A stretch of 64,000 bases of DNA from Bacteroidaceae bacterium (GTDB lineage Bacteria > Bacteroidota > Bacteroidia > Bacteroidales > Bacteroidaceae). The number at the start of each line of letters is the position of its first letter. The stretch's first letter is position 1. This document shows, piece by piece, positions 1 to 64,000 of this stretch. A model generated the notes under the pieces. It made no database searches, had not been told where the DNA came from, and saw nothing but the letters and a program-made list of their open reading frames with translations. The translations under genes and the position numbers were made by a program. The DNA lies in NCBI GenBank assembly GCA_017615835.1, contig JAFZZI010000007.1, positions 124,001 through 188,000 on the forward strand, in the 5' to 3' direction.

Positions 1-274
1 ACGATACAACTCCTCGGGCTCTCAAGAAACGGTAAAAAGAGCGCAATGTGCTAAGCTTACGGTTTACAGTTGACGGCTGAGTCCCATTCTCCATCATGTC
101 AACCACCCAATTGCGGATTATATCAGAATCTGACGAAAGCAGATCCAATCCCTCATCCCGACTCCTGACAAAAGCTTCGAACAGTTTCAGATCCCTGCGA
201 TAACTTTCTATCGTACGTTCTGAATAGTTTCTTTCCAGCTTCAGATAGTCAGAGAAAAGGTCGATATACATCAT
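1..274 (-). CDS. xerC: Tyrosine recombinase XerC-type, N-terminal part (cut by window edge)
   Basis: Translating the minus strand from the ATG at 272-274 gives an open frame that runs off the left edge, about 91 codons. It begins MMYIDLFSDYLKLERNYSE and continues with SYRRDLKLFEAFV and PSTVNRKLSTLRSFYRFL. That is the SAM-like core-binding domain of phage-integrase-family recombinases (Xer type). The catalytic domain lies outside the window. It is downstream of rpsU on the same strand, an order common in Bacteroidetes where rpsU, xerC and the hibernation factor gene follow one another, so XerC is the natural name. The neighbouring ATG at 269-271 is an equally possible start. A full XerD homologue at 42249-43151 supports the usual XerC/XerD pair for dimer resolution. 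Confidence 0.85.
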   Translation of the reverse strand, partial: MMYIDLFSDYLKLERNYSERTIESYRRDLKLFEAFVRSRDEGLDLLSSDSDIIRNWVVDMMENGTQPSTVNRKLSTLRSFYRFLRARGVVS

Positions 275-280
275 AAAGAA

Positions 281-310
281 ATTCGTTGCCGAACAGTTTC
301 AGCAACGAAT
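281..310 (-). other. Inverted repeat just upstream of xerC start
   Basis: ATTCGTTGC (281-289) and GCAACGAAT (302-310) form a perfect 9-bp inverted repeat with a 12-nt loop. In an rpsU-xerC transcript the hairpin ends 6 nt before the xerC ATG and is followed by TTTCTTT. It could be a weak terminator/attenuator between rpsU and xerC, or a structure that limits xerC translation. The function is inferred. Confidence 0.5.
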
Positions 311-378
311 ATAATAACGATCTCCGGAAAAAACAATACCCCGGAAGAAAAATTAACTCAGTTTATCCAAACCGGCAA

Positions 379-570
379 TCAGTCCTCCTGCTGCTGCATT
401 TTCTGTACGTAGATGGCATGCTCCATACGGAGACGTTTCAGTTCTGATGGCTTGTCAAACTGCTGACGACGTCTCAATTCCTTAATCACACCTGTCTTCT
501 CATACTTTCTCTTGAACTTCTTAAGGGCACGTTCAATGTTCTCGCCCTCCTTTACCGGAACTACAATCAT
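379..570 (-). CDS. rpsU: 30S ribosomal protein S21
   Basis: A 63-aa basic protein starting MIVVPVKEGENIERALKKF, with the S21 body KRKYEKTGVIKELRRRQQF and an acidic tail. Length and sequence match Bacteroidetes S21, a small-subunit protein next to the 3' end of 16S rRNA that helps translation initiation. It has its own promoter at 616-646 and is followed by xerC on the same strand about 105 bp on, so it probably heads a two-gene unit. Confidence 0.96.
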   Translation of the reverse strand: MIVVPVKEGENIERALKKFKRKYEKTGVIKELRRRQQFDKPSELKRLRMEHAIYVQKMQQQED

Positions 571-615
571 TTTCTGTTTTCTATTTGTTTTTATTTACTG
601 TCAACTTAAGCGGCG

Positions 616-646
616 CAAAATTAGATAATTTTTTTTCTGTTACAAA
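616..646 (-). promoter_or_regulatory. rpsU promoter (-33/-7)
   Basis: Read on the minus strand, TTTG (646-643) is followed after exactly 19 nt by TAATTTTG (623-616). This is the Bacteroidetes primary-sigma promoter pattern TTTG-N19-TAnnTTTG. It lies about 46 bp before the rpsU start. Confidence 0.8.
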
Positions 647-831
647 GATTTAAATAAAAAAGTTACCCCAAAGCCTTTTTGTTTCCTAATAACATAAACA
701 TCTTATCTGCGCACAGACAGAAACAAACAACACGGCATTCCACAAAAACATCAGCGGCCATGCCTTCAGGGAAAAGCCATGCATAAGGTTTGTATTATGA
801 AGTCTGTCCGAAAGTGAAACGACAGAAATGA

Positions 832-859
832 AATGTGCCGGTCAGTCGACCGGCACATT
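832..859 (-). terminator. Hairpin downstream of mdh
   Basis: AATGTGCCGGTC (832-843) and GACCGGCACATT (848-859) form a perfect 12-bp stem with the loop AGTC, 20 bp past the mdh stop. On the minus strand only a few T residues follow, so it is a likely but not textbook intrinsic terminator. Confidence 0.7.
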
Positions 860-879
860 GTTTATATAAGGATAAAACA

Positions 880-1872
880 TTAAAGATTCGGATTCATCTT
901 TCCCCAATCCTTGACTGCAGGTATTATCTCAAGGTCAACCAGTTCATCACGCATTTTGCAAAGATGTGCATAAGAAGCATTAAGAGCAGCCATTTCATCA
1001 GCAGTACCACTCGGAGTCGAGAAGTGAACTCCACTTCTGTCAATCACAGTAGGCATGGCCATCATCACATTCTTAAAGCCACACTTATTGCAGTTGACAT
1101 AGCAACCGGCGGGCAAGGTGAACTTTTCGCCACCCATGGCACCCTCTATCATCTTTACAGCCTGATAAGCGGGACTCTGGAAAGAACTGCGTCCACGCAG
1201 TTTGATTATGTTCGACCCACCCTGAATGGTATTGTGTTTTATTTCCTCAAACCTCTCTGCAGAAAGATTCATCTCTGATAAAGGCTTTCCGTCAATTTTG
1301 ACTTGGCTGGCAAAAACAGCCATCTGTTCGCCATGACCTCCATAAGTGTGTGCACCGGTAACCTTGTCCTGCTGAACGCCAAATTCCTGTGCGAGAGCCT
1401 CCTGAAGACGGGTAGAGTCAAGTGCTGCGAGCGAAGTCAGCTGTTCAGGTTTCAAGCCGGAATGAATCAGCGCCGTCAAGGCTGTCACATCGGCAGGATT
1501 AAAGATGACCACTACATGCTTGACATCAGGACAATACTTCTTTATCATATCGCCAAACTCTGCTGCTATTTTACAGTTGCCCTTCAGCAGGTCTTCGCGT
1601 GTCATGCCCTCCTTACGGGGAGCTCCACCTGACGAGATGATGTACTTGGCTCCTGTAAAAGCTGTAGAAGGATCAACAGTCCACGTGATATTGGCACCAG
1701 GGAAGGCGCAATGATACATTTCCTCGGCCACGCCGTGTACACCGGGTTCGTAAATGTCATAGAGACAGATGTTTGGAGTAAGACCAAGCATCATAGCAGT
1801 CTGAACCATGTTGGAACCGATCATACCACCGGCACCGACAATAACGAGTTTTTCGTCTGTTAAGAACTTCAT
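880..1872 (-). CDS. mdh: Malate dehydrogenase
   Basis: NAD-dependent interconversion of malate and oxaloacetate in the cytosolic (reductive) TCA branch. The 330-aa protein opens MKFLTDEKLVIVGAGGMIGS, a Rossmann dinucleotide loop (GAGGMIG). It has a catalytic His in THTYGGHGEQM and the LDH/MDH-type active-site Asp/Arg region around LAALDSTRLQ. The open frame extends 18 codons further upstream, but those codons include the putative -7 element at 1914-1921, so the ATG at 1870-1872 is the sensible start. It appears monocistronic, with a hairpin behind it. Lactate dehydrogenase of the same superfamily is the main alternative; the length and Bacteroidetes-type N-terminus favour Mdh. Confidence 0.92.
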   Translation of the reverse strand: MKFLTDEKLVIVGAGGMIGSNMVQTAMMLGLTPNICLYDIYEPGVHGVAEEMYHCAFPGANITWTVDPSTAFTGAKYIISSGGAPRKEGMTREDLLKGNCKIAAEFGDMIKKYCPDVKHVVVIFNPADVTALTALIHSGLKPEQLTSLAALDSTRLQEALAQEFGVQQDKVTGAHTYGGHGEQMAVFASQVKIDGKPLSEMNLSAERFEEIKHNTIQGGSNIIKLRGRSSFQSPAYQAVKMIEGAMGGEKFTLPAGCYVNCNKCGFKNVMMAMPTVIDRSGVHFSTPSGTADEMAALNASYAHLCKMRDELVDLEIIPAVKDWGKMNPNL

Positions 1873-1913
1873 GTCGAATATTTTAATTAATAGTTGTTGT
1901 CTTAAACCTGCGC

Positions 1914-1921
1914 CAAAGATA
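1914..1921 (-). promoter_or_regulatory. mdh -7 element
   Basis: Minus strand TATCTTTG, a perfect TAnnTTTG, 42 bp before the mdh ATG. I find no TTTG at the expected 19-nt distance, so only the -7 half is supported. Confidence 0.5.
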
Positions 1922-1958
1922 GCCAATAAATGACAAAGACCGAATAAATTCTCATTAA

Positions 1959-2477
1959 TTATTCATCCTTGTACCACGATGCATACATATGGTAATCGCG
2001 GGCAATGCGCTGGTTCATCTCTGCGCTTTGGGCGGGATCAACGTTTTTTATGAACTTGGCCGGTACTCCAGCCCACATCTCGCCCGAACCTATCACTGTC
2101 TTGCCAGTCACCACAGAACCTGCAGCAACAATAGCCCCTTCGCCAACCACTGCATGATCAAGAATAACCGACCCCATTCCAATCAAAGCGTTGTCTTTTA
2201 TCGTTGCGCCATGAATAGTAACATTATGTCCGATTGAGACATTGTCACCGATGAAGGTTTGGGAACGCTGGTACAGAGTGTGAATAACCGCTCCATCCTG
2301 AATATTCGTACCGTTGCCGATTCGTATGGAGTTCACATCGCCTCGAAGTACTGCGCCATACCAAATGCTGCATCCGTCGCCAATCACAACATCACCAATA
2401 ACAGCTGCATTTTCAGCAAGGAAACAATCCTTGCCTATTTCGGGTGTATAGCCACGAACAGATCTTATTATTGCCAT
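1959..2477 (-). CDS. Gamma-carbonic-anhydrase-like hexapeptide-repeat protein (YrdA/PaaY type)
   Basis: A 172-aa left-handed beta-helix protein built of hexapeptide turns (IGDVVIGDGCSIWYGAVL, IGMGSVILDHAVVGEGAIV). Three His at about residues 66, 84 and 89 (AVIHTL, SIGHNVTIHG) sit where gamma-class carbonic anhydrases bind zinc. Family members trimerise; some are carbonic anhydrases and others have unknown roles, so activity is not assured. The upstream extension of the open frame lies inside gltX, so the ATG at 2475-2477 is used. It begins 13 bp after gltX and is probably co-transcribed with it. Confidence 0.85.
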   Translation of the reverse strand: MAIIRSVRGYTPEIGKDCFLAENAAVIGDVVIGDGCSIWYGAVLRGDVNSIRIGNGTNIQDGAVIHTLYQRSQTFIGDNVSIGHNVTIHGATIKDNALIGMGSVILDHAVVGEGAIVAAGSVVTGKTVIGSGEMWAGVPAKFIKNVDPAQSAEMNQRIARDYHMYASWYKDE

Positions 2478-2490
2478 TCTAATCGTTTTT

Positions 2491-4029
2491 TTAACCGTTC
2501 GAAAGAACAGATACCGCATGCCTTGCACGCCGAAGAGTTTCTTCCTTGCCGAGAAAATCGGTAATTGCAAATATTTGAGGTCCCATCGCTGCCCCTACAA
2601 GAGTAACCCTGAATGCATTCATAACCTTACCCACGGCATATTCCTTCCCTGCAATCCATTCCATCACTCTCTGTTCAAGAATATCTCCCTCAAAGACTTC
2701 CTGCTTCTCAATGAAATCACACAGTTCGGATATTATTGCAGGAGAATCCTCCTTCCACCACTTCTTCAGCGACTTATCATCATATTCCTGCGGTGCCTGG
2801 AACAGGTAATGCGAGTTATCCCACAACTCATGAATGAAGTTAACCCTGTTCTTCACCAGCGATACAGCTTTTACAATACGCTCAAAAGGAACACAAACGC
2901 CTTTTTCCTCAAGAACAGGGCGGAACAACTCAGCAACTTCAGAATCAGGTTTGGCAAGTATATACTCATGATTGAACCATACCAGTTTCTGATAGTTGAA
3001 ACGTGCACCTGCCTTGCTGCACTTCTCAAGATTAAACAAGCGGGTCATCTCGTCCAAAGACAATATCTCGCGGTCTTCTCCTGGATTCCACCCAAGCAGA
3101 GCCAGAAAATTCAACACGGCTTCCGGCAGATAATCCTTCTCACGATAGCCTGACGAAACATCACCAGTCACAGGATCATGCCATTCAAGTGGAAAAACAG
3201 GAAAACCCAGGCGGTCACCATCACGTTTACTGAGCTTGCCGCTGCCTTCGGGTTTCAGCAACAGAGGCAAATGGGCAAAGCGGGGCATGGTATCAAGCCA
3301 CCCGAAAGCCTCGTACAGCAGGACATGCAGCGGTGCCGACGGTAACCATTCCTCACCACGTATCACATGCGACACTTCCATCAGATGGTCATCCACTATA
3401 TTGGCAAGATGGTATGTAGGCAACATGTCGACAGACTTGAACAGCACTTTGTCATCAAGAATAGAAGAGTTGACCTTAACTTCTCCTCGTATCATGTCAT
3501 CAACCACAACCTCGCGATCGGGTTCAACAAGCATTCTCACAACATACTGAACACCGTTGTCAACCAGGGATTCAACCTCTGCAGCCGGAAGGGTGAGAGA
3601 ATTGCGCATCTGCATGCGCGTAGACGCATCATACTGGAAGTTGGGTATGAGAGCACGTTTTGCTTCCAGCTCGTCAGGAGTATCGAAAGCAATGTACGCC
3701 TTACCTAACTTAAGCAACGTTTCTACATTCTGCCTGTATATTGCGCGCCGCTCCGACTGACGGTAAGGTCCGTGTTCTCCACCAAACGAAACGCCCTCGT
3801 CGAAAGTTATTCCCAGCCAACGGAAAGACTCCAGAATATACTCCTCGGCACCCGGAACAAACCTGTTCGTATCCGTGTCTTCAATCCGGAAAATGAAGTC
3901 ACCACCGTGCTGGCGTGCGAAAAGATAGTTGTAAAGTGCCGTGCGTACGCCTCCTATGTGCAGGGGGCCGGTAGGACTAGGGGCGAAACGCACCCTGACC
4001 CGTCTTTCTAAGGCGATATTGTCTGACAT
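2491..4029 (-). CDS. gltX: Glutamate--tRNA ligase
   Basis: Class I aminoacyl-tRNA synthetase that charges tRNA-Glu. The 512-aa protein has the HIGH-type motif in [20 protein letters not shown] near the N-terminus and the KMSKS-type loop as KLSKRDGDR. Length is normal for bacterial GltX. The frame is open 28 codons upstream, but the promoter at 4047-4077 sits in that extension, so the start at 4027-4029 ([18 protein letters not shown]) is right. It is followed by the carbonic-anhydrase-like gene in a two-gene unit. Confidence 0.96.
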
Positions 4030-4046
4030 ATTCTCAAAATAGAGTA

Positions 4047-4077
4047 CAAAAGTACTTAAAATCGGAAGCATGACAAA
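4047..4077 (-). promoter_or_regulatory. gltX operon promoter (-33/-7)
   Basis: Minus strand TTTG (4077-4074), 19 nt, then TACTTTTG (4054-4047): an exact Bacteroidetes promoter 17 bp before the gltX ATG. Confidence 0.8.
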
Positions 4078-4128
4078 GATTATGCTCGTGTTATGCCGAC
4101 TTTTTGTGGACATCTTACGTTTTTCGAT

Positions 4129-4136
4129 TATTTTTG
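4129..4136 (+). promoter_or_regulatory. -7 element of the 7TM-HD gene
   Basis: TATTTTTG (TAnnTTTG) 19 bp before the ATG. A TTTG at 4103-4106 lies 22 nt upstream of it, slightly longer than the usual 19. Confidence 0.5.
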
Positions 4137-4155
4137 AACATAAATAAGTCGCAAT

Positions 4156-6195
4156 ATGTCAACAACGAGAAGAAAAGGGTTGAAAGAAACCGTCCACGAA
4201 AACGGCACACTTCTTACAATTCTTACAGCCGTAACCATACTGCTTGCAGTTTACTCCATGCCATTTGGCCGCACGCTGAAATATGAGTTCAGCGAAGGAT
4301 ACCCATGGATGTATGATGAGCTGATTGCTCCCTACGACTTCTCCATCGAGAAAAGCGACGAAGACTACCAAAAAGAGGTCGACAGCTTGCGAAACTCTTT
4401 TTTGCCATATTTCGCAATGGATGAGGAAACTGGAGTTCGGGCCATTGCAGCGTTTGGAAGATTGTTCGAGGATACTCTATCGAAGGTAGTATCCCCCACT
4501 ACGTTCAGACGAATGACCGACCGGCTTTCCGAAATATATTCTGCCGGGATTCTTGACTCTGAGGGGGAACGTATTCTGGAAAGCCGGGACTATCTCAAAA
4601 GCTACTCCGGAAATAATTCCCGTCTCGTCAACAAAGAATCTGTCTTCACGCTAAAAACCGCGTACCAACATCTCACAGAAAACAACATTCCCGCATCTGT
4701 ACTTGAATTGGACTTCGACAACTTCATTGCTCCCAATCTGAAATATGACTCCGATAGGTCTGAAGCCGACCTCAAAGAACGCGAAGAACAGATTTCCCGT
4801 TTCAGCGGCAGAGTTGTCGCAAATCAAAAAATCGTTGACAAAGGTGATATAGTCGACCACTACAGGTATCAGGTGATAAAGTCGTATGTAGATATTGAAA
4901 ATCAAAGTAACGGAATAAACTTCAGGATGCTCTCACTAGGTGGTAACCTAATCTACGTAACGATACTTACTGCAATGCTAATGCTATACCTTTTCTTCTA
5001 TCGGAAGGACATAATCAGCAGCCGTCAGAAACTACTATTTCTCTTCTGTTGCGTCACGCTCTTCACCGTATGTACCAACCTGTACATCCGATATGGGAAT
5101 TGGAGCATTTTCATACTTCCCTGCACCATGCAGGCCCTGATGCTCCGTATATTCCTTGATTCCAGGACTTCTTTCATCTGTTACCTTGTATCAATACTGA
5201 TATCCTCCGTTTGCACCCCGATGCCGTTCGAATTCGTTCTTCTTCAGACTGTAGCCGGTTTCGCTGCCATATACAGCATCCACGAGCTCACCCAACGGTC
5301 ACAGATTTTCAGGGCAGTTGCCATTATTTTCTGTTCGTACTGTATAGTATGGATCGCACTGCAGATGATGCAACTTGACGACATGAAACTCATTCAGTGG
5401 CAAACATTCATCTTTTTTGGCATTAACTGTTTTATTCTTCTGCTCACATACCCTTTGGTATTTGCCATAGAGAAACTTTTTGGATTCACTTCGAACGTCA
5501 CTCTGATTGAGCTGTCAAACCTCAACAATCCATTATTACAGCAGCTGTCATATAATGCTCCGGGAACATTCCAGCACTCAATTCAGGTTTCAACACTTGC
5601 ATCCGAAGCTGCCAATGCCATAGGAGCAAAAACCCAGTTAGTCAGAACCGCCGCATTGTATCACGACATAGGAAAGTTGGCAAATCCGCCTTTCTTTACT
5701 GAAAACCAGAACGGAGTCAACCCGCATGACAGTCTGTCGTATGAACAGAGTGCCCGCATAATAACCCAACATGTACCGGACGGAAGAATACTCGCAGAAA
5801 AAAGCCATCTTCCACAAGACATCATACATTTCATCGATACTCACCACGGTTCGGGCATGGCCAAGTATTTCTATATAAAATACCGCAATGAACACCCTGG
5901 AGAAGAGGCAGACCCTACTCCTTTCAACTACGAAGGTCCCGACCCTGACACAAAAGAAACCGCCATACTGATGATGGCAGACGCCGTAGAAGCCAGTTCT
6001 CGCAGCCTGACTGAATACACCGAAGATTCTATCGGTAATCTTGTCGATAGAATCATTGACTCTCAAGTCGAAGAAGGCCACTTTACAGAGTGTCCCATAA
6101 CCTTCAAGGAAATATCACAAGTTAAAGTTGTTTTCAAAGAAAAACTGAAGACAATCTACCATACACGCATCAGTTATCCTGAACTCAGCAGGTAA
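4156..6195 (+). CDS. 7TM-HD membrane phosphohydrolase (PgpH/YqfF family)
   Basis: A 679-aa membrane enzyme. Residues about 18-36 are a first transmembrane helix, 40-255 an extracytoplasmic domain of the 7TMR-HDED type, 258-440 a seven-helix bundle, and 465-650 a cytoplasmic HD domain. The metal-binding residues show in FQHSIQ (H474) and [11 protein letters not shown] (H503, D504), with a later HHGSG. Relatives such as Listeria PgpH hydrolyse cyclic di-AMP, so a c-di-AMP phosphodiesterase role is the leading inference. It stands alone between divergent gltX and convergent priA, with only 4 bp between its stop and the priA stop. Confidence 0.88.
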
Positions 6196-6199
6196 CCAA

Positions 6200-8464
6200 T
6201 CACATTGGATCCACATCAAAATAAAGTGTCACTTTAGGGTATTTAGCCGTCAACCGGTCCCGCAAGGCTGCCAGCCGTTCGCGGACAGGTAAAACAGCAG
6301 CACCATACTCCATCTTCAGCATAAGTTTGCGTATAAACTGCATCTGAACTCGCTGAACTACAGGAGCATCCGGCCCGAGTACCCTATCCCCGAAAACAAT
6401 CCTCATCTGCGCTCCAAGCCATTGGGCTGCATTATCCACCACAGCAAAATCACGGCTTTTCAAATATACACACACAATTCTGCTGAATGGAGGATAATTG
6501 AACATGCGGCGTTCTTCTATCTCCTGCCTGAAAAAATCAAAATAACTACCCTCAACCACCATATGATAAAGAGGGAGTCCGGCCTGACTGGTCTGAACAA
6601 CGACATGTCCCTGACCGAACCGTCTGCCTGCCCGTCCTGCTACCTGCTGCAACATCTGGAAAGCCCGTTCCGAAGAGCGGAAGTCAGGAGCCCCCATCAC
6701 ACTGTCAGCATCCAATATGCCCACCACTCCGACATGGTCGAAATCAAGTCCCTTGGTAACCATCTGGGTTCCTATGAGGATATCTGTAACCCCATCCTGA
6801 AAATCCCGGAGAATCCGCTCGTATGCCACTGGCGATGAGGCAGTATCAATATCCAGACGTCCCGTGGCAGCTGACGGAAAAAGTTTTCCAATCTCCTCTT
6901 CCACCTTCTCCGTACCATATCCAATCGTATTAAAACAATTTCCTCCGCACTTGGGACATACCTGTGGCAACGGGTAGGTCTTTCCGCAGTAATGACATAC
7001 AAGGCGCTTTAGTTTACGGTGCCATGTCAGACTCACATCGCAACTCTCACACCTGGGAATCCAACCGCAACTTGTACAACTCATTACGGGGGAATATCCT
7101 CTACGATTGCGAAACAGAATAGTTTGGCGCCCCTCCGACAGGGCCTCCTCTATCCGCCCGGACAATAATGGAGAGAACAATCCTTTCATTATTTTCTTGC
7201 GACGCAATTCAAACACATCCACCACCTCGATATCAGGAAGCGGGAAGCCCATGAAACGATAATTCATCTGTGCCAGTCCATACCTTCCTTTCAAAGCGTT
7301 ATGATATGTTTCAACAGACGGAGTTGCAGAGCCGAGAAGCACTTTAGCACCATAAAAAGAAGCCAGCACCAAGGCTGTATTCCTTGCATTGTAACGCGGA
7401 GCTGGATTTTCCTGTTTATAGCTTGAATCATGTTCTTCATCAATTACTGCAAGTCTCAGATTACGAAAAGGAAGGAATAAAGCTGAACGTGCCCCCACTA
7501 TCACTTTAAAAGGGTTCGGACTCAATTGCCGTTTCCAAATCTCCGCCCTGACGGCATCAGAACAACGGGAATGATACACACACATGTCATTACCAAAGAA
7601 CCTCTGAAGTCGCTGCATTATGTGAAGAGTCAACGCTATCTCGGGAAGAAGGAAAAGTACCTGCCCACCCGACTCGATACACTCTTTCATCAAGTGGATG
7701 TACACTTCGGTCTTTCCGCTCGATGTAATTCCGTAGAGCAGACATATATCTTTTTCAGAAAACGAAGCGCGAATCGTATCAAAGGCCCTTTTCTGACATT
7801 CATTGAGCCTATTCGGAGGAAAAGGACTTCCATCGAATGCCGGAAGTCTTCCTGTCTCATTCTGCCAGATTTCCAAAATCCCCTTTGAAATCAGGGAATC
7901 AACCGCTGACGCAGAACCGCAAGCAGAAACCAAAGCGCGGCGCGTTACAATCCCAGGCTCTGAAGTAGGGTTCTCAGCCAAACCGGAGATGTCTATATAC
8001 ACAACAAGTGCCTCTGCCTGTCTTGGTGCCTTTCGAAGTCCTTCAAGAACCGAATTTAGGGTTGCCTCTTCATAATCGAAAGTAAGTCTTACACAGTTTT
8101 CAACATGAGAACGGAAGCCACCGGACAGCCCCTCTCCTTCTGGTCTGAGGGCAGCGGGCAACATAGCCTTCATCACGTCGCCCTTCGGACAAATGTAGTA
8201 ACCGGCAATCCAGTCCAACAGACGCATCTGGTTTTCCAAGAGAGTGGGTTCCGTGTCAAGAACAGACAGAAAAGGTTTAACTTCATAGCCAGACGGTTCT
8301 GTCGTATGCAATTTGCAGACAATTGCCGTATACGTCTGATTACGACCGAAAGGGACTGACAGCCTCATTCCCCTTTCAACTTTTCCGACCCAGGTATCAG
8401 GAACTGAATAAGTAAACAACCTGTCCAGCGGTAAAGGCAATATTACATCTACATACCATTTCAT
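6200..8464 (-). CDS. priA: Primosomal protein N' (replication restart helicase)
   Basis: Superfamily 2 helicase that recognises stalled forks and reloads the replisome. The 754-aa protein has the PriA DNA-binding N-terminus (MKWYVDVILPLPLDRLFTY), Walker A GITSSGKT at 245-252, and the DEAH-type box IDEEHDSSYKQ at 341-351. A zinc-binding cysteine cluster (CTSC, CESC, CHYC, CPKC) lies at about 468-515, and helicase motif VI is QQVAGRAGR. All parts of a functional PriA are present. Promoter and divergent GH43 gene lie upstream. Confidence 0.95.
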   Translation of the reverse strand: MKWYVDVILPLPLDRLFTYSVPDTWVGKVERGMRLSVPFGRNQTYTAIVCKLHTTEPSGYEVKPFLSVLDTEPTLLENQMRLLDWIAGYYICPKGDVMKAMLPAALRPEGEGLSGGFRSHVENCVRLTFDYEEATLNSVLEGLRKAPRQAEALVVYIDISGLAENPTSEPGIVTRRALVSACGSASAVDSLISKGILEIWQNETGRLPAFDGSPFPPNRLNECQKRAFDTIRASFSEKDICLLYGITSSGKTEVYIHLMKECIESGGQVLFLLPEIALTLHIMQRLQRFFGNDMCVYHSRCSDAVRAEIWKRQLSPNPFKVIVGARSALFLPFRNLRLAVIDEEHDSSYKQENPAPRYNARNTALVLASFYGAKVLLGSATPSVETYHNALKGRYGLAQMNYRFMGFPLPDIEVVDVFELRRKKIMKGLFSPLLSGRIEEALSEGRQTILFRNRRGYSPVMSCTSCGWIPRCESCDVSLTWHRKLKRLVCHYCGKTYPLPQVCPKCGGNCFNTIGYGTEKVEEEIGKLFPSAATGRLDIDTASSPVAYERILRDFQDGVTDILIGTQMVTKGLDFDHVGVVGILDADSVMGAPDFRSSERAFQMLQQVAGRAGRRFGQGHVVVQTSQAGLPLYHMVVEGSYFDFFRQEIEERRMFNYPPFSRIVCVYLKSRDFAVVDNAAQWLGAQMRIVFGDRVLGPDAPVVQRVQMQFIRKLMLKMEYGAAVLPVRERLAALRDRLTAKYPKVTLYFDVDPM

Positions 8465-8580
8465 CCCGATCCCAAAGGTAATGAAAACGAACAGCAGGAA
8501 AAAGAAACTTGTTCTTTTTTCCTGTTTTGTCGGGTATTCTCTTCTGACACTAATCTATGAGCTGATTCACAAATTAAATG

Positions 8581-8588
8581 TATCTTTG
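8581..8588 (+). promoter_or_regulatory. GH43 gene -7 element
   Basis: TATCTTTG (TAnnTTTG) 28 bp before the ATG at 8617. Its position rules out the earlier in-frame ATG at 8578 as start. Confidence 0.55.
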
Positions 8589-8616
8589 GATTCACGATAA
8601 ACAATCACGACAGAAT

Positions 8617-10107
8617 ATGAAAATCAACAGATTATGTTTGTTATGCGCTCTATTGATGACGGCTTGTACCGAATCGCAACAGAGCAATGGCGAAAGCGGT
8701 GACGGCCGCAGATACTGCAATCCCCTGCCCATGGTAATAGGACCAGGAGGAAATGCATCGGGCGATGTATCAGTATTCAGGGACAACGGAAAATACTATA
8801 TGTTCTGCACCGGCGGCGGTGCATGGACATCTGACAACATGTTGGACTGGGATTTCACCCCTGTACAACACGTACCCGTGGCACCGGATGTAGTAAAATA
8901 CCGAGGCCGATATTACATGTCAGGAAATGACTGCCCGCTTTACGTATCAGACAATCCACTTGGTCCCTATACAGTATTTGGCGATTGGGAAAACACTCCC
9001 GATGTAGAGGGAGGCTGGAACGGTGCTTTCGATATGCACATCTTCATTGATGACGACAGGCCATATCTTTTCTACTCAGGACGCGGCATCAGCGGAATCT
9101 TCGGTGTTCCTCTTGACCCGGAACATCCCAACCGTTTCGCAGACAAGCCTACACATCTGTTCAGTTTTGACAGCAGCCATAAATGGGAACGTTACGGTGA
9201 AATGAATGAATATAACGGCGTTGCATGGATAGAAGATCCATGGCTTTTCAAAAGAGACGGAATCTACTATTTACAGTACTCGGCATCAGGTACACAATGG
9301 AAGACTTACGCGGAAGGGTACTATACCTCAAAGCATCCTTTAGGACCATATACCTACGCTGACAACAATCCTTTGCTTCGCAAGACAGACGGCTTGGTTA
9401 CAGGCACTGCACACGGCAGCGTAGTTGAGGGACCTGACGGCGGGCTGTGGCAGTTCTACACTATAGTGTTGTCCAACCCTCCCGGAGGCCGGCGTATAGG
9501 CATGGATCGCATTTGCGTGGACCGGAAAGGACGCTGGTCTGTACAGATTACCGACACTCCACAGCCTGCTCCGGGCACCAAGAGCGCCAGAACTTCATTG
9601 CCGGTAACCATAAACAAGATGAACGCCATGAACGCTCTCTCCTCATTTTCGTCCCAGCAGCAAGGAAGATACGCTTCTTACGCAGTAGATAATTCCAGCG
9701 GTACTGTCTGGGAACCGGATCCGTCTGATCCACAACCTTCCATTAATGTTGAATTGTCACCGGCAACCCGATTTGACGAGGTACAGTTATTTGATGTAGA
9801 TGCCGTAAGAATTATGTTCTCAGGAGGAGGGCGTCGCGGTTTTGGCGCAACGGTTGCAAATACCATATACAAATACAAAGTAGAGGTATCGACTGACGGA
9901 GAGGACTACATCACCGTCCTGGACAAAACCGACAACACAACTCAGCGCAATACAATATTTGAAGAGTTCAAGCCTATAGAGTGCCGTTTCATACGGCTTA
10001 CAGTAACAGAGTGGCCTGGAAATCAACTCGGAGTAATAGAGTTCACTGCATTTGGACGTCCAGGTAGAACCGAACCTGCCCGCGTACCCATTCCTCCAGT
10101 CATATAA
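8617..10107 (+). CDS. Glycoside hydrolase family 43-like lipoprotein with C-terminal discoidin-type domain
   Basis: A 496-aa surface or periplasmic lipoprotein. The signal MKINRLCLLCALLMTACTE ends in a lipobox with Cys17. Residues about 30-315 form a five-bladed GH43-like propeller; candidate acidic catalytic positions are D50 (SGDVSVFRDNG), D139 (GAFDMHIFID) and E206 (WIEDPW). Residues about 335-490 look like an F5/8-type C (discoidin) carbohydrate-binding domain, with EVQLFDVDAV and FIRLTVTEWPGNQLGVIEF. GH43 enzymes usually cut arabinan, xylan or related furanosides; the exact substrate cannot be told. No SusC/SusD pair or other glycosidase is nearby, so it is not part of a visible polysaccharide-use locus. 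Confidence 0.82.
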   Translation: MKINRLCLLCALLMTACTESQQSNGESGDGRRYCNPLPMVIGPGGNASGDVSVFRDNGKYYMFCTGGGAWTSDNMLDWDFTPVQHVPVAPDVVKYRGRYYMSGNDCPLYVSDNPLGPYTVFGDWENTPDVEGGWNGAFDMHIFIDDDRPYLFYSGRGISGIFGVPLDPEHPNRFADKPTHLFSFDSSHKWERYGEMNEYNGVAWIEDPWLFKRDGIYYLQYSASGTQWKTYAEGYYTSKHPLGPYTYADNNPLLRKTDGLVTGTAHGSVVEGPDGGLWQFYTIVLSNPPGGRRIGMDRICVDRKGRWSVQITDTPQPAPGTKSARTSLPVTINKMNAMNALSSFSSQQQGRYASYAVDNSSGTVWEPDPSDPQPSINVELSPATRFDEVQLFDVDAVRIMFSGGGRRGFGATVANTIYKYKVEVSTDGEDYITVLDKTDNTTQRNTIFEEFKPIECRFIRLTVTEWPGNQLGVIEFTAFGRPGRTEPARVPIPPVI

Positions 10108-10172
10108 TCTCTTTCAACTGACCGAATCATAAATCTGACCATCCTCTCTTATTCTCTGTCGACAAAGAAAAG

Positions 10173-10206
10173 AAGGCTCCCTGAAGGAAAAACCTGAGGG
10201 AGCCTT
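10173..10206. terminator. Bidirectional terminator between convergent genes
   Basis: AAGGCTCCCT (10173-10182) pairs with AGGGAGCCTT (10197-10206), with A-rich sequence on the left and a short T run on the right. It lies between the GH43 gene and the convergent barrel-protein gene and can serve both. Confidence 0.75.
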
Positions 10207-10264
10207 TAGATTATTGACAGGAATACGTCAATCAGACTGAAAATTCACTGAGAATGAAAACCTG

Positions 10265-10897
10265 TCAGAACGTATATGTAAGGACGAATTGAAGGGTACT
10301 GGCTTTGAAATCAAGTGATTTCATCTGATCAACTGCGGCACCAACTCCATTGATTGAGTATACACCCTCCTTTGCAAGCGGAATGTTGTAGTTCACCGCA
10401 AACTGAATATGGTTTATAGCCTTGATTCCAGCTCCAAGATTCATACTCCAGTCCAGTCTGTCAAGGACATAACTTCTCTCAATGTTTTCCCCTGCCATAG
10501 AGAAAGTCCTCTCAAGGTCACCGATGTTCATATTGACCTGCGGTCCGGCTTGAACGAAAACACCAATAAAGTCACCCAAACCGAAAGAATACTTGAACAG
10601 AACAGGCAGAGCCAACGCTTGAGCCTTGAAAGTCTCACCGTTTGCCATTTCAAGACCCTTCTGTGAGTATAACAGGGACGCGTCAATCCCCAATCCAGCA
10701 ATCAGATTAAACTCGGCCATAGGACCAATAAAGAAACCGGTATAGCTGTCCTTATTAGCCATTGTTTCAGCATTAATAGACTTAATGTCATTGCTCACAA
10801 GATTAAGTCCTGCACGGATACCCCAGTTACCTCCTGCATTTGCCGGAATGGCTGTCAGCAGAGCCATGCCACATAAAAAAACTGATAATCTTTTCAT
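10265..10897 (-). CDS. Outer-membrane beta-barrel protein (PorT-like)
   Basis: A 210-aa exported protein: signal MKRLSVFLCGMALLTAIPANA, then alternating amphipathic beta strands (NWGIRAGLNLVSND, GLGIDASLLYSQKG) and a terminal strand TLQFVLTYTF ending in an aromatic residue, as barrels do. Such small eight-stranded-type barrels are common and mostly uncharacterised in Bacteroidetes. It lies near the T9SS operon, but about 600 bp away with its own -7 element, so a T9SS link is only a possibility. Confidence 0.7.
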   Translation of the reverse strand: MKRLSVFLCGMALLTAIPANAGGNWGIRAGLNLVSNDIKSINAETMANKDSYTGFFIGPMAEFNLIAGLGIDASLLYSQKGLEMANGETFKAQALALPVLFKYSFGLGDFIGVFVQAGPQVNMNIGDLERTFSMAGENIERSYVLDRLDWSMNLGAGIKAINHIQFAVNYNIPLAKEGVYSINGVGAAVDQMKSLDFKASTLQFVLTYTF

Positions 10898-11200
10898 AAT
10901 CGATTCTTGTTTGATTTAAACGCAAATATAATGTAAATTCAGTTTAACAAGTCAATAAATATTCAGGAAATCTTCAAAACGAGCATAGGAGTCTTCTGCA
11001 TGTTCGCTGTAGGGTTGGTTCTGTGTGCGATAAATTTACTTGACAGTTTTTCATGGCCGTCAAGAAGAGTTCATCGCCTGTACCCGATAAACAGCAGAAG
11101 AAGAGTACAGTTCAATCCGACCGCTGATATTTCAAGTTGTTCGAGTCATTCAGATGCACGATGTTTATAAAGGTTAGCGCGTGTACGCGCGCGGTAGAAA

Positions 11201-11283
11201 GACCCATATCTCTAAATGAAGATACCCATATCTGCTCGCGTTGAGACCCATATCTCTTCGCGAGCAGATATGGGTCTTTTTTT
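11201..11283 (+). repeat. Repeated ACCCATATCT element forming alternative hairpins with terminator
   Basis: ACCCATATCT occurs directly at 11202-11211, 11224-11233 and 11246-11255, and inverted at 11266-11275. Copy 2 extends to a perfect 17-bp inverted repeat, ACCCATATCTGCTCGCG (11224-11240) with its complement at 11259-11275. Copy 3 extends to GACCCATATCT (11245-11255) pairing with AGATATGGGTC (11266-11276), directly followed by seven T. The two hairpins share one arm, so they exclude each other. Only the second looks like an intrinsic terminator for a plus-strand transcript, although no plus-strand gene is recognised upstream. Confidence 0.75.
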
Positions 11284-11417
11284 CTCCATAATGTCCCGCT
11301 GCTCTGAAAACTGTGTATCTACTTTCAGTTCCGCAACATCATTCAAGTGCGTCTACTGCCGTCCATGAGAGTGTTGCTGCTACGAAAAAACTTCACATAT
11401 ATCCAACAAGGACAAAA

Positions 11418-11457
11418 CCGGAACCTTAAAAAGACCATCAAGATGGTCAGATTCCGG
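11418..11457 (-). terminator. Terminator of the porP-gldKLMN operon
   Basis: GACCATC (11433-11439) pairs with GATGGTC (11442-11448). On the minus strand the stem is followed by TTTTT. An outer CCGGAA/TTCCGG pair (11418-11423, 11452-11457) encloses it. It lies 44 bp past the gldN stop. Confidence 0.7.
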
Positions 11458-11491
11458 GGAGTATTGTATCTGATTTCTTCAACAACACTGG

Positions 11492-12532
11492 CTATCTGCC
11501 TCTATTTACGGAAAGTCTCTCTGAAGAAGAGGCGCTTCTGGATGTTCTGGGAGCCTTCTCCCTTGCAGGTCTTGTGGCCTTGGACGTTTCGTTGTCTTTT
11601 TCAGACTTATTCCTCGCAGCACGCTGTCTTGACTGACGTCCCTTGCCGGTATCGGTTGCCTGTTCCTGATCAGACTTTACGGACGAGGCCCATAGACCCG
11701 ACTCAAAATCGATCAGTTGATGCTCAATGCGATCACGTTCAGCAAGCAAAACCGTATCGTTTTCACAATACTCTGACAAAGACTGGTTTCGTAGGTTTGA
11801 TGTTTTGTAGATGTCACCGCTATACCTTCGCATCACGAAATAGTCGTCCAGTGACATATTAGTAGTATTGTTGAAACTGCTTGTCATAACCTGTGTCTGG
11901 CTGAGATAAGGACTGATTTCATCATAATTCAACCAGAACATAGGTTTCTGGACGTACGAGTCATCCACATCCTGTTCCATAAGAATCGGGCAAATAGCGG
12001 TAACCCTGGTCTGGTAATTTGACGCTCGCTGGTCGATAAAGTTACTCTCTTTGATATAGTATTTCATCACTTGGCCGCTAGGAATATCAGACGTCTCCAC
12101 AGCGTATTTTCCGTCCTTCTTGACATAGTAAATGTAGAAATTGTCAAGCAGATTCTCAATATTCAACTTGTTGCTCTCTGCAAAAAGTTCGTTGCCGTCA
12201 AGACGGTACTCATATGCATTAACCTTCCCCTCAAGAATAAGATTGAAAATCAGAGTAAAGAAGTTGACACGGTCCCCTAGTGGCTCCTCGGGATAATATA
12301 ATGCAGCGTTTGCTTCCTTTCTAAGATCCAGTTCACGGTATATGTCACGCTTCCAACTGACCTCAGAAGGATTTGAAGTCTGAGCAGGATACTGCGACAC
12401 AGCCCTGGGACTCAATGACACCGCCTTGTTGTCGGCAGCTGCTTTCTGTTCGGCCACACGTCTCTGGGGCTGTGCTAAAGCACCTGACGCCAGTACAACC
12501 AACAAAACAGTCAATATAACAATTCTTTTCAT
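11492..12532 (-). CDS. gldN: T9SS component GldN/PorN
   Basis: Periplasmic T9SS protein that forms the ring complex with GldK under the outer membrane. The 346-aa protein has the signal MKRIVILTVLLVVLASGALA and the GldN body (SWKRDIYRELDLRKEANAAL, YYPEEPLGDRVNFFTLIFNL). Its last 60 residues or so are a basic, Ser/Arg/Lys-rich low-complexity tail that looks disordered. It is the last gene of porP-gldK-gldL-gldM-gldN, 12 bp after gldM, and is followed by a terminator. Gene order and sequence together make the call secure. Confidence 0.93.
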   Translation of the reverse strand: MKRIVILTVLLVVLASGALAQPQRRVAEQKAAADNKAVSLSPRAVSQYPAQTSNPSEVSWKRDIYRELDLRKEANAALYYPEEPLGDRVNFFTLIFNLILEGKVNAYEYRLDGNELFAESNKLNIENLLDNFYIYYVKKDGKYAVETSDIPSGQVMKYYIKESNFIDQRASNYQTRVTAICPILMEQDVDDSYVQKPMFWLNYDEISPYLSQTQVMTSSFNNTTNMSLDDYFVMRRYSGDIYKTSNLRNQSLSEYCENDTVLLAERDRIEHQLIDFESGLWASSVKSDQEQATDTGKGRQSRQRAARNKSEKDNETSKATRPAREKAPRTSRSASSSERLSVNRGR

Positions 12533-12544
12533 ATTTTTCGTTGA

Positions 12545-14122
12545 TTAGTTCAATATTACCTCCAGTGATGTGGTCAACTGGCGTTCAATGCCGTCGGGAC
12601 CTACAGCGCGTACTCGCTGTATGTAGAAACGCTTACCCCTTGTCAGTCCCTGGAATGTTGATTTCTGCTTTTCAGAGAAGCGAGCCCCGTCGGAAAGCTG
12701 CGACACAGCATTTCCCATCCTGTCAAAGAACGTTGTCTCAAAACCAAGCACCCTGAAGCCGATGTTCAGTAAGCCGTCATCTATTGCAGCAACTATTCCG
12801 TCAGCAGCCATAAGACTCCGTTTCGGAAGCGGAATGCCACCTCCGCGATAACGCTGAACAGTACCGTTCTCGTCAGCATATTCGATAAAAGGAGTCGGAT
12901 CGGGAAGCTGGCGTACCCTGAACTTGTACTCGCCCATACTTTGGGTGCGTCCATCCTGATTGGCAGTCACCGCTATCACGACATCCTCACCGACACGTGC
13001 AGGTTTAACTATAAAACCATTGCCGGAAGCCCTCAAAGTTCCATTACCATTTCTCAGCGACGCGGAGATCCTGTTGCTCGGAACACCCGGAACCGAAATG
13101 CTCAATGGATTGTCATATCCTGCATAAAGCACATTCATCATAGTAGCTGAGACTGTTGCCAAAGGCGCCACAACAGAATATTTCTGAGTAAAATCGCGAC
13201 GCAACGTTCCACTACCCGAGTTCAGTTCCATATAACCACTTAAGCTGAAGTCACCGGTTCTGGGAGTGGCAACCTGATACCATCCGTCCTCTGACTCTAT
13301 CTCCTTCCCGTCAATGAATATTGCGGGACGGGCAGTAGAGTCAACAGCAGCCATGATAATGCGAGCAGTAAAAGGATTGCCCTGAACCACATTCTGTGAC
13401 GTCGGAATGACATAAGCGTCCAACTTGTTCACGCGCATGTCACCGATGTCGATATTGTTGGACAGAGTATGCAGAACCTCACCCTCAGCATAACGGACAT
13501 CATTCTGTAACTTCGTCAGCAGCGTAATTGCGGCAACAACCGGAATATTCTCGAAATTGTACTCCTGCCAGTTCTTGCCGAGCGCTCCGATAGTCTGCGG
13601 CACTTCTGTACTGAAGTTGTTTCGTATTATCTCGCGCTGAGTTTCATCTGTTACCATATCCAGAATCTGATCGCGGTAACTGTTAATTGCATCGTACAAC
13701 TCCTTGCCACGCCCCTTCGATGGGGACAGCATCACCTGGGTTGCCGCCTCAAGGTCATCTTTGTTCTTTATATTGTCCAGATCGGCATTCCGGCCGTCAG
13801 CCTCCCGGACAATCATCATCTTCAATTCGTCAGCGAACGTATATAACGAATCTGATATTCTGCCGACGTGCAGAGCCTTAAGATACCATACGCCTGCCTT
13901 ATAGTGGTTCGCCGAATCTGCAGCGGCAAAATCCCTATACATAGCCTCATTCTGAAGTGTCGCATTTGCCGTACTCCGCGAAAGGCTCTCCTCAACTAGC
14001 GAGAAACCGTTCAACACGTCCGAAGAGATATTCAGCGCAAGCATCGCCAGAAGAACGATGTACATCAGGTTAATCATCTTCTGACGCGCCGATGGCGGTC
14101 TCTCTATGGTTTTCCTCTTCAT
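12545..14122 (-). CDS. gldM: T9SS motor/shaft protein GldM/PorM
   Basis: Inner-membrane protein whose single N-terminal helix sits in the GldL motor and whose periplasmic domains reach towards GldK/GldN to transmit energy for secretion. The 525-aa protein begins MKRKTIERPPSARQKMINLM, followed by the transmembrane helix YIVLLAMLALNISSDVLNGF (about 20-40). A helical domain then leads into beta-rich domains with PFTARIIMAAVDSTARPAIF and a C-terminal GFRVLGFETTFFDRMGNAV. Length matches GldM (about 515 aa). Its start is 1 bp after the gldL stop, indicating tight coupling. Confidence 0.94.
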   Translation of the reverse strand: MKRKTIERPPSARQKMINLMYIVLLAMLALNISSDVLNGFSLVEESLSRSTANATLQNEAMYRDFAAADSANHYKAGVWYLKALHVGRISDSLYTFADELKMMIVREADGRNADLDNIKNKDDLEAATQVMLSPSKGRGKELYDAINSYRDQILDMVTDETQREIIRNNFSTEVPQTIGALGKNWQEYNFENIPVVAAITLLTKLQNDVRYAEGEVLHTLSNNIDIGDMRVNKLDAYVIPTSQNVVQGNPFTARIIMAAVDSTARPAIFIDGKEIESEDGWYQVATPRTGDFSLSGYMELNSGSGTLRRDFTQKYSVVAPLATVSATMMNVLYAGYDNPLSISVPGVPSNRISASLRNGNGTLRASGNGFIVKPARVGEDVVIAVTANQDGRTQSMGEYKFRVRQLPDPTPFIEYADENGTVQRYRGGGIPLPKRSLMAADGIVAAIDDGLLNIGFRVLGFETTFFDRMGNAVSQLSDGARFSEKQKSTFQGLTRGKRFYIQRVRAVGPDGIERQLTTSLEVILN

Positions 14123-14123
14123 C

Positions 14124-14840
14124 TCAGTTCTGACTTGTTCCTGACGCGTTCACCTTTAGTGCTTCGACCATCCGGGCGTAAGCCTTGTTAAGTTCTTCTA
14201 TCTGACGGACCATCTCGGAAGTCTGATCCTTAACCCTGTCGATATTGTCCATCTGCGAACTGACCGATCTCAGGTGCATCTCATAAAAGGTATTCAGACT
14301 AACAAGATTCCTGCCCAGCGATTCTATCTCGCTGGTACTGTGCTGCAGAAAATCTGACTGTTCTGCAACCTTGTCCAGTTTACCGACAAGTTCGTGCATC
14401 TTGTCAATATACTCCTGAGTTACACTCTCCATCCCGTCAACATTCAGTTCACCGCTACCGGTCAACACCGGAACCTGCTGTGCAACACCGGCATTCAACA
14501 TCCCTTCGTTTAACGGGACATAACCCTCTGACGGGGTCTGTCCACCTGAAACGGGCTGGAACGAACCGTTAATATAGACATTGCCATGCGGACTGGCATT
14601 TTCAATTCCATCCTCTTCAAAATCGTCCTCTTGCTCCGGGATGAAAGGCTTTTCAAAGCCCATGATGAAAAAGACTATCACCTCTGTACCCATTCCCAGA
14701 AACAGCATAAGGTTGGCTCCGTGAATGTGTGTCAGTTTAAAAAGAGCGCCCAAAATCACGATTGCTGCACCCCAACTGTAAAGATAGTTCAGTAATATAC
14801 GGCCTTTCTCCGTATCCAGATATCTCTGGAACTTTTTCAT
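14124..14840 (-). CDS. gldL: T9SS motor protein GldL/PorL
   Basis: Proton-motive-force-driven stator of the T9SS. From MKKFQRYLDTEKGRILLNYL the protein is 238 aa, with two transmembrane helices (about 20-38 and 42-61) joined by a short loop, FKLTHIHGAN. A conserved-looking Glu (E53) lies inside helix 2, GMGTEVIVFF, as expected for the ion-coupled residue. A long cytoplasmic part with coiled-coil character follows (MHELVGKLDKVAEQSDFLQH). An in-frame ATG at 14870 would add ten residues (MDDIREKETF); I prefer the start that matches the family's N-terminus. Confidence 0.92.
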   Translation of the reverse strand: MKKFQRYLDTEKGRILLNYLYSWGAAIVILGALFKLTHIHGANLMLFLGMGTEVIVFFIMGFEKPFIPEQEDDFEEDGIENASPHGNVYINGSFQPVSGGQTPSEGYVPLNEGMLNAGVAQQVPVLTGSGELNVDGMESVTQEYIDKMHELVGKLDKVAEQSDFLQHSTSEIESLGRNLVSLNTFYEMHLRSVSSQMDNIDRVKDQTSEMVRQIEELNKAYARMVEALKVNASGTSQN

Positions 14841-14903
14841 GAAAGTCTCTTTTTCCCTTATATCATCCATTTTTTTCTGTTCTGAATAGTTCTCTTTTAA
14901 AAA

Positions 14904-16352
14904 TCATTTACGCGTTTTAGAACCCGTCGACGAGGCAACTTGGGTGCGGACGCAGCGAAAGCCAATGTATGAGCGCTGTTCGTTCTGATACTCATATGTT
15001 CTCCAGGAAGACTCAATGAACTTTTCGGCATCCTTCCAGGAACCACCGCGCACAGCCTTTCTCTTCATGTAGTACGGGTCCTCCTTCGCTGCATTGTAAG
15101 ACAATTCGGGATTCATGTCATTCATCTGAAGGATGCCAGCTTCGGTATAGAGCGTCGACGTCCATTCTGCCACATTTCCGGCCATGTCATATAATCCGTT
15201 TGAATTTGGTTTGAAAGTTCCGGTCCGGGTAGTTATCAGGCTACCATCCTTCGTGTAGTTACCCCTTTCAGGTTTGAAGTTGGCATAAAAACAACCGTTC
15301 TCATCCTTCGACAGAAGCGATTTCCAGGGATACTTGTTACCCTCCTCACCGCGGGCAGCAAACTCCCACTCAGCCTCGGTCGGCAGGCGGTAGCGCTGAA
15401 TGTACTTAGCCTGATCGCCAAGTCCCGCCAAAAGGAATTCTGTTCTCCAATTGCAGAAGGCATTCGCCTGCTCCCAGCTCACCCCCACTACAGGATAGTC
15501 ATTGTAATTGGGATGGGTAAAGTAAAGCCGCATATAGCTCTCGTTGTTCGAGTTCGGGAAATCATTTATCCAGCATGTAGTATCAGGATAAATGTTCACT
15601 ATGTATGTGTTGATAAAATCATGCATTCCAGTCAGCGGACGGTTCAACGTCTGCCGGACAATCTGGCCATTGTCATTAATGTAAGCCGTATCTTTGGATA
15701 TCATCACAACTTCGTTAGGGTTGACGGATATATCCGTGTTACGCACCCTATCCTCGGGATTCAAACGGTTGCGACGCAATGAAGCCTGGGTATAGTCAAA
15801 CACCTCATAACGGTAATTCATCTGGCTTGCGTCCAGCATCTTCTCACCCGTAAAAGGATGGACGATATAGACACTCTCTATCGCGCGGGCTTCATCCTCA
15901 TTCGGTTTCTTCCAGGGAATCGGCTTTGCCCAGTTAAGATGAGGGGTCACAGGCTCCCCATACTTATCCTCCGTTATCATGTAGGTCTCATCGCCGCCAT
16001 ACGCCGGATCCGCAAGGCGCGTGCGTATAATCGAATCACGTACCCAATATACAAACTGGCGGTATTTCGAGTTTGACACCTCTTTCTCATCCATCCAGAA
16101 AGACTCCACAGACATATCTCTTACAGGGATGTTGGAACCCCAAAGACTATCGCCCTCTTCGTCACCTATCTTGAGCGAGCCTCTTTTTATCAGCACCATT
16201 CCGTATGGAGCAGGTTCACGGAATCCGGATCCGCCAGACCCTGTAACCTCACCGCCCAGGACGGCCGCTTGTCTGCTGCCGAAACATGAGACCAGCAACA
16301 GTGCCGACAGCACCACAGCTGAGGCAATAAATCTGTTGCTTCTCTTTTTCAT
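14904..16352 (-). CDS. gldK: T9SS lipoprotein GldK/PorK
   Basis: Outer-membrane lipoprotein that forms the periplasmic T9SS ring with GldN. The 482-aa protein starts MKKRSNRFIASAVVLSALLL, with lipobox LVSC and Cys23. It carries a formylglycine-generating-enzyme/sulfatase-modifying fold: PVVGVSWEQANAFCNWRTEF, YRLPTEAEWEFAARG, YDMAGNVAEWTSTLY and RGGSWKD. In GldK this fold is structural. An in-frame ATG four codons earlier (16364) overlaps the porP stop and is less likely. It sits 8 bp after porP in the operon. Confidence 0.94.
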   Translation of the reverse strand: MKKRSNRFIASAVVLSALLLVSCFGSRQAAVLGGEVTGSGGSGFREPAPYGMVLIKRGSLKIGDEEGDSLWGSNIPVRDMSVESFWMDEKEVSNSKYRQFVYWVRDSIIRTRLADPAYGGDETYMITEDKYGEPVTPHLNWAKPIPWKKPNEDEARAIESVYIVHPFTGEKMLDASQMNYRYEVFDYTQASLRRNRLNPEDRVRNTDISVNPNEVVMISKDTAYINDNGQIVRQTLNRPLTGMHDFINTYIVNIYPDTTCWINDFPNSNNESYMRLYFTHPNYNDYPVVGVSWEQANAFCNWRTEFLLAGLGDQAKYIQRYRLPTEAEWEFAARGEEGNKYPWKSLLSKDENGCFYANFKPERGNYTKDGSLITTRTGTFKPNSNGLYDMAGNVAEWTSTLYTEAGILQMNDMNPELSYNAAKEDPYYMKRKAVRGGSWKDAEKFIESSWRTYEYQNEQRSYIGFRCVRTQVASSTGSKTRK

Positions 16353-16360
16353 CAGAATAG

Positions 16361-17314
16361 TCATAAGTATCTAACACTTTTATGTACGTTCTTCCCTTTT
16401 TTGAAAAAATCCACGTCCAACTGGTAATTAACCACAAGGTCGTGGCTTCCTGTTTGCCAGCCCACTCCGTTGGTGAACATTTCATAGGCGTAGCCTAAAC
16501 GGACCGAACCGATTATTCCTCCAAGAAGGAATGAAACGGATTTACCCGGCGAGTAGGACAAGCCCCCATAGAAGCTGTTCGACTGATATCTGTATGTTCC
16601 CCTTACAGTAATGTCAACACGGAAAACACCCATATCAGTGGATGCCTGAAGAGACGGCTGTACGGATAATAACGGATTTCTGAGTTGAATATTGCATCCG
16701 CCCTGCAAATAGATGGCAGGCTGAATCTTCAGTTCAGCGCTCACATTGTTTCCCTTACCGTATTTCAGCACCGGAGCAGTGAGGTGGAGTCCCGACAAAC
16801 CGACGTAAAGAATCTTATATCTATAATATACCCCTGCCCCTATGTCAACCCCTTTACCTCTCTCTCCACCGGAGGGGAAGGCCGGGTCGTCAGAATCTAC
16901 AGTCCGTAACTCATCCGAACGGAAACTCTCATTCAGCATTCCAACCTGAACACCGACATTAAGTGTCCCCCCTCCAACCTTGAACAGATAGGCATAGTTC
17001 AAGAACAACCTATTGTGCGTGAAGAGCCCTATTCTGTCGCTCAACAGTCCTGCTCCTATCGATTGCCTGCCGTCATCGCCCCAAGGAGCCCTTGTACTGG
17101 CTCCGAAGAACATTGTTCGCGGGGCATTCTCGTATCCAACCAACTGCATGCTGTATGCACCTGTCAGATTGAGCCGACTGTTTTTGTTCATCGCTGCGGG
17201 ATTGTAGAAATTATCCAGTTCCCAGTAATGTGTAAAGTGTACGTCATACTGTGCACCGGCCTTCATACAAACCAGAGCCAACACCCCGACAAACGACATG
17301 TGTTTAATCTTCAT
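16361..17314 (-). CDS. porP: T9SS outer-membrane protein PorP/SprF family
   Basis: A 317-aa outer-membrane barrel, signal MKIKHMSFVGVLALVCMKAGA, then the PorP/SprF hallmark QYDVHFTHYWELDNFYNPAA. Mid-section strands include LFLNYAYLFKVGGGTLNVGV and FYGGLSYSPGKSVSFLLGGI. Family members are T9SS partners at the outer membrane. It heads the operon, and its 5' end overlaps the untranslated leader of the divergent gene starting at 17430. I see only a degenerate -7 (TAGATTTC at 17336-17329, minus strand). Confidence 0.92.
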   Translation of the reverse strand: MKIKHMSFVGVLALVCMKAGAQYDVHFTHYWELDNFYNPAAMNKNSRLNLTGAYSMQLVGYENAPRTMFFGASTRAPWGDDGRQSIGAGLLSDRIGLFTHNRLFLNYAYLFKVGGGTLNVGVQVGMLNESFRSDELRTVDSDDPAFPSGGERGKGVDIGAGVYYRYKILYVGLSGLHLTAPVLKYGKGNNVSAELKIQPAIYLQGGCNIQLRNPLLSVQPSLQASTDMGVFRVDITVRGTYRYQSNSFYGGLSYSPGKSVSFLLGGIIGSVRLGYAYEMFTNGVGWQTGSHDLVVNYQLDVDFFKKGKNVHKSVRYL

Positions 17315-17429
17315 CGCATTTCAAAAACGAAATCTAGTCTGTTTTATTACAAACCTGGCTTTCTTTCTTCGTCATCTGAGTCAAAACGAGTACCTTTACA
17401 GACGATATATTATCAATCTCCCCAACCGG

Positions 17430-19265
17430 ATGTCATACATCAAACCAACAAAAAGAGTTGGAATCGCCGACAAGTCGAACCATAGCACAATAGCGGCTTT
17501 GGCAATACTTTGGCTGATGCTGACGCTGACGGCCTCCGGATTTCTCTACAGACTTGAACAGACCGACCTGTTCCTGTTCACTCACGACTTCTTTATACAA
17601 AAGACAGCACGGCCTGGTGGAATACTTTCCTGGCTATCAGCCTTTCTTACCCAGTTCATGCACATTCCATGGCTGGGAGCCCTTATCCTGACAACTATAT
17701 ACCTCGCAGTCGTCAAGTTGAACATTAGAACCTTCAGTATTCCCGACAGCCAGCGTGCCATCGCCCTCATACCCGCAGCCCTGCTTGTATCTCTACTAAT
17801 GCATACCGGCTATCTGATCTATAAAATCAAATTCCCCTCAATGGCGTTTGTGCCGGCGCTCGGATTTCTTGTGGCCACATTCCCTGCCAATATCACCAAC
17901 AGACTCCATTCCACAGCATCTAAACTGTCATGGCTGACAATATGGACACTTTTTGCATATCCCGCAACTGGAGTCTTCGCTTTGATTGGCACTCTGTCTT
18001 CCACACTGACGATACTTGGTAACAACCGTTATCAAACGAAAGAAAAAGTCCTCGCCGCCTTGTCTGCTGGAGTCCTCATTGGCCTAACGCCCCTTTTATG
18101 GTACTTCATCTTCAGTTGTTGCAGGCTAGCCAACTCATGGATTGCCCTGATTCCCCCCATACCGGACGGATGCGTATTCAGCCACTATGTTCCTTTCTTT
18201 CTACTTGGCTTGTGGTTTATTGTCATCCCCTTTTTGGGACCCAGACTGCCTTCAGGCAAACAGAGTCACGCTTTGCAAATCTGTTCTTACGCTGCAATCA
18301 TATTATATGTATTGCTTTTCTGGTTCAAGGACTTCGCCTTCTATGCCGAAACCAGCATGTCATGGGCTGCAGACCGAAACGACTGGCAGAAAGTTGTCAA
18401 CATCCACCGCTGTGTCACTCGTCTCAAGACTAATGAACCCACAAGGCTCATGGTTATGTACAAGGATCTGGCACTTTTTAAACTGCACCGGGAAGGTGAC
18501 GAAGCCTTCTCGCTGCGCGATGGCAATCGTCCACAACACACTCCCGTATATATTCCGCTCTCCCTCCAAGCCGGCAAAGAATTCTACTTTCACTACGGCC
18601 TTGAGAATTTCAGTTTCCGCTGGTGCATTGAAACACACGCTGAATCGGGCTGGGGAACCGGCAGTCTCAGATATGCTGCAATGTCGTCGGCTGTTTCAGG
18701 ACAGACAGCCACTTCAGTCAGGTTCCTGACAATGCTTCGTCACACTATCTTCTATAACAGCTGGGCCGGAAAGCAACTGGAACTTGTCAACAACCCTGAA
18801 CTTATTGCCCAAGACGAGATATACAGCAGCGTACTGCCCCTGCTTTGCAGTGACAACTGGTTCGACAACGACATGTCTCTGCTGGAGGATTTTCTATCAG
18901 GATATTTTACCGAAAGGTTTCCGGACAGCGCCAATGAAGACTATTACCGGGCTGCCATGCTTTGGGCTGCCCGCAAATGCAACATGGAGGATTTCCTTTA
19001 TCTATACGGACAATGGTTACCTCTCCGTTCAACAGAAAGAGTTCCCGTTCACTATCAGGAAGCCTTAATCTTATTCGCAGGTATTGAGCCAAATATCAAC
19101 GTCACCCACTTCCCGTTCGACAATAAGGTCAGAGCCTCGTACGCATCTTATCGCAAATACTTGGAACAACATTCCGGCATTACTTCGGGTGATGACGAGT
19201 TCAGGCGATACTTCAGCCGCACTTATTATTACTATTACAATACGAAAAGGGATGAAAGGAGATAA
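17430..19265 (+). CDS. Polytopic membrane protein with C-terminal soluble domain (DUF6057-like)
   Basis: A 611-aa protein with eight to nine predicted transmembrane helices between residues about 20 and 300 (IAALAILWLMLTLTASGFLY, WLGALILTTIYLAVV, YAAIILYVLLFWFKDFAFY). A soluble, probably helical C-terminal part of about 300 residues follows, ending in a Tyr-rich stretch. It resembles the Bacteroidales family I recall as DUF6057; the family name is from memory and function is unknown. The open frame extends 44 codons upstream into the porP leader; the ATG at 17430 follows a near-consensus TACCTTTA at 17391-17398. Its last 14 bp overlap the start of the next gene, so the two are translated as a pair. 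Confidence 0.7.
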   Translation: MSYIKPTKRVGIADKSNHSTIAALAILWLMLTLTASGFLYRLEQTDLFLFTHDFFIQKTARPGGILSWLSAFLTQFMHIPWLGALILTTIYLAVVKLNIRTFSIPDSQRAIALIPAALLVSLLMHTGYLIYKIKFPSMAFVPALGFLVATFPANITNRLHSTASKLSWLTIWTLFAYPATGVFALIGTLSSTLTILGNNRYQTKEKVLAALSAGVLIGLTPLLWYFIFSCCRLANSWIALIPPIPDGCVFSHYVPFFLLGLWFIVIPFLGPRLPSGKQSHALQICSYAAIILYVLLFWFKDFAFYAETSMSWAADRNDWQKVVNIHRCVTRLKTNEPTRLMVMYKDLALFKLHREGDEAFSLRDGNRPQHTPVYIPLSLQAGKEFYFHYGLENFSFRWCIETHAESGWGTGSLRYAAMSSAVSGQTATSVRFLTMLRHTIFYNSWAGKQLELVNNPELIAQDEIYSSVLPLLCSDNWFDNDMSLLEDFLSGYFTERFPDSANEDYYRAAMLWAARKCNMEDFLYLYGQWLPLRSTERVPVHYQEALILFAGIEPNINVTHFPFDNKVRASYASYRKYLEQHSGITSGDDEFRRYFSRTYYYYYNTKRDERR

Positions 19266-20706
19266 ACTCATTGCAACATTCACCTTTATTGCCCTGCTGA
19301 CCGGCTGCACCGGCATCCCCAGGGAGTCTTCCATATCAGACAGACATCCTCGTATCTTTCCCGATTACACAGACATTGACATTCCCTGTAATATAGCTCC
19401 ATTGAACTTTTTGATTGAAGAAGACGCAGACCGCATCATGACAGAATACAAGGCAGGCAATGTCAGTTTCAAAAGAAAAGGGAAGACCCCAAGCCTGGGC
19501 CGTCGTGCATGGAAAAAACTGCAAAAGGAATCTTGCATACAAGTCTTCGTCCACTTGAAGAACAAAGGCAAGTGGACAAGTTGTGCACCCTTCACCATGA
19601 CTGTCACCGACCCCATAGACCGATACGTATCATACAGGCTTATACCCCCCGCCTTCAGACAATACGAAGAGATGTCACTGATGCAACGCGACCTCACGAC
19701 CTTCCGTGAGCGTGCAATCTATCGGAATACCCTCATTCAGCGGCCTGCCAAGGGTCTGGGCCAGTGCGTCAACTGCCACCATTTTCAGAACTACAACACT
19801 GACAACATGCAGTTTCATGTCCGCCAATACAAAAGCGGTACAGTACTGGTCAACAATGGTAAGCCAAAGATTGTCAATATTAAAGCCTCTTATCCCGCCT
19901 GGCATCCTACTCTGCCACTGATTGCCTACTCAACCAACAACACTATGCAGGCCTTCCATACTTCAAACCACAACAGAATTGAGGTTTTTGATATTGAGAG
20001 TGGACTTGTTCTGTATGACATAGACACAGATTGCACTACCACCGTTCAAGACTCTGTCAACCAACTGGAATGCTTTCCCGCATGGTCGCCTGATGGAACT
20101 TTCCTCTATTTTGTATCTGCTCGCATTGACCCGTCTGATCTTGACGAAACCACTGTAACCGACCTATACGAAACCCTTCACTACAACCTGTACCGCAGGT
20201 CGTTCAATACCGATACCCGTCAATTTGGCGAAACAGAACTGATATATGATGCAGCCGCCGAAGGTAGCAGTGTAACCTTGCCACGCATCTCACCCGACGG
20301 CAAACTACTGATGTTGGCCATCAGTCCATACGGAGTGTTCCATATTTGGCACAAAGATGCAGACTTATTGCTGATTGACCTCCGTAACGGCAATCTCCGC
20401 CCTCTGGAAGAGTTGAACAGCACATATGCCGAAAGTTATCACTCATGGTCACATGACAGCAAGTGGACAATATTCTGTTCCCGACGTCAGGACGGGGCCT
20501 TCAGTCGCCTGTACATCGCACATCTGAACGACGATGGACGTTTCAGCAAACCATTCCCCATCCCTCAGCGGGCTCCACAGTCAGATCTCACAAGACTCTT
20601 CTCATACAACGTGCCGGAATTTACCCTCCAGCCTGTCAGAATATCGCCCCAGCGTTTCGCCCGACTAATCAGAAAGACAAAGGACACCGGCATCAGAAAA
20701 CGCTGA
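19252..20706 (+). CDS. Lipoprotein with c-type heme motif and WD40-like/PD40 propeller
   Basis: A 484-aa lipoprotein: signal MKGDKLIATFTFIALLTGCT with lipobox LTGC (Cys19). Residues 172-177 read CVNCHH, a CxxCH heme-attachment motif in GLGQCVNCHHFQNYNTDNMQ. From about residue 205 on are TolB/PD40-type beta-propeller blades (YPAWHPTLPLIAYS, FPAWSPDGTFLYFVS, LPRISPDGKLLMLAISP, YHSWSHDSKWTIFCSR). It could be a periplasmic cytochrome-like sensor or scaffold; heme binding is inferred from the motif alone. The start overlaps the upstream membrane-protein gene by 14 bp, suggesting the two products act together. Confidence 0.72.
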   Translation: MKGDKLIATFTFIALLTGCTGIPRESSISDRHPRIFPDYTDIDIPCNIAPLNFLIEEDADRIMTEYKAGNVSFKRKGKTPSLGRRAWKKLQKESCIQVFVHLKNKGKWTSCAPFTMTVTDPIDRYVSYRLIPPAFRQYEEMSLMQRDLTTFRERAIYRNTLIQRPAKGLGQCVNCHHFQNYNTDNMQFHVRQYKSGTVLVNNGKPKIVNIKASYPAWHPTLPLIAYSTNNTMQAFHTSNHNRIEVFDIESGLVLYDIDTDCTTTVQDSVNQLECFPAWSPDGTFLYFVSARIDPSDLDETTVTDLYETLHYNLYRRSFNTDTRQFGETELIYDAAAEGSSVTLPRISPDGKLLMLAISPYGVFHIWHKDADLLLIDLRNGNLRPLEELNSTYAESYHSWSHDSKWTIFCSRRQDGAFSRLYIAHLNDDGRFSKPFPIPQRAPQSDLTRLFSYNVPEFTLQPVRISPQRFARLIRKTKDTGIRKR

Positions 20707-20727
20707 AATGGAGAAACAACATTTTTT

Positions 20728-20757
20728 TTGTCATTAATGCAAAACCTCTTACCTTTG
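20728..20757 (+). promoter_or_regulatory. tRNA-Leu promoter (-33/-7)
   Basis: A T-rich stretch ending TTTG (20727-20730), 19 nt, then TACCTTTG (20750-20757). The tRNA starts 20 bp later. This is an exact Bacteroidetes promoter. Confidence 0.82.
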
Positions 20758-20777
20758 CATAGCATCTGACACGCGAT

Positions 20778-20862
20778 GCTCGAATGGTGGAATGGTAGAC
20801 ACGAGGGACTTAAAATCCCTTGACCTTTATCGGTTGTGCGGGTTCGAGTCCCGCTTCGAGCA
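20778..20862 (+). tRNA. tRNA-Leu (anticodon UAA)
   Basis: An 85-nt type II tRNA. The acceptor stem is GCTCGAA (20778-20784) with TTCGAGC (20855-20861) and discriminator A20862. The anticodon stem AGGGA/TCCCT encloses the loop CTTAAAA with TAA at 20811-20813. A long variable arm follows, then the T-arm GCGGGTTCGAGTCCCGC. The long variable arm and the anticodon fix it as Leu; CCA is not encoded. Confidence 0.96.
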
Positions 20863-20985
20863 CTCCTTTCCTGATTCGGATGTTCCCCTGCTTGCAAGAC
20901 CATATCTGTCTCTCCGGTTCCGCGACTTCCATTCAAGGGTGAAACCTAGTATTGTTCCGCAAAAGGCACTAGCTTATTGAAAACA

Positions 20986-21018
20986 AAAAAGGCCGCCTGC
21001 ATTGGCAGACGACCTTTT
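20986..21018 (-). terminator. Strong terminator after the lipoprotein gene
   Basis: On the minus strand AAAAGGTCGTCTGC and GCAGGCGGCCTTTT form a 14-bp stem (two G-U pairs) with loop CAAT, followed by a T-rich tract. It ends the minus-strand operon 20 bp past the stop at 21038 and may also stop read-through from the tRNA. Confidence 0.8.
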
Positions 21019-21037
21019 ACCGTTCTGTGAATGTTTG

Positions 21038-21958
21038 TTATTGCATAGGCTCTACAAAGAGTACAAGGTTGATAAGATAATCACCCTGTTCCTTGTCGTC
21101 TGTAATGTGAGCACTGAGAATCAGAACATAGGATTTCTCGTATCCGTCATAATCGAATTTGCAACTACTCTCCTTCAGAATCTTGGTGCTGACCTGATTG
21201 ACCCACGAGAAAGAGAGTTGTCTTTCATCCTTGTTGGTCCAACTCCACTCGCCAACATCGCTTGCCTTGCTCTTGTATGCAATGGTTATCGTACTCGGAT
21301 TGATAAACTCAATGAACGAGACATCATAACTCTCCTTAAGTTCTTCATCGAATTCTGCCACAGTCTTTGCATAATCAACCATCTCATTGATATTGCATCC
21401 ACGGAAGGGCTTTGAAATTGTAACACCCTTTATTGTATGTGTCAGTTCGCTTTTCACCACTTTCCATTTCTGAGTAAGTTTATTTACTACATCATCTTGG
21501 GAAGTTTCAACTTTAACGGCAACAGCAACACATTCAATTGGTGCTTCATTCTCAATGGTAAGACTGACGTGAACCTCATGATTACCCTCCTCTTCAAACT
21601 CATACTCGAATCGGCAGATAATCACATCGCTGTTCAACTGTGTAATAATGATTTCCCCACCGACCTTCTTATAGTTACCCACAATGTAAAGATCTACTAC
21701 AGCCGTACGTGTAGGAGCCCCTGATTCCACTCTTCTCTTGATGATGGCCGTTCCATTCGGGGTCAGTTCGATTGATTCATAAGGAACCTGTTCTACTCCC
21801 TCGAAATTCAGGGTTACAGCCTCATCGGCAAACTTCGGCGCCGGCAACTCGGGAGCATCGTCAAATGTAACATTCCCTTCGGTCTTGTTTTCTCCCTTAT
21901 CGCAGGAAGCAAACGCTACGAGCATAAGGCTCATGATGAAAACACTGCATTTTCTCAT
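21038..21958 (-). CDS. Uncharacterised lipoprotein
   Basis: A 306-aa exported protein, signal MRKCSVFIMSLMLVAFASCD with a lipobox-like FASC (Cys19). It has an acidic, Pro-containing linker and then beta-rich sequence, including EGNHEVHVSLTIENEAPIE and KSYVLILSAHITDDKEQGDY. I do not recognise a family; the strand-rich pattern would fit Ig-like or lipocalin-like folds. It lies 37 bp after the outer-membrane protein gene at 21996-22790 on the same strand and shares its terminator, so the two are probably co-expressed. Confidence 0.65.
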   Translation of the reverse strand: MRKCSVFIMSLMLVAFASCDKGENKTEGNVTFDDAPELPAPKFADEAVTLNFEGVEQVPYESIELTPNGTAIIKRRVESGAPTRTAVVDLYIVGNYKKVGGEIIITQLNSDVIICRFEYEFEEEGNHEVHVSLTIENEAPIECVAVAVKVETSQDDVVNKLTQKWKVVKSELTHTIKGVTISKPFRGCNINEMVDYAKTVAEFDEELKESYDVSFIEFINPSTITIAYKSKASDVGEWSWTNKDERQLSFSWVNQVSTKILKESSCKFDYDGYEKSYVLILSAHITDDKEQGDYLINLVLFVEPMQ

Positions 21959-21995
21959 AACGAATAGGATTTATTGGTTTATAAGTTAGTTGTAA

Positions 21996-22790
21996 TCAGA
22001 AGATGTGATAAATCAGACGGATGTTTATCAGAGGGTAGGCAATGACCTTTGACACTATGTCAAAAGCTTTCTCCGCGTCTTTGCTGTCAAATTCAGCAGC
22101 TGTAATGACACTCTCTTCGCCATGCGTATTCAAAATCGTAAGTTTCGGCTTGCCCCAAAAGAGAGCACCTATGTCGCAGGCTACACTGAAATGATGATCC
22201 TCCGAAATAGCCCTGCCGAAGCCTATTCCTACGTAGGGTTTGAATCCGTTTACCTTGGCACTTGCATGAATGAAACCGTCTTCATCAGCTTTTATCCTGT
22301 CACCGTTCTTCAGAGTTATTCCCATGCCCCATTCACCGCTCAGGTCGGGCCCGAAAGCGTTGGTGTTTGTCACATTAATGAAAGTGCTGCTTCCGACAAA
22401 CATACCGGCAGTAAGATGGAAAGAACTCTTCCTGAAGGGAAATATGTCGAGCATAAGCTTCCAGTCTGTCATGTTCAGCGAACCATTAATACCTGTCTTG
22501 TAGGTTCCGTCTCTCATCCTTAGAAGCTCCGGAGTACTGTTGCCGATCTTGACATCACTCAAATCCACATCGTACGTATAGCCAAAATGTGGCATGATAT
22601 CAAAACCCGTTCTAACCTCCAGATAAGGGGTCAAAGGAGCAGACACTTCAAGGCCGAAGCCTCTTGTGCCGATATCAACTCCAGCCGAGAGGTGATTGAA
22701 AATCATGGCGTCACGCTGGGCGGACGCACCTGTGAATGGCAGCATGAACGCTATCAGCGCTGCAATCAGTAATTTAACTTCTCTTCTCAT
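21996..22790 (-). CDS. Outer-membrane beta-barrel protein, uncharacterised
   Basis: A 264-aa exported protein: signal MRREVKLLIAALIAFMLPFTGASA, then amphipathic strands typical of a barrel (FNHLSAGVDIGTRGFGLEV, YLEVRTGFDIMPHFGYTYDV, SFHLTAGMFVGSSTFI, KPYVGIGFGRAI) and the C-terminal strand NIRLIYHIF ending in Phe. No enzyme motif is visible, and transport or assembly roles are open. It has a candidate -7 (TATCTTTG, minus strand 22885-22878) and is followed by the lipoprotein gene. It neighbours the ACP/ligase operon in the same orientation, with a 153-bp gap. Confidence 0.65.
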   Translation of the reverse strand: MRREVKLLIAALIAFMLPFTGASAQRDAMIFNHLSAGVDIGTRGFGLEVSAPLTPYLEVRTGFDIMPHFGYTYDVDLSDVKIGNSTPELLRMRDGTYKTGINGSLNMTDWKLMLDIFPFRKSSFHLTAGMFVGSSTFINVTNTNAFGPDLSGEWGMGITLKNGDRIKADEDGFIHASAKVNGFKPYVGIGFGRAISEDHHFSVACDIGALFWGKPKLTILNTHGEESVITAAEFDSKDAEKAFDIVSKVIAYPLINIRLIYHIF

Positions 22791-22877
22791 TGTTCTTGTC
22801 GTTTTTTAATGGAATCCGCACGAATACCTTAACAAATTGGCAACACAATTCCGTACATCTTCGCATTGGGATTTCTG

Positions 22878-22885
22878 CAAAGATA
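22878..22885 (-). promoter_or_regulatory. -7 element of the outer-membrane protein gene
   Basis: Minus strand TATCTTTG, 88 bp before the ATG; no TTTG at 19 nt. It suggests that the barrel/lipoprotein pair can be transcribed apart from the upstream ACP operon. Confidence 0.45.
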
Positions 22886-22943
22886 TACTAATATTTAAAA
22901 TATTGTTAAATATCGGCTCTTTTTTTGAGAAGAGGGATGCTTT

Positions 22944-23162
22944 TTATCCAAGAAACTCTATGATGTCATCTAACGTCTTGAATTCCATCAGTTTCGAGTC
23001 TGGAATGGAAACGTTGAAGCGATCTTCGATGGCAGAAACCATCGAAAGTACCACAAAAGAGTTGAGGCCAATGAATTTGAGTCCCAAGGATGTGTCTATC
23101 TCGTTTGCCGGGACATCCACATAATCCTTGACGATGCTGATGAGTTCACTTTTCTTATCCAT
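22944..23162 (-). CDS. Acyl carrier protein (stand-alone, first of two)
   Basis: A 72-aa four-helix carrier protein. The phosphopantetheine site is Ser35 in FIGLNSFVVLSM: the usual D before Ser is N (GLNS instead of GxDS), as seen in some specialised carriers. Helix 3 and the C-terminus (SIPDSKLMEFKTLDDIIEFL) fit the fold. It is the last gene of the minus-strand operon TPR protein, condensation-like enzyme, acyl-AMP ligase, ACP, 15 bp after the ligase. It is therefore the expected carrier for that ligase rather than the fatty-acid-synthesis ACP. Confidence 0.88.
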   Translation of the reverse strand: MDKKSELISIVKDYVDVPANEIDTSLGLKFIGLNSFVVLSMVSAIEDRFNVSIPDSKLMEFKTLDDIIEFLG

Positions 23163-23177
23163 CTGATTGATTCATTT

Positions 23178-24902
23178 TCAGTTGATTGATATCCCATTGC
23201 CAGAGCACTCGGTTGGAAGTCCGGCCCGCTTGATCTTGCGCGTAGAAGTCTTGGGGTATTCCTTATCGGGAAGTTCCACATAGTCGATGACCTTATACGA
23301 GGGCAGCAAAGCATTTACGCGGGCAATGTCTGCCCCTATTGCCTCTCTGTCAGAACGTTTCAGTTCTTCGGGAATGAACAGTCCTGCACAAAGTACATTC
23401 CTGCCATTACAGGATGCCTGATAGACAACGATGTCACTGGCGTAACTGATATTGGTCTCGATAATATTCTCTATCTCTTCCGGACAGATATTCTTTCCGT
23501 TCGGCAGTACTATCGTATTCTTCTTGCGACCCATAAGGAAAATACGGCCCTTTGAATCAATGCGGGCGCTGTCACCGGTGTTGAAGAAACCATCTGCACC
23601 AAAAACCTTGCGGGTGGCCTCCTCGTCTTTGTAGTAACCTTTTGCAACGCTCGGTCCTTTTACGCAGAGTTCGCCTATTCCATCGCTGTCAATGTTGTCT
23701 AACCTTACCTGAAGGGAGTAGCAGGGAACACCGACGCTGAGATGTTCAGACAGGGTGTCGCCGTTCATGGAGATGAGCGGACCGCATTCGGTGATACCGT
23801 AACCGTTCTCCACCCGGATACCCAAGTCGTTGAGACCCTTAACTGTAACAGGGTTCAGCATTGAACCTCCGCAAACAAGCATATTAAGGTTTCCGCCAAA
23901 TTGCTCGTGAATCTCCCTGAACATCGAGTGAGTCCTATCAATGCCTAACTTGCGCAGTAAATTGGAGAGTCTGATACCTTTTTTCAGTTTTTCAGCTTTC
24001 CCAGCCTTCTCGGCATTTGCCCAAATACTCTTGTAGAAGGCATTGGCTATCATTGGAACCACTGTTATTATCTGAGGTTTGAAAATTTTCATGTTTACCA
24101 TCAGATTCCGCATATTGTCGTTGATGTAGGTAAGACGTCCGGCCCCTATGCGTGCCATTATATGCGTATTTATCTCTGTAGCATGATGCATCGGCAGCAC
24201 ACTCATTGAGGTATTGACCCTCTCTGCACGAATTGAATCAAGACAGTTGTTTATGTTCGCAGTAAGATTACGGTTTGTGAGTACAACACCCTTGTTTGCT
24301 CCTGTGGTACCGCTGGTAAACAGTATCTTTGCAGGCTCATCAAGATCGGTTTCCATATTGCGGTACCGGCTTTCAGACTTAAGACTGAGCCCCCTTGCTA
24401 CAAGGTTATCATAGAACAGACAACCCGGCATTTCTTTGTCGATGGTTATGATTGTCCTGAGCAGCCTGCACTCCGGCTGAACGGATTTAACGGCCTCAAG
24501 GTGTGCTGCGCTGCAAAGGACAGCGGTTGCATCACACTTGGTCAGAAGAGTCTTGAGAAGAGTTTCCGGAGCATCCTTATCAATAGGAACGACTACGCCG
24601 ACACCGCATGATATGGCAATGTCTGAAATGACGTAACGGCAGGAATTCTCTGCAATAATTGCGATGTGAGCACCTTGTAATCCGGCATCTAAGAGTCCGT
24701 CACCAAGATTCATTACCTCCTCACGCAATTCGTGACAGGTGATGTAGAAAATGCCGCCTTTCCCGTCCAACCCGGCAAGAACCTTGTCATCAGGCATGAA
24801 ATGGTCTATTCTTTGCAGAACATCCCGAATGCTGCGGTAATCACCGTCTTTGAAAAGAGTTCCTGCAAGGTTCTCCCTGTCTGATTTGAATTTTTGTCTC
24901 AT
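23178..24902 (-). CDS. Acyl-AMP ligase (class I adenylate-forming enzyme), first of two
   Basis: A 574-aa ANL-family enzyme that activates a carboxylic acid with ATP and should load it on a carrier thiol. The P-loop signature ILFTSGTTGANKG lies at about 193-205, core motif ENGYGITECGPLISMNGD follows, and FNTGDSARIDSKGRIFLMGR holds the ribose-binding Asp. The C-terminal subdomain has the catalytic-Lys region PKTSTRKIKR. It resembles long-chain acyl ligases more than amino-acid adenylation domains; the substrate is not readable. It abuts the condensation-like gene (TAGATG: stop and start touch) and precedes the ACP gene by 15 bp. Confidence 0.88.
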   Translation of the reverse strand: MRQKFKSDRENLAGTLFKDGDYRSIRDVLQRIDHFMPDDKVLAGLDGKGGIFYITCHELREEVMNLGDGLLDAGLQGAHIAIIAENSCRYVISDIAISCGVGVVVPIDKDAPETLLKTLLTKCDATAVLCSAAHLEAVKSVQPECRLLRTIITIDKEMPGCLFYDNLVARGLSLKSESRYRNMETDLDEPAKILFTSGTTGANKGVVLTNRNLTANINNCLDSIRAERVNTSMSVLPMHHATEINTHIMARIGAGRLTYINDNMRNLMVNMKIFKPQIITVVPMIANAFYKSIWANAEKAGKAEKLKKGIRLSNLLRKLGIDRTHSMFREIHEQFGGNLNMLVCGGSMLNPVTVKGLNDLGIRVENGYGITECGPLISMNGDTLSEHLSVGVPCYSLQVRLDNIDSDGIGELCVKGPSVAKGYYKDEEATRKVFGADGFFNTGDSARIDSKGRIFLMGRKKNTIVLPNGKNICPEEIENIIETNISYASDIVVYQASCNGRNVLCAGLFIPEELKRSDREAIGADIARVNALLPSYKVIDYVELPDKEYPKTSTRKIKRAGLPTECSGNGISIN

Positions 24903-26249
24903 CTAAAAAAGGTTTTCAAGATTTTTATCTGGAGCTTTCAGAACGGTCTCAGCCACATGTACTAAAAGATTGTTGAATTCCATCACGTCTGCGCCTGACG
25001 CCATTTTGTCCTGAATGTCATACATTACGTCCAACTCGCCGGTCTGGACATTATACATCAAAGCGACATAGGTCGTCAGAGATCCCTTCCCGTTGCTGTG
25101 AATCTGAAATCTGACGCCTTCAGGAGAACTGAAGGGTATGAATGAGTAACAAAAACTTATGAGTTGATGGGTCATAGGGTATTCCCACTCTTTATGTTGC
25201 ATGCTCTCTATACCAAGATAGGAGAGCTTGGTGTGCCTGAAACACTGATTCTGGTCTGCATAGGCAGCGGCAATATTCTGGTTGAAAGACTTACCGTAAT
25301 CCACCGTGGTATAAACGCTTATACTCTGGACCTTCGTTCCGGCTGCCTTGCGGTCTGCTATTGTACCTCTGCAGTCAAGAAGCATGAGAGGCGCAAGGAC
25401 AGGTGCCTTGTCGTTCACAAGCGATGCGGCTATTGAGAAAACATAAAAGTAGAAAGACGACATAGTTATGTGCTGCTGTTCGCACCACTGGGATACCTTC
25501 TCATTGACTAAGGCCGGAATGGTGAGTTTATAACCTGTCGTGTCACATCGTATGAACAGATATGGTATTGAAAACCGACCTTTTCGCTTCTGCCTGAGCC
25601 AATAGTCACACCTGTTGCCGGTTATTCCACAGAAAACGGGATTTGGCTTACCTTCATAATAGTTGCGGAAGAACTCTTCGTCCCTGCGGACAGCCTCTTC
25701 ATTATCCCTATAACTGCTGTCGTTACGAAGTATTTCCTCAAAACTGCCTGGAGCAGGAGGCATTTCTGTACCGTTTCTGAGAGCCTTGTAGACCGCAAAC
25801 AGATCATTGACTAATACTCCTATTCCATACGTGTCAGCCGAGAAATGGCTAACCTTGAAGATTATCATGTCTTTTCCGTCCGGATTGACAGCAAAAACCA
25901 CCTTCAATGTCTCGCCCTTGAAAGGACTGACCTGGCTAACACGAAACTTGCGAAGAAAGGCATCGAGCTTGGACTGTGTATCAAACACCTTGAACGGAAT
26001 GTTGCCTATGGAACGCTTTTCTTCGAAAAACTGTAGTATTTTCTTGTTTTTCTTTACAAAAGATATGCGAAGACAGTCGTTGCGTTCAAAAAGCAGATTG
26101 ATAGCTTTTGTCATCAGTTCACGATCAAAGCCCTCATCAACCACAGTAGAAAAAAGGATGTTGGCCACCCTTTCGAAGAGGGCATACTTTGTCTGTAGAT
26201 GGATGACATCTTGAGAATTGTTGAATCCGTAAAAGAATCTTTCAGCCAT
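24903..26249 (-). CDS. Stand-alone condensation-domain-like acyltransferase
   Basis: A 448-aa protein with the two-lobe organisation of the chloramphenicol-acetyltransferase/condensation-domain superfamily. The active-site motif appears as FKVSHFSADTYG: H135 and D139 match the second His and the Asp of HHxxxDG; the first His is Ser and the Gly is Thr. Other superfamily-like segments are MTKAINLLFERNDCLRISFV near the N-terminus and YPMTHQLISFCYSFIPFSSP near the C-terminus. Family members join a carrier-bound acyl group to an amine or hydroxyl. With the adjoining ligase and ACP it would be the transfer step. I base this on motif and context; the acceptor is unknown, and an epimerase-like or inactive role is not excluded. 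Confidence 0.7.
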   Translation of the reverse strand: MAERFFYGFNNSQDVIHLQTKYALFERVANILFSTVVDEGFDRELMTKAINLLFERNDCLRISFVKKNKKILQFFEEKRSIGNIPFKVFDTQSKLDAFLRKFRVSQVSPFKGETLKVVFAVNPDGKDMIIFKVSHFSADTYGIGVLVNDLFAVYKALRNGTEMPPAPGSFEEILRNDSSYRDNEEAVRRDEEFFRNYYEGKPNPVFCGITGNRCDYWLRQKRKGRFSIPYLFIRCDTTGYKLTIPALVNEKVSQWCEQQHITMSSFYFYVFSIAASLVNDKAPVLAPLMLLDCRGTIADRKAAGTKVQSISVYTTVDYGKSFNQNIAAAYADQNQCFRHTKLSYLGIESMQHKEWEYPMTHQLISFCYSFIPFSSPEGVRFQIHSNGKGSLTTYVALMYNVQTGELDVMYDIQDKMASGADVMEFNNLLVHVAETVLKAPDKNLENLF

Positions 26250-26264
26250 ATGATGATATGTTAT

Positions 26265-27152
26265 TTATTTCCAGTTCGACTTTGCTTGCTCGAACTCGTC
26301 GTACTGATCAGAAAGCGACTTGGTATGCGGAGAGTTGCGATAGAGAGACTCGGAATATTTGAACAGAGCCATAGCTTCTTCTCTGTCTGACATCTGGCCA
26401 AGCGGACGATCAGACCAGGCGGGTACATAATCTGAACCCAAGGAACCGTCAAAATAACTGTATTTGTCAATATTGCCTAACCCCTTGCGCAAGAACTTAT
26501 CGTGATTACTGTCAATCGATGACTTCCGCTTCGAAGCACTCCAGTTGCGGTCATAGAGAGCACGCGCCAGAAAGCAGTAAGTAGAAATCCATGGCTGCCC
26601 ATCGGGAATACAGTTAACTGCTTTCCTTCCGAAATTTATTGCAGCCTCGTTTGACTTCAAGGGGTGATTAATGTATATTTCCCCAAGAGCCTGCCAAGCT
26701 TCAGCCACATCGGTTCTACCCAGTTTCTCGATAATCGCAGTGAGATCATCAGTCATAACCGACACTTTACGTGCCTGCTCCGCAATAGATCTGGTCTGAC
26801 AGTCACGACCAATGTTGGCACAGTGCCACATGTAATTGCAGTAATTCGCAGGGTCTGCTCTCTTTCCGTCCTCGGCATATGCTATTCCCTTTCCGAAAGC
26901 TTCTCTTTTCGACTCAACGGAAGTTCTCCCCTGGCCAATCATAAGGTAAACGCGCGAAAGGCGCCACAAAACTTCTGATTTCACATGGCTGTCAGGAACA
27001 CTTGTCAACATAGACTCCAGCATGGAAGCACAGCCTGCATAGTCTTCGCCTTTAGAAAAAAGAGCGTCTGCCCCGGTGAAGTCGAATGCCGCGATGTCAA
27101 GACATGCCATCAGCGCGGATACGACAGCAGAAAAGTGTAACAATCTTCTCAT
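26265..27152 (-). CDS. Exported TPR-like protein heading the ligase operon
   Basis: A 295-aa protein from the ATG at 27150-27152: MRRLLHFSAVVSALMACLDI. This is a signal with either a lipobox (LMAC) or a signal-peptidase-I site after IAA. The rest is helical with TPR-like spacing (EVLWRLSRVYLMIGQ, AEAWQALGEIYINHPLKS, AINFGRKAVNCIP). The frame is open 56 codons further upstream, but the promoter at 27173-27203 lies within that extension. It is the first gene of the minus-strand operon, 15 bp before the condensation-like gene. Its presence in the periplasm or at the outer membrane is odd for a biosynthetic operon and may point to handling of an exported product. Confidence 0.72.
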   Translation of the reverse strand: MRRLLHFSAVVSALMACLDIAAFDFTGADALFSKGEDYAGCASMLESMLTSVPDSHVKSEVLWRLSRVYLMIGQGRTSVESKREAFGKGIAYAEDGKRADPANYCNYMWHCANIGRDCQTRSIAEQARKVSVMTDDLTAIIEKLGRTDVAEAWQALGEIYINHPLKSNEAAINFGRKAVNCIPDGQPWISTYCFLARALYDRNWSASKRKSSIDSNHDKFLRKGLGNIDKYSYFDGSLGSDYVPAWSDRPLGQMSDREEAMALFKYSESLYRNSPHTKSLSDQYDEFEQAKSNWK

Positions 27153-27172
27153 ACCATGATTTTTTAGCGCTG

Positions 27173-27203
27173 CAAAGTTACATAACGCGTGAATTGTGAC
27201 AAA
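27173..27203 (-). promoter_or_regulatory. Promoter of the TPR/condensation/ligase/ACP operon
   Basis: Minus strand TTTG (27203-27200), 19 nt, TAACTTTG (27180-27173): an exact Bacteroidetes promoter 20 bp before the ATG. The -33 element is part of the palindrome copy at 27194-27203. Confidence 0.8.
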
Positions 27204-27304
27204 TATATGTGCCAACTGCTCCAATTTTGTGACAAAGCACATGGCAATATCATAGAAAATCCATATTTTTGTGACGAAATACAAACACTCATTTTCTGTC
27301 ACAA
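27193..27304. promoter_or_regulatory. Array of TTTGTGACAAA-type palindromes in the divergent promoter
   Basis: Copies lie at 27194-27203 (TTGTGACAAA), 27226-27236 (TTTGTGACAAA, a perfect palindrome around G27231) and 27268-27278 (TTTGTGACGAA). A partial inverted copy is at 27297-27304 (TGTCACAA). Centres of the first three are 33 and 42 bp apart, about three and four helical turns. The first overlaps the leftward -33 box and the third overlaps the rightward -7 box. This looks like an operator set; which protein binds is not known. Confidence 0.65.
27264..27271 (+). promoter_or_regulatory. -7 element of the LytTR regulator gene
   Basis: TATTTTTG (TAnnTTTG), 33 bp before the ATG at 27304. No TTTG at 19 nt, which would suit a promoter that needs an activator. 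The in-frame GTG at 27271 lies in the box itself and so is not the start. Confidence 0.55.
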
Positions 27305-28119
27305 TGCCTAGAATGCCCAAGATTCCTAATTATATGTACGGTTGGCCGGCAACAGTAATCCACTTTCTGACAATTCCTTTCTTTTTCTTCGACTATATTC
27401 TTTTGTTCACACCCCTCGGTATGATAGAAATGTTGGACATGGATCAAGGCAATGCCATCTTCAACATATCCATCATAAGTTGCATTCTACTGGGCGTATT
27501 GACAACGACGCGAATAACCATGCACTTCCTGCTCAAGTCAATCTACATCAACTATGTGCTGTACGGGATATGGTGTCTGTGCGAGATTTTCTCTGCATCA
27601 ATGTTATCAGCCATGTTCTTCTCGCTTTATAGCGGGACCATCCCTTTCTTCAACGCACTCATGTTTATTGTTGGACGCATGCTGCTCATACTATCCTTCC
27701 CTTATACAATAATAGCATTGTCTTTCGTCGCTAACGGAGCCAACAGACAACACACTCCAAATGAAGTGACAGACAGAACTGTAATCAAGTTTTACGACCA
27801 TCGCCAACTGATGAAGGTGGCTATTGCTGAAAAATACATTCTGTTCCTGAAGTCTGACGAGAATTACGTTGAGATACACTATCTGGACAACGGAAGAATT
27901 ATGAAATATTCGTTAAGATCCAGTATGAGAAGACTTGAAAACACACTTGAAGCACACGGATTGGTACGTTGCCACAGAACTTATTATATCAATCCCCTTC
28001 ATGTAAAGTTCCTAGGCCGGAACGCTCAGGGATTCATCTACGCAGAGATGGAAGGCCCTGAATCAATCCGAATTCCAGTTTCTAAATCATATTACGCTAA
28101 TTTGGCCACTATTCTTTGA
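27304..28119 (+). CDS. Membrane-anchored LytTR-family transcriptional regulator
   Basis: A 271-aa protein with four predicted transmembrane helices (about residues 15-37, 48-70, 84-106 and 115-143) and a C-terminal LytTR DNA-binding domain (about 165-268). The LytTR core shows as KYILFLKSDENYVEIHYLD, SLRSSMRRLENTLEAHGLVR and CHRTYYINPLHVKFL. There is no receiver domain, so it is a one-component regulator that could sense a membrane or lipid-linked signal. It is divergent from the TPR/ligase operon and upstream of the ACP2 operon, over the palindrome array. That makes it the natural candidate regulator of both arms. Confidence 0.85.
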   Translation: MPRMPKIPNYMYGWPATVIHFLTIPFFFFDYILLFTPLGMIEMLDMDQGNAIFNISIISCILLGVLTTTRITMHFLLKSIYINYVLYGIWCLCEIFSASMLSAMFFSLYSGTIPFFNALMFIVGRMLLILSFPYTIIALSFVANGANRQHTPNEVTDRTVIKFYDHRQLMKVAIAEKYILFLKSDENYVEIHYLDNGRIMKYSLRSSMRRLENTLEAHGLVRCHRTYYINPLHVKFLGRNAQGFIYAEMEGPESIRIPVSKSYYANLATIL

Positions 28120-28222
28120 CAGTTGAACGTTGTCCGCCACAAAAAAAAGGCTATTCGCCAAGACATCGGCACCGTTCGTCCCAAACTCAACAAGGTTTGA
28201 CCGGCAGAAAAATTATTATGTC

Positions 28223-28230
28223 TACCTTTG
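28223..28230 (+). promoter_or_regulatory. -7 element of the ACP2 operon
   Basis: TACCTTTG (TAnnTTTG), 35 bp before the ACP2 ATG. A TTTG at 28196-28199 lies 23 nt upstream, longer than the usual 19, so basal activity may be weak. Confidence 0.55.
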
Positions 28231-28264
28231 CCGGCGATTGAAGACAAACCGAACAATAATTATT

Positions 28265-28528
28265 ATGGACAAAATTTCAAAAAAATCAGAGACAGAATCC
28301 AAACTGATTGGACTCATTTCAGAAAAACTGGAAATCCGCAAAGAAGATATCAATACTTCGTCCAACCTCATCTCCGACCTGGGAGCTGATTCGCTGGACG
28401 TGATTGAATTGATTATGAATGTAGAAAAGGAGTTCGGCATCAGAGTGCTAGAGGAAGACTCAAAGGATTTGCAAACTGTCGGAGACATTGTAAATTATAT
28501 AAACAATATTCAGTCATTGGCGTCATGA
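28265..28528 (+). CDS. Acyl carrier protein (second of two)
   Basis: An 87-aa ACP with the standard DSL site, Ser43 in LISDLGADSLDVIELIMNVE, and the usual C-terminal KDLQTVGDIVNYINNI. The N-terminus is slightly longer than in fatty-acid ACP. The start at 28265 follows the -7 element; the open frame upstream would precede it. Its last four bases overlap the start of the next ligase (ATGA), so ligase and carrier should be made together. The two ACPs of the locus differ at the residue before the modified Ser (D here, N in the other), consistent with different partners. Confidence 0.93.
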   Translation: MDKISKKSETESKLIGLISEKLEIRKEDINTSSNLISDLGADSLDVIELIMNVEKEFGIRVLEEDSKDLQTVGDIVNYINNIQSLAS

Positions 28529-30174
28529 AAGTGGAAAATTTCATTAAATTGTTTGAGAATTCTGTAAAGAGAGACTGGGACAAACTGGCCTTGTCGGAAT
28601 ATCGCAAATCAGACATTACATACAGAGAGTTGGCAGAAGATCTCGAAAAATTCAAGATCTTGTGGAAAGCTGCCGGACTCGGAAGAGGCGACAAGGTCGT
28701 TATTAACGCACGCAGTTGTACACATTGGATTGAGGTGTTCATGGCTGCTGTAAGCGGAAGCTTTGTAAGCGTACAGCTTTTCAACGGTTTTCTGCCCAAA
28801 GATGTTCAGCAACTCGTCAACCACTCAGAAGGAAAGATCCTATACACAGAGAAAAACCTTTTTAAATCGATGGATTTTGAGTCGATGCCTGGCGTCATCG
28901 CAGCAATTGATACTGAGACTCTGGAGATTCTTGCGAGCAGGGGTTCCTTTGAAAAGGCTTACAGTTCAGTTGACAAACTGTTCAAAGAGAAATACCCGAA
29001 TGGAATGACTCCAGATGATATTTCGTTTGACATTCCTGAAATGGACGAGGTCTGTGCGATAATGTACACATCAGGATCTACCGGCAATCCCAAGGGTGTA
29101 ATGCTGACTGTCAGGAATTTCAGTTGGAATGTGCATGAGATTCCAAACCACTTCCCCTACCAACCGGAAGAGAATTACACAAGTATTCTTCCTTATGCCC
29201 ATATCTTCGGACTGACTTGCGACGTCATCATTCCGATGTGCATGGGAATGCACGATATCATTTTGGGCATGCCACCAATACCTTCAAATGTATCAGCCAT
29301 AATGCAGGATTATCATCCGAGAATTTTTCTTGCAGTGCCATTGATTCTCAGCAAATTTGTTGAATATGCCGTGGGTGCCGAGATGAAGAGCGCCGAAGGT
29401 AGGGAGAAACTGGAACACTATAAGGAGAACAGAGAATACTGTGACATGTTGCGTGACAAGGTTCTGGCGGCCCTGGGAGGGAGAATTGAAGCCTTTGCGA
29501 CAGGCGGAGCTGCCATTCCTCCACAGATTGAGGCTCTGCTGGCCTTCCAGATAAACATGCCTTTCATCACTGGGTATGGCATAACAGAATGTGCCCCGGT
29601 AATAGCCATAGGTCATAGGGGAAGCTACAAAGCTAAGTCTTGCGGAGAGTATGTTCCAAGCCTGAATGTAAAAATTGACTCAATTGACCCGGAAAATATT
29701 CCCGGTGAGATTCTGGTTAAGGGTGATAATGTTTTTGCAGGATATTTCAAGAATCCGGAAGCCACTAAGGCGACATTTACTGAAGACGGCTGGTTCAAGA
29801 CTGGAGACATCGGCACAATGGACAAGGATACAACTCTGTTTATCTCTGGTCGCTGTAAAAACATGTTGCTCTCATCAAACGGACAGAACATTTTCCCTGA
29901 AGAGATTGAAGTTGTACTGAACACGCTCCCATACGTGGCAGAATCAATAATTGTACAACGTGAAAACTTCCTGCATGCGATAATTGTGGTTGATGCCAAC
30001 AAAATATCGGAAAACAACCTGGATTCTGCAACGCTGAACAAAATAATGGAAGGGAATCTCAAGAAACTGAACAGTGCAATTCCGTCATACTCGTCGGTAA
30101 GCTCATACGAAATAAGACTGGAGCCTTTTGCGAAGACTCCGAAGGGAAGCATCCGCCGTTTCATGTATACCTGA
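28525..30174 (+). CDS. Acyl-AMP ligase (class I adenylate-forming enzyme), second of two
   Basis: A 549-aa ANL enzyme of the long-chain-acyl-ligase type. The P-loop IMYTSGSTGNPKGVMLT lies at about 179-195, a FITGYGITECAPVIA motif follows, then WFKTGDIGTMDKDTTLFISG and, at the end, the catalytic-Lys region AKTPKGSIRRF. It overlaps the ACP2 gene by 4 bp and is followed after 50 bp by the FabZ-like gene. In this setting it most likely loads a free acid on ACP2, so the locus can start from a preformed acid rather than from malonyl units. An acyl-CoA synthetase role is the alternative. Confidence 0.88.
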   Translation: MKVENFIKLFENSVKRDWDKLALSEYRKSDITYRELAEDLEKFKILWKAAGLGRGDKVVINARSCTHWIEVFMAAVSGSFVSVQLFNGFLPKDVQQLVNHSEGKILYTEKNLFKSMDFESMPGVIAAIDTETLEILASRGSFEKAYSSVDKLFKEKYPNGMTPDDISFDIPEMDEVCAIMYTSGSTGNPKGVMLTVRNFSWNVHEIPNHFPYQPEENYTSILPYAHIFGLTCDVIIPMCMGMHDIILGMPPIPSNVSAIMQDYHPRIFLAVPLILSKFVEYAVGAEMKSAEGREKLEHYKENREYCDMLRDKVLAALGGRIEAFATGGAAIPPQIEALLAFQINMPFITGYGITECAPVIAIGHRGSYKAKSCGEYVPSLNVKIDSIDPENIPGEILVKGDNVFAGYFKNPEATKATFTEDGWFKTGDIGTMDKDTTLFISGRCKNMLLSSNGQNIFPEEIEVVLNTLPYVAESIIVQRENFLHAIIVVDANKISENNLDSATLNKIMEGNLKKLNSAIPSYSSVSSYEIRLEPFAKTPKGSIRRFMYT

Positions 30175-30224
30175 TCTTTTCAGGAAGGGTGCTTTCCAAA
30201 GAATACATATATTGATTCAGTCTG

Positions 30225-30659
30225 ATGAACAGGGAAGAATTGAAGAAAATCCTACCGCATCGTGAACCTATGTTGCTGGTGGACAAGTCTGAAATAGTCG
30301 GGAACGAGGTTATTTCCGAATATACTGTACATGAGGATGATTTTTTTCTGAAAGGTCATTTCCCCGGTAACCCCATAGTTCCCGGAGTGCTGATCTGCGA
30401 AATCATGGCACAATCGAGCGTACTGCTTGTCAAGGATGCCGTAGAAAACAAACTGGCAATGTATGTGGGACTCGACAACGTGCGTTTCCGCAAATCAGTT
30501 AGACCGGGCGATACGATAGTGGTAAAGGCCTCGCTTATCAACAGAAAAGAATCTCTCTTTGTCGTAAAAGCCAAGGCTTTCGTTGATGAAACATTGTGTT
30601 GCAGCGGTACAATGTCTTTCATGGTTGTTAATCTTGAAAAAAATAAAGAACAGAATTAA
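30225..30659 (+). CDS. FabZ-like 3-hydroxyacyl-ACP dehydratase
   Basis: A 144-aa single hot-dog protein. The catalytic pair is visible: His45 in FLKGHFPGNPIVPGV and Glu59 in LICEIMAQSS, both in FabZ positions; the N-terminal LPHREPMLLVD is also FabZ-like. It should remove water from a 3-hydroxyacyl carrier substrate to give the 2-enoyl form. Its stop overlaps the next start by one base (TAATG), tying it to the enoyl reductase. No ketosynthase or ketoreductase accompanies it. It could be a paralogue or the genome's main FabZ; other genome copies cannot be seen here. Confidence 0.88.
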   Translation: MNREELKKILPHREPMLLVDKSEIVGNEVISEYTVHEDDFFLKGHFPGNPIVPGVLICEIMAQSSVLLVKDAVENKLAMYVGLDNVRFRKSVRPGDTIVVKASLINRKESLFVVKAKAFVDETLCCSGTMSFMVVNLEKNKEQN

Positions 30660-31468
30660 TGGGAAACAATATTCTTGCCGGCAAAAAAGGCATTATCTTC
30701 GGAGCGCTCAATGACAAGTCAATTGCATGGAAGGTTGCAGAGAAAGTTTCTGCAGAAGGCGCAAAACTAGTGCTTACAAACACACCTCTGTCAATGAGGC
30801 TAGGAACCATAGATCAACTCGCAAGCCAGACTGACAGTCTGTCAATACCAGCAGATGCAACATCGGTCAGCGATCTTACCTCTCTGATTGAAAAGTCGAT
30901 GGAGCATTTCGGAGGGAAGTTCGATTTTGTATTGCATTCGGTTGGAATGTCACCAAACATTCGCAAAGGACGAAAGTATGAAGATACCAACTATGATTAT
31001 TTCCTTAAGACGATAGATATTTCAGCCCTCTCTTTTCACAAGACACTTCAGGTTTTATACTCGATGGACGCTCTGAACGAATGGGGTTCAGTCGTAGCAC
31101 TTACATACATAGCGGGCGACAGAGCGGTATTTGGATATAACGACATGGCTGATGCAAAAGCGATGCTTCAATCTATTGCCCGAAATTTCGGCCTTCTGTA
31201 TGGCAGGAAAAGACACGTAAGAATCAACACAGTCTCACAGTCTCCTACTATGACTACTGCAGGAAGTGGTATTAAGGGAATGAATGACATGTTCACATAT
31301 GTGGATAATGAATCACCTCTTGGAAACGCTTCGGCTGAAGATTGTGCAGGATTGGTAACAGCGCTGTTTTCCGATTACACCCGCAAGGTTACAATGCAGA
31401 ATATTTACAACGATGGGGGATTCTCCAGCATGATACCGATTCCCTGGAGCAGTAAAACGACTGAATAG
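30659..31468 (+). CDS. FabI-like enoyl-ACP reductase
   Basis: A 269-aa short-chain-dehydrogenase-fold enzyme that reduces a 2-enoyl-ACP with NAD(P)H. The N-terminal nucleotide loop is GIIFGALNDKSIAWKVA, as in FabI. The active-site set Tyr150, Tyr160, Met163 and Lys167 (TYIAGDRAVFGYNDMADAK) has exactly the spacing of E. coli FabI Tyr146, Tyr156, Met159 and Lys163. Substrate-loop and C-terminal segments (QNIYNDGGFSSM) also fit. It is translationally coupled to the FabZ-like gene and is probably the last gene of the ACP2 operon, as the next gene has its own -7 element. Confidence 0.9.
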   Translation: MGNNILAGKKGIIFGALNDKSIAWKVAEKVSAEGAKLVLTNTPLSMRLGTIDQLASQTDSLSIPADATSVSDLTSLIEKSMEHFGGKFDFVLHSVGMSPNIRKGRKYEDTNYDYFLKTIDISALSFHKTLQVLYSMDALNEWGSVVALTYIAGDRAVFGYNDMADAKAMLQSIARNFGLLYGRKRHVRINTVSQSPTMTTAGSGIKGMNDMFTYVDNESPLGNASAEDCAGLVTALFSDYTRKVTMQNIYNDGGFSSMIPIPWSSKTTE

Positions 31469-31475
31469 TTTTTTC

Positions 31476-31483
31476 TATCTTTG
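31476..31483 (+). promoter_or_regulatory. -7 element of the rhodanese-fusion gene
   Basis: TATCTTTG (TAnnTTTG) 24 bp before the ATG at 31508. It rules out the earlier frame start at 31481 and suggests transcription independent of fabI. Confidence 0.5.
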
Positions 31484-31507
31484 TGCAGAGACAAAGAAAA
31501 GAATAAG

Positions 31508-32275
31508 ATGAAAAAGTCAGCAACTCTCCTGGCAATGATGGTTTTCGCATCATGTGCCATAGCCTACGAAAATGTGTCTGTTGAGGATTTCGCCAGACTT
31601 GCGGCATTGCCCGAGTCCCAGGTTCTTGATGTACGCACCTTTGAAGAGTATGAAGAAGGGCATATTCCATCTGCATATCTGGCAGATATCAGACAAGATG
31701 GCTTTCTGCAGAAGGTACAGGCAATGCTGTCTAAAGATAAACCGGTTCTGGTGTATTGCCGCACAGGAGTCCGAAGCACCAATGCCTGCGCAGTGCTGGC
31801 AGATGCCGGATTCAAAGTCTATAATCTCGAAAAAGGCATTACAGCATGGAAAGAAACTGGAAAAGAAATAACAACAGCAGATATGAAAAAAGTATTCGAG
31901 TTCATCAAGGCTTGCGGCACTTACTACTTGGCCACCGTAGATAAAGATCAGCCGCGTGTACGTCCATTTGGTACAGTAAATATTTTCGAAGACAAATTAT
32001 ACATTCAGACTGGTCACAAGAAGGATGTCGCAAAACAGATAGATGCGAACGGCAAAGTTGAAATCTGTGCTTTCAACGGAAAGGAATGGATTCGCCTAAG
32101 CGGGATTCTTGTATCTGACGAACGGATAGAAGCCAAGAAATCCATGCTGGATGCCCACCCGGAATTGCGAGGTATGTACAGTGAAACCGATCCCAACACC
32201 GCAGTTTATTATTTCAAGAACGCGACCGCCCGTATTTGCTCCTTCACCGATCCGGAAGAGATTATTCACTTTTAA
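31508..32275 (+). CDS. Exported rhodanese domain fused to pyridoxamine-oxidase-like (FMN-binding split barrel) domain
   Basis: A 255-aa protein with signal MKKSATLLAMMVFASCAIAY (either lipobox FASC with Cys16 or cleavage after AIA). Residues about 22-120 are a rhodanese domain: LDVRTFEEYEEGHIPSAYLA, with the active Cys84 in VYCRTGVRSTN. Residues about 125-255 are a split-barrel flavin-fold domain of the PNPOx-like type (FEFIKACGTYYLATVDKDQP, RPFGTVNIFEDKLYIQTG). Single rhodanese and PNPOx-like proteins are common; the fusion plus an export signal is unusual. A redox or sulfur-handling role outside the cytoplasm is inference. It ends at a hairpin shared with the convergent kinase gene. Confidence 0.78.
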   Translation: MKKSATLLAMMVFASCAIAYENVSVEDFARLAALPESQVLDVRTFEEYEEGHIPSAYLADIRQDGFLQKVQAMLSKDKPVLVYCRTGVRSTNACAVLADAGFKVYNLEKGITAWKETGKEITTADMKKVFEFIKACGTYYLATVDKDQPRVRPFGTVNIFEDKLYIQTGHKKDVAKQIDANGKVEICAFNGKEWIRLSGILVSDERIEAKKSMLDAHPELRGMYSETDPNTAVYYFKNATARICSFTDPEEIIHF

Positions 32276-32284
32276 TAAATAAAA

Positions 32285-32308
32285 GTCAGGCGGTTGTCAC
32301 CGCCTGAC
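32285..32308 (-). terminator. Terminator of the sensor-kinase operon
   Basis: GTCAGGCGGT (32285-32294) and ACCGCCTGAC (32299-32308) form a perfect 10-bp stem with loop TGTC. On the minus strand it is followed by TTTTATTTATTA. It starts directly after the kinase stop and lies between convergent genes. Confidence 0.85.
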
Positions 32309-32310
32309 AC

Positions 32311-34875
32311 TCAGATGCTTGAAAACACATCTTTCAAGACTTTCTCTATGTCCTCTATCAAGAATGGCTTGGGCATGAAATAGTCCGCTTTTGCATCGTA
32401 TCCCATCTTCATGGATTTTTCGTCAGCTCTTGCTGTGAGCATGACAACCGGAATGTCCTTAAAATGCGGAGTATTTTTTATCATCCGACATAACTCCATT
32501 CCATCCATCTCCGGCATCATCACATCGGTAATGACTACGTCAACTTCATTTTCGCGAAGTTTCTCAAGTGCGTTACGCCCATTGAAAGCAAGTATCACAT
32601 TCATGCCAAGATCAACCATCTCCTCCTTTACGTATTCCCTCAGGTCTGCATCATCCTCTACAAACAGCAAGGTTCTGCCCTTTATGCCTTCTTTTGCCTG
32701 TTCGGACAGGATAGCAGAACTGTCGTCGGAAGCTACAGGCGATGATTTCTCCTTGACTGAGGAATCATCTACTTTAGGACGGGAGCTGACATTGTCCGGA
32801 ATATCAGGAGATATGGGCAGTTCGAACCAGAATGTTGCGCCTGCCTCATTTTTGTTGTTGACAGCACCAACGGTACCTTTGTGTGCCTCGACTATAGATT
32901 TTGCATAGGAAAGGCCTATTCCATATCCTTTCTTTTTGGTAGCCTTGAAAAAGCGCTCGAAGAGTTTTGAAGGATCAATATCACCTATTCCACTTCCATG
33001 ATCTGATATAGATATACGATACGATTGTTTATCCTTACACATCTTTGACGTAACGGTGACAGGTTGACCAGGCTGATTGTGCTTGATGGCATTCGTAATC
33101 ATATTGGCTATTACAATACGACATAGATCCTCGTCAATCATTACATTTCTGATTGTCGGATCATGCTCCAGAACAATGTCCATCTCATGGTTCTCAGCCT
33201 CATCACGATACTCTTCAGTTACCGTCTTCAGCCACTCGCCAAGATTAATTGATTCAAGATTCACTTGAGTGAAGCCATTCTGTACCCTGTTGGTCGTAAG
33301 AATTGTATTGAGAAGCGTCGCCATTCTCTGACCTTGCACCTGTACACGCTTTATGGTATCGACAAATTCAATGGGAAGATTATCGCTTTTCAACATCCTG
33401 TTCAATGGTCCCATTATAAGAGTAAGTGGAGTACGTAATTCGTGGGCTACGTTGATTAGGAATGTATAACGCTCCTCCTCCATCGTATTCTCCATTCTGT
33501 CTTTTTCTTCCGACTTTCTGTCTTCTTCAAGAGCTATCTGGTGTTGATAATCAAGTTTTATCTGTTCGTCCCTGTCTGCGAATCCCAGAAGAATCTGACT
33601 GTCGTCCTCACCAAGGCTGCTAACGTTCATTATATGCCAATGGGGAGAACCGGTTGAGATATCCTTAAACCTTACATCATAGGCTTCTGAATTTGAAAGA
33701 CGACGTCTTATTGTTTCTGGTTTAAGAGCTATTCTCATCATGCTCCTGTCATCCTCAGACACATCCTTATTTATATATTCATCCATAAACCTGCTGAAAC
33801 TTGACCCTCTCTGATATTTGAGTTCTACGGCAGTAGGTCTTTTCCGGACCTCCATCTTGTCATCATTTATATCCACAAGATATATGGAGTCATATTTTTC
33901 TGCAAAACGGTCGATAATGCGCTTGTTGACCTGTGATTCAATCTCATTATCAATATCTGACCTTCTTGCTTTTGATAGGAAGAAAGACAGCAGGAACAGC
34001 ACGAGAAGCAAGAAAAGTAAAATGAAAATCCAGGGATAGTCAACAGCCCACTCTACAAGAGAATGGGGAGTCTCAAACGAAGGAATCCACTTGTTATTGA
34101 AACGCACAAGCGACCCGTCACTATTCATTTGCAATATGGCTTCCTCTATCTGAGAGGAAAGAGCGCCCTTCCTTGCAATACCGATACATTCCGAACAGAT
34201 ACCGAGACTTGTCTGACTCTTTATACCTCTGATACCCATTTTTTCCAAGACAGCTTTTCCAACTGAATATCGGGCCACAACATAGTCCAAGCGCCCCTTC
34301 CCAAGTGCAGAGAAAGCCTCTTCATAGGTAGAGAACAAAAATGGGGAGTCTTCCGGCAAAATCCTTGTGAGCAGTAAGATGGAATTGCCTTCCTCCTTCA
34401 TGCCTATCCGTTTGCCATGAAGTCCGCTTTTTGAGGAGACACGTTCCTTTCCGAAAACCGCTATATCATCGACTGCAATCGTTGAAGACTTGATAAATCC
34501 GGGGACTTTACCTTCTCTAATGTCTTCTCCGTCACACGTCAGGAGTATGTCTGCTCTTCCCTCTTCCATATCAGATACGGCCTCCTCCCAAGACTTTGGA
34601 GTTATTTCGAGACTCATATTCAATATATTGGCTATATAGTACAGAACCTCGACGTCATGGCCAGTCGGGACATTGTTCTTGTCCATATAGGAATAAGGTT
34701 TATAACTTTGGTCAGTCACAACCTTGAGAGTAGCGTACCTCCCATTTGCCGGAACGACCTCAATCTCAGGTTCTTTTTTGAAGAACCCTGATGCATAGAG
34801 GATGAAAGCAGCACAGATCGCTATTGTCACCACAGATGCAATCACTGTAATAGTCTTGAATCCTTTTTTTTCCAT
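32311..34875 (-). CDS. Hybrid sensor histidine kinase with periplasmic solute-binding domain (BvgS-like)
   Basis: An 854-aa membrane kinase. Transmembrane helix about 8-29; type-3 extracellular solute-binding domain about 46-265 (LKVVTDQSYKPYSYMDKNNV, GRADILLTCDGED, GKRIGMKEEGN); second helix 282-301; PAS-like linker; HisKA with H478 in LINVAHELRTPLTLI; HATPase with DHGSGIG and GYGIGLSYAKS; C-terminal receiver 735-854 with D784 (VITDVMMPEMDG) and K836. There is no output domain, so the phosphate probably goes on to another protein. The binding domain suggests sensing of an amino acid or similar small polar ligand. It is the last gene of the 39208-32311 operon, 15 bp after the 141-aa gene. Confidence 0.9.
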   Translation of the reverse strand: MEKKGFKTITVIASVVTIAICAAFILYASGFFKKEPEIEVVPANGRYATLKVVTDQSYKPYSYMDKNNVPTGHDVEVLYYIANILNMSLEITPKSWEEAVSDMEEGRADILLTCDGEDIREGKVPGFIKSSTIAVDDIAVFGKERVSSKSGLHGKRIGMKEEGNSILLLTRILPEDSPFLFSTYEEAFSALGKGRLDYVVARYSVGKAVLEKMGIRGIKSQTSLGICSECIGIARKGALSSQIEEAILQMNSDGSLVRFNNKWIPSFETPHSLVEWAVDYPWIFILLFLLLVLFLLSFFLSKARRSDIDNEIESQVNKRIIDRFAEKYDSIYLVDINDDKMEVRKRPTAVELKYQRGSSFSRFMDEYINKDVSEDDRSMMRIALKPETIRRRLSNSEAYDVRFKDISTGSPHWHIMNVSSLGEDDSQILLGFADRDEQIKLDYQHQIALEEDRKSEEKDRMENTMEEERYTFLINVAHELRTPLTLIMGPLNRMLKSDNLPIEFVDTIKRVQVQGQRMATLLNTILTTNRVQNGFTQVNLESINLGEWLKTVTEEYRDEAENHEMDIVLEHDPTIRNVMIDEDLCRIVIANMITNAIKHNQPGQPVTVTSKMCKDKQSYRISISDHGSGIGDIDPSKLFERFFKATKKKGYGIGLSYAKSIVEAHKGTVGAVNNKNEAGATFWFELPISPDIPDNVSSRPKVDDSSVKEKSSPVASDDSSAILSEQAKEGIKGRTLLFVEDDADLREYVKEEMVDLGMNVILAFNGRNALEKLRENEVDVVITDVMMPEMDGMELCRMIKNTPHFKDIPVVMLTARADEKSMKMGYDAKADYFMPKPFLIEDIEKVLKDVFSSI

Positions 34876-34890
34876 ATCAAATAAAGGTTT

Positions 34891-35316
34891 TCAGGTTCTT
34901 CTCCGGAAGAAGGTCAGTATGCAGAAATCACTATCCATCTTCCTCGTATCATAGTCTCTTATTAGTCTTGGAATTGTATTGTAATCCATCATGCACTCCA
35001 TGACTTCACCCCAACAAGACTTGACTGTTGCCGAACGTGTAAATGTGTCGTTCCCATGAAAGACATACAAAGACAGTTCTCCTTTGTTGTCAAGTTTCCA
35101 TTCACCATTCTCGGTTTTTATGCATGACGTCACAGTCTCCCTGAACAGAACATATCTGTTTTCTGTCATGAATTCAATACCAAAATCAAAATTCCTGTTT
35201 TCAGTAAGAATCTTTTTCCTGCCAATGTAGAAATCTTCTCTGGCCAACACCCAATGACCGATCATCTGATTCGCCCAGAAACGGCGCATGAGAAGAGCTT
35301 TCAGATTTACAGACAT
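34891..35316 (-). CDS. Uncharacterised 141-aa protein between two sensor kinases
   Basis: A 141-aa soluble-looking protein without signal or transmembrane segment, not recognised. Beta-rich segments (QMIGHWVLAREDFYIGRKKI, GELSLYVFHGNDTFTRSATV) give a lipocalin-like feel, but no family motif is clear; three Cys are in the middle and C-terminal parts. It begins 13 bp after the HTCS stop and ends 15 bp before the second kinase, so it belongs to that operon. A partner or modulator role in signalling is inference from position only. Confidence 0.6.
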   Translation of the reverse strand: MSVNLKALLMRRFWANQMIGHWVLAREDFYIGRKKILTENRNFDFGIEFMTENRYVLFRETVTSCIKTENGEWKLDNKGELSLYVFHGNDTFTRSATVKSCWGEVMECMMDYNTIPRLIRDYDTRKMDSDFCILTFFRRRT

Positions 35317-35329
35317 AACTGGCTTACTG

Positions 35330-38300
35330 TTAATTATTCCTTTCCTGATTTCTGAAAGCAGACGGCGACATTCCGGTTTCCTGCCTGAAAACGGAACTGA
35401 AATACTGAATCTCGGTGAAACCTACAGCAGAGGCAATATCGCCGATAGACCTATCTGTGCTGGCCAGCAACTCTTTGGCATGGTCAATACGAACCTTGCG
35501 TATATACTTGACTGCAGGCATCCCGAGGACACGAACCATTTTCTGTGCCAATGTTGAACGGGAGATGCAAACATAATCTGCAATTTTCTCGACACTGAGG
35601 TCCGGGTCACTCATATTCTCAGTTATGAAGTCACGGACTTTGAGCATGAAACGCTCATCGGCATTAGTAAGAGACTGACCGGTAACAGGCTTCTCAATGA
35701 CACGAGCATACTTATGCTTCAACTCGTGTCGTTTCTTCAGAAGAATCTTGATGAGTTTGAACAAAGTATTGGCATCAAAAGGCTTGGCCATAAAAGCATC
35801 GGCACCTGCCGAGAGACCAGTATTCTGGTTCATTGCGTCACTCTGCGAAGTGAGCAGTATGATTGGAGTGAATTCAAAGACAGGATTATCTCTCAAGGAT
35901 TTGCATAAATCAAATCCATCCATACGAGGCATCGCAATATCACTTATAACGACATCCGGTTTCCTTTCGTTAGCAATATCAAGAGCCTCACGACCATTAT
36001 TTGCTATATAAATAACCTTGAACAGAAACTCAAACTTGTACTTAATCAGTTTTTGTATGTCCTTCGAGTCATCGACAAACAGTAAACTGAGTCCTGTAGT
36101 ATCGAACTCCACATCGTCATTAATTTGCCTCGGTACAATCTCCACAGCACTCTTGTACTGAATGTTCTCTGGCTGGACAGGCAGATGAAGAGTGAAGACG
36201 GATCCACTATTGCCATCGCTTTCTGCAGTAATGTCACCTCCAAGCATTCTTAACAACTCTCGGGAATGTGACAAACCGATACCATTGCCTTTTACGTCTT
36301 TATTCTCTCGAAAATCGCGTTTGAAAAGAGTTTCGGAGTCACATTTAAATCCTCGCCCCTGGTCCTTTACGAAGATATCAACCTTGTCGTCGACTGGCTT
36401 TATTCCAACCGTAACGATTCCTCTTCTTGAATATTTCAAGGCATTGCTCATAAGGTTGTTGAACGCAGTTTCGAGGACTTTCACGTCTGTATCTATGACA
36501 ATATCTGAAGGAGCAGGCTGGAAATCGATGATCAAACCTTTTCTTACTGCTTCAGACTTGAACAGCAAGGCCGTGTCTCCAACCCATTCATTGAGGCTGA
36601 CCTCTTCAAGCATCAAGTCCTTCCCCTCAAGTTTGGAACGGTCGTTCTGAAGAATAAGATTAACCATGTCAGACATCTTCTCAACCTGCCGAAACATGTT
36701 TTCAGCACTATCACGATGTATGCTGTCAGGTATAAGCCCTTCCCTCTCATCAGTAAGATAGTTGGTTACAAGCGACAGTGGAGTCTTTATTTCATGGGCA
36801 ATACTGGTCTGAAACCGTACCCTATCCTCAAGAAGAGAGTTTTTCTGTCTTAGCATTTCAGCTTCATTCTTCCGGCGTTGCCTTCTGAAGCGCACAAGCA
36901 CCAAATTGGCAACAGTAGCAGTAAGAAGGAGCATTAATGCTATAATGACCCAAGCCGACTGATAAGGAGGTTTTCTTACATCGACAACCAAAGATGTCTG
37001 CGGTTGTGTCCAGCCATTGGTGCTGAGATATGAAGTCTTCAGAAGATATTCGCCATGTGAAAGACGCGGCAAATTGAAAGTCATGTCGCTTCCTTCTACC
37101 GAATAGGCCAATTCACCGTCCTTCTCAAGCAGGAATCGCATCAGATGCGTCCTGAAAGCATTGGAACTGTCTATTATGAACCTCGCTTGTACAGTTCCCG
37201 AACTGCCGCTCAACGAAACAGGTTTTTCCCCGTCGTGCACCGACAGATCAATAAACTCTCCGTCAACCATAAGAGAATAGCATCTGACTGTATGATCAGT
37301 ACGTTTTGTGCTAATCTGATTGTCCGAGCCGACAACCATAAGGCCAGAAGTGCTCGGAAAATACATGTTGCCGGTTTTTTTTGAAGAAAGAGTAAAGTAA
37401 TGCAGAAACTCTCTGGAAACGACTCCATCCTCATTCGTAAAAAACATTTTCACGTCATTATAAGAGTCGTAACTGATAAGAATGCCTTTATATGTAGAAA
37501 TCCAGATCTTGTCATTCTGATCGACGCAGATGGAACAATATTCTCCGTATTGATCAGAACTGTGAAGAGTTTCCGTTTTATCGGTCGCAGGGTCATACCG
37601 CAAAATTCTATCGGGTTCAATAAACCAGATCCGTTTCTTGGAATCTGCTGCCAGACTCTTAAAGCTATGCTTTCCGACATCCTGGCTTTTGAACAGCAAC
37701 CTCAGTTCATTGGTTCCGTAATCCAGCCTTACAAGGGAGCCTCCGCTTGAAATCACAGCATAGGAAGGTTCAACCAACACTGCGTCAATGAATGAGTTCC
37801 TTTCGAGTCCTGCAAGAGAAAGATCCAGATACTCGGCGCTTCCGTCCTTCAGATTGACAATACGATGTCCTTTAATACCATTGCAACAAAGAATACTGGA
37901 AGCATTATTCAAAGAATAGAAGGACTGCCTCTCACCATCTTCCATGAACGAACGGGTTTTAATGCCGGAAACCTTGTCAAAGAACCATGTCCCTTGATCG
38001 GAATTGAACAGAAGTTGTCCTTCACCATATTCGCAGAGACTATTGATTCTCATAAAATCTGTTTCAGGATATGTCTTACTCTCTCCATCCTCCTCGTCGT
38101 ACCTGATTATGCCGGATCCATCAGTACCAAACCACATCATTCCATATCCATCCTGTACTGCTGATATTGGAACCAATAATCTCTGCATTGAGTTAGAAGC
38201 CGGGCCAGACATGGAATAGATGAAAGACCTCTTCCAAAGTACAATGCCGGCATAAGCCGTTCCAAATATGATTTCCTGCCTGTCCCTTGCAGCCAGGACA

Positions 38301-39208
38301 CAAGTTACATTGTTCAGGACGGAACCTTCAAGCTGTACAGATCTGCCGGAAATCACATCCAACAAGAAAGACCCCTGGCTGTTCGTGCAGACCATCAGTT
38401 GTCTGCCGTCAGGCATCGCATTCATGAAAGTAATATCTCTTATGCCCTCTATTTCAAATGATTTGTTCTGCTTGAAATCACCCTCAGGGACAAGACCCAT
38501 GACTTTTCCTTCATGGTTGGCTATCCAAAGTATCCCTCCGTTGTCTAGTTCCATCGCTGAAACCTCACCATCATAAACCAGAGATCCAGACATGCTGTTT
38601 TGGTCTATTTTCACATCGAGAACACCTCTTTCAGGATCGAGAAGAACAAAATGGTTATCCCCCATCTTCTTTATATCAATCACGTTCAGTATGATATCTG
38701 CCCTCTCAGGAGCGCCTAATATCGCCATCTGCCTGGTTTCGAAAGAATATGAGCACAGACGGTTCAGAACCTGATCGAAAAAAAACACGTTTTCACCATC
38801 AACTATGACTTTACCGGTAACAACACCGGATCCGTCCGGATGGTTTATGAAAAAACTCTCATTCCTGTCAAAGTCATAATCAACCAGATGGTTATCAGCG
38901 GCTATTACAGTTCTCTTGCCGCAGGCAATAGATCTCACATTCCCGAGATAAACAATACTGCCCTGCACGGATATTGTGTTTACCCTGGTAATTCTTCCGT
39001 TAGAGACAACATCAACGCCCAAAGGAGAGCCAACCCATATCCGATCCTGTACATCGGTCTCCAGCGTATTCACAGCCTGACATGAAAGGCCGTCCCTTGC
39101 CGTTATATTTTCCAACTGAATATGACCAGACTCCTGCGCCCCTGAAAATAAGGAACCTGAAAGCGCCAATAAAGCTGCCAAGACTTTTGCACAACGATTC
39201 ATAATCAA
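35330..39208 (-). CDS. Hybrid two-component system regulator (HTCS): propeller sensor, kinase, receiver, AraC
   Basis: A 1292-aa one-protein signalling system. Signal peptide about 1-24; two-bladed-propeller-type sensor repeats about 30-635 (ITARDGLSCQAVNTLETDVQ, RIWVGSPLGVDV, MMWFGTDGSGIIRYD, KIWISTYKGILI); Y_Y_Y domain about 675-745; transmembrane helix 752-773; HisKA with H805 (TSIAHEIKTPLSLV); HATPase with GRGF and GNGIGLSHSREL; receiver 1040-1160 with D1090 (VISDIAMPRMDG) and K1142; AraC HTH 1188-1292. HTCS regulators normally control adjacent glycan-use genes, but no SusC/SusD or enzyme gene is nearby. The MNRC Met at 39202 is an alternative start. It heads an operon with the 141-aa protein and a second hybrid kinase. 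Confidence 0.94.
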   Translation of the reverse strand: MIMNRCAKVLAALLALSGSLFSGAQESGHIQLENITARDGLSCQAVNTLETDVQDRIWVGSPLGVDVVSNGRITRVNTISVQGSIVYLGNVRSIACGKRTVIAADNHLVDYDFDRNESFFINHPDGSGVVTGKVIVDGENVFFFDQVLNRLCSYSFETRQMAILGAPERADIILNVIDIKKMGDNHFVLLDPERGVLDVKIDQNSMSGSLVYDGEVSAMELDNGGILWIANHEGKVMGLVPEGDFKQNKSFEIEGIRDITFMNAMPDGRQLMVCTNSQGSFLLDVISGRSVQLEGSVLNNVTCVLAARDRQEIIFGTAYAGIVLWKRSFIYSMSGPASNSMQRLLVPISAVQDGYGMMWFGTDGSGIIRYDEEDGESKTYPETDFMRINSLCEYGEGQLLFNSDQGTWFFDKVSGIKTRSFMEDGERQSFYSLNNASSILCCNGIKGHRIVNLKDGSAEYLDLSLAGLERNSFIDAVLVEPSYAVISSGGSLVRLDYGTNELRLLFKSQDVGKHSFKSLAADSKKRIWFIEPDRILRYDPATDKTETLHSSDQYGEYCSICVDQNDKIWISTYKGILISYDSYNDVKMFFTNEDGVVSREFLHYFTLSSKKTGNMYFPSTSGLMVVGSDNQISTKRTDHTVRCYSLMVDGEFIDLSVHDGEKPVSLSGSSGTVQARFIIDSSNAFRTHLMRFLLEKDGELAYSVEGSDMTFNLPRLSHGEYLLKTSYLSTNGWTQPQTSLVVDVRKPPYQSAWVIIALMLLLTATVANLVLVRFRRQRRKNEAEMLRQKNSLLEDRVRFQTSIAHEIKTPLSLVTNYLTDEREGLIPDSIHRDSAENMFRQVEKMSDMVNLILQNDRSKLEGKDLMLEEVSLNEWVGDTALLFKSEAVRKGLIIDFQPAPSDIVIDTDVKVLETAFNNLMSNALKYSRRGIVTVGIKPVDDKVDIFVKDQGRGFKCDSETLFKRDFRENKDVKGNGIGLSHSRELLRMLGGDITAESDGNSGSVFTLHLPVQPENIQYKSAVEIVPRQINDDVEFDTTGLSLLFVDDSKDIQKLIKYKFEFLFKVIYIANNGREALDIANERKPDVVISDIAMPRMDGFDLCKSLRDNPVFEFTPIILLTSQSDAMNQNTGLSAGADAFMAKPFDANTLFKLIKILLKKRHELKHKYARVIEKPVTGQSLTNADERFMLKVRDFITENMSDPDLSVEKIADYVCISRSTLAQKMVRVLGMPAVKYIRKVRIDHAKELLASTDRSIGDIASAVGFTEIQYFSSVFRQETGMSPSAFRNQERNN

Positions 39209-39316
39209 AGAGTCTGATTTACACTTTCATCCGAACAATTATGTTTTCATGTCTAAAGTTATGAATTTTACACTACATTTTTCACAAAACCGTCAATTTT
39301 TCAACATAGCGAAATT

Positions 39317-40438
39317 TCAAGCGTTCTTTTTAGTATACAGACATCCAGGATGTGACTGGACCAAACCCTTCATTTCAAGTTCCAGAAGAATGTTCAGCAT
39401 CTGTCCGATTGGAATGTCACATTCCGAAACCAACATGTTTATTTCAACTCCTGAACGAACTTTTCCCACGGCATCAAGTACCTTCATGGACAATTCATCA
39501 ATATCAGGAAACAATTGATTCTGAACAGGTATTTTAACTTTAGGTATATTCCATCCCATATCTTTTACAAAATCCTCCGCAGACTGTATAAGGCCTGCCT
39601 TGTTGTTGCGTATCAGAAGATTGCAGCCTTCTGAATAAACATCACCTACAGCTCCTGGAAAGGCGAAACAAGGACGGAAGTAACTCTCTGCAATGTCTGC
39701 GGTAATTAAGGAACCTCCCTTCATTGCAGATTCAACTACAACAACCGCGTCAGCTAATCCCGCGACTATTCTGTTCCTGCTGACAAAATTCCGCTTGAGC
39801 GGTTCTGTTCCACTGGAAAACTCTGTAACCAATCCGCCCATGTTAACCATGAGACCGGCATCTTTTCGGTGTGAGGCTGGATATATCCTGTCAAGCCCGT
39901 GTGCAAGGACACCTACTGTCGGTAAAGAGCATTCAATCGCAGCACGGTGTGAAGCAATGTCTATACCATATGCCAGCCCGCTTATAACAAGAATTCCAGG
40001 ACAAAGTTGCGACAAATCTCTGACAAAAGTTTCCGCAAGCCGTTTTCCGTAGACTGTCGCCTTGCGCGTACCAACCACAGCCACGGTATGTTCTGCATTC
40101 AGATTAAGGTTTCCTAATGTGTACAGTATTAGAGGCGCATCCTGACATTCAGTCAGACGGGCCGGATAATCATCATCTCCTGGCATCAGACACCTGATCG
40201 CGTTCTTGTCTATGAAACAGAGTTCCTTTTCTGCTTCACAAAGTGACTCGGAGTCATCCAGCGCCTCAATAAGACGCTGACTGACCCCGGGCACTATATT
40301 TACGAGATCCTTACCTAGCCTGAAGATGTCCAATGCGTTGCCTACACTCTGGTAGAGGAACTTAGCCTCTGCCGGTCTGATTTTCTCAATTTTTGAGAGG
40401 GTGAGCAACGCCGTCAGTTCATCTTTGGGCGTTATCAC
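39317..40438 (-). CDS. dprA: DNA-processing protein DprA
   Basis: Rossmann-fold protein that binds incoming single-stranded DNA and loads RecA. The 373-aa protein has a SAM-like N-terminal region (KIEKIRPAEAKFLYQSVGNA), then the DprA core with TVAVVGTRKATVYGKRLAE, ISGLAYGIDIASHRAAIE, GVLAHGLDRIYPASH and the ESAMKGGSLITADIAESYFR segment, and a C-terminal winged-helix-like part. It is complete. It lies 11 bp after the TPR/OmpA-like lipoprotein gene on the same strand. Confidence 0.95.
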   Translation of the reverse strand: MITPKDELTALLTLSKIEKIRPAEAKFLYQSVGNALDIFRLGKDLVNIVPGVSQRLIEALDDSESLCEAEKELCFIDKNAIRCLMPGDDDYPARLTECQDAPLILYTLGNLNLNAEHTVAVVGTRKATVYGKRLAETFVRDLSQLCPGILVISGLAYGIDIASHRAAIECSLPTVGVLAHGLDRIYPASHRKDAGLMVNMGGLVTEFSSGTEPLKRNFVSRNRIVAGLADAVVVVESAMKGGSLITADIAESYFRPCFAFPGAVGDVYSEGCNLLIRNNKAGLIQSAEDFVKDMGWNIPKVKIPVQNQLFPDIDELSMKVLDAVGKVRSGVEINMLVSECDIPIGQMLNILLELEMKGLVQSHPGCLYTKKNA

Positions 40439-40449
40439 GTGAGTATTAA

Positions 40450-42138
40450 TTACAAGGCCTTTACAGCATCCTGATACTTTGCGAACTCAAGATCATTAAG
40501 AGCCTTGGCTCTCAAGCTACTGTCAGCCGCCACAGCCTTCTTTAAGTTCTGGGCAACGGCAGCGGCATCATTTGTACGGGCCGCAATAATTGCACTCATG
40601 TAGTAAACATTGCCTGAAGGATTCTTAATCGAAGAAATAACCCTATTGGCATTGTTGTAATCCTTATTCAGGATATATGCAAGAGCCTCAGCCTCAGTGT
40701 TAGAGCCCTTCAATGATTCAAGAGCGCGAGAATACTGACCCTGAGCAATGTAGCTGGTTCCGAGAGCCTCTTTGTTTTCTGCACTGTTTCCACCCTTTGA
40801 CAGGTGAGACAGAGCCTCATTCAGGTTACCCTGAGCCATGCACAGATTAGCGAGATTGGTATGGACTTCAGGTGCTGAAGCATTCAGCGAAAGAGCCTTG
40901 TGCAACTGTCTTGAAGCGGTAGCAAGGTCACCTGCTTCAAAGGCTATCACACCGAGGTTATTGTATGCACGGTAGTCGTTGGGATAAAGGTCAGTTGTCT
41001 TAGTGTAGATGTCCTTCTTCTCAGCCACATTGTCTGTCAAGGTTGCAGCATACAACATCTCATTGCAGCTCAGAACCTTCGGATCAGACTTGTAGGCAGC
41101 CTTGATTTCGTCATCGCTACGGCCGATTATCTGATAGTTCAAGGTTAACCGGGCACGGCGCAACTGCGGAAGAATATCCTCGGCAAGTTCTGCATATACG
41201 GATGAAAGGTTCTTGATTTCAGCCTCCCTGCGCTCAGGATCGCTGTACATGGAAAGTACACGAAGTATGAGATCCTTGTCCTGCAGGTTGGATTTCTCGA
41301 CCAAAGTCCTGAATCCGTCCCAATCCTCAGCTGTATATTTTGAGTCAAGAGAAGTGTTCAGCTTGCTGTTCTTCATCTCTTTTTTGATGTAGTTGACAGC
41401 ATTCTTCTCACGCTGACTTGCCAGATTGTCATTCAGTTTCATTCCTCCATCAGGAGATGCGTAAGCAGAAACCTCTACGTTCTCAACACCATAGTTCTTG
41501 GTATCGCCAGCCACAGTCTTCATCGATTCCTTAAGGGCTGTAATAGCATCGCTGTTGGTCTCACTGGCACGAACATTGGCCTGCTGGATAACGAACATAA
41601 TGTTAGCCTCCTGAGCCTGTTTGATTATACGCTGGAAAGCATCCTCTGAGTTGGCATTGTTTGCGTTTGCAGCGGCAGCACGATAGATATTCTCTGTAGA
41701 GATGACACCATCGGCAACCTTTACGGCCGGGATTTCCACCTTCTTGCCGTTAACAGTAGCGTCAAATGTCATGTAAAGTTCCGATTTCTCCATTTCAGGC
41801 TGATAGGGGAACGAGAACTTTGTCGAATATGCATATCCGTCTTTGAAAGGAACAACGAGATTGTTGCCTTGGATATTCTCTCCCTGGAAAGTAACGGGAT
41901 CCGACTTGACAGAACCGCCGTTCCACTTCAAAACCGGAGTAACAGTGACCACAGCCTTCTTGTTAAACCACTTTGAGGGGAAGAAGCCGTTTACAGTAAC
42001 AGGAACCTGACCGCCCACTTCCTCAAGAATGGGAGGGGTAACCTTGAAAGCTTCCTCAGAAAGGCTCATGTTGGATTTGCATGATGCCAATAGAAGAACA
42101 CCTGCACTCAGAAGAGCGAAACGCAAAAATTTAGACAT
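40450..42138 (-). CDS. OmpA-like/TPR lipoprotein
   Basis: A 562-aa lipoprotein, signal MSKFLRFALLSAGVLLLASC with Cys20. The N-terminal part is beta-rich (EEVGGQVPVTVNGFFPSKWF). A central region about 190-290 has an OmpA-C-like pattern (VEVSAYASPDGGMKLNDNLA followed by SQREKNAVNYI), which would bind peptidoglycan. The C-terminal part about 370-520 is TPR (YPNDYRAYNNLGVIAFEAGD, SAPEVHTNLANLCMAQGNLN). It probably tethers the outer membrane to the wall or acts as a scaffold. A -7 element TATATTTG lies at 42198-42191 on the minus strand. Confidence 0.78.
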   Translation of the reverse strand: MSKFLRFALLSAGVLLLASCKSNMSLSEEAFKVTPPILEEVGGQVPVTVNGFFPSKWFNKKAVVTVTPVLKWNGGSVKSDPVTFQGENIQGNNLVVPFKDGYAYSTKFSFPYQPEMEKSELYMTFDATVNGKKVEIPAVKVADGVISTENIYRAAAANANNANSEDAFQRIIKQAQEANIMFVIQQANVRASETNSDAITALKESMKTVAGDTKNYGVENVEVSAYASPDGGMKLNDNLASQREKNAVNYIKKEMKNSKLNTSLDSKYTAEDWDGFRTLVEKSNLQDKDLILRVLSMYSDPERREAEIKNLSSVYAELAEDILPQLRRARLTLNYQIIGRSDDEIKAAYKSDPKVLSCNEMLYAATLTDNVAEKKDIYTKTTDLYPNDYRAYNNLGVIAFEAGDLATASRQLHKALSLNASAPEVHTNLANLCMAQGNLNEALSHLSKGGNSAENKEALGTSYIAQGQYSRALESLKGSNTEAEALAYILNKDYNNANRVISSIKNPSGNVYYMSAIIAARTNDAAAVAQNLKKAVAADSSLRAKALNDLEFAKYQDAVKAL

Positions 42139-42248
42139 ATCAAAAATATTTTTAAGTTGTTTTGTTTAAACACATTCTCACTCAATCATGCAAATATAGT
42201 TAAAAAACGTCATTATGCAGATTTTTCAAGTTTATATTTGAAAAAAAA

Positions 42249-43151
42249 TCAATCGTCATGCGAATTGCGCGGATGATGTGCCAGTATTTCTTCTCTCAAA
42301 CGACTTCTGTCTATGTGGGTGTATATTTCGGTCGTTGCGATTTTCTCATGTCCAAGCATACTCTGAATAGCTCTGAGATTAGCACCACCTTCCAAAAGGT
42401 GAGTGGCAAAAGAATGTCGGAATGTATGAGGGCTGACCTTTTTGGTAACACCTGCCAGTCTGGTATGTTTTTTTACTATATCGAAAACCATCACCCTACT
42501 CAGTGGCTTGCCAGTTCTATAACTGACAAACAGAAAATCCTGAAAGCCGGGTTTTATCTCTATATGACAACGGTCTGTCATATAAAGTCTGATCTCGTTC
42601 AGAGCTCTGTCTGAGACAGGTACCAGACGCTGTTTGCTGCCTTTTCCAGTTACTTTGACAAAACCATCCTCGAAAAACATTTCAGACAGTTTCAGATTAC
42701 ACAGTTCAGAAACCCGGAGACCGCAACTGTACAAGGTCTCCAAAATAGCCCTATTCCGTTGTCCATCGGGAAGAGAACGGTCTATCGAAGCAATAATCCT
42801 GTCTATTTCACCTACCGTCAGCACCTCTGGAAGATACATTCCTGTCTTTGGGGATTCAAGCATCTCGCTGGGATCAGACTGAATATATCCATCTGTAACA
42901 AGAAACCTGAAAAAAGATCTGATTCCCGAAATAATACGACCTTGAGACCTCGGTGAGACTCCCAGGTCGTAAAGTGTGGCAGCAAAGGAATGCAAATGAT
43001 CCAAGGTCGTATCGCAGACTTCTACTCCCTGGTCATCCAGAAAAGACAGCAACTTCAAGACATCATCAGTATAAGCCTGAACTGTGTTGGACGACAGAGA
43101 CTGCTCAAGCAGAAGATACTGTCTGAAACGCGTCAAAAGCTCTGTTTCCAT
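42249..43151 (-). CDS. xerD: Tyrosine recombinase XerD
   Basis: Chromosome-dimer-resolution recombinase that acts at dif with XerC and is controlled by FtsK. The 300-aa protein has the core-binding domain at about 1-95 and a complete catalytic set: R146 (SCGLRVSELCNL), K170 (GKGSKQR), H242 and R245 (SPHTFRHSFATHLL), H268 (MLGHEKIATTEIYTHI) and Y277. Length and C-terminus fit XerD. It is not next to mobile genes. Confidence 0.93.
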   Translation of the reverse strand: METELLTRFRQYLLLEQSLSSNTVQAYTDDVLKLLSFLDDQGVEVCDTTLDHLHSFAATLYDLGVSPRSQGRIISGIRSFFRFLVTDGYIQSDPSEMLESPKTGMYLPEVLTVGEIDRIIASIDRSLPDGQRNRAILETLYSCGLRVSELCNLKLSEMFFEDGFVKVTGKGSKQRLVPVSDRALNEIRLYMTDRCHIEIKPGFQDFLFVSYRTGKPLSRVMVFDIVKKHTRLAGVTKKVSPHTFRHSFATHLLEGGANLRAIQSMLGHEKIATTEIYTHIDRSRLREEILAHHPRNSHDD

Positions 43152-43198
43152 AATCCGACAAATGGTTCTCCCATAAGACTAATCTGAACTATTTGCAT

Positions 43199-43206
43199 TA
43201 TATTTG
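43199..43206 (+). promoter_or_regulatory. -7 element of the O-methyltransferase operon
   Basis: TATATTTG (TAnnTTTG), about 57 bp before the ATG. The 12-bp palindrome TTGCAATTGCAA at 43210-43221 lies at the expected transcription start. No TTTG at 19 nt. Confidence 0.5.
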
Positions 43207-43262
43207 CGATTGCAATTGCAAAGGCAACACCAGCAAGCGTCAAAGTTACTCTATTTTTCTTT

Positions 43263-43925
43263 ATGACAGAACTAGGGACAGGATACACGGGCGAGGAAGC
43301 GCTGGAAGAGTATATCAGCGCCCATATAGATACCGAGGGAGAACTGCTCTCAGCCTTGTATCGGGAGACCAACATCCACCTGCTGAACCCACGCATGGCC
43401 TCCGGTCATATTCAGGGAAGATTACTCAAAATGCTGACTTCGATGATTAAGCCGAGAACAGCCCTGGAAATAGGGACTTTCAGCGGGTACTCTGCAATAT
43501 GCATGGCAGAGGGACTCCCGAAAGGAGGGTTATTGCATACTGTCGAATGTAACGATGAACTTGAAGAATTCATTTCCAAATGGATTGCAGGGTCTGGATA
43601 TATGGACAGAATCATTCAACATTCAGGCAACGCTCTACGGCTTGTGCCGGCAATGGGATTACTGTTTGACATGGTTTTCATTGATGGGGACAAACGCCAG
43701 TATCCCGAATACTATGTGATGGTTATGGACTATCTTGCAGAAGGAGGCTATATCATAGCCGACAACACTCTATGGGACGGGCATGTTATTTCACCCGATT
43801 ATGACAACGACGCCCAGACAATCGGAATACGGAGATTCAATGACATGGTTGCTGCAGACGAAAGAGTCGAGGTGTCAATGATTCCAATGCGCGACGGACT
43901 GACTCTGATCAGGAAAAAGAATTAA
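43263..43925 (+). CDS. O-methyltransferase, caffeoyl-CoA-methyltransferase-like family
   Basis: A 220-aa SAM-dependent methyltransferase of the Methyltransf_3 type. SAM-binding motif ALEIGTFSGYSAICMAEGL, acidic motif HTVECNDELEEF, metal-site region MVFIDGDKRQYPEYY and ADNTLWDGHV are all clear. Bacterial members are broad catechol-type or tRNA methyltransferases; the substrate is not known. It is followed by rbfA after 12 bp in the same direction. Confidence 0.85.
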   Translation: MTELGTGYTGEEALEEYISAHIDTEGELLSALYRETNIHLLNPRMASGHIQGRLLKMLTSMIKPRTALEIGTFSGYSAICMAEGLPKGGLLHTVECNDELEEFISKWIAGSGYMDRIIQHSGNALRLVPAMGLLFDMVFIDGDKRQYPEYYVMVMDYLAEGGYIIADNTLWDGHVISPDYDNDAQTIGIRRFNDMVAADERVEVSMIPMRDGLTLIRKKN

Positions 43926-43937
43926 GGAGAACTTCAT

Positions 43938-44273
43938 ATGGACAATACCAGGCAACAGAAGATTTCGCGTTTGGTTCAGAAGGAACTTAGCGAAATGTTC
44001 CTCAAACAGACGAAACTGACAAAAGGACTGTTAGTAAGCGTAAGCGGTGTCCGCATCAGCAGCGACCTGCAGATTGCAAACGTTTATCTTAGCGTCTTCC
44101 CCTCGGAGAAAGCCGTCGAAACAGTCAGGAATGTGAACGAAAACGTAAAATCACTCCGATTCGACTTCGGACAGAGAGTGCGTCACCAACTTAGGGTTAT
44201 TCCTGATTTCCGGTTCTTCGTAGATGATTCTCTTGACTATGTTGAGCATATCGATGAGTTACTGAAAAAATAA
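43938..44273 (+). CDS. rbfA: Ribosome-binding factor A
   Basis: A 111-aa KH-like protein needed for 30S maturation. Family signatures include RQQKISRLVQKELSEMFLKQ at the start and LRFDFGQRVRHQLRVIPDFR towards the end. Length is normal. It lies between the methyltransferase and the FtsX-like permease genes with short gaps, so the three are probably one operon. Confidence 0.93.
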   Translation: MDNTRQQKISRLVQKELSEMFLKQTKLTKGLLVSVSGVRISSDLQIANVYLSVFPSEKAVETVRNVNENVKSLRFDFGQRVRHQLRVIPDFRFFVDDSLDYVEHIDELLKK

Positions 44274-44282
44274 GCCTGCATC

Positions 44283-45527
44283 TTGTACCTTCCTTTTTTC
44301 ATAGCCCGCAGATATTTTTTCGGACGTAAGTCCAGAAATGTCGTCAATGTGATATCTCGTATCACCATGGCAGGCATCGCACTGTCTTCCCTGGCCATGA
44401 TTTGCACCTTGTCCGTATTTAACGGTTTTTCAAGTCTGATGACGTCCCTGTTCACAGGATTTGACCCGGAGCTCAGAATTGTTTCTGTCAAGGGAAAGAC
44501 CTTCAACCCGCAAAATGGATTATCAGATATAGTTTTTGCCAAGAATTACGTTGAGGCATCAACCTGTTCCTTCAAAGAACAAGCGCTTGTTAAAAGCGGC
44601 AACAACCAGCAGGTTGTCACCGTGTTAGCCTTGGACGAAAACTACAAGCAAGTGTATGATCTAGACAACCTCCTAATCGGAGACGGGCATTATTTGCTGA
44701 AAGACAGCGTATGCGAATATGGTATCATGGGCATTGGTCTTGTCTATAGCCTGGACTGCGGCATGAATCCCGCATTTCCCCTAACCCTATACGCCCCGAA
44801 GCGTGGTGTGAAAGTCAACATGAACAACGTAACAGCAAATTTCAACAGCGCACCTTTCTATTCTCCAGGGTTGGCTTTCCAAGTCAGCCAGCCGTCTTAT
44901 GACAACAGTTATGTAATAGTACCGATGAGTCTTGCCAGACGTCTTTTCGATAAAAGTACCGAAGTAACGTCAATCGATCTGAAAATCAAAGATAACTTTT
45001 CAGTAAGGAAAGCCCGTAGAGATTTACAGACATCTGTAGGGCCCGACTTCAAGGTAATGGACCGCTACGAGCAACAGTCCGATATTTTCAGGATAGTAAA
45101 ACTTGAAAAATTCATCTCCTACCTCTTTCTCTCATTCATCCTTCTAATAGCCTGCTTCAACATAATAGGTTCCTTGATTATGCTCATTATCGAGAAGGAA
45201 GGAGACACAGAAGTGCTGTCATGTCTGGGATTGTCGCGCAACTCTATCAGTAACATTTTCATTATCAACGGCATCCTTGTCTCGATTTCAGGAGCAGTTG
45301 CCGGGCTGGCGATTGGTATTGTACTGGCACTTCTGCAACAGCATTATGGATTCATCCCATTAGGGAACAACGGAGGGTTCATTGTCGATTCCTATCCGGT
45401 AAAAGTCAAGTTTGCAGATGTCATAATCGTACTACTTACCGTAACCGCCACATCTCTTGCGACAGTCTGGCCAATTAAGAAGATCGCCTGGAGATTTGTC
45501 GGGAACAAAGAAAAAGAAACGCTTTAG
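44283..45527 (+). CDS. FtsX-like ABC transporter permease (LolC/LolE type)
   Basis: A 414-aa inner-membrane permease with the LolC/E layout: helix about 18-42 after FIARRYFFGRKSRNVVNVIS, a large periplasmic domain to about residue 265, then three helices (FISYLFLSFILLIACFNIIG, and ISGAVAGLAIGIVLALLQQ, ADVIIVLLTVTATSLATVWP). It probably works in lipoprotein release with a separate ATPase. No ATG fits the N-terminus: the frame begins with TTG at 44283, 9 bp after rbfA, which I take as the start. It overlaps the convergent murI stop by 4 bp. Confidence 0.85.
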   Translation: MYLPFFIARRYFFGRKSRNVVNVISRITMAGIALSSLAMICTLSVFNGFSSLMTSLFTGFDPELRIVSVKGKTFNPQNGLSDIVFAKNYVEASTCSFKEQALVKSGNNQQVVTVLALDENYKQVYDLDNLLIGDGHYLLKDSVCEYGIMGIGLVYSLDCGMNPAFPLTLYAPKRGVKVNMNNVTANFNSAPFYSPGLAFQVSQPSYDNSYVIVPMSLARRLFDKSTEVTSIDLKIKDNFSVRKARRDLQTSVGPDFKVMDRYEQQSDIFRIVKLEKFISYLFLSFILLIACFNIIGSLIMLIIEKEGDTEVLSCLGLSRNSISNIFIINGILVSISGAVAGLAIGIVLALLQQHYGFIPLGNNGGFIVDSYPVKVKFADVIIVLLTVTATSLATVWPIKKIAWRFVGNKEKETL

Positions 45528-46369
45528 ACAGCTACTGTTTCTGCCTTGATTTTTTCTTTAAGAAACAACGACGCGGACGGCAGGAACCTTTCCGTCGATT
45601 CTGTCGTAAGATAGCGGCAACCACCGCCCTTTGTGCATTTTACATCTATTTCAGGATGACGTTGAAGATAGTTCTGCAGAGAGGAAGCCACATAATCACC
45701 CTGGCAGACAAGCCGTATATCATCCGAAACATATTTGCGGATTTTCTCAAGCATGAGCGGATAATGAGTGCAACCTAATATCACAGTATCCATAGCAGGG
45801 TCTTTTGCTATAAGATTGCGAACGTGTTTTTCTATGAAATAGTCCGCCCCTTCCGAATCGTACTCGCCTGTTTCAACCAACGGAACCCAAATAGGGCAAG
45901 CCTCTCCGGTAACAGTAATATCCGGGAACAGCTTGCGGATTTCCATGGGATAGGACATCGACTTAATTGTCCCGGGAGTAGCGAGTATTCCGACATGACG
46001 ACTCTTGGTCAGCGAACCTATACTCTCAACAGTGGGTCTTATTATTCCGAGAACTCTTCGGTTTACGTCAAGTCGTGGAAGATCATTAACCTGAATGGTC
46101 TTCAAAGCTTTGGCTGAAGCTGTGTTGCATGCAAGTATAACAAGATGGCATCCCCGTTCAAACAGTTTCTCCACACATTGCGAGGTAAACTCGTATACCA
46201 CCTCAAACGAGCGCGTTCCGTAAGGAGTACGGGCATTGTCTCCAAAATATAGATAATCGTACTGGGGAAGATTCTTCCTGATCCTGTCCAGTATGGTAAG
46301 ACCTCCATAACCGGAATCAAAGATCCCTATTGGGCCAGCTCCTTCAGGAAAACCCGTTCTTCTCATCAT
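45524..46369 (-). CDS. murI: Glutamate racemase
   Basis: Cofactor-independent enzyme that makes D-glutamate for peptidoglycan. The 281-aa protein has PIGIFDSGYGGLTILDRI at the start and both catalytic cysteines, in VILACNTASAKALKT and VILGCTHYPLMLEKI, together with YFGDNARTPYG. Complete. It sits 15 bp after the last skp gene, as in other Bacteroidales where skp, murI and bamA cluster. Confidence 0.95.
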   Translation of the reverse strand: MMRRTGFPEGAGPIGIFDSGYGGLTILDRIRKNLPQYDYLYFGDNARTPYGTRSFEVVYEFTSQCVEKLFERGCHLVILACNTASAKALKTIQVNDLPRLDVNRRVLGIIRPTVESIGSLTKSRHVGILATPGTIKSMSYPMEIRKLFPDITVTGEACPIWVPLVETGEYDSEGADYFIEKHVRNLIAKDPAMDTVILGCTHYPLMLEKIRKYVSDDIRLVCQGDYVASSLQNYLQRHPEIDVKCTKGGGCRYLTTESTERFLPSASLFLKEKIKAETVAV

Positions 46370-46384
46370 ATTTTTTTCGGTTGA

Positions 46385-46921
46385 TTACTCTTCTTTTTTC
46401 TCTTTAGGATTGACGGAAATGCCCAGGGCCCTGTAGACTGGAACTGAAATATCAATTCCTTTATCCTGATTGATGAACAGGTATGAATGGCTGCCCATAT
46501 CAATTACATAATCCAGCTTCATCTGCTTTCCTATTCTGTTTATTGCATTCAGAAGCTTTACCTTTATCGGCTCAAGAAGAGCCTCTCTCTCTTTGGCCAG
46601 AGACTCCTTTGCAGAGCGGTTGAACTCCATATTCTCATCGTAAAGCAATTGAAGCTCCTTCTGTCTCTTCATGATGATTGTCTGTGACAACAGTTTCTGA
46701 CCGTGCAAATACTCAGTGTACTGACGGTAAAACTCATTCTGTTGTCTGGATATTTCCTCGGAGTACTCATCCTGAAGCTTCTGCAACTTATCCTCAGCCT
46801 TTTTGTATTCAGGCATCAGCATTATAGTCTCGTCAAAGTTCAGATAGCCGAAACGTCCTTCCTGGGCAAAGGAGACCAGAAACAGAGTCAATGCGAACAA
46901 TAATGTTGTGAATCTTTTCAT
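46385..46921 (-). CDS. OmpH/Skp-family periplasmic chaperone (third of three)
   Basis: Skp-like chaperones hold unfolded outer-membrane proteins for BamA. This 178-aa copy starts MKRFTTLLFALTLFLVSFAQ (signal peptide), then GRFGYLNFDETIMLMPEYKK and a long charged coiled coil (EYSEEISRQQNEFYRQYTEY), ending with a charged tail KEKKEE. The upstream frame extension overlaps the terminator of the preceding gene, so the ATG at 46919-46921 is used. It lies behind that terminator, so it may be expressed at a lower level than the other two. Confidence 0.85.
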   Translation of the reverse strand: MKRFTTLLFALTLFLVSFAQEGRFGYLNFDETIMLMPEYKKAEDKLQKLQDEYSEEISRQQNEFYRQYTEYLHGQKLLSQTIIMKRQKELQLLYDENMEFNRSAKESLAKEREALLEPIKVKLLNAINRIGKQMKLDYVIDMGSHSYLFINQDKGIDISVPVYRALGISVNPKEKKEE

Positions 46922-46928
46922 GCAACCG

Positions 46929-46963
46929 AAAAAAAAGTGGGAAGTGACAACCCCGCTTCCCAC
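46929..46963 (-). terminator. Terminator between second and third skp genes
   Basis: Minus strand GTGGGAAG (46963-46956), 11-nt loop, CTTCCCAC (46944-46937), followed by eight T (46936-46929). It is a textbook intrinsic terminator only 8 bp before the third skp start, which implies partial read-through or attenuation. Confidence 0.85.
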
Positions 46964-46981
46964 CGATTATTAACGTTAGGC

Positions 46982-47482
46982 TTACTTGATACCGAGCTTT
47001 GACTTGACAAGAGCCGTGACATCAGTCGTGGCACTCTTGCTCACATATGGAATAACATTGTCGGAAGAGTCGAACACACAGATATAACCACCTTCGTCTC
47101 CAACCTCCTGGATTGCTTTCAGGACCTTGCCTGAAATCTCAGCCATCTTCTCTTGGGACACCTTCTGAAGATTCTGCTGACTGTCCTGATAGAACTTGTT
47201 CATTTTTTCGTAAAGTTCCTGGAGTTCCTGCTCACGCCGCTGTTTAATGTTGTCAGGCAGAGTAGAGGCCTGAGCTTCATAATCAGAATTTTTTTTGGTC
47301 AACTCTTCCTGCAGATAAGTCAACTCCTCCTCATACTGTTTCTGCAGCGTCTGCAATTCGTTCTGAGCCTGGGTATATTCGGGCATAAGCTGTATAATGG
47401 AACCGGAATCCACATTTCCGAATTTCTGAGCAGACACACACATTGGCGCAAGAATCAGCGCCATGACAAATAACTTTTTCAT
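46982..47482 (-). CDS. OmpH/Skp-family periplasmic chaperone (second of three)
   Basis: A 166-aa protein: signal MKKLFVMALILAPMCVSAQ, conserved opening KFGNVDSGSIIQLMPEYTQA, then a Gln/Glu-rich coiled coil (ELQTLQKQYEEELTYLQEEL) and the C-terminal globular strand VFDSSDNVIPYVS. It is the middle of three tandem paralogues and is followed by a strong terminator. The three share the signal-plus-MPEY or IPAY opening but differ widely in the coil, so they are old duplicates. Confidence 0.87.
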   Translation of the reverse strand: MKKLFVMALILAPMCVSAQKFGNVDSGSIIQLMPEYTQAQNELQTLQKQYEEELTYLQEELTKKNSDYEAQASTLPDNIKQRREQELQELYEKMNKFYQDSQQNLQKVSQEKMAEISGKVLKAIQEVGDEGGYICVFDSSDNVIPYVSKSATTDVTALVKSKLGIK

Positions 47483-47536
47483 ATGCTTATCTTAATAAAT
47501 AATCGTACTGGTTAACGCAAAGGTAATCATTAAAAT

Positions 47537-48049
47537 TTAATATCCCATCTTTTCTAGAACTTCATTGCTGATATCTATCTTGGGAGAGGCGTAAATCACG
47601 CTGCCTGCCGAAGCCCTGTCTATAACCATAGAGTATCCTTTTGCATCGCTGACAGACTTGACAGCCTCGTAAATCTCGTCCTGAATAGGAGCCATCAGAC
47701 TCTCGCGCTTTTTGTAATATTCGCCACCATCGGGACTGAAATACTGGCGTTTCAACTCGCTGGCAGACTTCTCCTTTGCCACTATTTCCTCCTCTTTCTT
47801 GGTCTTTTGTTCCTCTGAAAGGAAAAGGGCCTCGTTCTGATAGTTCTTGTAGAGGGTCTGCGCCTCCTGCGAAATAGCCTCCACTTCTGCCTGCCATCTC
47901 TTGGACAACTGATTCAGCTGCTCGTTGGCGCGCTCATAAGCCGGTATCTTGCCTAAAATGTACTCCATGTCGATAAGCGCGAATTTCTGTGCTCCAGCCG
48001 TCAAGGCCAGTACGCACACAACTGAGAAAATTGTAATGAACTTTTTCAT
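47537..48049 (-). CDS. OmpH/Skp-family periplasmic chaperone (first of three)
   Basis: A 170-aa protein with signal MKKFITIFSVVCVLALTAGA, opening KFALIDMEYILGKIPAYERA and a Lys/Glu-rich coiled coil (EEQKTKKEEEIVAKEKSASE) typical of Skp tentacles, ending in the strand MVIDRASAGSVIYASPKIDI. It is the copy nearest bamA, 108 bp after it, with a candidate -7 (TAGTTTTG at 48133-48126, minus strand). The bamA link supports a role in outer-membrane protein assembly. Confidence 0.88.
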   Translation of the reverse strand: MKKFITIFSVVCVLALTAGAQKFALIDMEYILGKIPAYERANEQLNQLSKRWQAEVEAISQEAQTLYKNYQNEALFLSEEQKTKKEEEIVAKEKSASELKRQYFSPDGGEYYKKRESLMAPIQDEIYEAVKSVSDAKGYSMVIDRASAGSVIYASPKIDISNEVLEKMGY

Positions 48050-48157
48050 ATCGCATTATTTTAATTGGTTACAACTTTTTGATTTGACAAGGAATGCAAG
48101 GATTAAAAGGGTTCACTTAATAAATCAAAACTACTTTGAACAAACTTTAATCCGACA

Positions 48158-50851
48158 TCAGAATTCCTGCCCCAGAATGAAGTGAATCTGACTACCTCCA
48201 TACTGTCTTGTTCCATATACGGGATCGAAACCATAAGCCCAGTCAAGTCCCATCATACCAATCATAGGAAGGAATACGCGTACCCCAACTCCGGCCGAAC
48301 GCTTCATATCGAACGGATTGAATGATTTTATGTCAGTCCATGCATTTCCGCCCTCAACAAAAGCCAAGGCGTAAATTGTAGTCGCATTTTCCATCATAAG
48401 CGGATACCGCAGTTCAGCAGACATACGTGAATATGCATATCCTTCACCGCTTGGTGTCAGACAGCCATTCTCATATCCCCTGAGACCGATAGTCTCGGTG
48501 GCATATGCATAAGATGCTCCGCTCATACCATCGCCACCCACGTAAAAAGTCTCAAACGGTGACCTCTTGAATCTGTTATATGAACCCAAAATACCGAACT
48601 CAAAGCGAGTCATCAGTACGAGATTCCTTTTCTGTCCGCTGGTCAGTGACGTATAGGTTCTCGCCTTGAATTTCCACTTGTGGTACTCTATCCATTTGTG
48701 CTTTTGCTGCAGTTCTTGCTGATAAGTAGCAGAAGAACGGTCTGAAGCCAGACCTTCATAGTTGACTCCGTCAAACAGCGAGTATGGGGGAGTAAGCGAG
48801 ACGCTGAACGATATGTCCGAACCGACACGGGGGTAGATGGCATTGTCCGTGCTGTTACGTCCGAAAACTATATTAAGACTCAAATTGTTGCAGCTTCCAT
48901 TGTTAATCAGGAAATATGACCAGTCCTTGAGATTGTATCTTGTGTAAGAAAGTTCAGCGTAAAGAGTGAACAGGTCGTCAGGCCATCTTAAACGCGTTCC
49001 CCATCCAATTGAAGCTCCAAGCATCGAAAAGCTCTTGTCCGGATCATAGAAAGACTCATAGTTGTAATAGTTTCCTCCGTACACTCCGTTCCCATACTGA
49101 CCTATGCCGTACATATACTGCATGTAGTTGTTGTAATAGGAGGAGTTGTAGTAATTATCGCTTATGTCAGTCTGTTTTGAGTAGAAAAAGCCGAAAGACA
49201 AAGTGTTCGGTCTGTTACCACCCAACCACGGTTCCATGAATGAAATACTGTAAGAATGATAGTAGCTTCCATTTGTCTGTCCGCTGATTGAGAAAGTCTG
49301 TCCATCACCCTGAGGCAAAAGGAAACGGCGGTTTGCACTCTTATGGAACAGATTGAACATCGAAAAGTTTGTAAACTTAAGAGCTACTCTGCCTATAACA
49401 CCTGTCTGACCCCAACCCGCCGAAAGTTCAATCTGATCATTGGCTTTCGACTCCAGATTCCAGTCTATGTCAACCGTTCCGTTCACCATGTCGGGCTTGA
49501 TATCATACTGAATCGACTGAGGATTGAAATGTCCCATCTGTCCAATCTGTCTGAAAGAACGTTCCATTGCATCAGTGGTGAAAAGGTCGCCTGGACGGGT
49601 ATACAGTTCACGACGCACTACATTTTCATATACACGGTCATTGCCATAGATACTGACTTTGTTGATAGTGGCCTGCGAACCTTCAGAAATCCTTATCTGC
49701 AGATCGATACTGTCGTTCTCGACATTCACCTCGACAGGATCGATCCGACAGAACACATAACCGTTATTGTAGTATAGCAGTCTGCCTACAGCGTCCTCAT
49801 CCTTATTTAGCCTGTCATCTAGTTTTGTCTGGTCATAAACATCACCGGGTTCCATCTTGAGGAGTTCGGACAACTGGTCGCTGTTATAAACAGTATTGCC
49901 AACCCACTCAATATTTCGGAGATAATACTTGTTGCCTTCAAAAATTGTAAGAAAAACGTCGACCGTCTTATCATCATGGCTAACCACACTGTCTTCAACG
50001 ATATAGGCATCCCGGTACCCCATTTCGTTGTACTTGGTTATTATGTTGTTCTTGTCATTCTCGTATTCCTTGTCAATGAACTTTTTAGAACGGAAAAAGT
50101 CGCGAAGATTGCCCTTCTCGTTGGTCTTTTTCATTGATTTCTTTATTTGAACGTCGCTCAGCAACTCATTTCCTTTCAGAATGATACTGTTCACCTTGAC
50201 CTTCTCCTTCTTATCAACAAAAACGTCCACAAACACTCTGTTTTCCGCATCAGGATCATCGCGCTGGGCCACACGAATCTCTGCATTCTTGAAGCCCTTC
50301 CCGTCATAATAACGTTTGATCAGACGCTCGGCCCTGTCCATCATGTTAGGAGTTACATGGCCTCCTTTTATCAGGCCTATCTTTTCTTCAAGATCGTCAG
50401 ACTCGCCCTTCTTTATACCATGAAAAACAATACCGGAGACTTTTGGACGTAGTGCCAACTGTATGTCCAGATATATTTTGTTACCTACTATCCGAGGCGA
50501 GGAAATACTGACATAAGAAAACATTCCGTGTTTCCAATAGCGACGCACGGCGTCTGTAACATCTTCCGGAACATTTATCGTCTGACCTTCAGACAACCCT
50601 GAAAGATTCTTGAGAACCGTCTCGTCATAATCATCCACACCGGAGACAGAAATGCCGCCGATGACGTACTTACGACTTGACCCGTTGTATATGAAAGTCG
50701 GGTTCTCTATGACGTTTTCCTCCGGTTCCCCTGCATCATAGCCCTCCTCCTGCGCGCAGAGAGAAGTCGACAATACAAACCCGCAAAGCAGGATTCCGGT
50801 CAGACAGATTTTTCTCAGCTCGTACATCATCTTTTTCTGAAATTCCGTCAT
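48158..50851 (-). CDS. bamA: Outer-membrane protein assembly factor BamA
   Basis: The 897-aa Omp85 protein folds beta-barrels into the outer membrane. After a signal segment (RKICLTGILLCGFVLSTSLC) come POTRA repeats to about residue 440 (YVIGGISVSGVDDYDETVLK, VKVNSIILKGNELLSDVQIK, YYLRNIEWVGNTVYNSDQLS, ATINKVSIYGNDRVYENVVR). A 16-strand barrel follows, including the Omp85 motif-like GLRGYENG and a final FILGQEF. The start overlaps the uppS stop as ATGA, arguing for translational coupling from 50851; a later ATG at 50830 would give a shorter signal. A Tyr/Asn-rich insertion around residues 560-595 (the YNNYMQYMYGIGQYGNGVYG stretch) is a lineage-specific loop. Confidence 0.94.
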   Translation of the reverse strand: MTEFQKKMMYELRKICLTGILLCGFVLSTSLCAQEEGYDAGEPEENVIENPTFIYNGSSRKYVIGGISVSGVDDYDETVLKNLSGLSEGQTINVPEDVTDAVRRYWKHGMFSYVSISSPRIVGNKIYLDIQLALRPKVSGIVFHGIKKGESDDLEEKIGLIKGGHVTPNMMDRAERLIKRYYDGKGFKNAEIRVAQRDDPDAENRVFVDVFVDKKEKVKVNSIILKGNELLSDVQIKKSMKKTNEKGNLRDFFRSKKFIDKEYENDKNNIITKYNEMGYRDAYIVEDSVVSHDDKTVDVFLTIFEGNKYYLRNIEWVGNTVYNSDQLSELLKMEPGDVYDQTKLDDRLNKDEDAVGRLLYYNNGYVFCRIDPVEVNVENDSIDLQIRISEGSQATINKVSIYGNDRVYENVVRRELYTRPGDLFTTDAMERSFRQIGQMGHFNPQSIQYDIKPDMVNGTVDIDWNLESKANDQIELSAGWGQTGVIGRVALKFTNFSMFNLFHKSANRRFLLPQGDGQTFSISGQTNGSYYHSYSISFMEPWLGGNRPNTLSFGFFYSKQTDISDNYYNSSYYNNYMQYMYGIGQYGNGVYGGNYYNYESFYDPDKSFSMLGASIGWGTRLRWPDDLFTLYAELSYTRYNLKDWSYFLINNGSCNNLSLNIVFGRNSTDNAIYPRVGSDISFSVSLTPPYSLFDGVNYEGLASDRSSATYQQELQQKHKWIEYHKWKFKARTYTSLTSGQKRNLVLMTRFEFGILGSYNRFKRSPFETFYVGGDGMSGASYAYATETIGLRGYENGCLTPSGEGYAYSRMSAELRYPLMMENATTIYALAFVEGGNAWTDIKSFNPFDMKRSAGVGVRVFLPMIGMMGLDWAYGFDPVYGTRQYGGSQIHFILGQEF

Positions 50852-51600
50852 TTCTGGTTATCTGCTCCAGTCACCTGTGCGCTTGTCAGTCCGAATCTTC
50901 TCTCACGGTTCTGGAAACTGTATATAGCCTTACACAGTTCCTCCTTGTCAAAGTCCGGCCAATAAACATCCGTGAAATACAGTTCAGAGTATGAGGCCTG
51001 CCACATCAGGAAATTGCTCAATCTGATCTCCCCCCCGGTACGTATTATCAGATCGGGATCAGGCATGAAACTTGCATTCAGTTTCGAGGCAAACTTCTCC
51101 TCATCTATATCGTCAGGGTTCAGAATGCCATTCCTGACATCTTCCGCAAGCAATCTGGCAGCTCTTGCAATCTCCCAGCGAGACGAATAACTCAATGCAA
51201 TCACAACCTCTGCTCTGGTATTGTTCTCAGTGGTCTTCATACACTTCTTAATCCGATTCCGCACTATCAGCGGAATTCTGTTGAGGTCACCGATCATACG
51301 AAGCCGGGTGTTGTTATCCATAAATATTTTCTCTTCCAGATTGGACAAGACCAGATTCATCAGTACCTTTACCTCTTTTGGAGGACGCTTCCAGTTTTCG
51401 GTGGAAAAAGCATACAGAGTGATATACCTGACACCCAGGTTTACTGCATCTTCAACGATAGACCATGCCCTCTTGGTCCCTCTGGAATGGCCTTCTGCAC
51501 GTTCCAGGCCGTGTTCTTTGGCCCATCTGCCGTTTCCATCCATTATTATTGCTATATGGGTCGGAATCCTGTTTCTGTCTATCTTATCCTCGTACGACAT
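50848..51600 (-). CDS. uppS: Isoprenyl (undecaprenyl) diphosphate synthase
   Basis: Cis-prenyltransferase that makes the C55 lipid carrier for wall and O-antigen synthesis. The 250-aa protein has the IAIIMDGNGRWAKEHGLER catalytic region, the TLYAFSTENWKRPPKEV segment, and DPDLIIRTGGEIRLSNFLMW plus YTDVYWPDF-like end (YFTDVYWPDFDKEEL). It lies between porG and bamA, overlapping bamA by 4 bp. Confidence 0.96.
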   Translation of the reverse strand: MSYEDKIDRNRIPTHIAIIMDGNGRWAKEHGLERAEGHSRGTKRAWSIVEDAVNLGVRYITLYAFSTENWKRPPKEVKVLMNLVLSNLEEKIFMDNNTRLRMIGDLNRIPLIVRNRIKKCMKTTENNTRAEVVIALSYSSRWEIARAARLLAEDVRNGILNPDDIDEEKFASKLNASFMPDPDLIIRTGGEIRLSNFLMWQASYSELYFTDVYWPDFDKEELCKAIYSFQNRERRFGLTSAQVTGADNQK

Positions 51601-51626
51601 AATCTGTACCGTATTATCAAAAAAGC

Positions 51627-52310
51627 CTATTCGTTACAGTCACATGACTTGGCAAAAATGTCATAAGTAAGAGTCAGCATTGTAAAACAGTAGCTGTCTT
51701 TATTCTTCATGAAACCACTCTTGATCTGCAGAGGATCACTACCCGCATTCTCAGTAACATCCAGTCGGTCAGAGGAACTGAAACGCATTGTCCATTCAAG
51801 ACAAAGATTCAGTCTGTCGGCAATCTTGTACTTTACACCGATTCCGATGGGGAAATTGACTGCAAAATCATTATTTGCAGGCTTTGGTGCAAAAGTCATC
51901 CCTACTCCTATCAGGTAATAGGGGACAAGCCTGTGACAGTCGTTGTATGTCGTCGTTCCATAAGCAAGAAAATTACCCTCAATCTGAACCCCTAAATCGA
52001 AAACCGTTCTCTTGAAAGAAATCGCTTCAGGATAGGTGCGGTCATTGATCCAGGACGTATTGCCCGAAATGCCGGCAGCTACCAGATTCGACTTGAGTGC
52101 AAACCTGTGATTGATTCTGTAACGTGCGGTTATTCCACCCATGAAGCGGGAACCCTTGTACAGTTTGTTATTGGCATCGCCCATATAGAAACTGCATCCG
52201 ACAGCAGGCCCGATCTCAACCAGATATTCAGTATCATCCTGAGCCATCGCCGGAACGTGAACAGCCATGACGAAGGTCAGTAAAGCAACGAATATCCGTT
52301 TTATACCCAT
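51627..52310 (-). CDS. porG: Outer-membrane protein PorG (DUF6089-like), T9SS-associated
   Basis: A 227-aa barrel protein: signal MGIKRIFVALLTFVMAVHVPAMA, then EIGPAVGCSFYMGDANNKLY and FMGGITARYRINHRFALKSN, the family opening. C-terminal strands (RLNLCLEWTMRFSSSDRLD, CFTMLTLTYDIFA) fit an eight-stranded barrel. The order porG-uppS-bamA-skp matches what I recall for Porphyromonas gingivalis, where PorG is needed for T9SS and contacts the GldK/GldN ring. The T9SS role here is inferred from that synteny. It starts 1 bp after the preceding lipoprotein stop. Confidence 0.8.
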   Translation of the reverse strand: MGIKRIFVALLTFVMAVHVPAMAQDDTEYLVEIGPAVGCSFYMGDANNKLYKGSRFMGGITARYRINHRFALKSNLVAAGISGNTSWINDRTYPEAISFKRTVFDLGVQIEGNFLAYGTTTYNDCHRLVPYYLIGVGMTFAPKPANNDFAVNFPIGIGVKYKIADRLNLCLEWTMRFSSSDRLDVTENAGSDPLQIKSGFMKNKDSYCFTMLTLTYDIFAKSCDCNE

Positions 52311-52311
52311 A

Positions 52312-53712
52312 CTATCTGTAAAGTCTGTTAATATGTCCCTTCCAGACGCCTTTTGAGCCGCCGGTTATTATCCAGATGTCGTTGTGAGTGTCAACGGCAC
52401 CGCAAATGGGATCTACACACCCTTTCAGTTGCGCAGGAATCTGCATGCAGTTGTTCCAGGTATTGTACGTGTCGAATATCGGGTTGCAGTAACGCCACGA
52501 AATACCATTGTCCAGAGACTGATAGAAGCCGCCCAGAGACTCAATTCTTATATCGCCGAGACTGGCAATACCGCCAAAGGCAAACAGGCTGCCGTCATAG
52601 AGAATAAACGATGGATCTGAAAAAACAGGGCATCTCAGGCTGTTGGCGTCCAAGACTTCGACAAGACTCCATTCTTTTTCGGTCGACAGCCTTGTCCAGA
52701 CTATTGTCGAGGTATTCAGGCCATTTCCGTCATTTCCCATAATAACGAAACGTTCGATTGCGGGATTGCTCTTGAGAGGATACATCATGCCGACTATATC
52801 AGTTTCCGGGAAACCATCGGGCACTCTCTGCAGTTTTGTCCATTCGGTCATATCCTCAGATGACGCTATCCAGCCATCTTCCGTAATACCGATTGACGTA
52901 CCGCCGTCACCTGTCTGATTGAAAGGAACCAATGCCTTCATCGGAGTATCCTGCCCTACATCAGTCCAATTCACACCGTCATCAGACATCTTCAAGGATT
53001 CTCCGTCAACAATGTAAAGACTGCCGGAATGGACAGAAATAGTCCACTTCACAGGATTGGAAAGACCCTTGCAAGACTCGAAATCACTCCAAGAGTCACC
53101 ATCCCCTACAGATAACGATGTAACTCCGGTCCTGATTCCCAAACTGTCACCGATGACAATCATGCGCCCGTCAAGTTCTACGGCCTTAATTCCGCTCATC
53201 CGTACCGGAAGCGAGGGAACCTCCTTCCAACTCATGGAGTCGGGATCTGCTGTGCTGATGTTTGTCATGACAGTATAGAGACGCCTGAACGATCCGTCTT
53301 CGGATACCGACAGCAACTTCAACGGTTTTGTCATGTCGACAGTATCCTTGGACGACCAGATTGTATCATACAAGGTGCCGTCGGCACGGCTTTTCTGCCA
53401 ATACACCGTACCCGTTCCCGAAACGCTGGTAGTCACTTTGTCGATAATGGAACCGGCAGGCAGCGGATCCTCGTTATATATGAGTCCCTTCATCTGGTCA
53501 ATTGCATATTTGATGGTAGCCCCAGTGACTTTCCTTGTGACCAAAGTATCATGTCCCTTGACGGTGATATCGTGATACAGGACATAAAAGTCTCCTATCT
53601 GGAAGTTCGTCACAACCGATTCCGGACTCTGAACCCCGGCCTCCTTTACACACGAAAGGACCAACAGCGAGGACAGAAGCAGGGGTAAAAGAGACAATGA
53701 CTTTTTGGGCAT
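52312..53712 (-). CDS. Propeller-type lipoprotein (DUF6242-like)
   Basis: A 466-aa lipoprotein, signal MPKKSLSLLPLLLSSLLVLSC with Cys21. A beta-sandwich-like N-terminal part (FQIGDFYVLYHDITVKGHDT) is followed by kelch/galactose-oxidase-like repeats (SWKEVPSLPVRMSGIKAVEL, LFAFGGIASLGDIRIESLGG). I recall such Bacteroidales proteins as DUF6242; function unknown. It lies directly before porG (stop and start 1 bp apart), so it is co-expressed with PorG-UppS-BamA and may be an envelope-assembly accessory. Confidence 0.68.
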   Translation of the reverse strand: MPKKSLSLLPLLLSSLLVLSCVKEAGVQSPESVVTNFQIGDFYVLYHDITVKGHDTLVTRKVTGATIKYAIDQMKGLIYNEDPLPAGSIIDKVTTSVSGTGTVYWQKSRADGTLYDTIWSSKDTVDMTKPLKLLSVSEDGSFRRLYTVMTNISTADPDSMSWKEVPSLPVRMSGIKAVELDGRMIVIGDSLGIRTGVTSLSVGDGDSWSDFESCKGLSNPVKWTISVHSGSLYIVDGESLKMSDDGVNWTDVGQDTPMKALVPFNQTGDGGTSIGITEDGWIASSEDMTEWTKLQRVPDGFPETDIVGMMYPLKSNPAIERFVIMGNDGNGLNTSTIVWTRLSTEKEWSLVEVLDANSLRCPVFSDPSFILYDGSLFAFGGIASLGDIRIESLGGFYQSLDNGISWRYCNPIFDTYNTWNNCMQIPAQLKGCVDPICGAVDTHNDIWIITGGSKGVWKGHINRLYR

Positions 53713-53738
53713 ATCCTTGCAAATTGCTTAACAATTCG

Positions 53739-53746
53739 CAAAAATA
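53739..53746 (-). promoter_or_regulatory. -7 element of the lipoprotein-porG-uppS-bamA operon
   Basis: Minus strand TATTTTTG (TAnnTTTG), 26 bp before the lipoprotein ATG. No TTTG at 19 nt. Confidence 0.5.
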
Positions 53747-53860
53747 GCAACATTTCGCCAAAAAACCCTCTATTAAAGGTTCTTTTAAAATAAATAAGGT
53801 TTTTATCGTATTTTAGCGTGTCAGATAGCCCCCGGATAAGGAGCATTAGAGTAAAAATGT

Positions 53861-53868
53861 TAATTTTG
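53861..53868 (+). promoter_or_regulatory. -7 element of the pyrE operon
   Basis: TAATTTTG (TAnnTTTG), 26 bp before the pyrE ATG; the -33 half is not clear. Confidence 0.5.
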
Positions 53869-53894
53869 CAAATAAAAACCATACTCATATTCAT

Positions 53895-54524
53895 ATGGAT
53901 GAAACGAAACGTTTAGTCGCAGAAAAACTGCTGGAGACAGGAGCAGTGCAGGTAAGACCGGAAAAGCCGTTCACATGGGCCTCAGGCTGGCACTCGCCAT
54001 TCTATTGCGACAACAGGAGAACTTTGTCTTTTCCCCTGGTCAGGGACCTTGTCAGGGACTCGCTCTGCAGTGCTGCAGGGTCATTCCGGGAATTTGATGT
54101 TGTAGCCGGTGTCGCAACCGGTGCAATTGCTCAGGGAGCCCTGGTTGCAGACAGGTTGAGAAAACCCTTCGTATATGTCCGCCCCACGCCCAAGGATCAT
54201 GGTATGGCAAACCAGATAGAAGGCTTCCTGCCTGAAAAAAGCCGTGTCCTGGTCATTGAGGACCTGATTTCGACAGGTGGAAGCAGCCTCAAGGCCGTAA
54301 AGGCCCTTCGGGACACAGGCTGCACTGTTGTAGGCATGATAGCCTCTTTCACTTATGGATTCCCGACCGCTGTCAACGCCTTCCGCGAAGCAGATGTTCG
54401 CTTGGAGACCCTTACCGATTATGAGACCCTCATTCAGGCCGCAGTCAGCGGCGGATATATCAAGGCCGACAGTCTTTCCGTTCTGAGGGAATGGAGAGCC
54501 GATCCTGCCGGATGGAATCAATAA
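53895..54524 (+). CDS. pyrE: Orotate phosphoribosyltransferase
   Basis: Joins orotate to PRPP in pyrimidine synthesis. The 209-aa protein has the OPRT opening KPFTWASGWHSPFYCDNRRT, FDVVAGVATGAIAQGALVAD, and the PRPP loop RVLVIEDLISTGGSSLKAVK. Complete. It heads a rightward run of six genes with small gaps or overlaps; argH follows after 10 bp. Confidence 0.96.
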   Translation: MDETKRLVAEKLLETGAVQVRPEKPFTWASGWHSPFYCDNRRTLSFPLVRDLVRDSLCSAAGSFREFDVVAGVATGAIAQGALVADRLRKPFVYVRPTPKDHGMANQIEGFLPEKSRVLVIEDLISTGGSSLKAVKALRDTGCTVVGMIASFTYGFPTAVNAFREADVRLETLTDYETLIQAAVSGGYIKADSLSVLREWRADPAGWNQ

Positions 54525-54534
54525 AAAAACTGAC

Positions 54535-55872
54535 ATGAAACCGATTTGGGACAAAGGCAGACCCGTAAACAGCCTCATACAGAAATATACCGTCGGCAAA
54601 GACCGTGAACTGGACATGCTTCTGGCCAGATACGACATTCTCGGATCCATTGCACACATCACGATGCTCGAGTCTGTCGGACTTCTTGGCAGGACTGAAC
54701 TTGAAACTCTCACTAAAGGCCTGCGCGAATTGCTGGATCTCGTCGACAAAGGAGAATTTATCATTGAAGAAGGCGTAGAAGACGTTCACTCGGAGGTAGA
54801 GGCGCTCCTGACAAGAAAATACGGCGATATTGGCAAGAAGATACATTCAGGACGCTCACGCAACGATCAGGTGCTTGTTGATCTGAAACTGTTCACGCGA
54901 GGAAGAATCTGCGGCATCGTAAAAGCAGTCAACATGTTGTTTGACACACTTATACGGCAGAGCAACCGCTTTAGAGACGTGCTTCTTCCAGGCTACACCC
55001 ATCTGCAGACAGCCATGCCTTCGTCATTCGGTCTGTGGTTCGGTGCCTACGCTGAAAGTCTTACGGATGATACAGTAATGCTCAAGGCGGCCTTCGACAT
55101 CTGCAACCGCAATCCTCTTGGTTCAGCGGCGGGATACGGTTCTTCCTTTCCCCTCGACCGACAGATGACAACAGATCTTCTCGGATTTGAATCAATGGAC
55201 TATAATGTCGTCTATGCACAGATGACACGCGGAAAGACAGAACGGATTGTAAGCACTGCACTCGCCTCGGTCGCAGCAACCTTGTCAAAACTCTCTTTCG
55301 ATGCCTGCCTGTATAACAGTCAGAACTTTGGATTTATACATCTCCCCGATGACTGCACCACAGGATCCAGCATCATGCCCCATAAGAAAAATCCTGACGT
55401 ATTTGAGCTAACCAGAGCAAAATGCAACCGTCTCCAGTCTATCCCTGAGCAGATAACCATAATGACCAACAATCTGCCAAGCGGTTACTTCCGCGACATG
55501 CAATTGGTCAAGGAAGTTTTCCTGCCGGCATTTGACGAACTTGAGGAGTGTCTGACCATGGTCAACTATATGGCAGAAAAGATGGAAGTCAATCCCGACA
55601 TTCTCAAGGACGACCGTTACGACTCAATCTTCAGTGTTGAAGAGGTTAACCGCATGGTACTTGATGGTGTCCCGTTCCGCGATGCCTACGTAAAGGTTGG
55701 CAATGACATTGAGCAGGGTGTTTTCAAAGCAGACAAAAGGATACATCATACCCATCAGGGCAGCATCGGAAACCTTTGCAACGACAGCATACGTTCCCGA
55801 ATGGAATCATTGACGGATTCGTTCCCCTTTGACAAGATAGATTCTGCACTGAAGAGACTGGCTGGAAGATGA
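54535..55872 (+). CDS. argH: Argininosuccinate lyase
   Basis: Fumarase/aspartase-superfamily enzyme that splits argininosuccinate to arginine and fumarate. The 445-aa protein opens KPIWDKGRPVNSLIQKYTVG, has SRNDQVLVDLKLF (IHSGRSRNDQ), the GYTHLQTAMP region, and the superfamily signature GSSIMPHKKNPDVFELTRA with the catalytic Ser loop. Complete. Its stop overlaps the next start as ATGA. Confidence 0.95.
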   Translation: MKPIWDKGRPVNSLIQKYTVGKDRELDMLLARYDILGSIAHITMLESVGLLGRTELETLTKGLRELLDLVDKGEFIIEEGVEDVHSEVEALLTRKYGDIGKKIHSGRSRNDQVLVDLKLFTRGRICGIVKAVNMLFDTLIRQSNRFRDVLLPGYTHLQTAMPSSFGLWFGAYAESLTDDTVMLKAAFDICNRNPLGSAAGYGSSFPLDRQMTTDLLGFESMDYNVVYAQMTRGKTERIVSTALASVAATLSKLSFDACLYNSQNFGFIHLPDDCTTGSSIMPHKKNPDVFELTRAKCNRLQSIPEQITIMTNNLPSGYFRDMQLVKEVFLPAFDELEECLTMVNYMAEKMEVNPDILKDDRYDSIFSVEEVNRMVLDGVPFRDAYVKVGNDIEQGVFKADKRIHHTHQGSIGNLCNDSIRSRMESLTDSFPFDKIDSALKRLAGR

Positions 55873-56408
55873 GAAAGTACAGAACCGCAATGCTGGCTGC
55901 AATAATCCTGATTGGAGGATCCTGCACAAAAAACACGTACAGCACCTTCTGTACATCACATCCCGTCCTGTTCAGTTTCGACATATCCGAGCCTCCATTC
56001 AATACCGCTGCAGGAATGGGCTCGTTCATCACTGTCAGGAAAAGCGGCTCCACACTTATGGTCGTTGACGCCGACGGTCACGAGTCTCGCGCAGAGATGA
56101 GCGAAGAACAGCGACAATACACTTTACTCGGACTGGGAGGCCTGATACTGGGAACTCCTGCTCTTGACAATTTCGAATGTAAGGTTTTTGCGTACGATCT
56201 TGCCTGCCCTGTCTGCGACATGGCAAACATGACAACTTCAAGATTGCGGATTGACGGCACAGGCACCGCCTCTTGCAGAAAGTGCGGGACCACATTTGAT
56301 CTCAACAACAACGGGTTCGTCATTTCAACAGAAAAAGAGGAGACCCGTCCACTCTACAGGTACGTCACAAGAACAACTTTCAGTGATGTGATTGTTTCAA
56401 ATAACTAA
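55869..56408 (+). CDS. Lipoprotein-like protein with zinc-ribbon cysteines
   Basis: A 179-aa exported protein (MRKYRTAMLAAIILIGGSCT, likely lipid-anchored at Cys19). Two CxxC pairs, CPVC at 113-116 and CRKC at 136-139, form a probable zinc ribbon in a beta-rich body (ECKVFAYDLACPVCDMAN, CRKCGTTFDLNNNG). The fold recalls Rieske-type domains with Cys in place of His ligands, but that is only a resemblance; I do not know the family. Translational overlap with argH and a 14-bp gap to the next gene put it in the pyrE-argH operon. Confidence 0.65.
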   Translation: MRKYRTAMLAAIILIGGSCTKNTYSTFCTSHPVLFSFDISEPPFNTAAGMGSFITVRKSGSTLMVVDADGHESRAEMSEEQRQYTLLGLGGLILGTPALDNFECKVFAYDLACPVCDMANMTTSRLRIDGTGTASCRKCGTTFDLNNNGFVISTEKEETRPLYRYVTRTTFSDVIVSNN

Positions 56409-56422
56409 AAAGAGAAAGCCAT

Positions 56423-57163
56423 ATGAAAAAGAGTCTCACCCTGCTGACAATCATTGTTCTCGCTTTGGCCCCCTCAGTAATGACGGCTGAAGAAATCAAT
56501 TTCAAGATAAGTGTTCGTAGCGGTATCATTGGAATGAGTGCCGGCATAGGCAAGTTCATCCAGCAGAGCACCATCGAAGACGGCAATCCTGCAGTCATGA
56601 TGCAGATGACAATGGGCACTACCGGGGCCGCACATCTGTTCTACCAGCTAAATGACACCATGACCTCAATACAGACTACATCAGGAAAAACCATCCGCTA
56701 TCAGAAAATTGCCCATGAAGGTAAAAGCCACAGTAAGGAAAGTGCATTCTTCACATACAAAGGAGACAAATGCCACATACAATACCGGATTGAATCAGGT
56801 GACAAGTCTTACAAACACGAAGAAGAATGGGATGAGACCGTGTACGACATGCTGAGCCTTCTCGGATTCACACGCAGTTTCAACAACGTAAATGAGGGTG
56901 AAGTCATTAACTTCCCTATGGTAAACGGTGACAGGGCATTCATGCAGCACATTGTATGCGAAGGGAAAGTCAAGGTAAAGGATAGCAGGCGCAAATCCTA
57001 CGACTGCCTCCAGTTCTCTGTCCGCGACTACAAAGGCGGCACTGAACGCGAGACGATGAAGGTATTTGTAACAGATGACCAGAAGCACCTTCCCATAAGA
57101 CTTGAGATAATGCTGGGCAAATCGACTACAGCAATCGTTGTGCTTGACAAGATCAAGGAATGA
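56423..57163 (+). CDS. DUF3108-like exported protein
   Basis: A 246-aa protein with signal MKKSLTLLTIIVLALAPSVMTA and a beta-rich body with EEINFKISVRSGIIGMSAGI, AHLFYQLNDTMTSIQTTSGK and KVKDSRRKSYDCLQFSVRDY, ending LPIRLEIMLGKSTTAIVVLD. That is the pattern of DUF3108, periplasmic proteins of unknown function that fold as a curved beta-sheet. It overlaps the next gene by 4 bp (ATGA). Confidence 0.75.
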   Translation: MKKSLTLLTIIVLALAPSVMTAEEINFKISVRSGIIGMSAGIGKFIQQSTIEDGNPAVMMQMTMGTTGAAHLFYQLNDTMTSIQTTSGKTIRYQKIAHEGKSHSKESAFFTYKGDKCHIQYRIESGDKSYKHEEEWDETVYDMLSLLGFTRSFNNVNEGEVINFPMVNGDRAFMQHIVCEGKVKVKDSRRKSYDCLQFSVRDYKGGTERETMKVFVTDDQKHLPIRLEIMLGKSTTAIVVLDKIKE

Positions 57164-57819
57164 ACATGCAGGTAACACGTAACAAATTTCTCAACAGGCG
57201 CGGATTCGGAGTCCATTCCCCCTGGGCGTATGACCTCATTACCAATGTCATTGAAGAGAAACTTCCCTACTACGCATACGACGATCTGTACGAATACTGG
57301 GAGAAGGCACCGGAGTTTCTTCCCCAATATGATGAAAAAACCGACCAGTTGCTTTTCCGACTGGTAAATGCTCTTCATCCGCGTTCTATTCTTGAAATAG
57401 GCACAGGAGCCGGTGTCAGTACCGGATATCTTGCTTCTGTATCTTCAGCCACCCCATGTTTCACCATTGATGCCAAACACCCCGCTGTTCAGCAGGTCGC
57501 TAAATTGCTCGAAAATTTCCCAAATGTTCAGTACTTCCCGGGGGATATCCTTCAGACTCTGCAGGACTTTCTTCCGGAAAGCAGAAACGTTGATTTCGTA
57601 CATCTGGCTCACACTGTCTTTTTCGAAGAGGCTTACGAAATACTGCGACCTAACCTAAACCCTCATTCTGTCATTGTAGTCCAGGGAATCAACGGCAGAC
57701 GGTCCAAGTGGTTCGAAAAGGTCTGCAAATCGGAAGATACAGGAGTATGTTTCACAAAAGGCTCTGTAGGATTACTGTTTTTCGACAAGAATATGTACAA
57801 ACAATATTACAGGCTATGA
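57160..57819 (+). CDS. SAM-dependent methyltransferase-like protein
   Basis: A 219-aa cytoplasmic protein with a class I methyltransferase fold. The SAM-binding motif is RSILEIGTGAGVSTGYLASV; then CFTIDAKHPAVQQVAKLLEN and VDFVHLAHTVFFEEAYEILR, where the usual acidic motif is weak. The N-terminus NRRGFGVHSPWAYDLITNVI occurs in an uncharacterised Bacteroidetes group. Substrate unknown. Overlaps both neighbours by 4 bp. Confidence 0.75.
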   Translation: MNMQVTRNKFLNRRGFGVHSPWAYDLITNVIEEKLPYYAYDDLYEYWEKAPEFLPQYDEKTDQLLFRLVNALHPRSILEIGTGAGVSTGYLASVSSATPCFTIDAKHPAVQQVAKLLENFPNVQYFPGDILQTLQDFLPESRNVDFVHLAHTVFFEEAYEILRPNLNPHSVIVVQGINGRRSKWFEKVCKSEDTGVCFTKGSVGLLFFDKNMYKQYYRL

Positions 57820-58361
57820 AAATATATACTGGGACGGGAGATAAAGGAACTACCAGTCTGGTAGGAGGAAAACGAGTTTCCAAAACAGATATAAGACTGG
57901 AAGCGTACGGAGGTGTTGACGAACTGAACTCAACTCTCGGATTGTTGGCAACGTACCTCAGCACCGCTGCCGACAGGGAGAATATTCTTTGGCTACAGAA
58001 CAGGCTGTTCTCAGTCGGAGGAGCCCTGGCTACCGACACCTCAACAACCCGAGTACCCGACAACTGCCATATTGCAGACGAAGAAATAACCCGACTGGAG
58101 GAAATGATTGACGCTGCCGGCGAAGGTCTTCCTCAGCAGAGGTCTTTTATACTGCCGGGCGGAAGCCGTGGTTCTGCAGTCTGTCACATTGCCCGAACCG
58201 TGTGCCGCCGTGTGGAAAGAAGCATCCTCAGGATGAATGAAACGATTCCTGTCGATTCCAATCTGCTTGTCTTTATCAACAGACTCTCTGACTATCTGTT
58301 CGTTATGTCACGCCGCATTAATTTCTTAGACAATACCCCTGAGTTTTATTGGGGTGAATAG
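57816..58361 (+). CDS. Cob(I)alamin adenosyltransferase, PduO type
   Basis: Transfers the adenosyl group of ATP to reduced cobalamin to make coenzyme B12. The 181-aa protein starts MKIYTGTGDKGTTSLVGGKR (ATP-binding), continues with LEAYGGVDELNSTLGLLATY and has the family signature SFILPGGSRGSAVCHIARTV followed by CRRVERSI. The longer open frame upstream lies in the methyltransferase gene; the ATG at 57816 overlaps its stop (ATGA). Last of the operon. Confidence 0.93.
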   Translation: MKIYTGTGDKGTTSLVGGKRVSKTDIRLEAYGGVDELNSTLGLLATYLSTAADRENILWLQNRLFSVGGALATDTSTTRVPDNCHIADEEITRLEEMIDAAGEGLPQQRSFILPGGSRGSAVCHIARTVCRRVERSILRMNETIPVDSNLLVFINRLSDYLFVMSRRINFLDNTPEFYWGE

Positions 58362-58382
58362 CATCATGATTCTTTTTTTTAA

Positions 58383-58390
58383 TACTTTTG
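58383..58390 (+). promoter_or_regulatory. -7 element of the DUF2795-like gene
   Basis: TACTTTTG (TAnnTTTG), 36 bp before the ATG, just after a T run (58373-58380). Confidence 0.5.
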
Positions 58391-58426
58391 CGGCAAAATA
58401 GAACCATAAACTAAATATATAGCACT

Positions 58427-58648
58427 ATGTATTGGACTTTGGAATTAGCCTCTAAACTGGAAGATGCTCCCTGGCCGGCAACCAAGGACGAACTCATCGA
58501 CTATGCAGTAAGATCCGGTGCCCCCCTTGAAGTTATTGAGAACCTGCAGGAAATCGAAGACGAAGGAGAGGTTTACGAAAGTATTGAGGACATCTGGCCC
58601 GACTATCCCTCAAATGACGACTTCTTCTTCAACGAAGATGAATACTAA
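58427..58648 (+). CDS. Small acidic protein, DUF2795-like
   Basis: A 73-aa acidic, soluble protein starting MYWTLELASKLEDAPWPATK, with ELIDYAVRSGAPLEVIENLQ and an Asp/Glu/Phe-rich end. It matches the small-helical DUF2795 pattern; family proteins are short and uncharacterised. It has its own -7 element and a terminator behind it, so it is a single-gene unit. Confidence 0.8.
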   Translation: MYWTLELASKLEDAPWPATKDELIDYAVRSGAPLEVIENLQEIEDEGEVYESIEDIWPDYPSNDDFFFNEDEY

Positions 58649-58697
58649 GCATCATTTCCTGTCTGTTCCGATAATAATCAACAAATAATAACTTAGG

Positions 58698-58728
58698 TAG
58701 CAGCCTTTTAAGGTTACTATTTTTTTTT
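58698..58728 (+). terminator. Terminator after the DUF2795-like gene
   Basis: TAGCAGCCTT (58698-58707) and AAGGTTACTA (58710-58719) pair with one mismatch and one G-U, then nine T (58720-58728). Confidence 0.75.
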
Positions 58729-58821
58729 GTATTTACATAAATAGAGAATTAAAAGGAGATTAACTGTGAGTAACAGTTCTTCCTCGGGAGTAATGAGCAA
58801 AAGAGGACTGTCCCAATTGCA

Positions 58822-60204
58822 TCATTTAGCGTGATCATACAAGTTTGTGGGATAGTCACCATTGAAGCAGGCTGTGCAAAGGGCGCATTGTTCCATGGAA
58901 CGGCCCGATGCCTTGTAGAGAGCCTCAAGCGAGAGATAGTGGAGAGAGTCTGCGCTTATATAATCACGAATCTCCTCAACTGAGTGACTGGAACCGATTA
59001 GCTCTTCGTACGTGCCGGTATCCACACCGTAGTAACAGGGATAAGAATATTTAGGACTTGCTATACAGACGTGAACCTCGGTAGCTCCGGCTTCACGCAA
59101 CATACGGACAATCTGGCGTGATGTTGTACCGCGCACAATGGAATCATCGATAAGAATCACACGCTTTCCGTTCACGATGCTACGGATAGGAGACAGTTTC
59201 ATTTTTACGCCCTTGTCACGCAATTCCTGCTTGGGCTGAATGAACGTACGTCCCACATATTTGCTTTTCAGCAAACCCATCTCATACGGTATGCCGCTGG
59301 CCTCAGCGTAACCCATTGCGGCACTCAAGCTTGAATCGGGCACGCCTACCACAATATCGGCTTCGATAGGACACTCCTCATAGAGCAGACGGCCTGAGAG
59401 TTTGCGGAATGAATGGACGTTGCAACCCTCTATGTCGCTATCCGGACGAGCAAAATAGATGTACTCCATAACGCACATGCGATTGCTCTTGAGCTTTGAA
59501 TAATCATTACTGCGGATACCGTGATAATCAATTGAAATAATTTCACCCGGCTTGACGTCACGTATAAACTCTGCACCGATTGCATCGAATGCACAGGTTT
59601 CGCTGGCCACAACGTAGCCATTACCAAGTTTTGCTATTGAGAGCGGATGAAATCCATATTTGTCGCGGCACGCATATATACGGTTGGGAGTCAATATTAC
59701 CAATGAGAAAGCTCCTTCAATCATATTCAGAGCATTGATCAGATTGGTTACGCGGTTTTCCTCACTGGGATCCTTCTTAATGAGATGAGCAAACAACTCG
59801 CTGTCAGATGTAGTCTGCAACAGGCTTCCGCGACGCTCCAGATACATGCGCAACTCCTTGGAATTGATTATATTTCCATTATGGGCAATGGCAAAATTGC
59901 CGGTATAATGGTGAAACGTGAACGGCTGGATATTCTCCGGACCGCCCACATTTGTAGTGGGATAACGGACATGGCCTATGGCAATGTTTCCGGTAAGTTC
60001 ATCCAAATGTTTCTCACCGAAAATCTCAATCACCAGACCGGCACCCTTGTGCAGATGAAACTGTCCTTGATCATCGGCAGTTACTATTCCGCAACCCTGC
60101 TGACCGCGATGCTGCAGGCTATGCAGTGCATAATATGCATAGTGTGCGGCGTTCTCTACACCGTATATGCCAAAAACTCCACATTCGTGATGCAATTCCT
60201 CCAT
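58822..60204 (-). CDS. purF: Amidophosphoribosyltransferase
   Basis: First committed enzyme of purine synthesis: glutamine plus PRPP to phosphoribosylamine. The 460-aa protein begins MEELHHECGVFGIYG, so Cys8 becomes the N-terminal nucleophile after removal of a short propeptide. The glutaminase part has SLQHRGQQGCGI and AIAHNGNIINSKELR; the PRTase loop is VILIDDSIVRGTTSRQIVRM. C-terminal CALCTACFNG carries cysteines of the type that bind an iron-sulfur cluster in Bacillus-type PurF. It follows carB by 10 bp. Confidence 0.93.
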   Translation of the reverse strand: MEELHHECGVFGIYGVENAAHYAYYALHSLQHRGQQGCGIVTADDQGQFHLHKGAGLVIEIFGEKHLDELTGNIAIGHVRYPTTNVGGPENIQPFTFHHYTGNFAIAHNGNIINSKELRMYLERRGSLLQTTSDSELFAHLIKKDPSEENRVTNLINALNMIEGAFSLVILTPNRIYACRDKYGFHPLSIAKLGNGYVVASETCAFDAIGAEFIRDVKPGEIISIDYHGIRSNDYSKLKSNRMCVMEYIYFARPDSDIEGCNVHSFRKLSGRLLYEECPIEADIVVGVPDSSLSAAMGYAEASGIPYEMGLLKSKYVGRTFIQPKQELRDKGVKMKLSPIRSIVNGKRVILIDDSIVRGTTSRQIVRMLREAGATEVHVCIASPKYSYPCYYGVDTGTYEELIGSSHSVEEIRDYISADSLHYLSLEALYKASGRSMEQCALCTACFNGDYPTNLYDHAK

Positions 60205-60214
60205 AAGAAGTTAT

Positions 60215-63200
60215 TTATACGTATTCGTCAATTCTCTTTATAGCCAATCCGTCAACACCAATCTTGCAGAAAGCATATATGAATGCGCTTGCCTGACGGG
60301 CATTTGTAATAAGCGGAATATTAAAGTCAACCGCCGTGCGCCTTATCTTATAACCGTTCTCAAGCTCACGTGCAGTGTTGTTCTTGGGGATGTTGATTAC
60401 CAGATCAATCTTACCGCCGCGCATATAATCTATCACGTTTGGCTTCTCCTCTGAATCCGGCCAGTGCAGCACCTCCTTCACTTTTACACCGTTCTCATCA
60501 AGGAATTTGGCTGTACCGCTTGTAGCATAGATCTTATAGCCGTAATCGTCAAGTATACGTGCTGCATCCAGCAAATCTATCTTGGATTTGGTGGGGCCCG
60601 ATGACAGCAGAATGCCTTTATCCTTTGAAGGGACACGCGTTCCTACTGATATCATACTCTTAAGCAGAGCCTCGTGGTAGTTGTCACCTATGCAGGCAAC
60701 CTCACCTGTCGATGCCATGTCAACACCCAGAATGGGATCAGCCTTAAGCAGACGGGCAAATGAGAACTGTGAACATTTTACACCCACGTAGTCAATATCG
60801 GCAAAAGTCTTGCCGAAAGGCTCGACATCCTTGCCCAGCATGATCTCAGTAGCCATGCCTATGAAGTTGAACTTGGTAATCTTGCTCACAAATGGGAACG
60901 AGCGTGATGCACGCAGATTACATTCAATAACCTTGATACTGTTCTCCTTGGCCAGGAACTGGATATTGAACGGACCCGATATGTTAAGCGCGCCGGCAAT
61001 CTTCCTGGATATCTTCTTGATTTGCCGTATTGTCTCATAGTAAAGTTTCTGTGCAGGGAACACAACTGTGGCATCACCTGAATGCACACCTGCAAACTCA
61101 ATGTGCTCACTTATGGCGTAGCATTTTATTACACCGTTCTGAGCAACGGCGTCAATCTCAACCTCCTTGGCGCGCTGCAGGAACTCAGTAACCACAACGG
61201 GATGCTCCTGACTGACTACGGCGGCATTGTTCAGGGCAGTCTCAAGTTCCGCACGGTCACTTACTACACGCATGGCGGCACCTGAGAGCACGTATGACGG
61301 ACGGATAAGCACTGGCAAACCCACCTCATCGACAAAACTCCAGATATCATCCATATTGGTGAGCTCCTTCCAGCGGGGCTGGTCAATATTTAAGGAATCA
61401 CACATCTCAGAAAACTTCTGACGGTCTTCAGCCATATCGATTGACTTGGCCGATGTCCCCAGAATGTTCACGCCCTCATGGTCAAGCAGCAGAGCCAGGT
61501 TATTGGGAATCTGTCCGCCGGTTGATACAATTACGCCCTTAGGAACTTCCAGGTCACATATATCCAGAACACGCTCCAATGTGAGTTCATCAAAGAACAG
61601 ACGGTCACATGTATCGTAGTCAGTACTTACGGTCTCCGGATTGTAGTTGATCATCACTGAGCGGTAACCCATCTCCTGGATCTTACGTACGGCGGCCACT
61701 CCGCACCAGTCAAACTCAACGCTTGATCCTATACGGTATGCGCCGCTACCCAGCACAATCACTGACTTGCCGTCTTGCTCAAACTGAACATCGTTCTCCA
61801 AACCGTTATAAGTCAGATAGAGATAGTTGGTAAAGGCGGGATACTCACCGGCAAGCGTATCAATCTGCTTTACAACCGGCAGAATACCAAGACCCTTACG
61901 GTACTTACGTACAGCAGCCTGTTTCTCATGAGGATTCATATTATCACCAGATATTACAATCTTACCTATCTGATAATCACTGAATCCCATACACTTGGCT
62001 TCACGCAGCAAATCCTCATCAACCTTATCAAGACCGCCGGCAGCAGCCAGTTGCTCTTTAATACGGTGGATGTTGGCCAGACGGCACAGGAACCACTTGT
62101 CTATCTTGGTAAGGTCATGCAACTTACCGACCGTGTAACCTTGAGCAAATGCCTGCTCAATGGCAGGCAGACGGCGGTCAGTAGGATTTATCAGTTCGGC
62201 CTCAATATCAGGCACATGGACGTTATTGCCCACAAATCCGTGCAGACCCTGCCCGACCATACGCATACCCTTCTGGATAGCCTCCTCAAAGGTTCGGCCT
62301 ATAGACATAACCTCACCAACAGACTTCATTGATGAGCCTATCAAACGGGATACGCCCTCAAACTTACCCAGATCCCAACGCGGTATCTTGCAGACCACAT
62401 AGTCCAGAGCCGGTTCAAAACAGGCCGATGTAACCTTGGTCACAGAATTTGGGATCTCATCCAAACCATATCCAAGGCCAAGTTTTGCAGCCACAAAAGC
62501 CAGAGGATAACCGGTAGCCTTTGATGCCAGGGCCGATGAGCGGCTCAGACGGGCGTTAACCTCTATTACGCGGTAATCATCGGAGTTAGGATCCAATGCA
62601 TACTGAACGTTGCACTCACCCACTATACCCACGTGACGGATAATACCAATTGCTATACGGCGCAGCTTGTGATACTCATGGTCGCTGAGTGTCTGTGACG
62701 GAGCCACAACCACGCTCTCACCTGTATGAATACCCAGAGGATCAAAGTTCTCCATGTTGCAGACAGTGATGCAGTTGTCATAACGGTCACGAACCACCTC
62801 ATACTCAATCTCCTTCCATCCCTTGAGTGACTCCTCAACCAGAATCTGCGGAGAGTATGAGAAAGCCGATGCAGCCACCTTCTTGAGTTCCTCATCATTG
62901 GAGCAGAATCCTGAGCCAAGACCTCCCAATGTATATGCGGCACGTACAATAACGGGATAACCTATCTCCTTGACTACCTTAAGAGCCTCATCCATATTAT
63001 TAACTGCCTCGCTGCGTGGTGTCTTGACACCTATTGAGCGCATCATATCAGCAAAGATTTCACGATCCTCAGTGTTGATGATGGCCTGAACCGGAGTGCC
63101 CAGTACACGGATGCCGTATTTCTCCAGGATTCCGCTTTTGTACAGTTCAACACCGCAGTTAAGGGCTGTCTGACCGCCGAAAGCGAGCATGATTCCATCA

Positions 63201-63439
63201 GGATGCTCCTTCTGGATAACCTTCTCCACGAACACGGGAGTAATGGGCAGATAATATATGGCATCGGCTACACCCTCAGATGTCTGGACTGTAGCCACAT
63301 TGGGGTTTATAAGGATTGTGAACTTGCCATCCTCACGCAGGGCCTTCAGCGCCTGTGATCCGGAATAGTCAAACTCACCAGACTGACCTATCTTGAGTGC
63401 TCCTGAACCAAGCACAAGTACTCTCTTCACGTCCTCCAT
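60215..63439 (-). CDS. carB: Carbamoyl-phosphate synthase large subunit
   Basis: Makes carbamoyl phosphate from bicarbonate, ammonia and two ATP for arginine and pyrimidines. The 1074-aa protein has two homologous ATP-grasp halves, each opening with a GSGAxxIG loop (VLVLGSGALKIGQSGEFDYS; VIVLGSGAYRIGSSVEFDW). The first half has AAYTLGGLGSGFCSNDEELK, which resembles eukaryotic-type CPSases. A C-terminal MGS-like regulatory domain covers about 935-1074 (YKIYATSGTAKFLDENGVKV, DLVINIPKNN). Complete. It lies 4 bp after carA and 10 bp before purF. Confidence 0.96.
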   Translation of the reverse strand: MEDVKRVLVLGSGALKIGQSGEFDYSGSQALKALREDGKFTILINPNVATVQTSEGVADAIYYLPITPVFVEKVIQKEHPDGIMLAFGGQTALNCGVELYKSGILEKYGIRVLGTPVQAIINTEDREIFADMMRSIGVKTPRSEAVNNMDEALKVVKEIGYPVIVRAAYTLGGLGSGFCSNDEELKKVAASAFSYSPQILVEESLKGWKEIEYEVVRDRYDNCITVCNMENFDPLGIHTGESVVVAPSQTLSDHEYHKLRRIAIGIIRHVGIVGECNVQYALDPNSDDYRVIEVNARLSRSSALASKATGYPLAFVAAKLGLGYGLDEIPNSVTKVTSACFEPALDYVVCKIPRWDLGKFEGVSRLIGSSMKSVGEVMSIGRTFEEAIQKGMRMVGQGLHGFVGNNVHVPDIEAELINPTDRRLPAIEQAFAQGYTVGKLHDLTKIDKWFLCRLANIHRIKEQLAAAGGLDKVDEDLLREAKCMGFSDYQIGKIVISGDNMNPHEKQAAVRKYRKGLGILPVVKQIDTLAGEYPAFTNYLYLTYNGLENDVQFEQDGKSVIVLGSGAYRIGSSVEFDWCGVAAVRKIQEMGYRSVMINYNPETVSTDYDTCDRLFFDELTLERVLDICDLEVPKGVIVSTGGQIPNNLALLLDHEGVNILGTSAKSIDMAEDRQKFSEMCDSLNIDQPRWKELTNMDDIWSFVDEVGLPVLIRPSYVLSGAAMRVVSDRAELETALNNAAVVSQEHPVVVTEFLQRAKEVEIDAVAQNGVIKCYAISEHIEFAGVHSGDATVVFPAQKLYYETIRQIKKISRKIAGALNISGPFNIQFLAKENSIKVIECNLRASRSFPFVSKITKFNFIGMATEIMLGKDVEPFGKTFADIDYVGVKCSQFSFARLLKADPILGVDMASTGEVACIGDNYHEALLKSMISVGTRVPSKDKGILLSSGPTKSKIDLLDAARILDDYGYKIYATSGTAKFLDENGVKVKEVLHWPDSEEKPNVIDYMRGGKIDLVINIPKNNTARELENGYKIRRTAVDFNIPLITNARQASAFIYAFCKIGVDGLAIKRIDEYV

Positions 63440-63443
63440 AGCA

Positions 63444-64000
63444 TCATTTTTTTGAATATTGTTTCATATTCTCTACAAATACTCCAAACAGGTTACCTGT
63501 ATCGGTAGGTCCGCTTGATGCCTCAGGATGGAACTGGGTTGAGAAGAAAGGCCTGCTCTTATGCTTAATGCCCTCATTGGTACCGTCATTCAGATTCTCA
63601 AACATTCGCTCCCAATCGGTAGGCAGAGTATTGTCATCAATTGCAAAACCGTGGTTCTGTGACGTCACAAAGCATCTGTGTGTGCCCGGAATACGTACCG
63701 TCTGATTGTGACCGCGGTGTCCGTACTTAAGTTTGTAAGTCTTGGCACCTGCGGCAAGTGCAAGCAACTGATTGCCCAGGCATATACCCATTATTGGACG
63801 GTCCTGCTGCAAAGCCTTACGTATATTGGCTATGGTCACAGTACACATTGCAGGATCGCCGGGACCATTTGAAATGAAAAGACCGTCATAATCCTCGTTT
63901 GAGAAGTCATAATCCCAAGGCACGCGCTTAATCTGTACATCATAGTCAAGCAGGCAGCGCAGAATGTTGTTCTTCATTCCGCAGTCAACCATGAGAACCT
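63444..64000 (-). CDS. carA: Carbamoyl-phosphate synthase small subunit, C-terminal part (cut by window edge)
   Basis: The frame runs off the right edge; about 184 codons of the glutamine amidotransferase domain are visible. It begins VLMVDCGMKNNILRCLLDYD. The catalytic Cys lies in PIMGICLGNQLLALAAG and the His/Glu pair in STQFHPEASSGP, so all three triad residues are present. It supplies ammonia to CarB, whose gene follows after 4 bp. The N-terminal half and promoter are outside the window. Confidence 0.94.
   Translation of the reverse strand, partial: VLMVDCGMKNNILRCLLDYDVQIKRVPWDYDFSNEDYDGLFISNGPGDPAMCTVTIANIRKALQQDRPIMGICLGNQLLALAAGAKTYKLKYGHRGHNQTVRIPGTHRCFVTSQNHGFAIDDNTLPTDWERMFENLNDGTNEGIKHKSRPFFSTQFHPEASSGPTDTGNLFGVFVENMKQYSKK

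Follow-up and report, generated by a model that had tools for sequence, protein, structure and literature searches.

A Bacteroidales condensation cassette with a LytTR gene, a probable relative of Clostridial fatty-acid-amide cassettes, lies beside a type II fatty-acid module

The window, a 64-kb stretch of DNA (64,000 nucleotides) from a Bacteroidaceae bacterium, contains nine genes between positions 22944 and 31468. An ORF check of the window revealed that all nine were open where the first-pass annotation had placed them, and Pfam and NCBIfam searches assigned the families PP-binding, AMP-binding, Condensation, LytTR, PP-binding, AMP-binding, FabA/FabZ and FabI-like reductase. The minus strand encodes the left cassette: the carrier ACP1 (22944..23162; PP-binding, E 4e-12), the acyl-AMP ligase LIG1 (23178..24902; AMP-binding, E 2.5e-55), the free-standing condensation enzyme COND (24903..26249; Condensation, E 2.2e-18) and a TPR-like protein (26265..27152). 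An intergenic candidate LytTR operator region with octamer repeats (27194..27304, not assigned to a strand) is followed on the plus strand by the membrane LytTR regulator (27304..28119; LytTR, E 8.2e-13), which we count with the left cassette. The neighboring module, also on the plus strand, comprises the FAS-type acyl carrier protein ACP2 (28265..28528; TIGR00517, 80.2 bits against a cut-off of 70.45), the Bacteroidales acyl-ACP/CoA ligase LIG2 (28525..30174; AMP-binding, E 2.7e-59), an auxiliary-type FabZ-like dehydratase (30225..30659; FabA, E 5.8e-20) and a FabI-type enoyl reductase (30659..31468; PDB 6vlx, E 4.2e-120). The longest-ORF starts of two genes were replaced by eye; an ATG close to 27152 is the probable start of the TPR-like protein, and the ATG at 27304 that of LytTR. 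Neither Pfam nor NCBIfam gave a family for the TPR-like protein at E<=0.01, so its name comes from the first-pass annotation alone; by the look of its N-terminus, it may be exported.

The absence of a ketosynthase from the window, claimed earlier, was confirmed. The sole PF00109 match in the assembly was located on another contig (C7), adjoining an ACP, and tblastn queries with a pair of FabF proteins and a third protein resembling KAS III by eye had no window match below E 0.02. The claim that the active-site residues are intact held in most respects. In ACP1, the phosphopantetheine serine is surrounded by GLNSF and was conserved in all 10 aligned cassette ACPs, and LIG1 carries the motifs TSGTTG and KTSTRKI, the latter with what we take to be the A10-type lysine. 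LIG2, in contrast, has KTPKGSI at the place of KTSTRKI; this change does not represent damage to the window copy, because it is common to about 25 LIG2 orthologues and the wider ligases aligned. Inactivation of LIG2 through loss of the lysine was thus rejected.

The structure of OaaC (12KH) was the only solved structure that matched COND from end to end, with an E value of 2.9e-21 for the single sequence and 1.6e-33 for a profile, although the two proteins are only about 19% identical; the next matches were NRPS C domains, which aligned partially. According to PMC13142362, OaaC couples fatty acids carried on ACP to free amines, and the A, ACP and C components are separate proteins; OaaA, OaaACP and OaaC come from Coprococcus eutactus (Chang et al. 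2021, as cited there). Past the active site, OaaC and 9/9 COND proteins carry some 20 inserted residues that are missing from 10/10 other C domains, and the spacing from the histidine to an anchor was 109-112 residues in the nine COND proteins and OaaC versus 88-93 in the ten others. The same article describes a 17-residue insertion after the active site relative to AB3403. In trees, COND grouped with OaaC (99/99 and 99/98), with a single amide-type reference and a warning from the tool that long branches meet. The outgroups were ten domains retained from plasmid searches, all distant and most lying within NRPS; Of these, EcoliP is free-standing, and BamyP nearly duplicates BvelP, which is a fragment. 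L138, L140 and L144 had weaker second domains, which were dropped together with the NRPS of the same genome (L042), which neither query matched.

The condensation motif had been described as changed, and this was correct for the flanking letters but not for the catalytic residues. The histidine and aspartate of HxxxD were invariant in all 14 aligned COND family sequences, and a broken condensation enzyme was rejected on this ground. The window copy reads SHFSADT, and across the 14 sequences the histidine is preceded by S or C and the aspartate followed by T or Q. These SHxxADT-type flanks differ from the amide-type motif (D/H)HxxxDS, for which PMC13142362 gives a last position of S in 42%, A in 36% and G in 17%. 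Since the flanks are unmatched, we filed the COND cassette as a variant, not a member, of the OaaA/ACP/OaaC type.

Besides the window, 12 named Bacteroidales loci contain the left cassette; several of the 12 are near copies of one another, and their COND proteins are 54–63% identical to that of the window. An ACP adjoins the cassette in 10 of these loci, and TPR-like homologues adjoin COND in eight. LIG1 relatives, 57-71% identical, adjoin COND in nine loci, two of them being cut by a contig end and one split over two frames; L125, L126 and L127 have COND and an ACP with no adjacent ligase. COND was found in 2 of 151 family genomes, and, apart from the window itself, an order-wide search of 393 genomes gave only weak partial matches, in four genomes (E 2e-5 to 7e-4). 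Horse or yak appears in the record titles of six of the 12 loci. Four more are RUG assemblies, a prefix that we take to denote the rumen. The distribution of the cassette is patchy in gut Bacteroidales, and several hosts are horses and ruminants. No Bacteroidales LytTR/condensation/ACP cassette was found among the matches listed in searches of open-licence papers.

A divergent LytTR gene is present in seven of the 12 loci and absent in five; its product is 49% identical to the window protein in L122 and 30-34% identical in five other loci. The repeats in the window are TTGTGACAAA at 27194 and 27227, TTGTGACGAA at 27269 and the inverted TCTGTCACAA at 27295. None of 2000 dinucleotide shuffles reached the three octamer matches of the operator region. 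GTGACRAA was found in 8/8 shared intergenic regions with a LytTR gene (seven loci and the window) and in 0/5 regions lacking LytTR. The first-pass annotation had listed LytTR with the right-arm genes; we rejected this partnership, as both the regulator and the operator-like repeats accompany the left arm. LytTR proteins that adjoin LIG2-type ligases were 26-27% identical to the window protein. No exact octamer was present between 27279 and 36267, and thus none lies ahead of ACP2.

In the reading that we prefer, the right arm forms a type II fatty-acid module centered on an acyl-ACP-ligase-like enzyme, and the left cassette would not need it. LIG2 relatives in same-genus genomes were 49-58% identical, and LIG2-type matches at E<=1e-60 occurred in 142 of 151 family genomes. 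Modules of this type were found in 19 other same-genus genomes, where relatives of LIG2 and FabZ adjoin each other. FabF adjoins FabZ in 19/19 same-genus relatives with this FabZ, and therefore the missing ketosynthase is peculiar to the window copy and not, as first proposed, a design feature of the right arm. A housekeeping FabZ/FabI pair accompanied by a scavenging acyl-ACP ligase and an ACP is a possible description of the right arm, to which we give slightly less than even odds; it is compatible with a fatty-amide reading of the left. Searches of the assembly gave no FabA-domain match other than the window FabZ and no close FabI other than that of the window, which aligns with the solved 6vlx nearly end to end, and ACP2 exceeds the FAS ACP cut-off; the assembly, however, is 82% complete. 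The first-pass annotation had named, as a second ground against its own single pathway, a right arm that is the genome's only FabZ/FabI set and has an ordinary fatty-acid function. In the assembly it is the only such set, and its function may be ordinary; this ground provisionally counts against the single pathway. A separate strong FabZ match was present in 31 of 37 same-genus genomes, including every one of the 19 other genomes that carry the auxiliary FabZ, which argues against housekeeping; 30 of the 31 lay in a frame of LpxC-FabZ length, the fusion being checked in one genome and judged by frame length in the other 29. Against it, too, only six of the 37 genomes have this FabI. TIGR03151 (FabK) gave no match in G000, in line with a housekeeping role for FabI, and 0/37 same-genus genomes exceeded its cut-off, a strict one met by 1 of 14 control genomes. 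Weak FabK matches were present in 26 of the 37 (the best, a partial match in G177, at 5.8e-34; the rest at E 1e-5 to 3e-4). The cut-off result led us to reject FabK as the obvious enoyl reductase for housekeeping in this genus.

The first-pass annotation had joined both arms in one pathway and had named a lack of co-occurrence in related genomes as grounds for abandoning it. The arms did not co-occur in the loci compared. FabZ or FabI matches lay near COND in 0/12 named loci, seven of which include 3.7 kb or more upstream, sufficient for judging adjacency; at the contig edge of L124 there is a LIG2-type fragment of 104 residues with 41% identity. G070, a 98% complete genome of the same genus, has the left arm, a best LIG2 match of 36% and neither FabI nor a strong FabZ, and COND was absent from G104 and G133, the two searched of the 19 right-arm-module genomes. 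Together with the lack of an exact GTGACRAA ahead of ACP2, these neighborhoods led us to reject the two-arm pathway, in which the right arm would make or edit an acyl chain and the left arm would transfer it; we consider it improbable, although the arms are adjacent with LytTR in between. With an ACP of its own and without the FabF that is usual in such modules, the right arm could also have taken on a changed role here, and few genomes test the linkage, given the rarity of COND in the family. The arms look like two systems back to back rather than one pathway.

On the strength of the recurring gene set, the unvarying HxxxD, the OaaC kinship and the repeats, we regard the left cassette (LytTR and TPR–COND–LIG1–ACP1) as probably a Bacteroidales relative of the Clostridial fatty-acid-amide cassettes, independent of the right arm (probability roughly 0.6). 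LIG1 would adenylate a fatty acid and load it onto holo-ACP1, COND, acting through the histidine of HxxxD, would couple the acyl group to an amine that diffuses freely, and an N-acyl amide would be released as the product. The membrane LytTR protein would switch the operon via the GTGACRAA repeats in the shared intergenic region. We infer the fatty acyl donor, the amine acceptor and the release step, as well as LytTR control, its direction and the role of the TPR-like protein. The earlier proposal that a preformed acid is activated on a dedicated ACP and its acyl group passed to an acceptor appears to fit the left arm.

The C-domain superfamily has ester-forming members, and the flanks of the COND motif are unlike those published for amide makers, so that COND might instead acylate a hydroxyl or a carrier-bound or polymeric acceptor to give an ester, lipid or glycolipid. 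We consider this unlikely, as the closest solved relative makes amides, the insertion is common to COND and OaaC, and the free-standing gene set is that of the amide cassettes. Improbable, too, is a distinct acyl-amide branch in Bacteroidales of animal guts, diverged from the Clostridial one in its active-site flanks and acceptor and switched by LytTR via a conserved operator, for which the adjacent FAS module and its ACP would have been recruited in this genome as the source of a special acyl chain in a two-stage pathway.

Host G-protein-coupled receptors are targets of the fatty-acid amides that Clostridia of the gut produce (PMC13142362). If the fatty-amide reading of the left cassette is true, a regulated Bacteroidales relative would add possible makers of such host signals, and its three small proteins, one regulator and short candidate operator would form a handy test system.

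Among known systems, the aryl polyene, flexirubin and dialkylresorcinol clusters bear ketosynthases, unlike the window locus. LIG2, an AMP-binding acyl ligase, resembles by description the Bacteroidetes acyl-ACP synthetases AfAas1 and AfAas2 of Alistipes finegoldii (PMC10522932) and is accompanied here by ACP and FAS genes. As in the same-genus LIG2-FabF-FabZ modules, which may continue with FabI or an acyl-ACP thioesterase, LIG2 and FabZ adjoin in the window; unlike them, the window copy has its own ACP and no FabF. By product class, the doreamides and N-acyladenosines of Bacteroides dorei (PMC12746155) are likewise acylated amines of Bacteroidota; the main text of that article nowhere uses "condensation", "acyl carrier" or "adenylation". 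The first-pass annotation knew of no named pathway with this gene set, a view superseded by the free-standing A/ACP/C set of the fatty-acid-amide clusters (PMC13142362). Like those Clostridial cassettes, the left arm combines a free-standing ligase, an ACP and a condensation protein in one cluster, and COND is homologous to OaaC end to end, with the insertion present and HxxxD kept. It differs from them in its Bacteroidales hosts, the approximately 19% identity of COND, the replacement of (D/H)HxxxDS by SHxxADT, and the addition of LytTR with repeats (7/12 relatives) and a TPR-like protein (8/12).

A search of all PDB sequences with the condensation enzyme (COND) of the left arm as a single sequence revealed an end-to-end match to 12kh_A (E 2.9e-21); the second-best match, PvdL, showed an E-value of 2.1e-6 and partial coverage. 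When a profile of 14 COND sequences was used, the E-value for 12kh_A was 1.6e-33, and that of the next entry was 8.2e-18. Entry 12KH is OaaC of Coprococcus eutactus, which, according to a bioRxiv preprint, couples ACP-bound fatty acids to free amines, works with a ligase and an ACP that are separate proteins, and contains an insertion of 17 residues with a helix from Gln214 (PMC13142362). In our alignment, the spacing between the catalytic His and a shared anchor was 109-112 in OaaC and in each of nine COND sequences, versus 88-93 in ten other C domains. Trees grouped OaaC with COND, with support of 99/99 (20 rows) and 99/98 (17 rows, three removed), values that carry a long-branch warning and involve only one amide-type sequence.

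The nine genes listed by the first-pass annotation were all found intact in the window, with the expected families, except that the TPR-like gene matched no family in the domain search. The window was placed on contig C32 of an assembly of 2.34 Mb in 32 contigs that is 81.8% complete. Elsewhere in this genome, on G000:C30 (L042:6817-19136), two large carrier-domain proteins (3032 and 1073 aa) are encoded, whose size and domains are NRPS-like.

The left arm is a unit. A strong COND match was present in 2 of 151 family genomes, the window's own and G070, and an order-wide draw of 393 genomes yielded the window itself only, with weak matches in four others. A scan of named genome contigs revealed 12 COND loci with 54-63% identity, whose titles referred to horse faeces (four), Candidatus Minthomonas equi (one), yak omasum (one), RUG assemblies (four) and others (two); among these loci, L125/L126 and L129/L130/L131 are near copies, and L132 is a contig of the same-genus genome G070. 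The ACP was present in ten loci, the remaining two being truncated by the contig end, and the acyl-AMP ligase LIG1 in nine, where it was cut by the contig end in two and was split over two frames in L133; in L125-L127, no LIG1 adjoined COND. The TPR-like gene was found in 8/12 loci and a divergent LytTR gene in 7/12.

In L125 (9998-12221), L126 and L127 (4704-6927), a gene for an HD-domain protein (confirmed by Pfam in L125) comes after COND and ACP, which have no adjacent ligase, and a protein resembling the HD-domain protein lay four genes downstream of the ACP in L132. Tandem COND copies occurred in L124 (8620-11347) and L133 (7752-11335), with the TPR-like gene between them in L133; the first copy was more divergent, at 49-50% identity to the window versus 54-55% for the second. 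The DNA upstream of LytTR in L122 (3-8997) encodes two A-T proteins, A-T-reductase and A-T-thioesterase, together with a MATE transporter that is fused to a HATPase domain.

The proposal that both arms form one two-ACP, two-ligase pathway without a ketosynthase was not supported, as tblastn with the right-arm proteins (E<=1e-3) detected neither FabZ nor FabI in any of the 12 COND loci; because just seven of these (L122, L124, L125, L127, L130, L132 and L133) extend at least 3.7 kb upstream, adjacency on that side was tested in those seven only. In the same search, the matches of ACP2 and LIG2, the carrier and ligase of the right arm, were confined to the ACP and LIG1 of the cassette itself, to an adenylation domain in L122 and, at one edge of the L124 contig, to a terminal piece of a LIG2-type ligase (104 residues, 41%).

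LIG2 matches at E<=1e-60 were found in 142 of 151 family genomes, and among the matches listed, those at 51-58% came from genus g1 and genus g21. At a position where most adenylating enzymes carry a lysine, LIG2-type ligases (window 28525-30174 and aligned relatives) showed an altered motif, KTPKxSI[KR]RF, where LIG1 has the lysine. An auxiliary FabZ was present in 19 other genomes of the 37 same-genus genomes searched. It was adjoined by FabF in 19/19 and shared its stretch with LIG2 in 18/19, the exception lying on a 7.3 kb contig; FabI was nearby in two and an acyl-ACP thioesterase in three (Pfam identified FabF in one case and the thioesterase in one), and no ACP2 match at E<=1e-8 turned up in any of the 19. 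Each of the 19 genomes also carries a strong FabZ match, which in 18 cases lies within a frame of LpxC-FabZ length (fusion confirmed for one), and the auxiliary FabZ is therefore a second copy there. No strong FabZ match was found among the 37 in G000 (the window's own assembly), G050, G070, G088, G119 and G151; since completeness is 90% or higher for G050, G070, G088 and G119, real loss is possible in these four. The window's own assembly, 81.8% complete, contained no FabZ besides the right-arm copy and no close second copy of FabI. The right-arm FabI matched the solved FabI 6vlx (E 4e-120), and FabI was present in 6/37 same-genus genomes, the window's own counted; TIGR03151 (FabK) exceeded its cut-off in 0/37, with weak matches in 26. 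Directly after FabI (31505-32275), a rhodanese domain is fused to a pyridoxamine-oxidase-like domain.

The window LytTR shares 49% identity with its L122 counterpart and 30-34% with the LytTR proteins of L123, L124, L125, L127 and L133, as against 26-27% with LytTR proteins adjoining LIG2-type ligases (L100, L102, L048). The shared intergenic region contained a repeated element, TTGTGACRAA, whose octamer GTGACRAA was first noticed in the window and afterwards counted in intergenic regions plus 60 bases on each side. At least one match was present in 8/8 regions with LytTR (three in the window), where the remainder of each locus predicts <=0.06 per region, and in 0/5 regions without it. Among 2000 dinucleotide shuffles, the observed count was reached by none in five regions, by one in L124, 23 in L122 and 47 in L133. 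Similarity is 99% for L125/L126 and about 77-78% for L125/L127 and L124/L133, so that about five regions are independent. No exact octamer occurred between 27279 and 36267, hence none ahead of ACP2.

We infer that LytTR binds these repeats, and it may do so upon sensing a membrane or cell signal. LIG1 would use ATP to convert a fatty acid into acyl-AMP and then acyl-ACP1, and the His of COND would promote attack of a free amine on the acyl group, releasing an N-acyl amide. In the right arm, LIG2 would load an acid onto ACP2, and FabZ and FabI would work on its beta position, in the setting of either ordinary FAS II or scavenged chains; A. finegoldii is described as handling fatty acids from the gut with two acyl-ACP synthetases (PMC10522932).

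No published account of such a Bacteroidales amide-type cassette was found in the open-licence literature searched; other acylated amines of Bacteroidota are described in the doreamide paper (PMC12746155). Judged from sequence, the left cassette is probably a Bacteroidales branch or variant of the fatty-acid-amide cassette, and a LytTR gene frequently accompanies it. All 14 aligned COND sequences contained [S/C]HxxAD[T/Q]Y, whereas the motif of amide-type C proteins, as given in the preprint, is (D/H)HxxxDS (PMC13142362); because the flanks differ, [S/C]H..D[T/Q] versus (D/H)H..DS, we classed COND as a variant of the OaaC type and not as a member.
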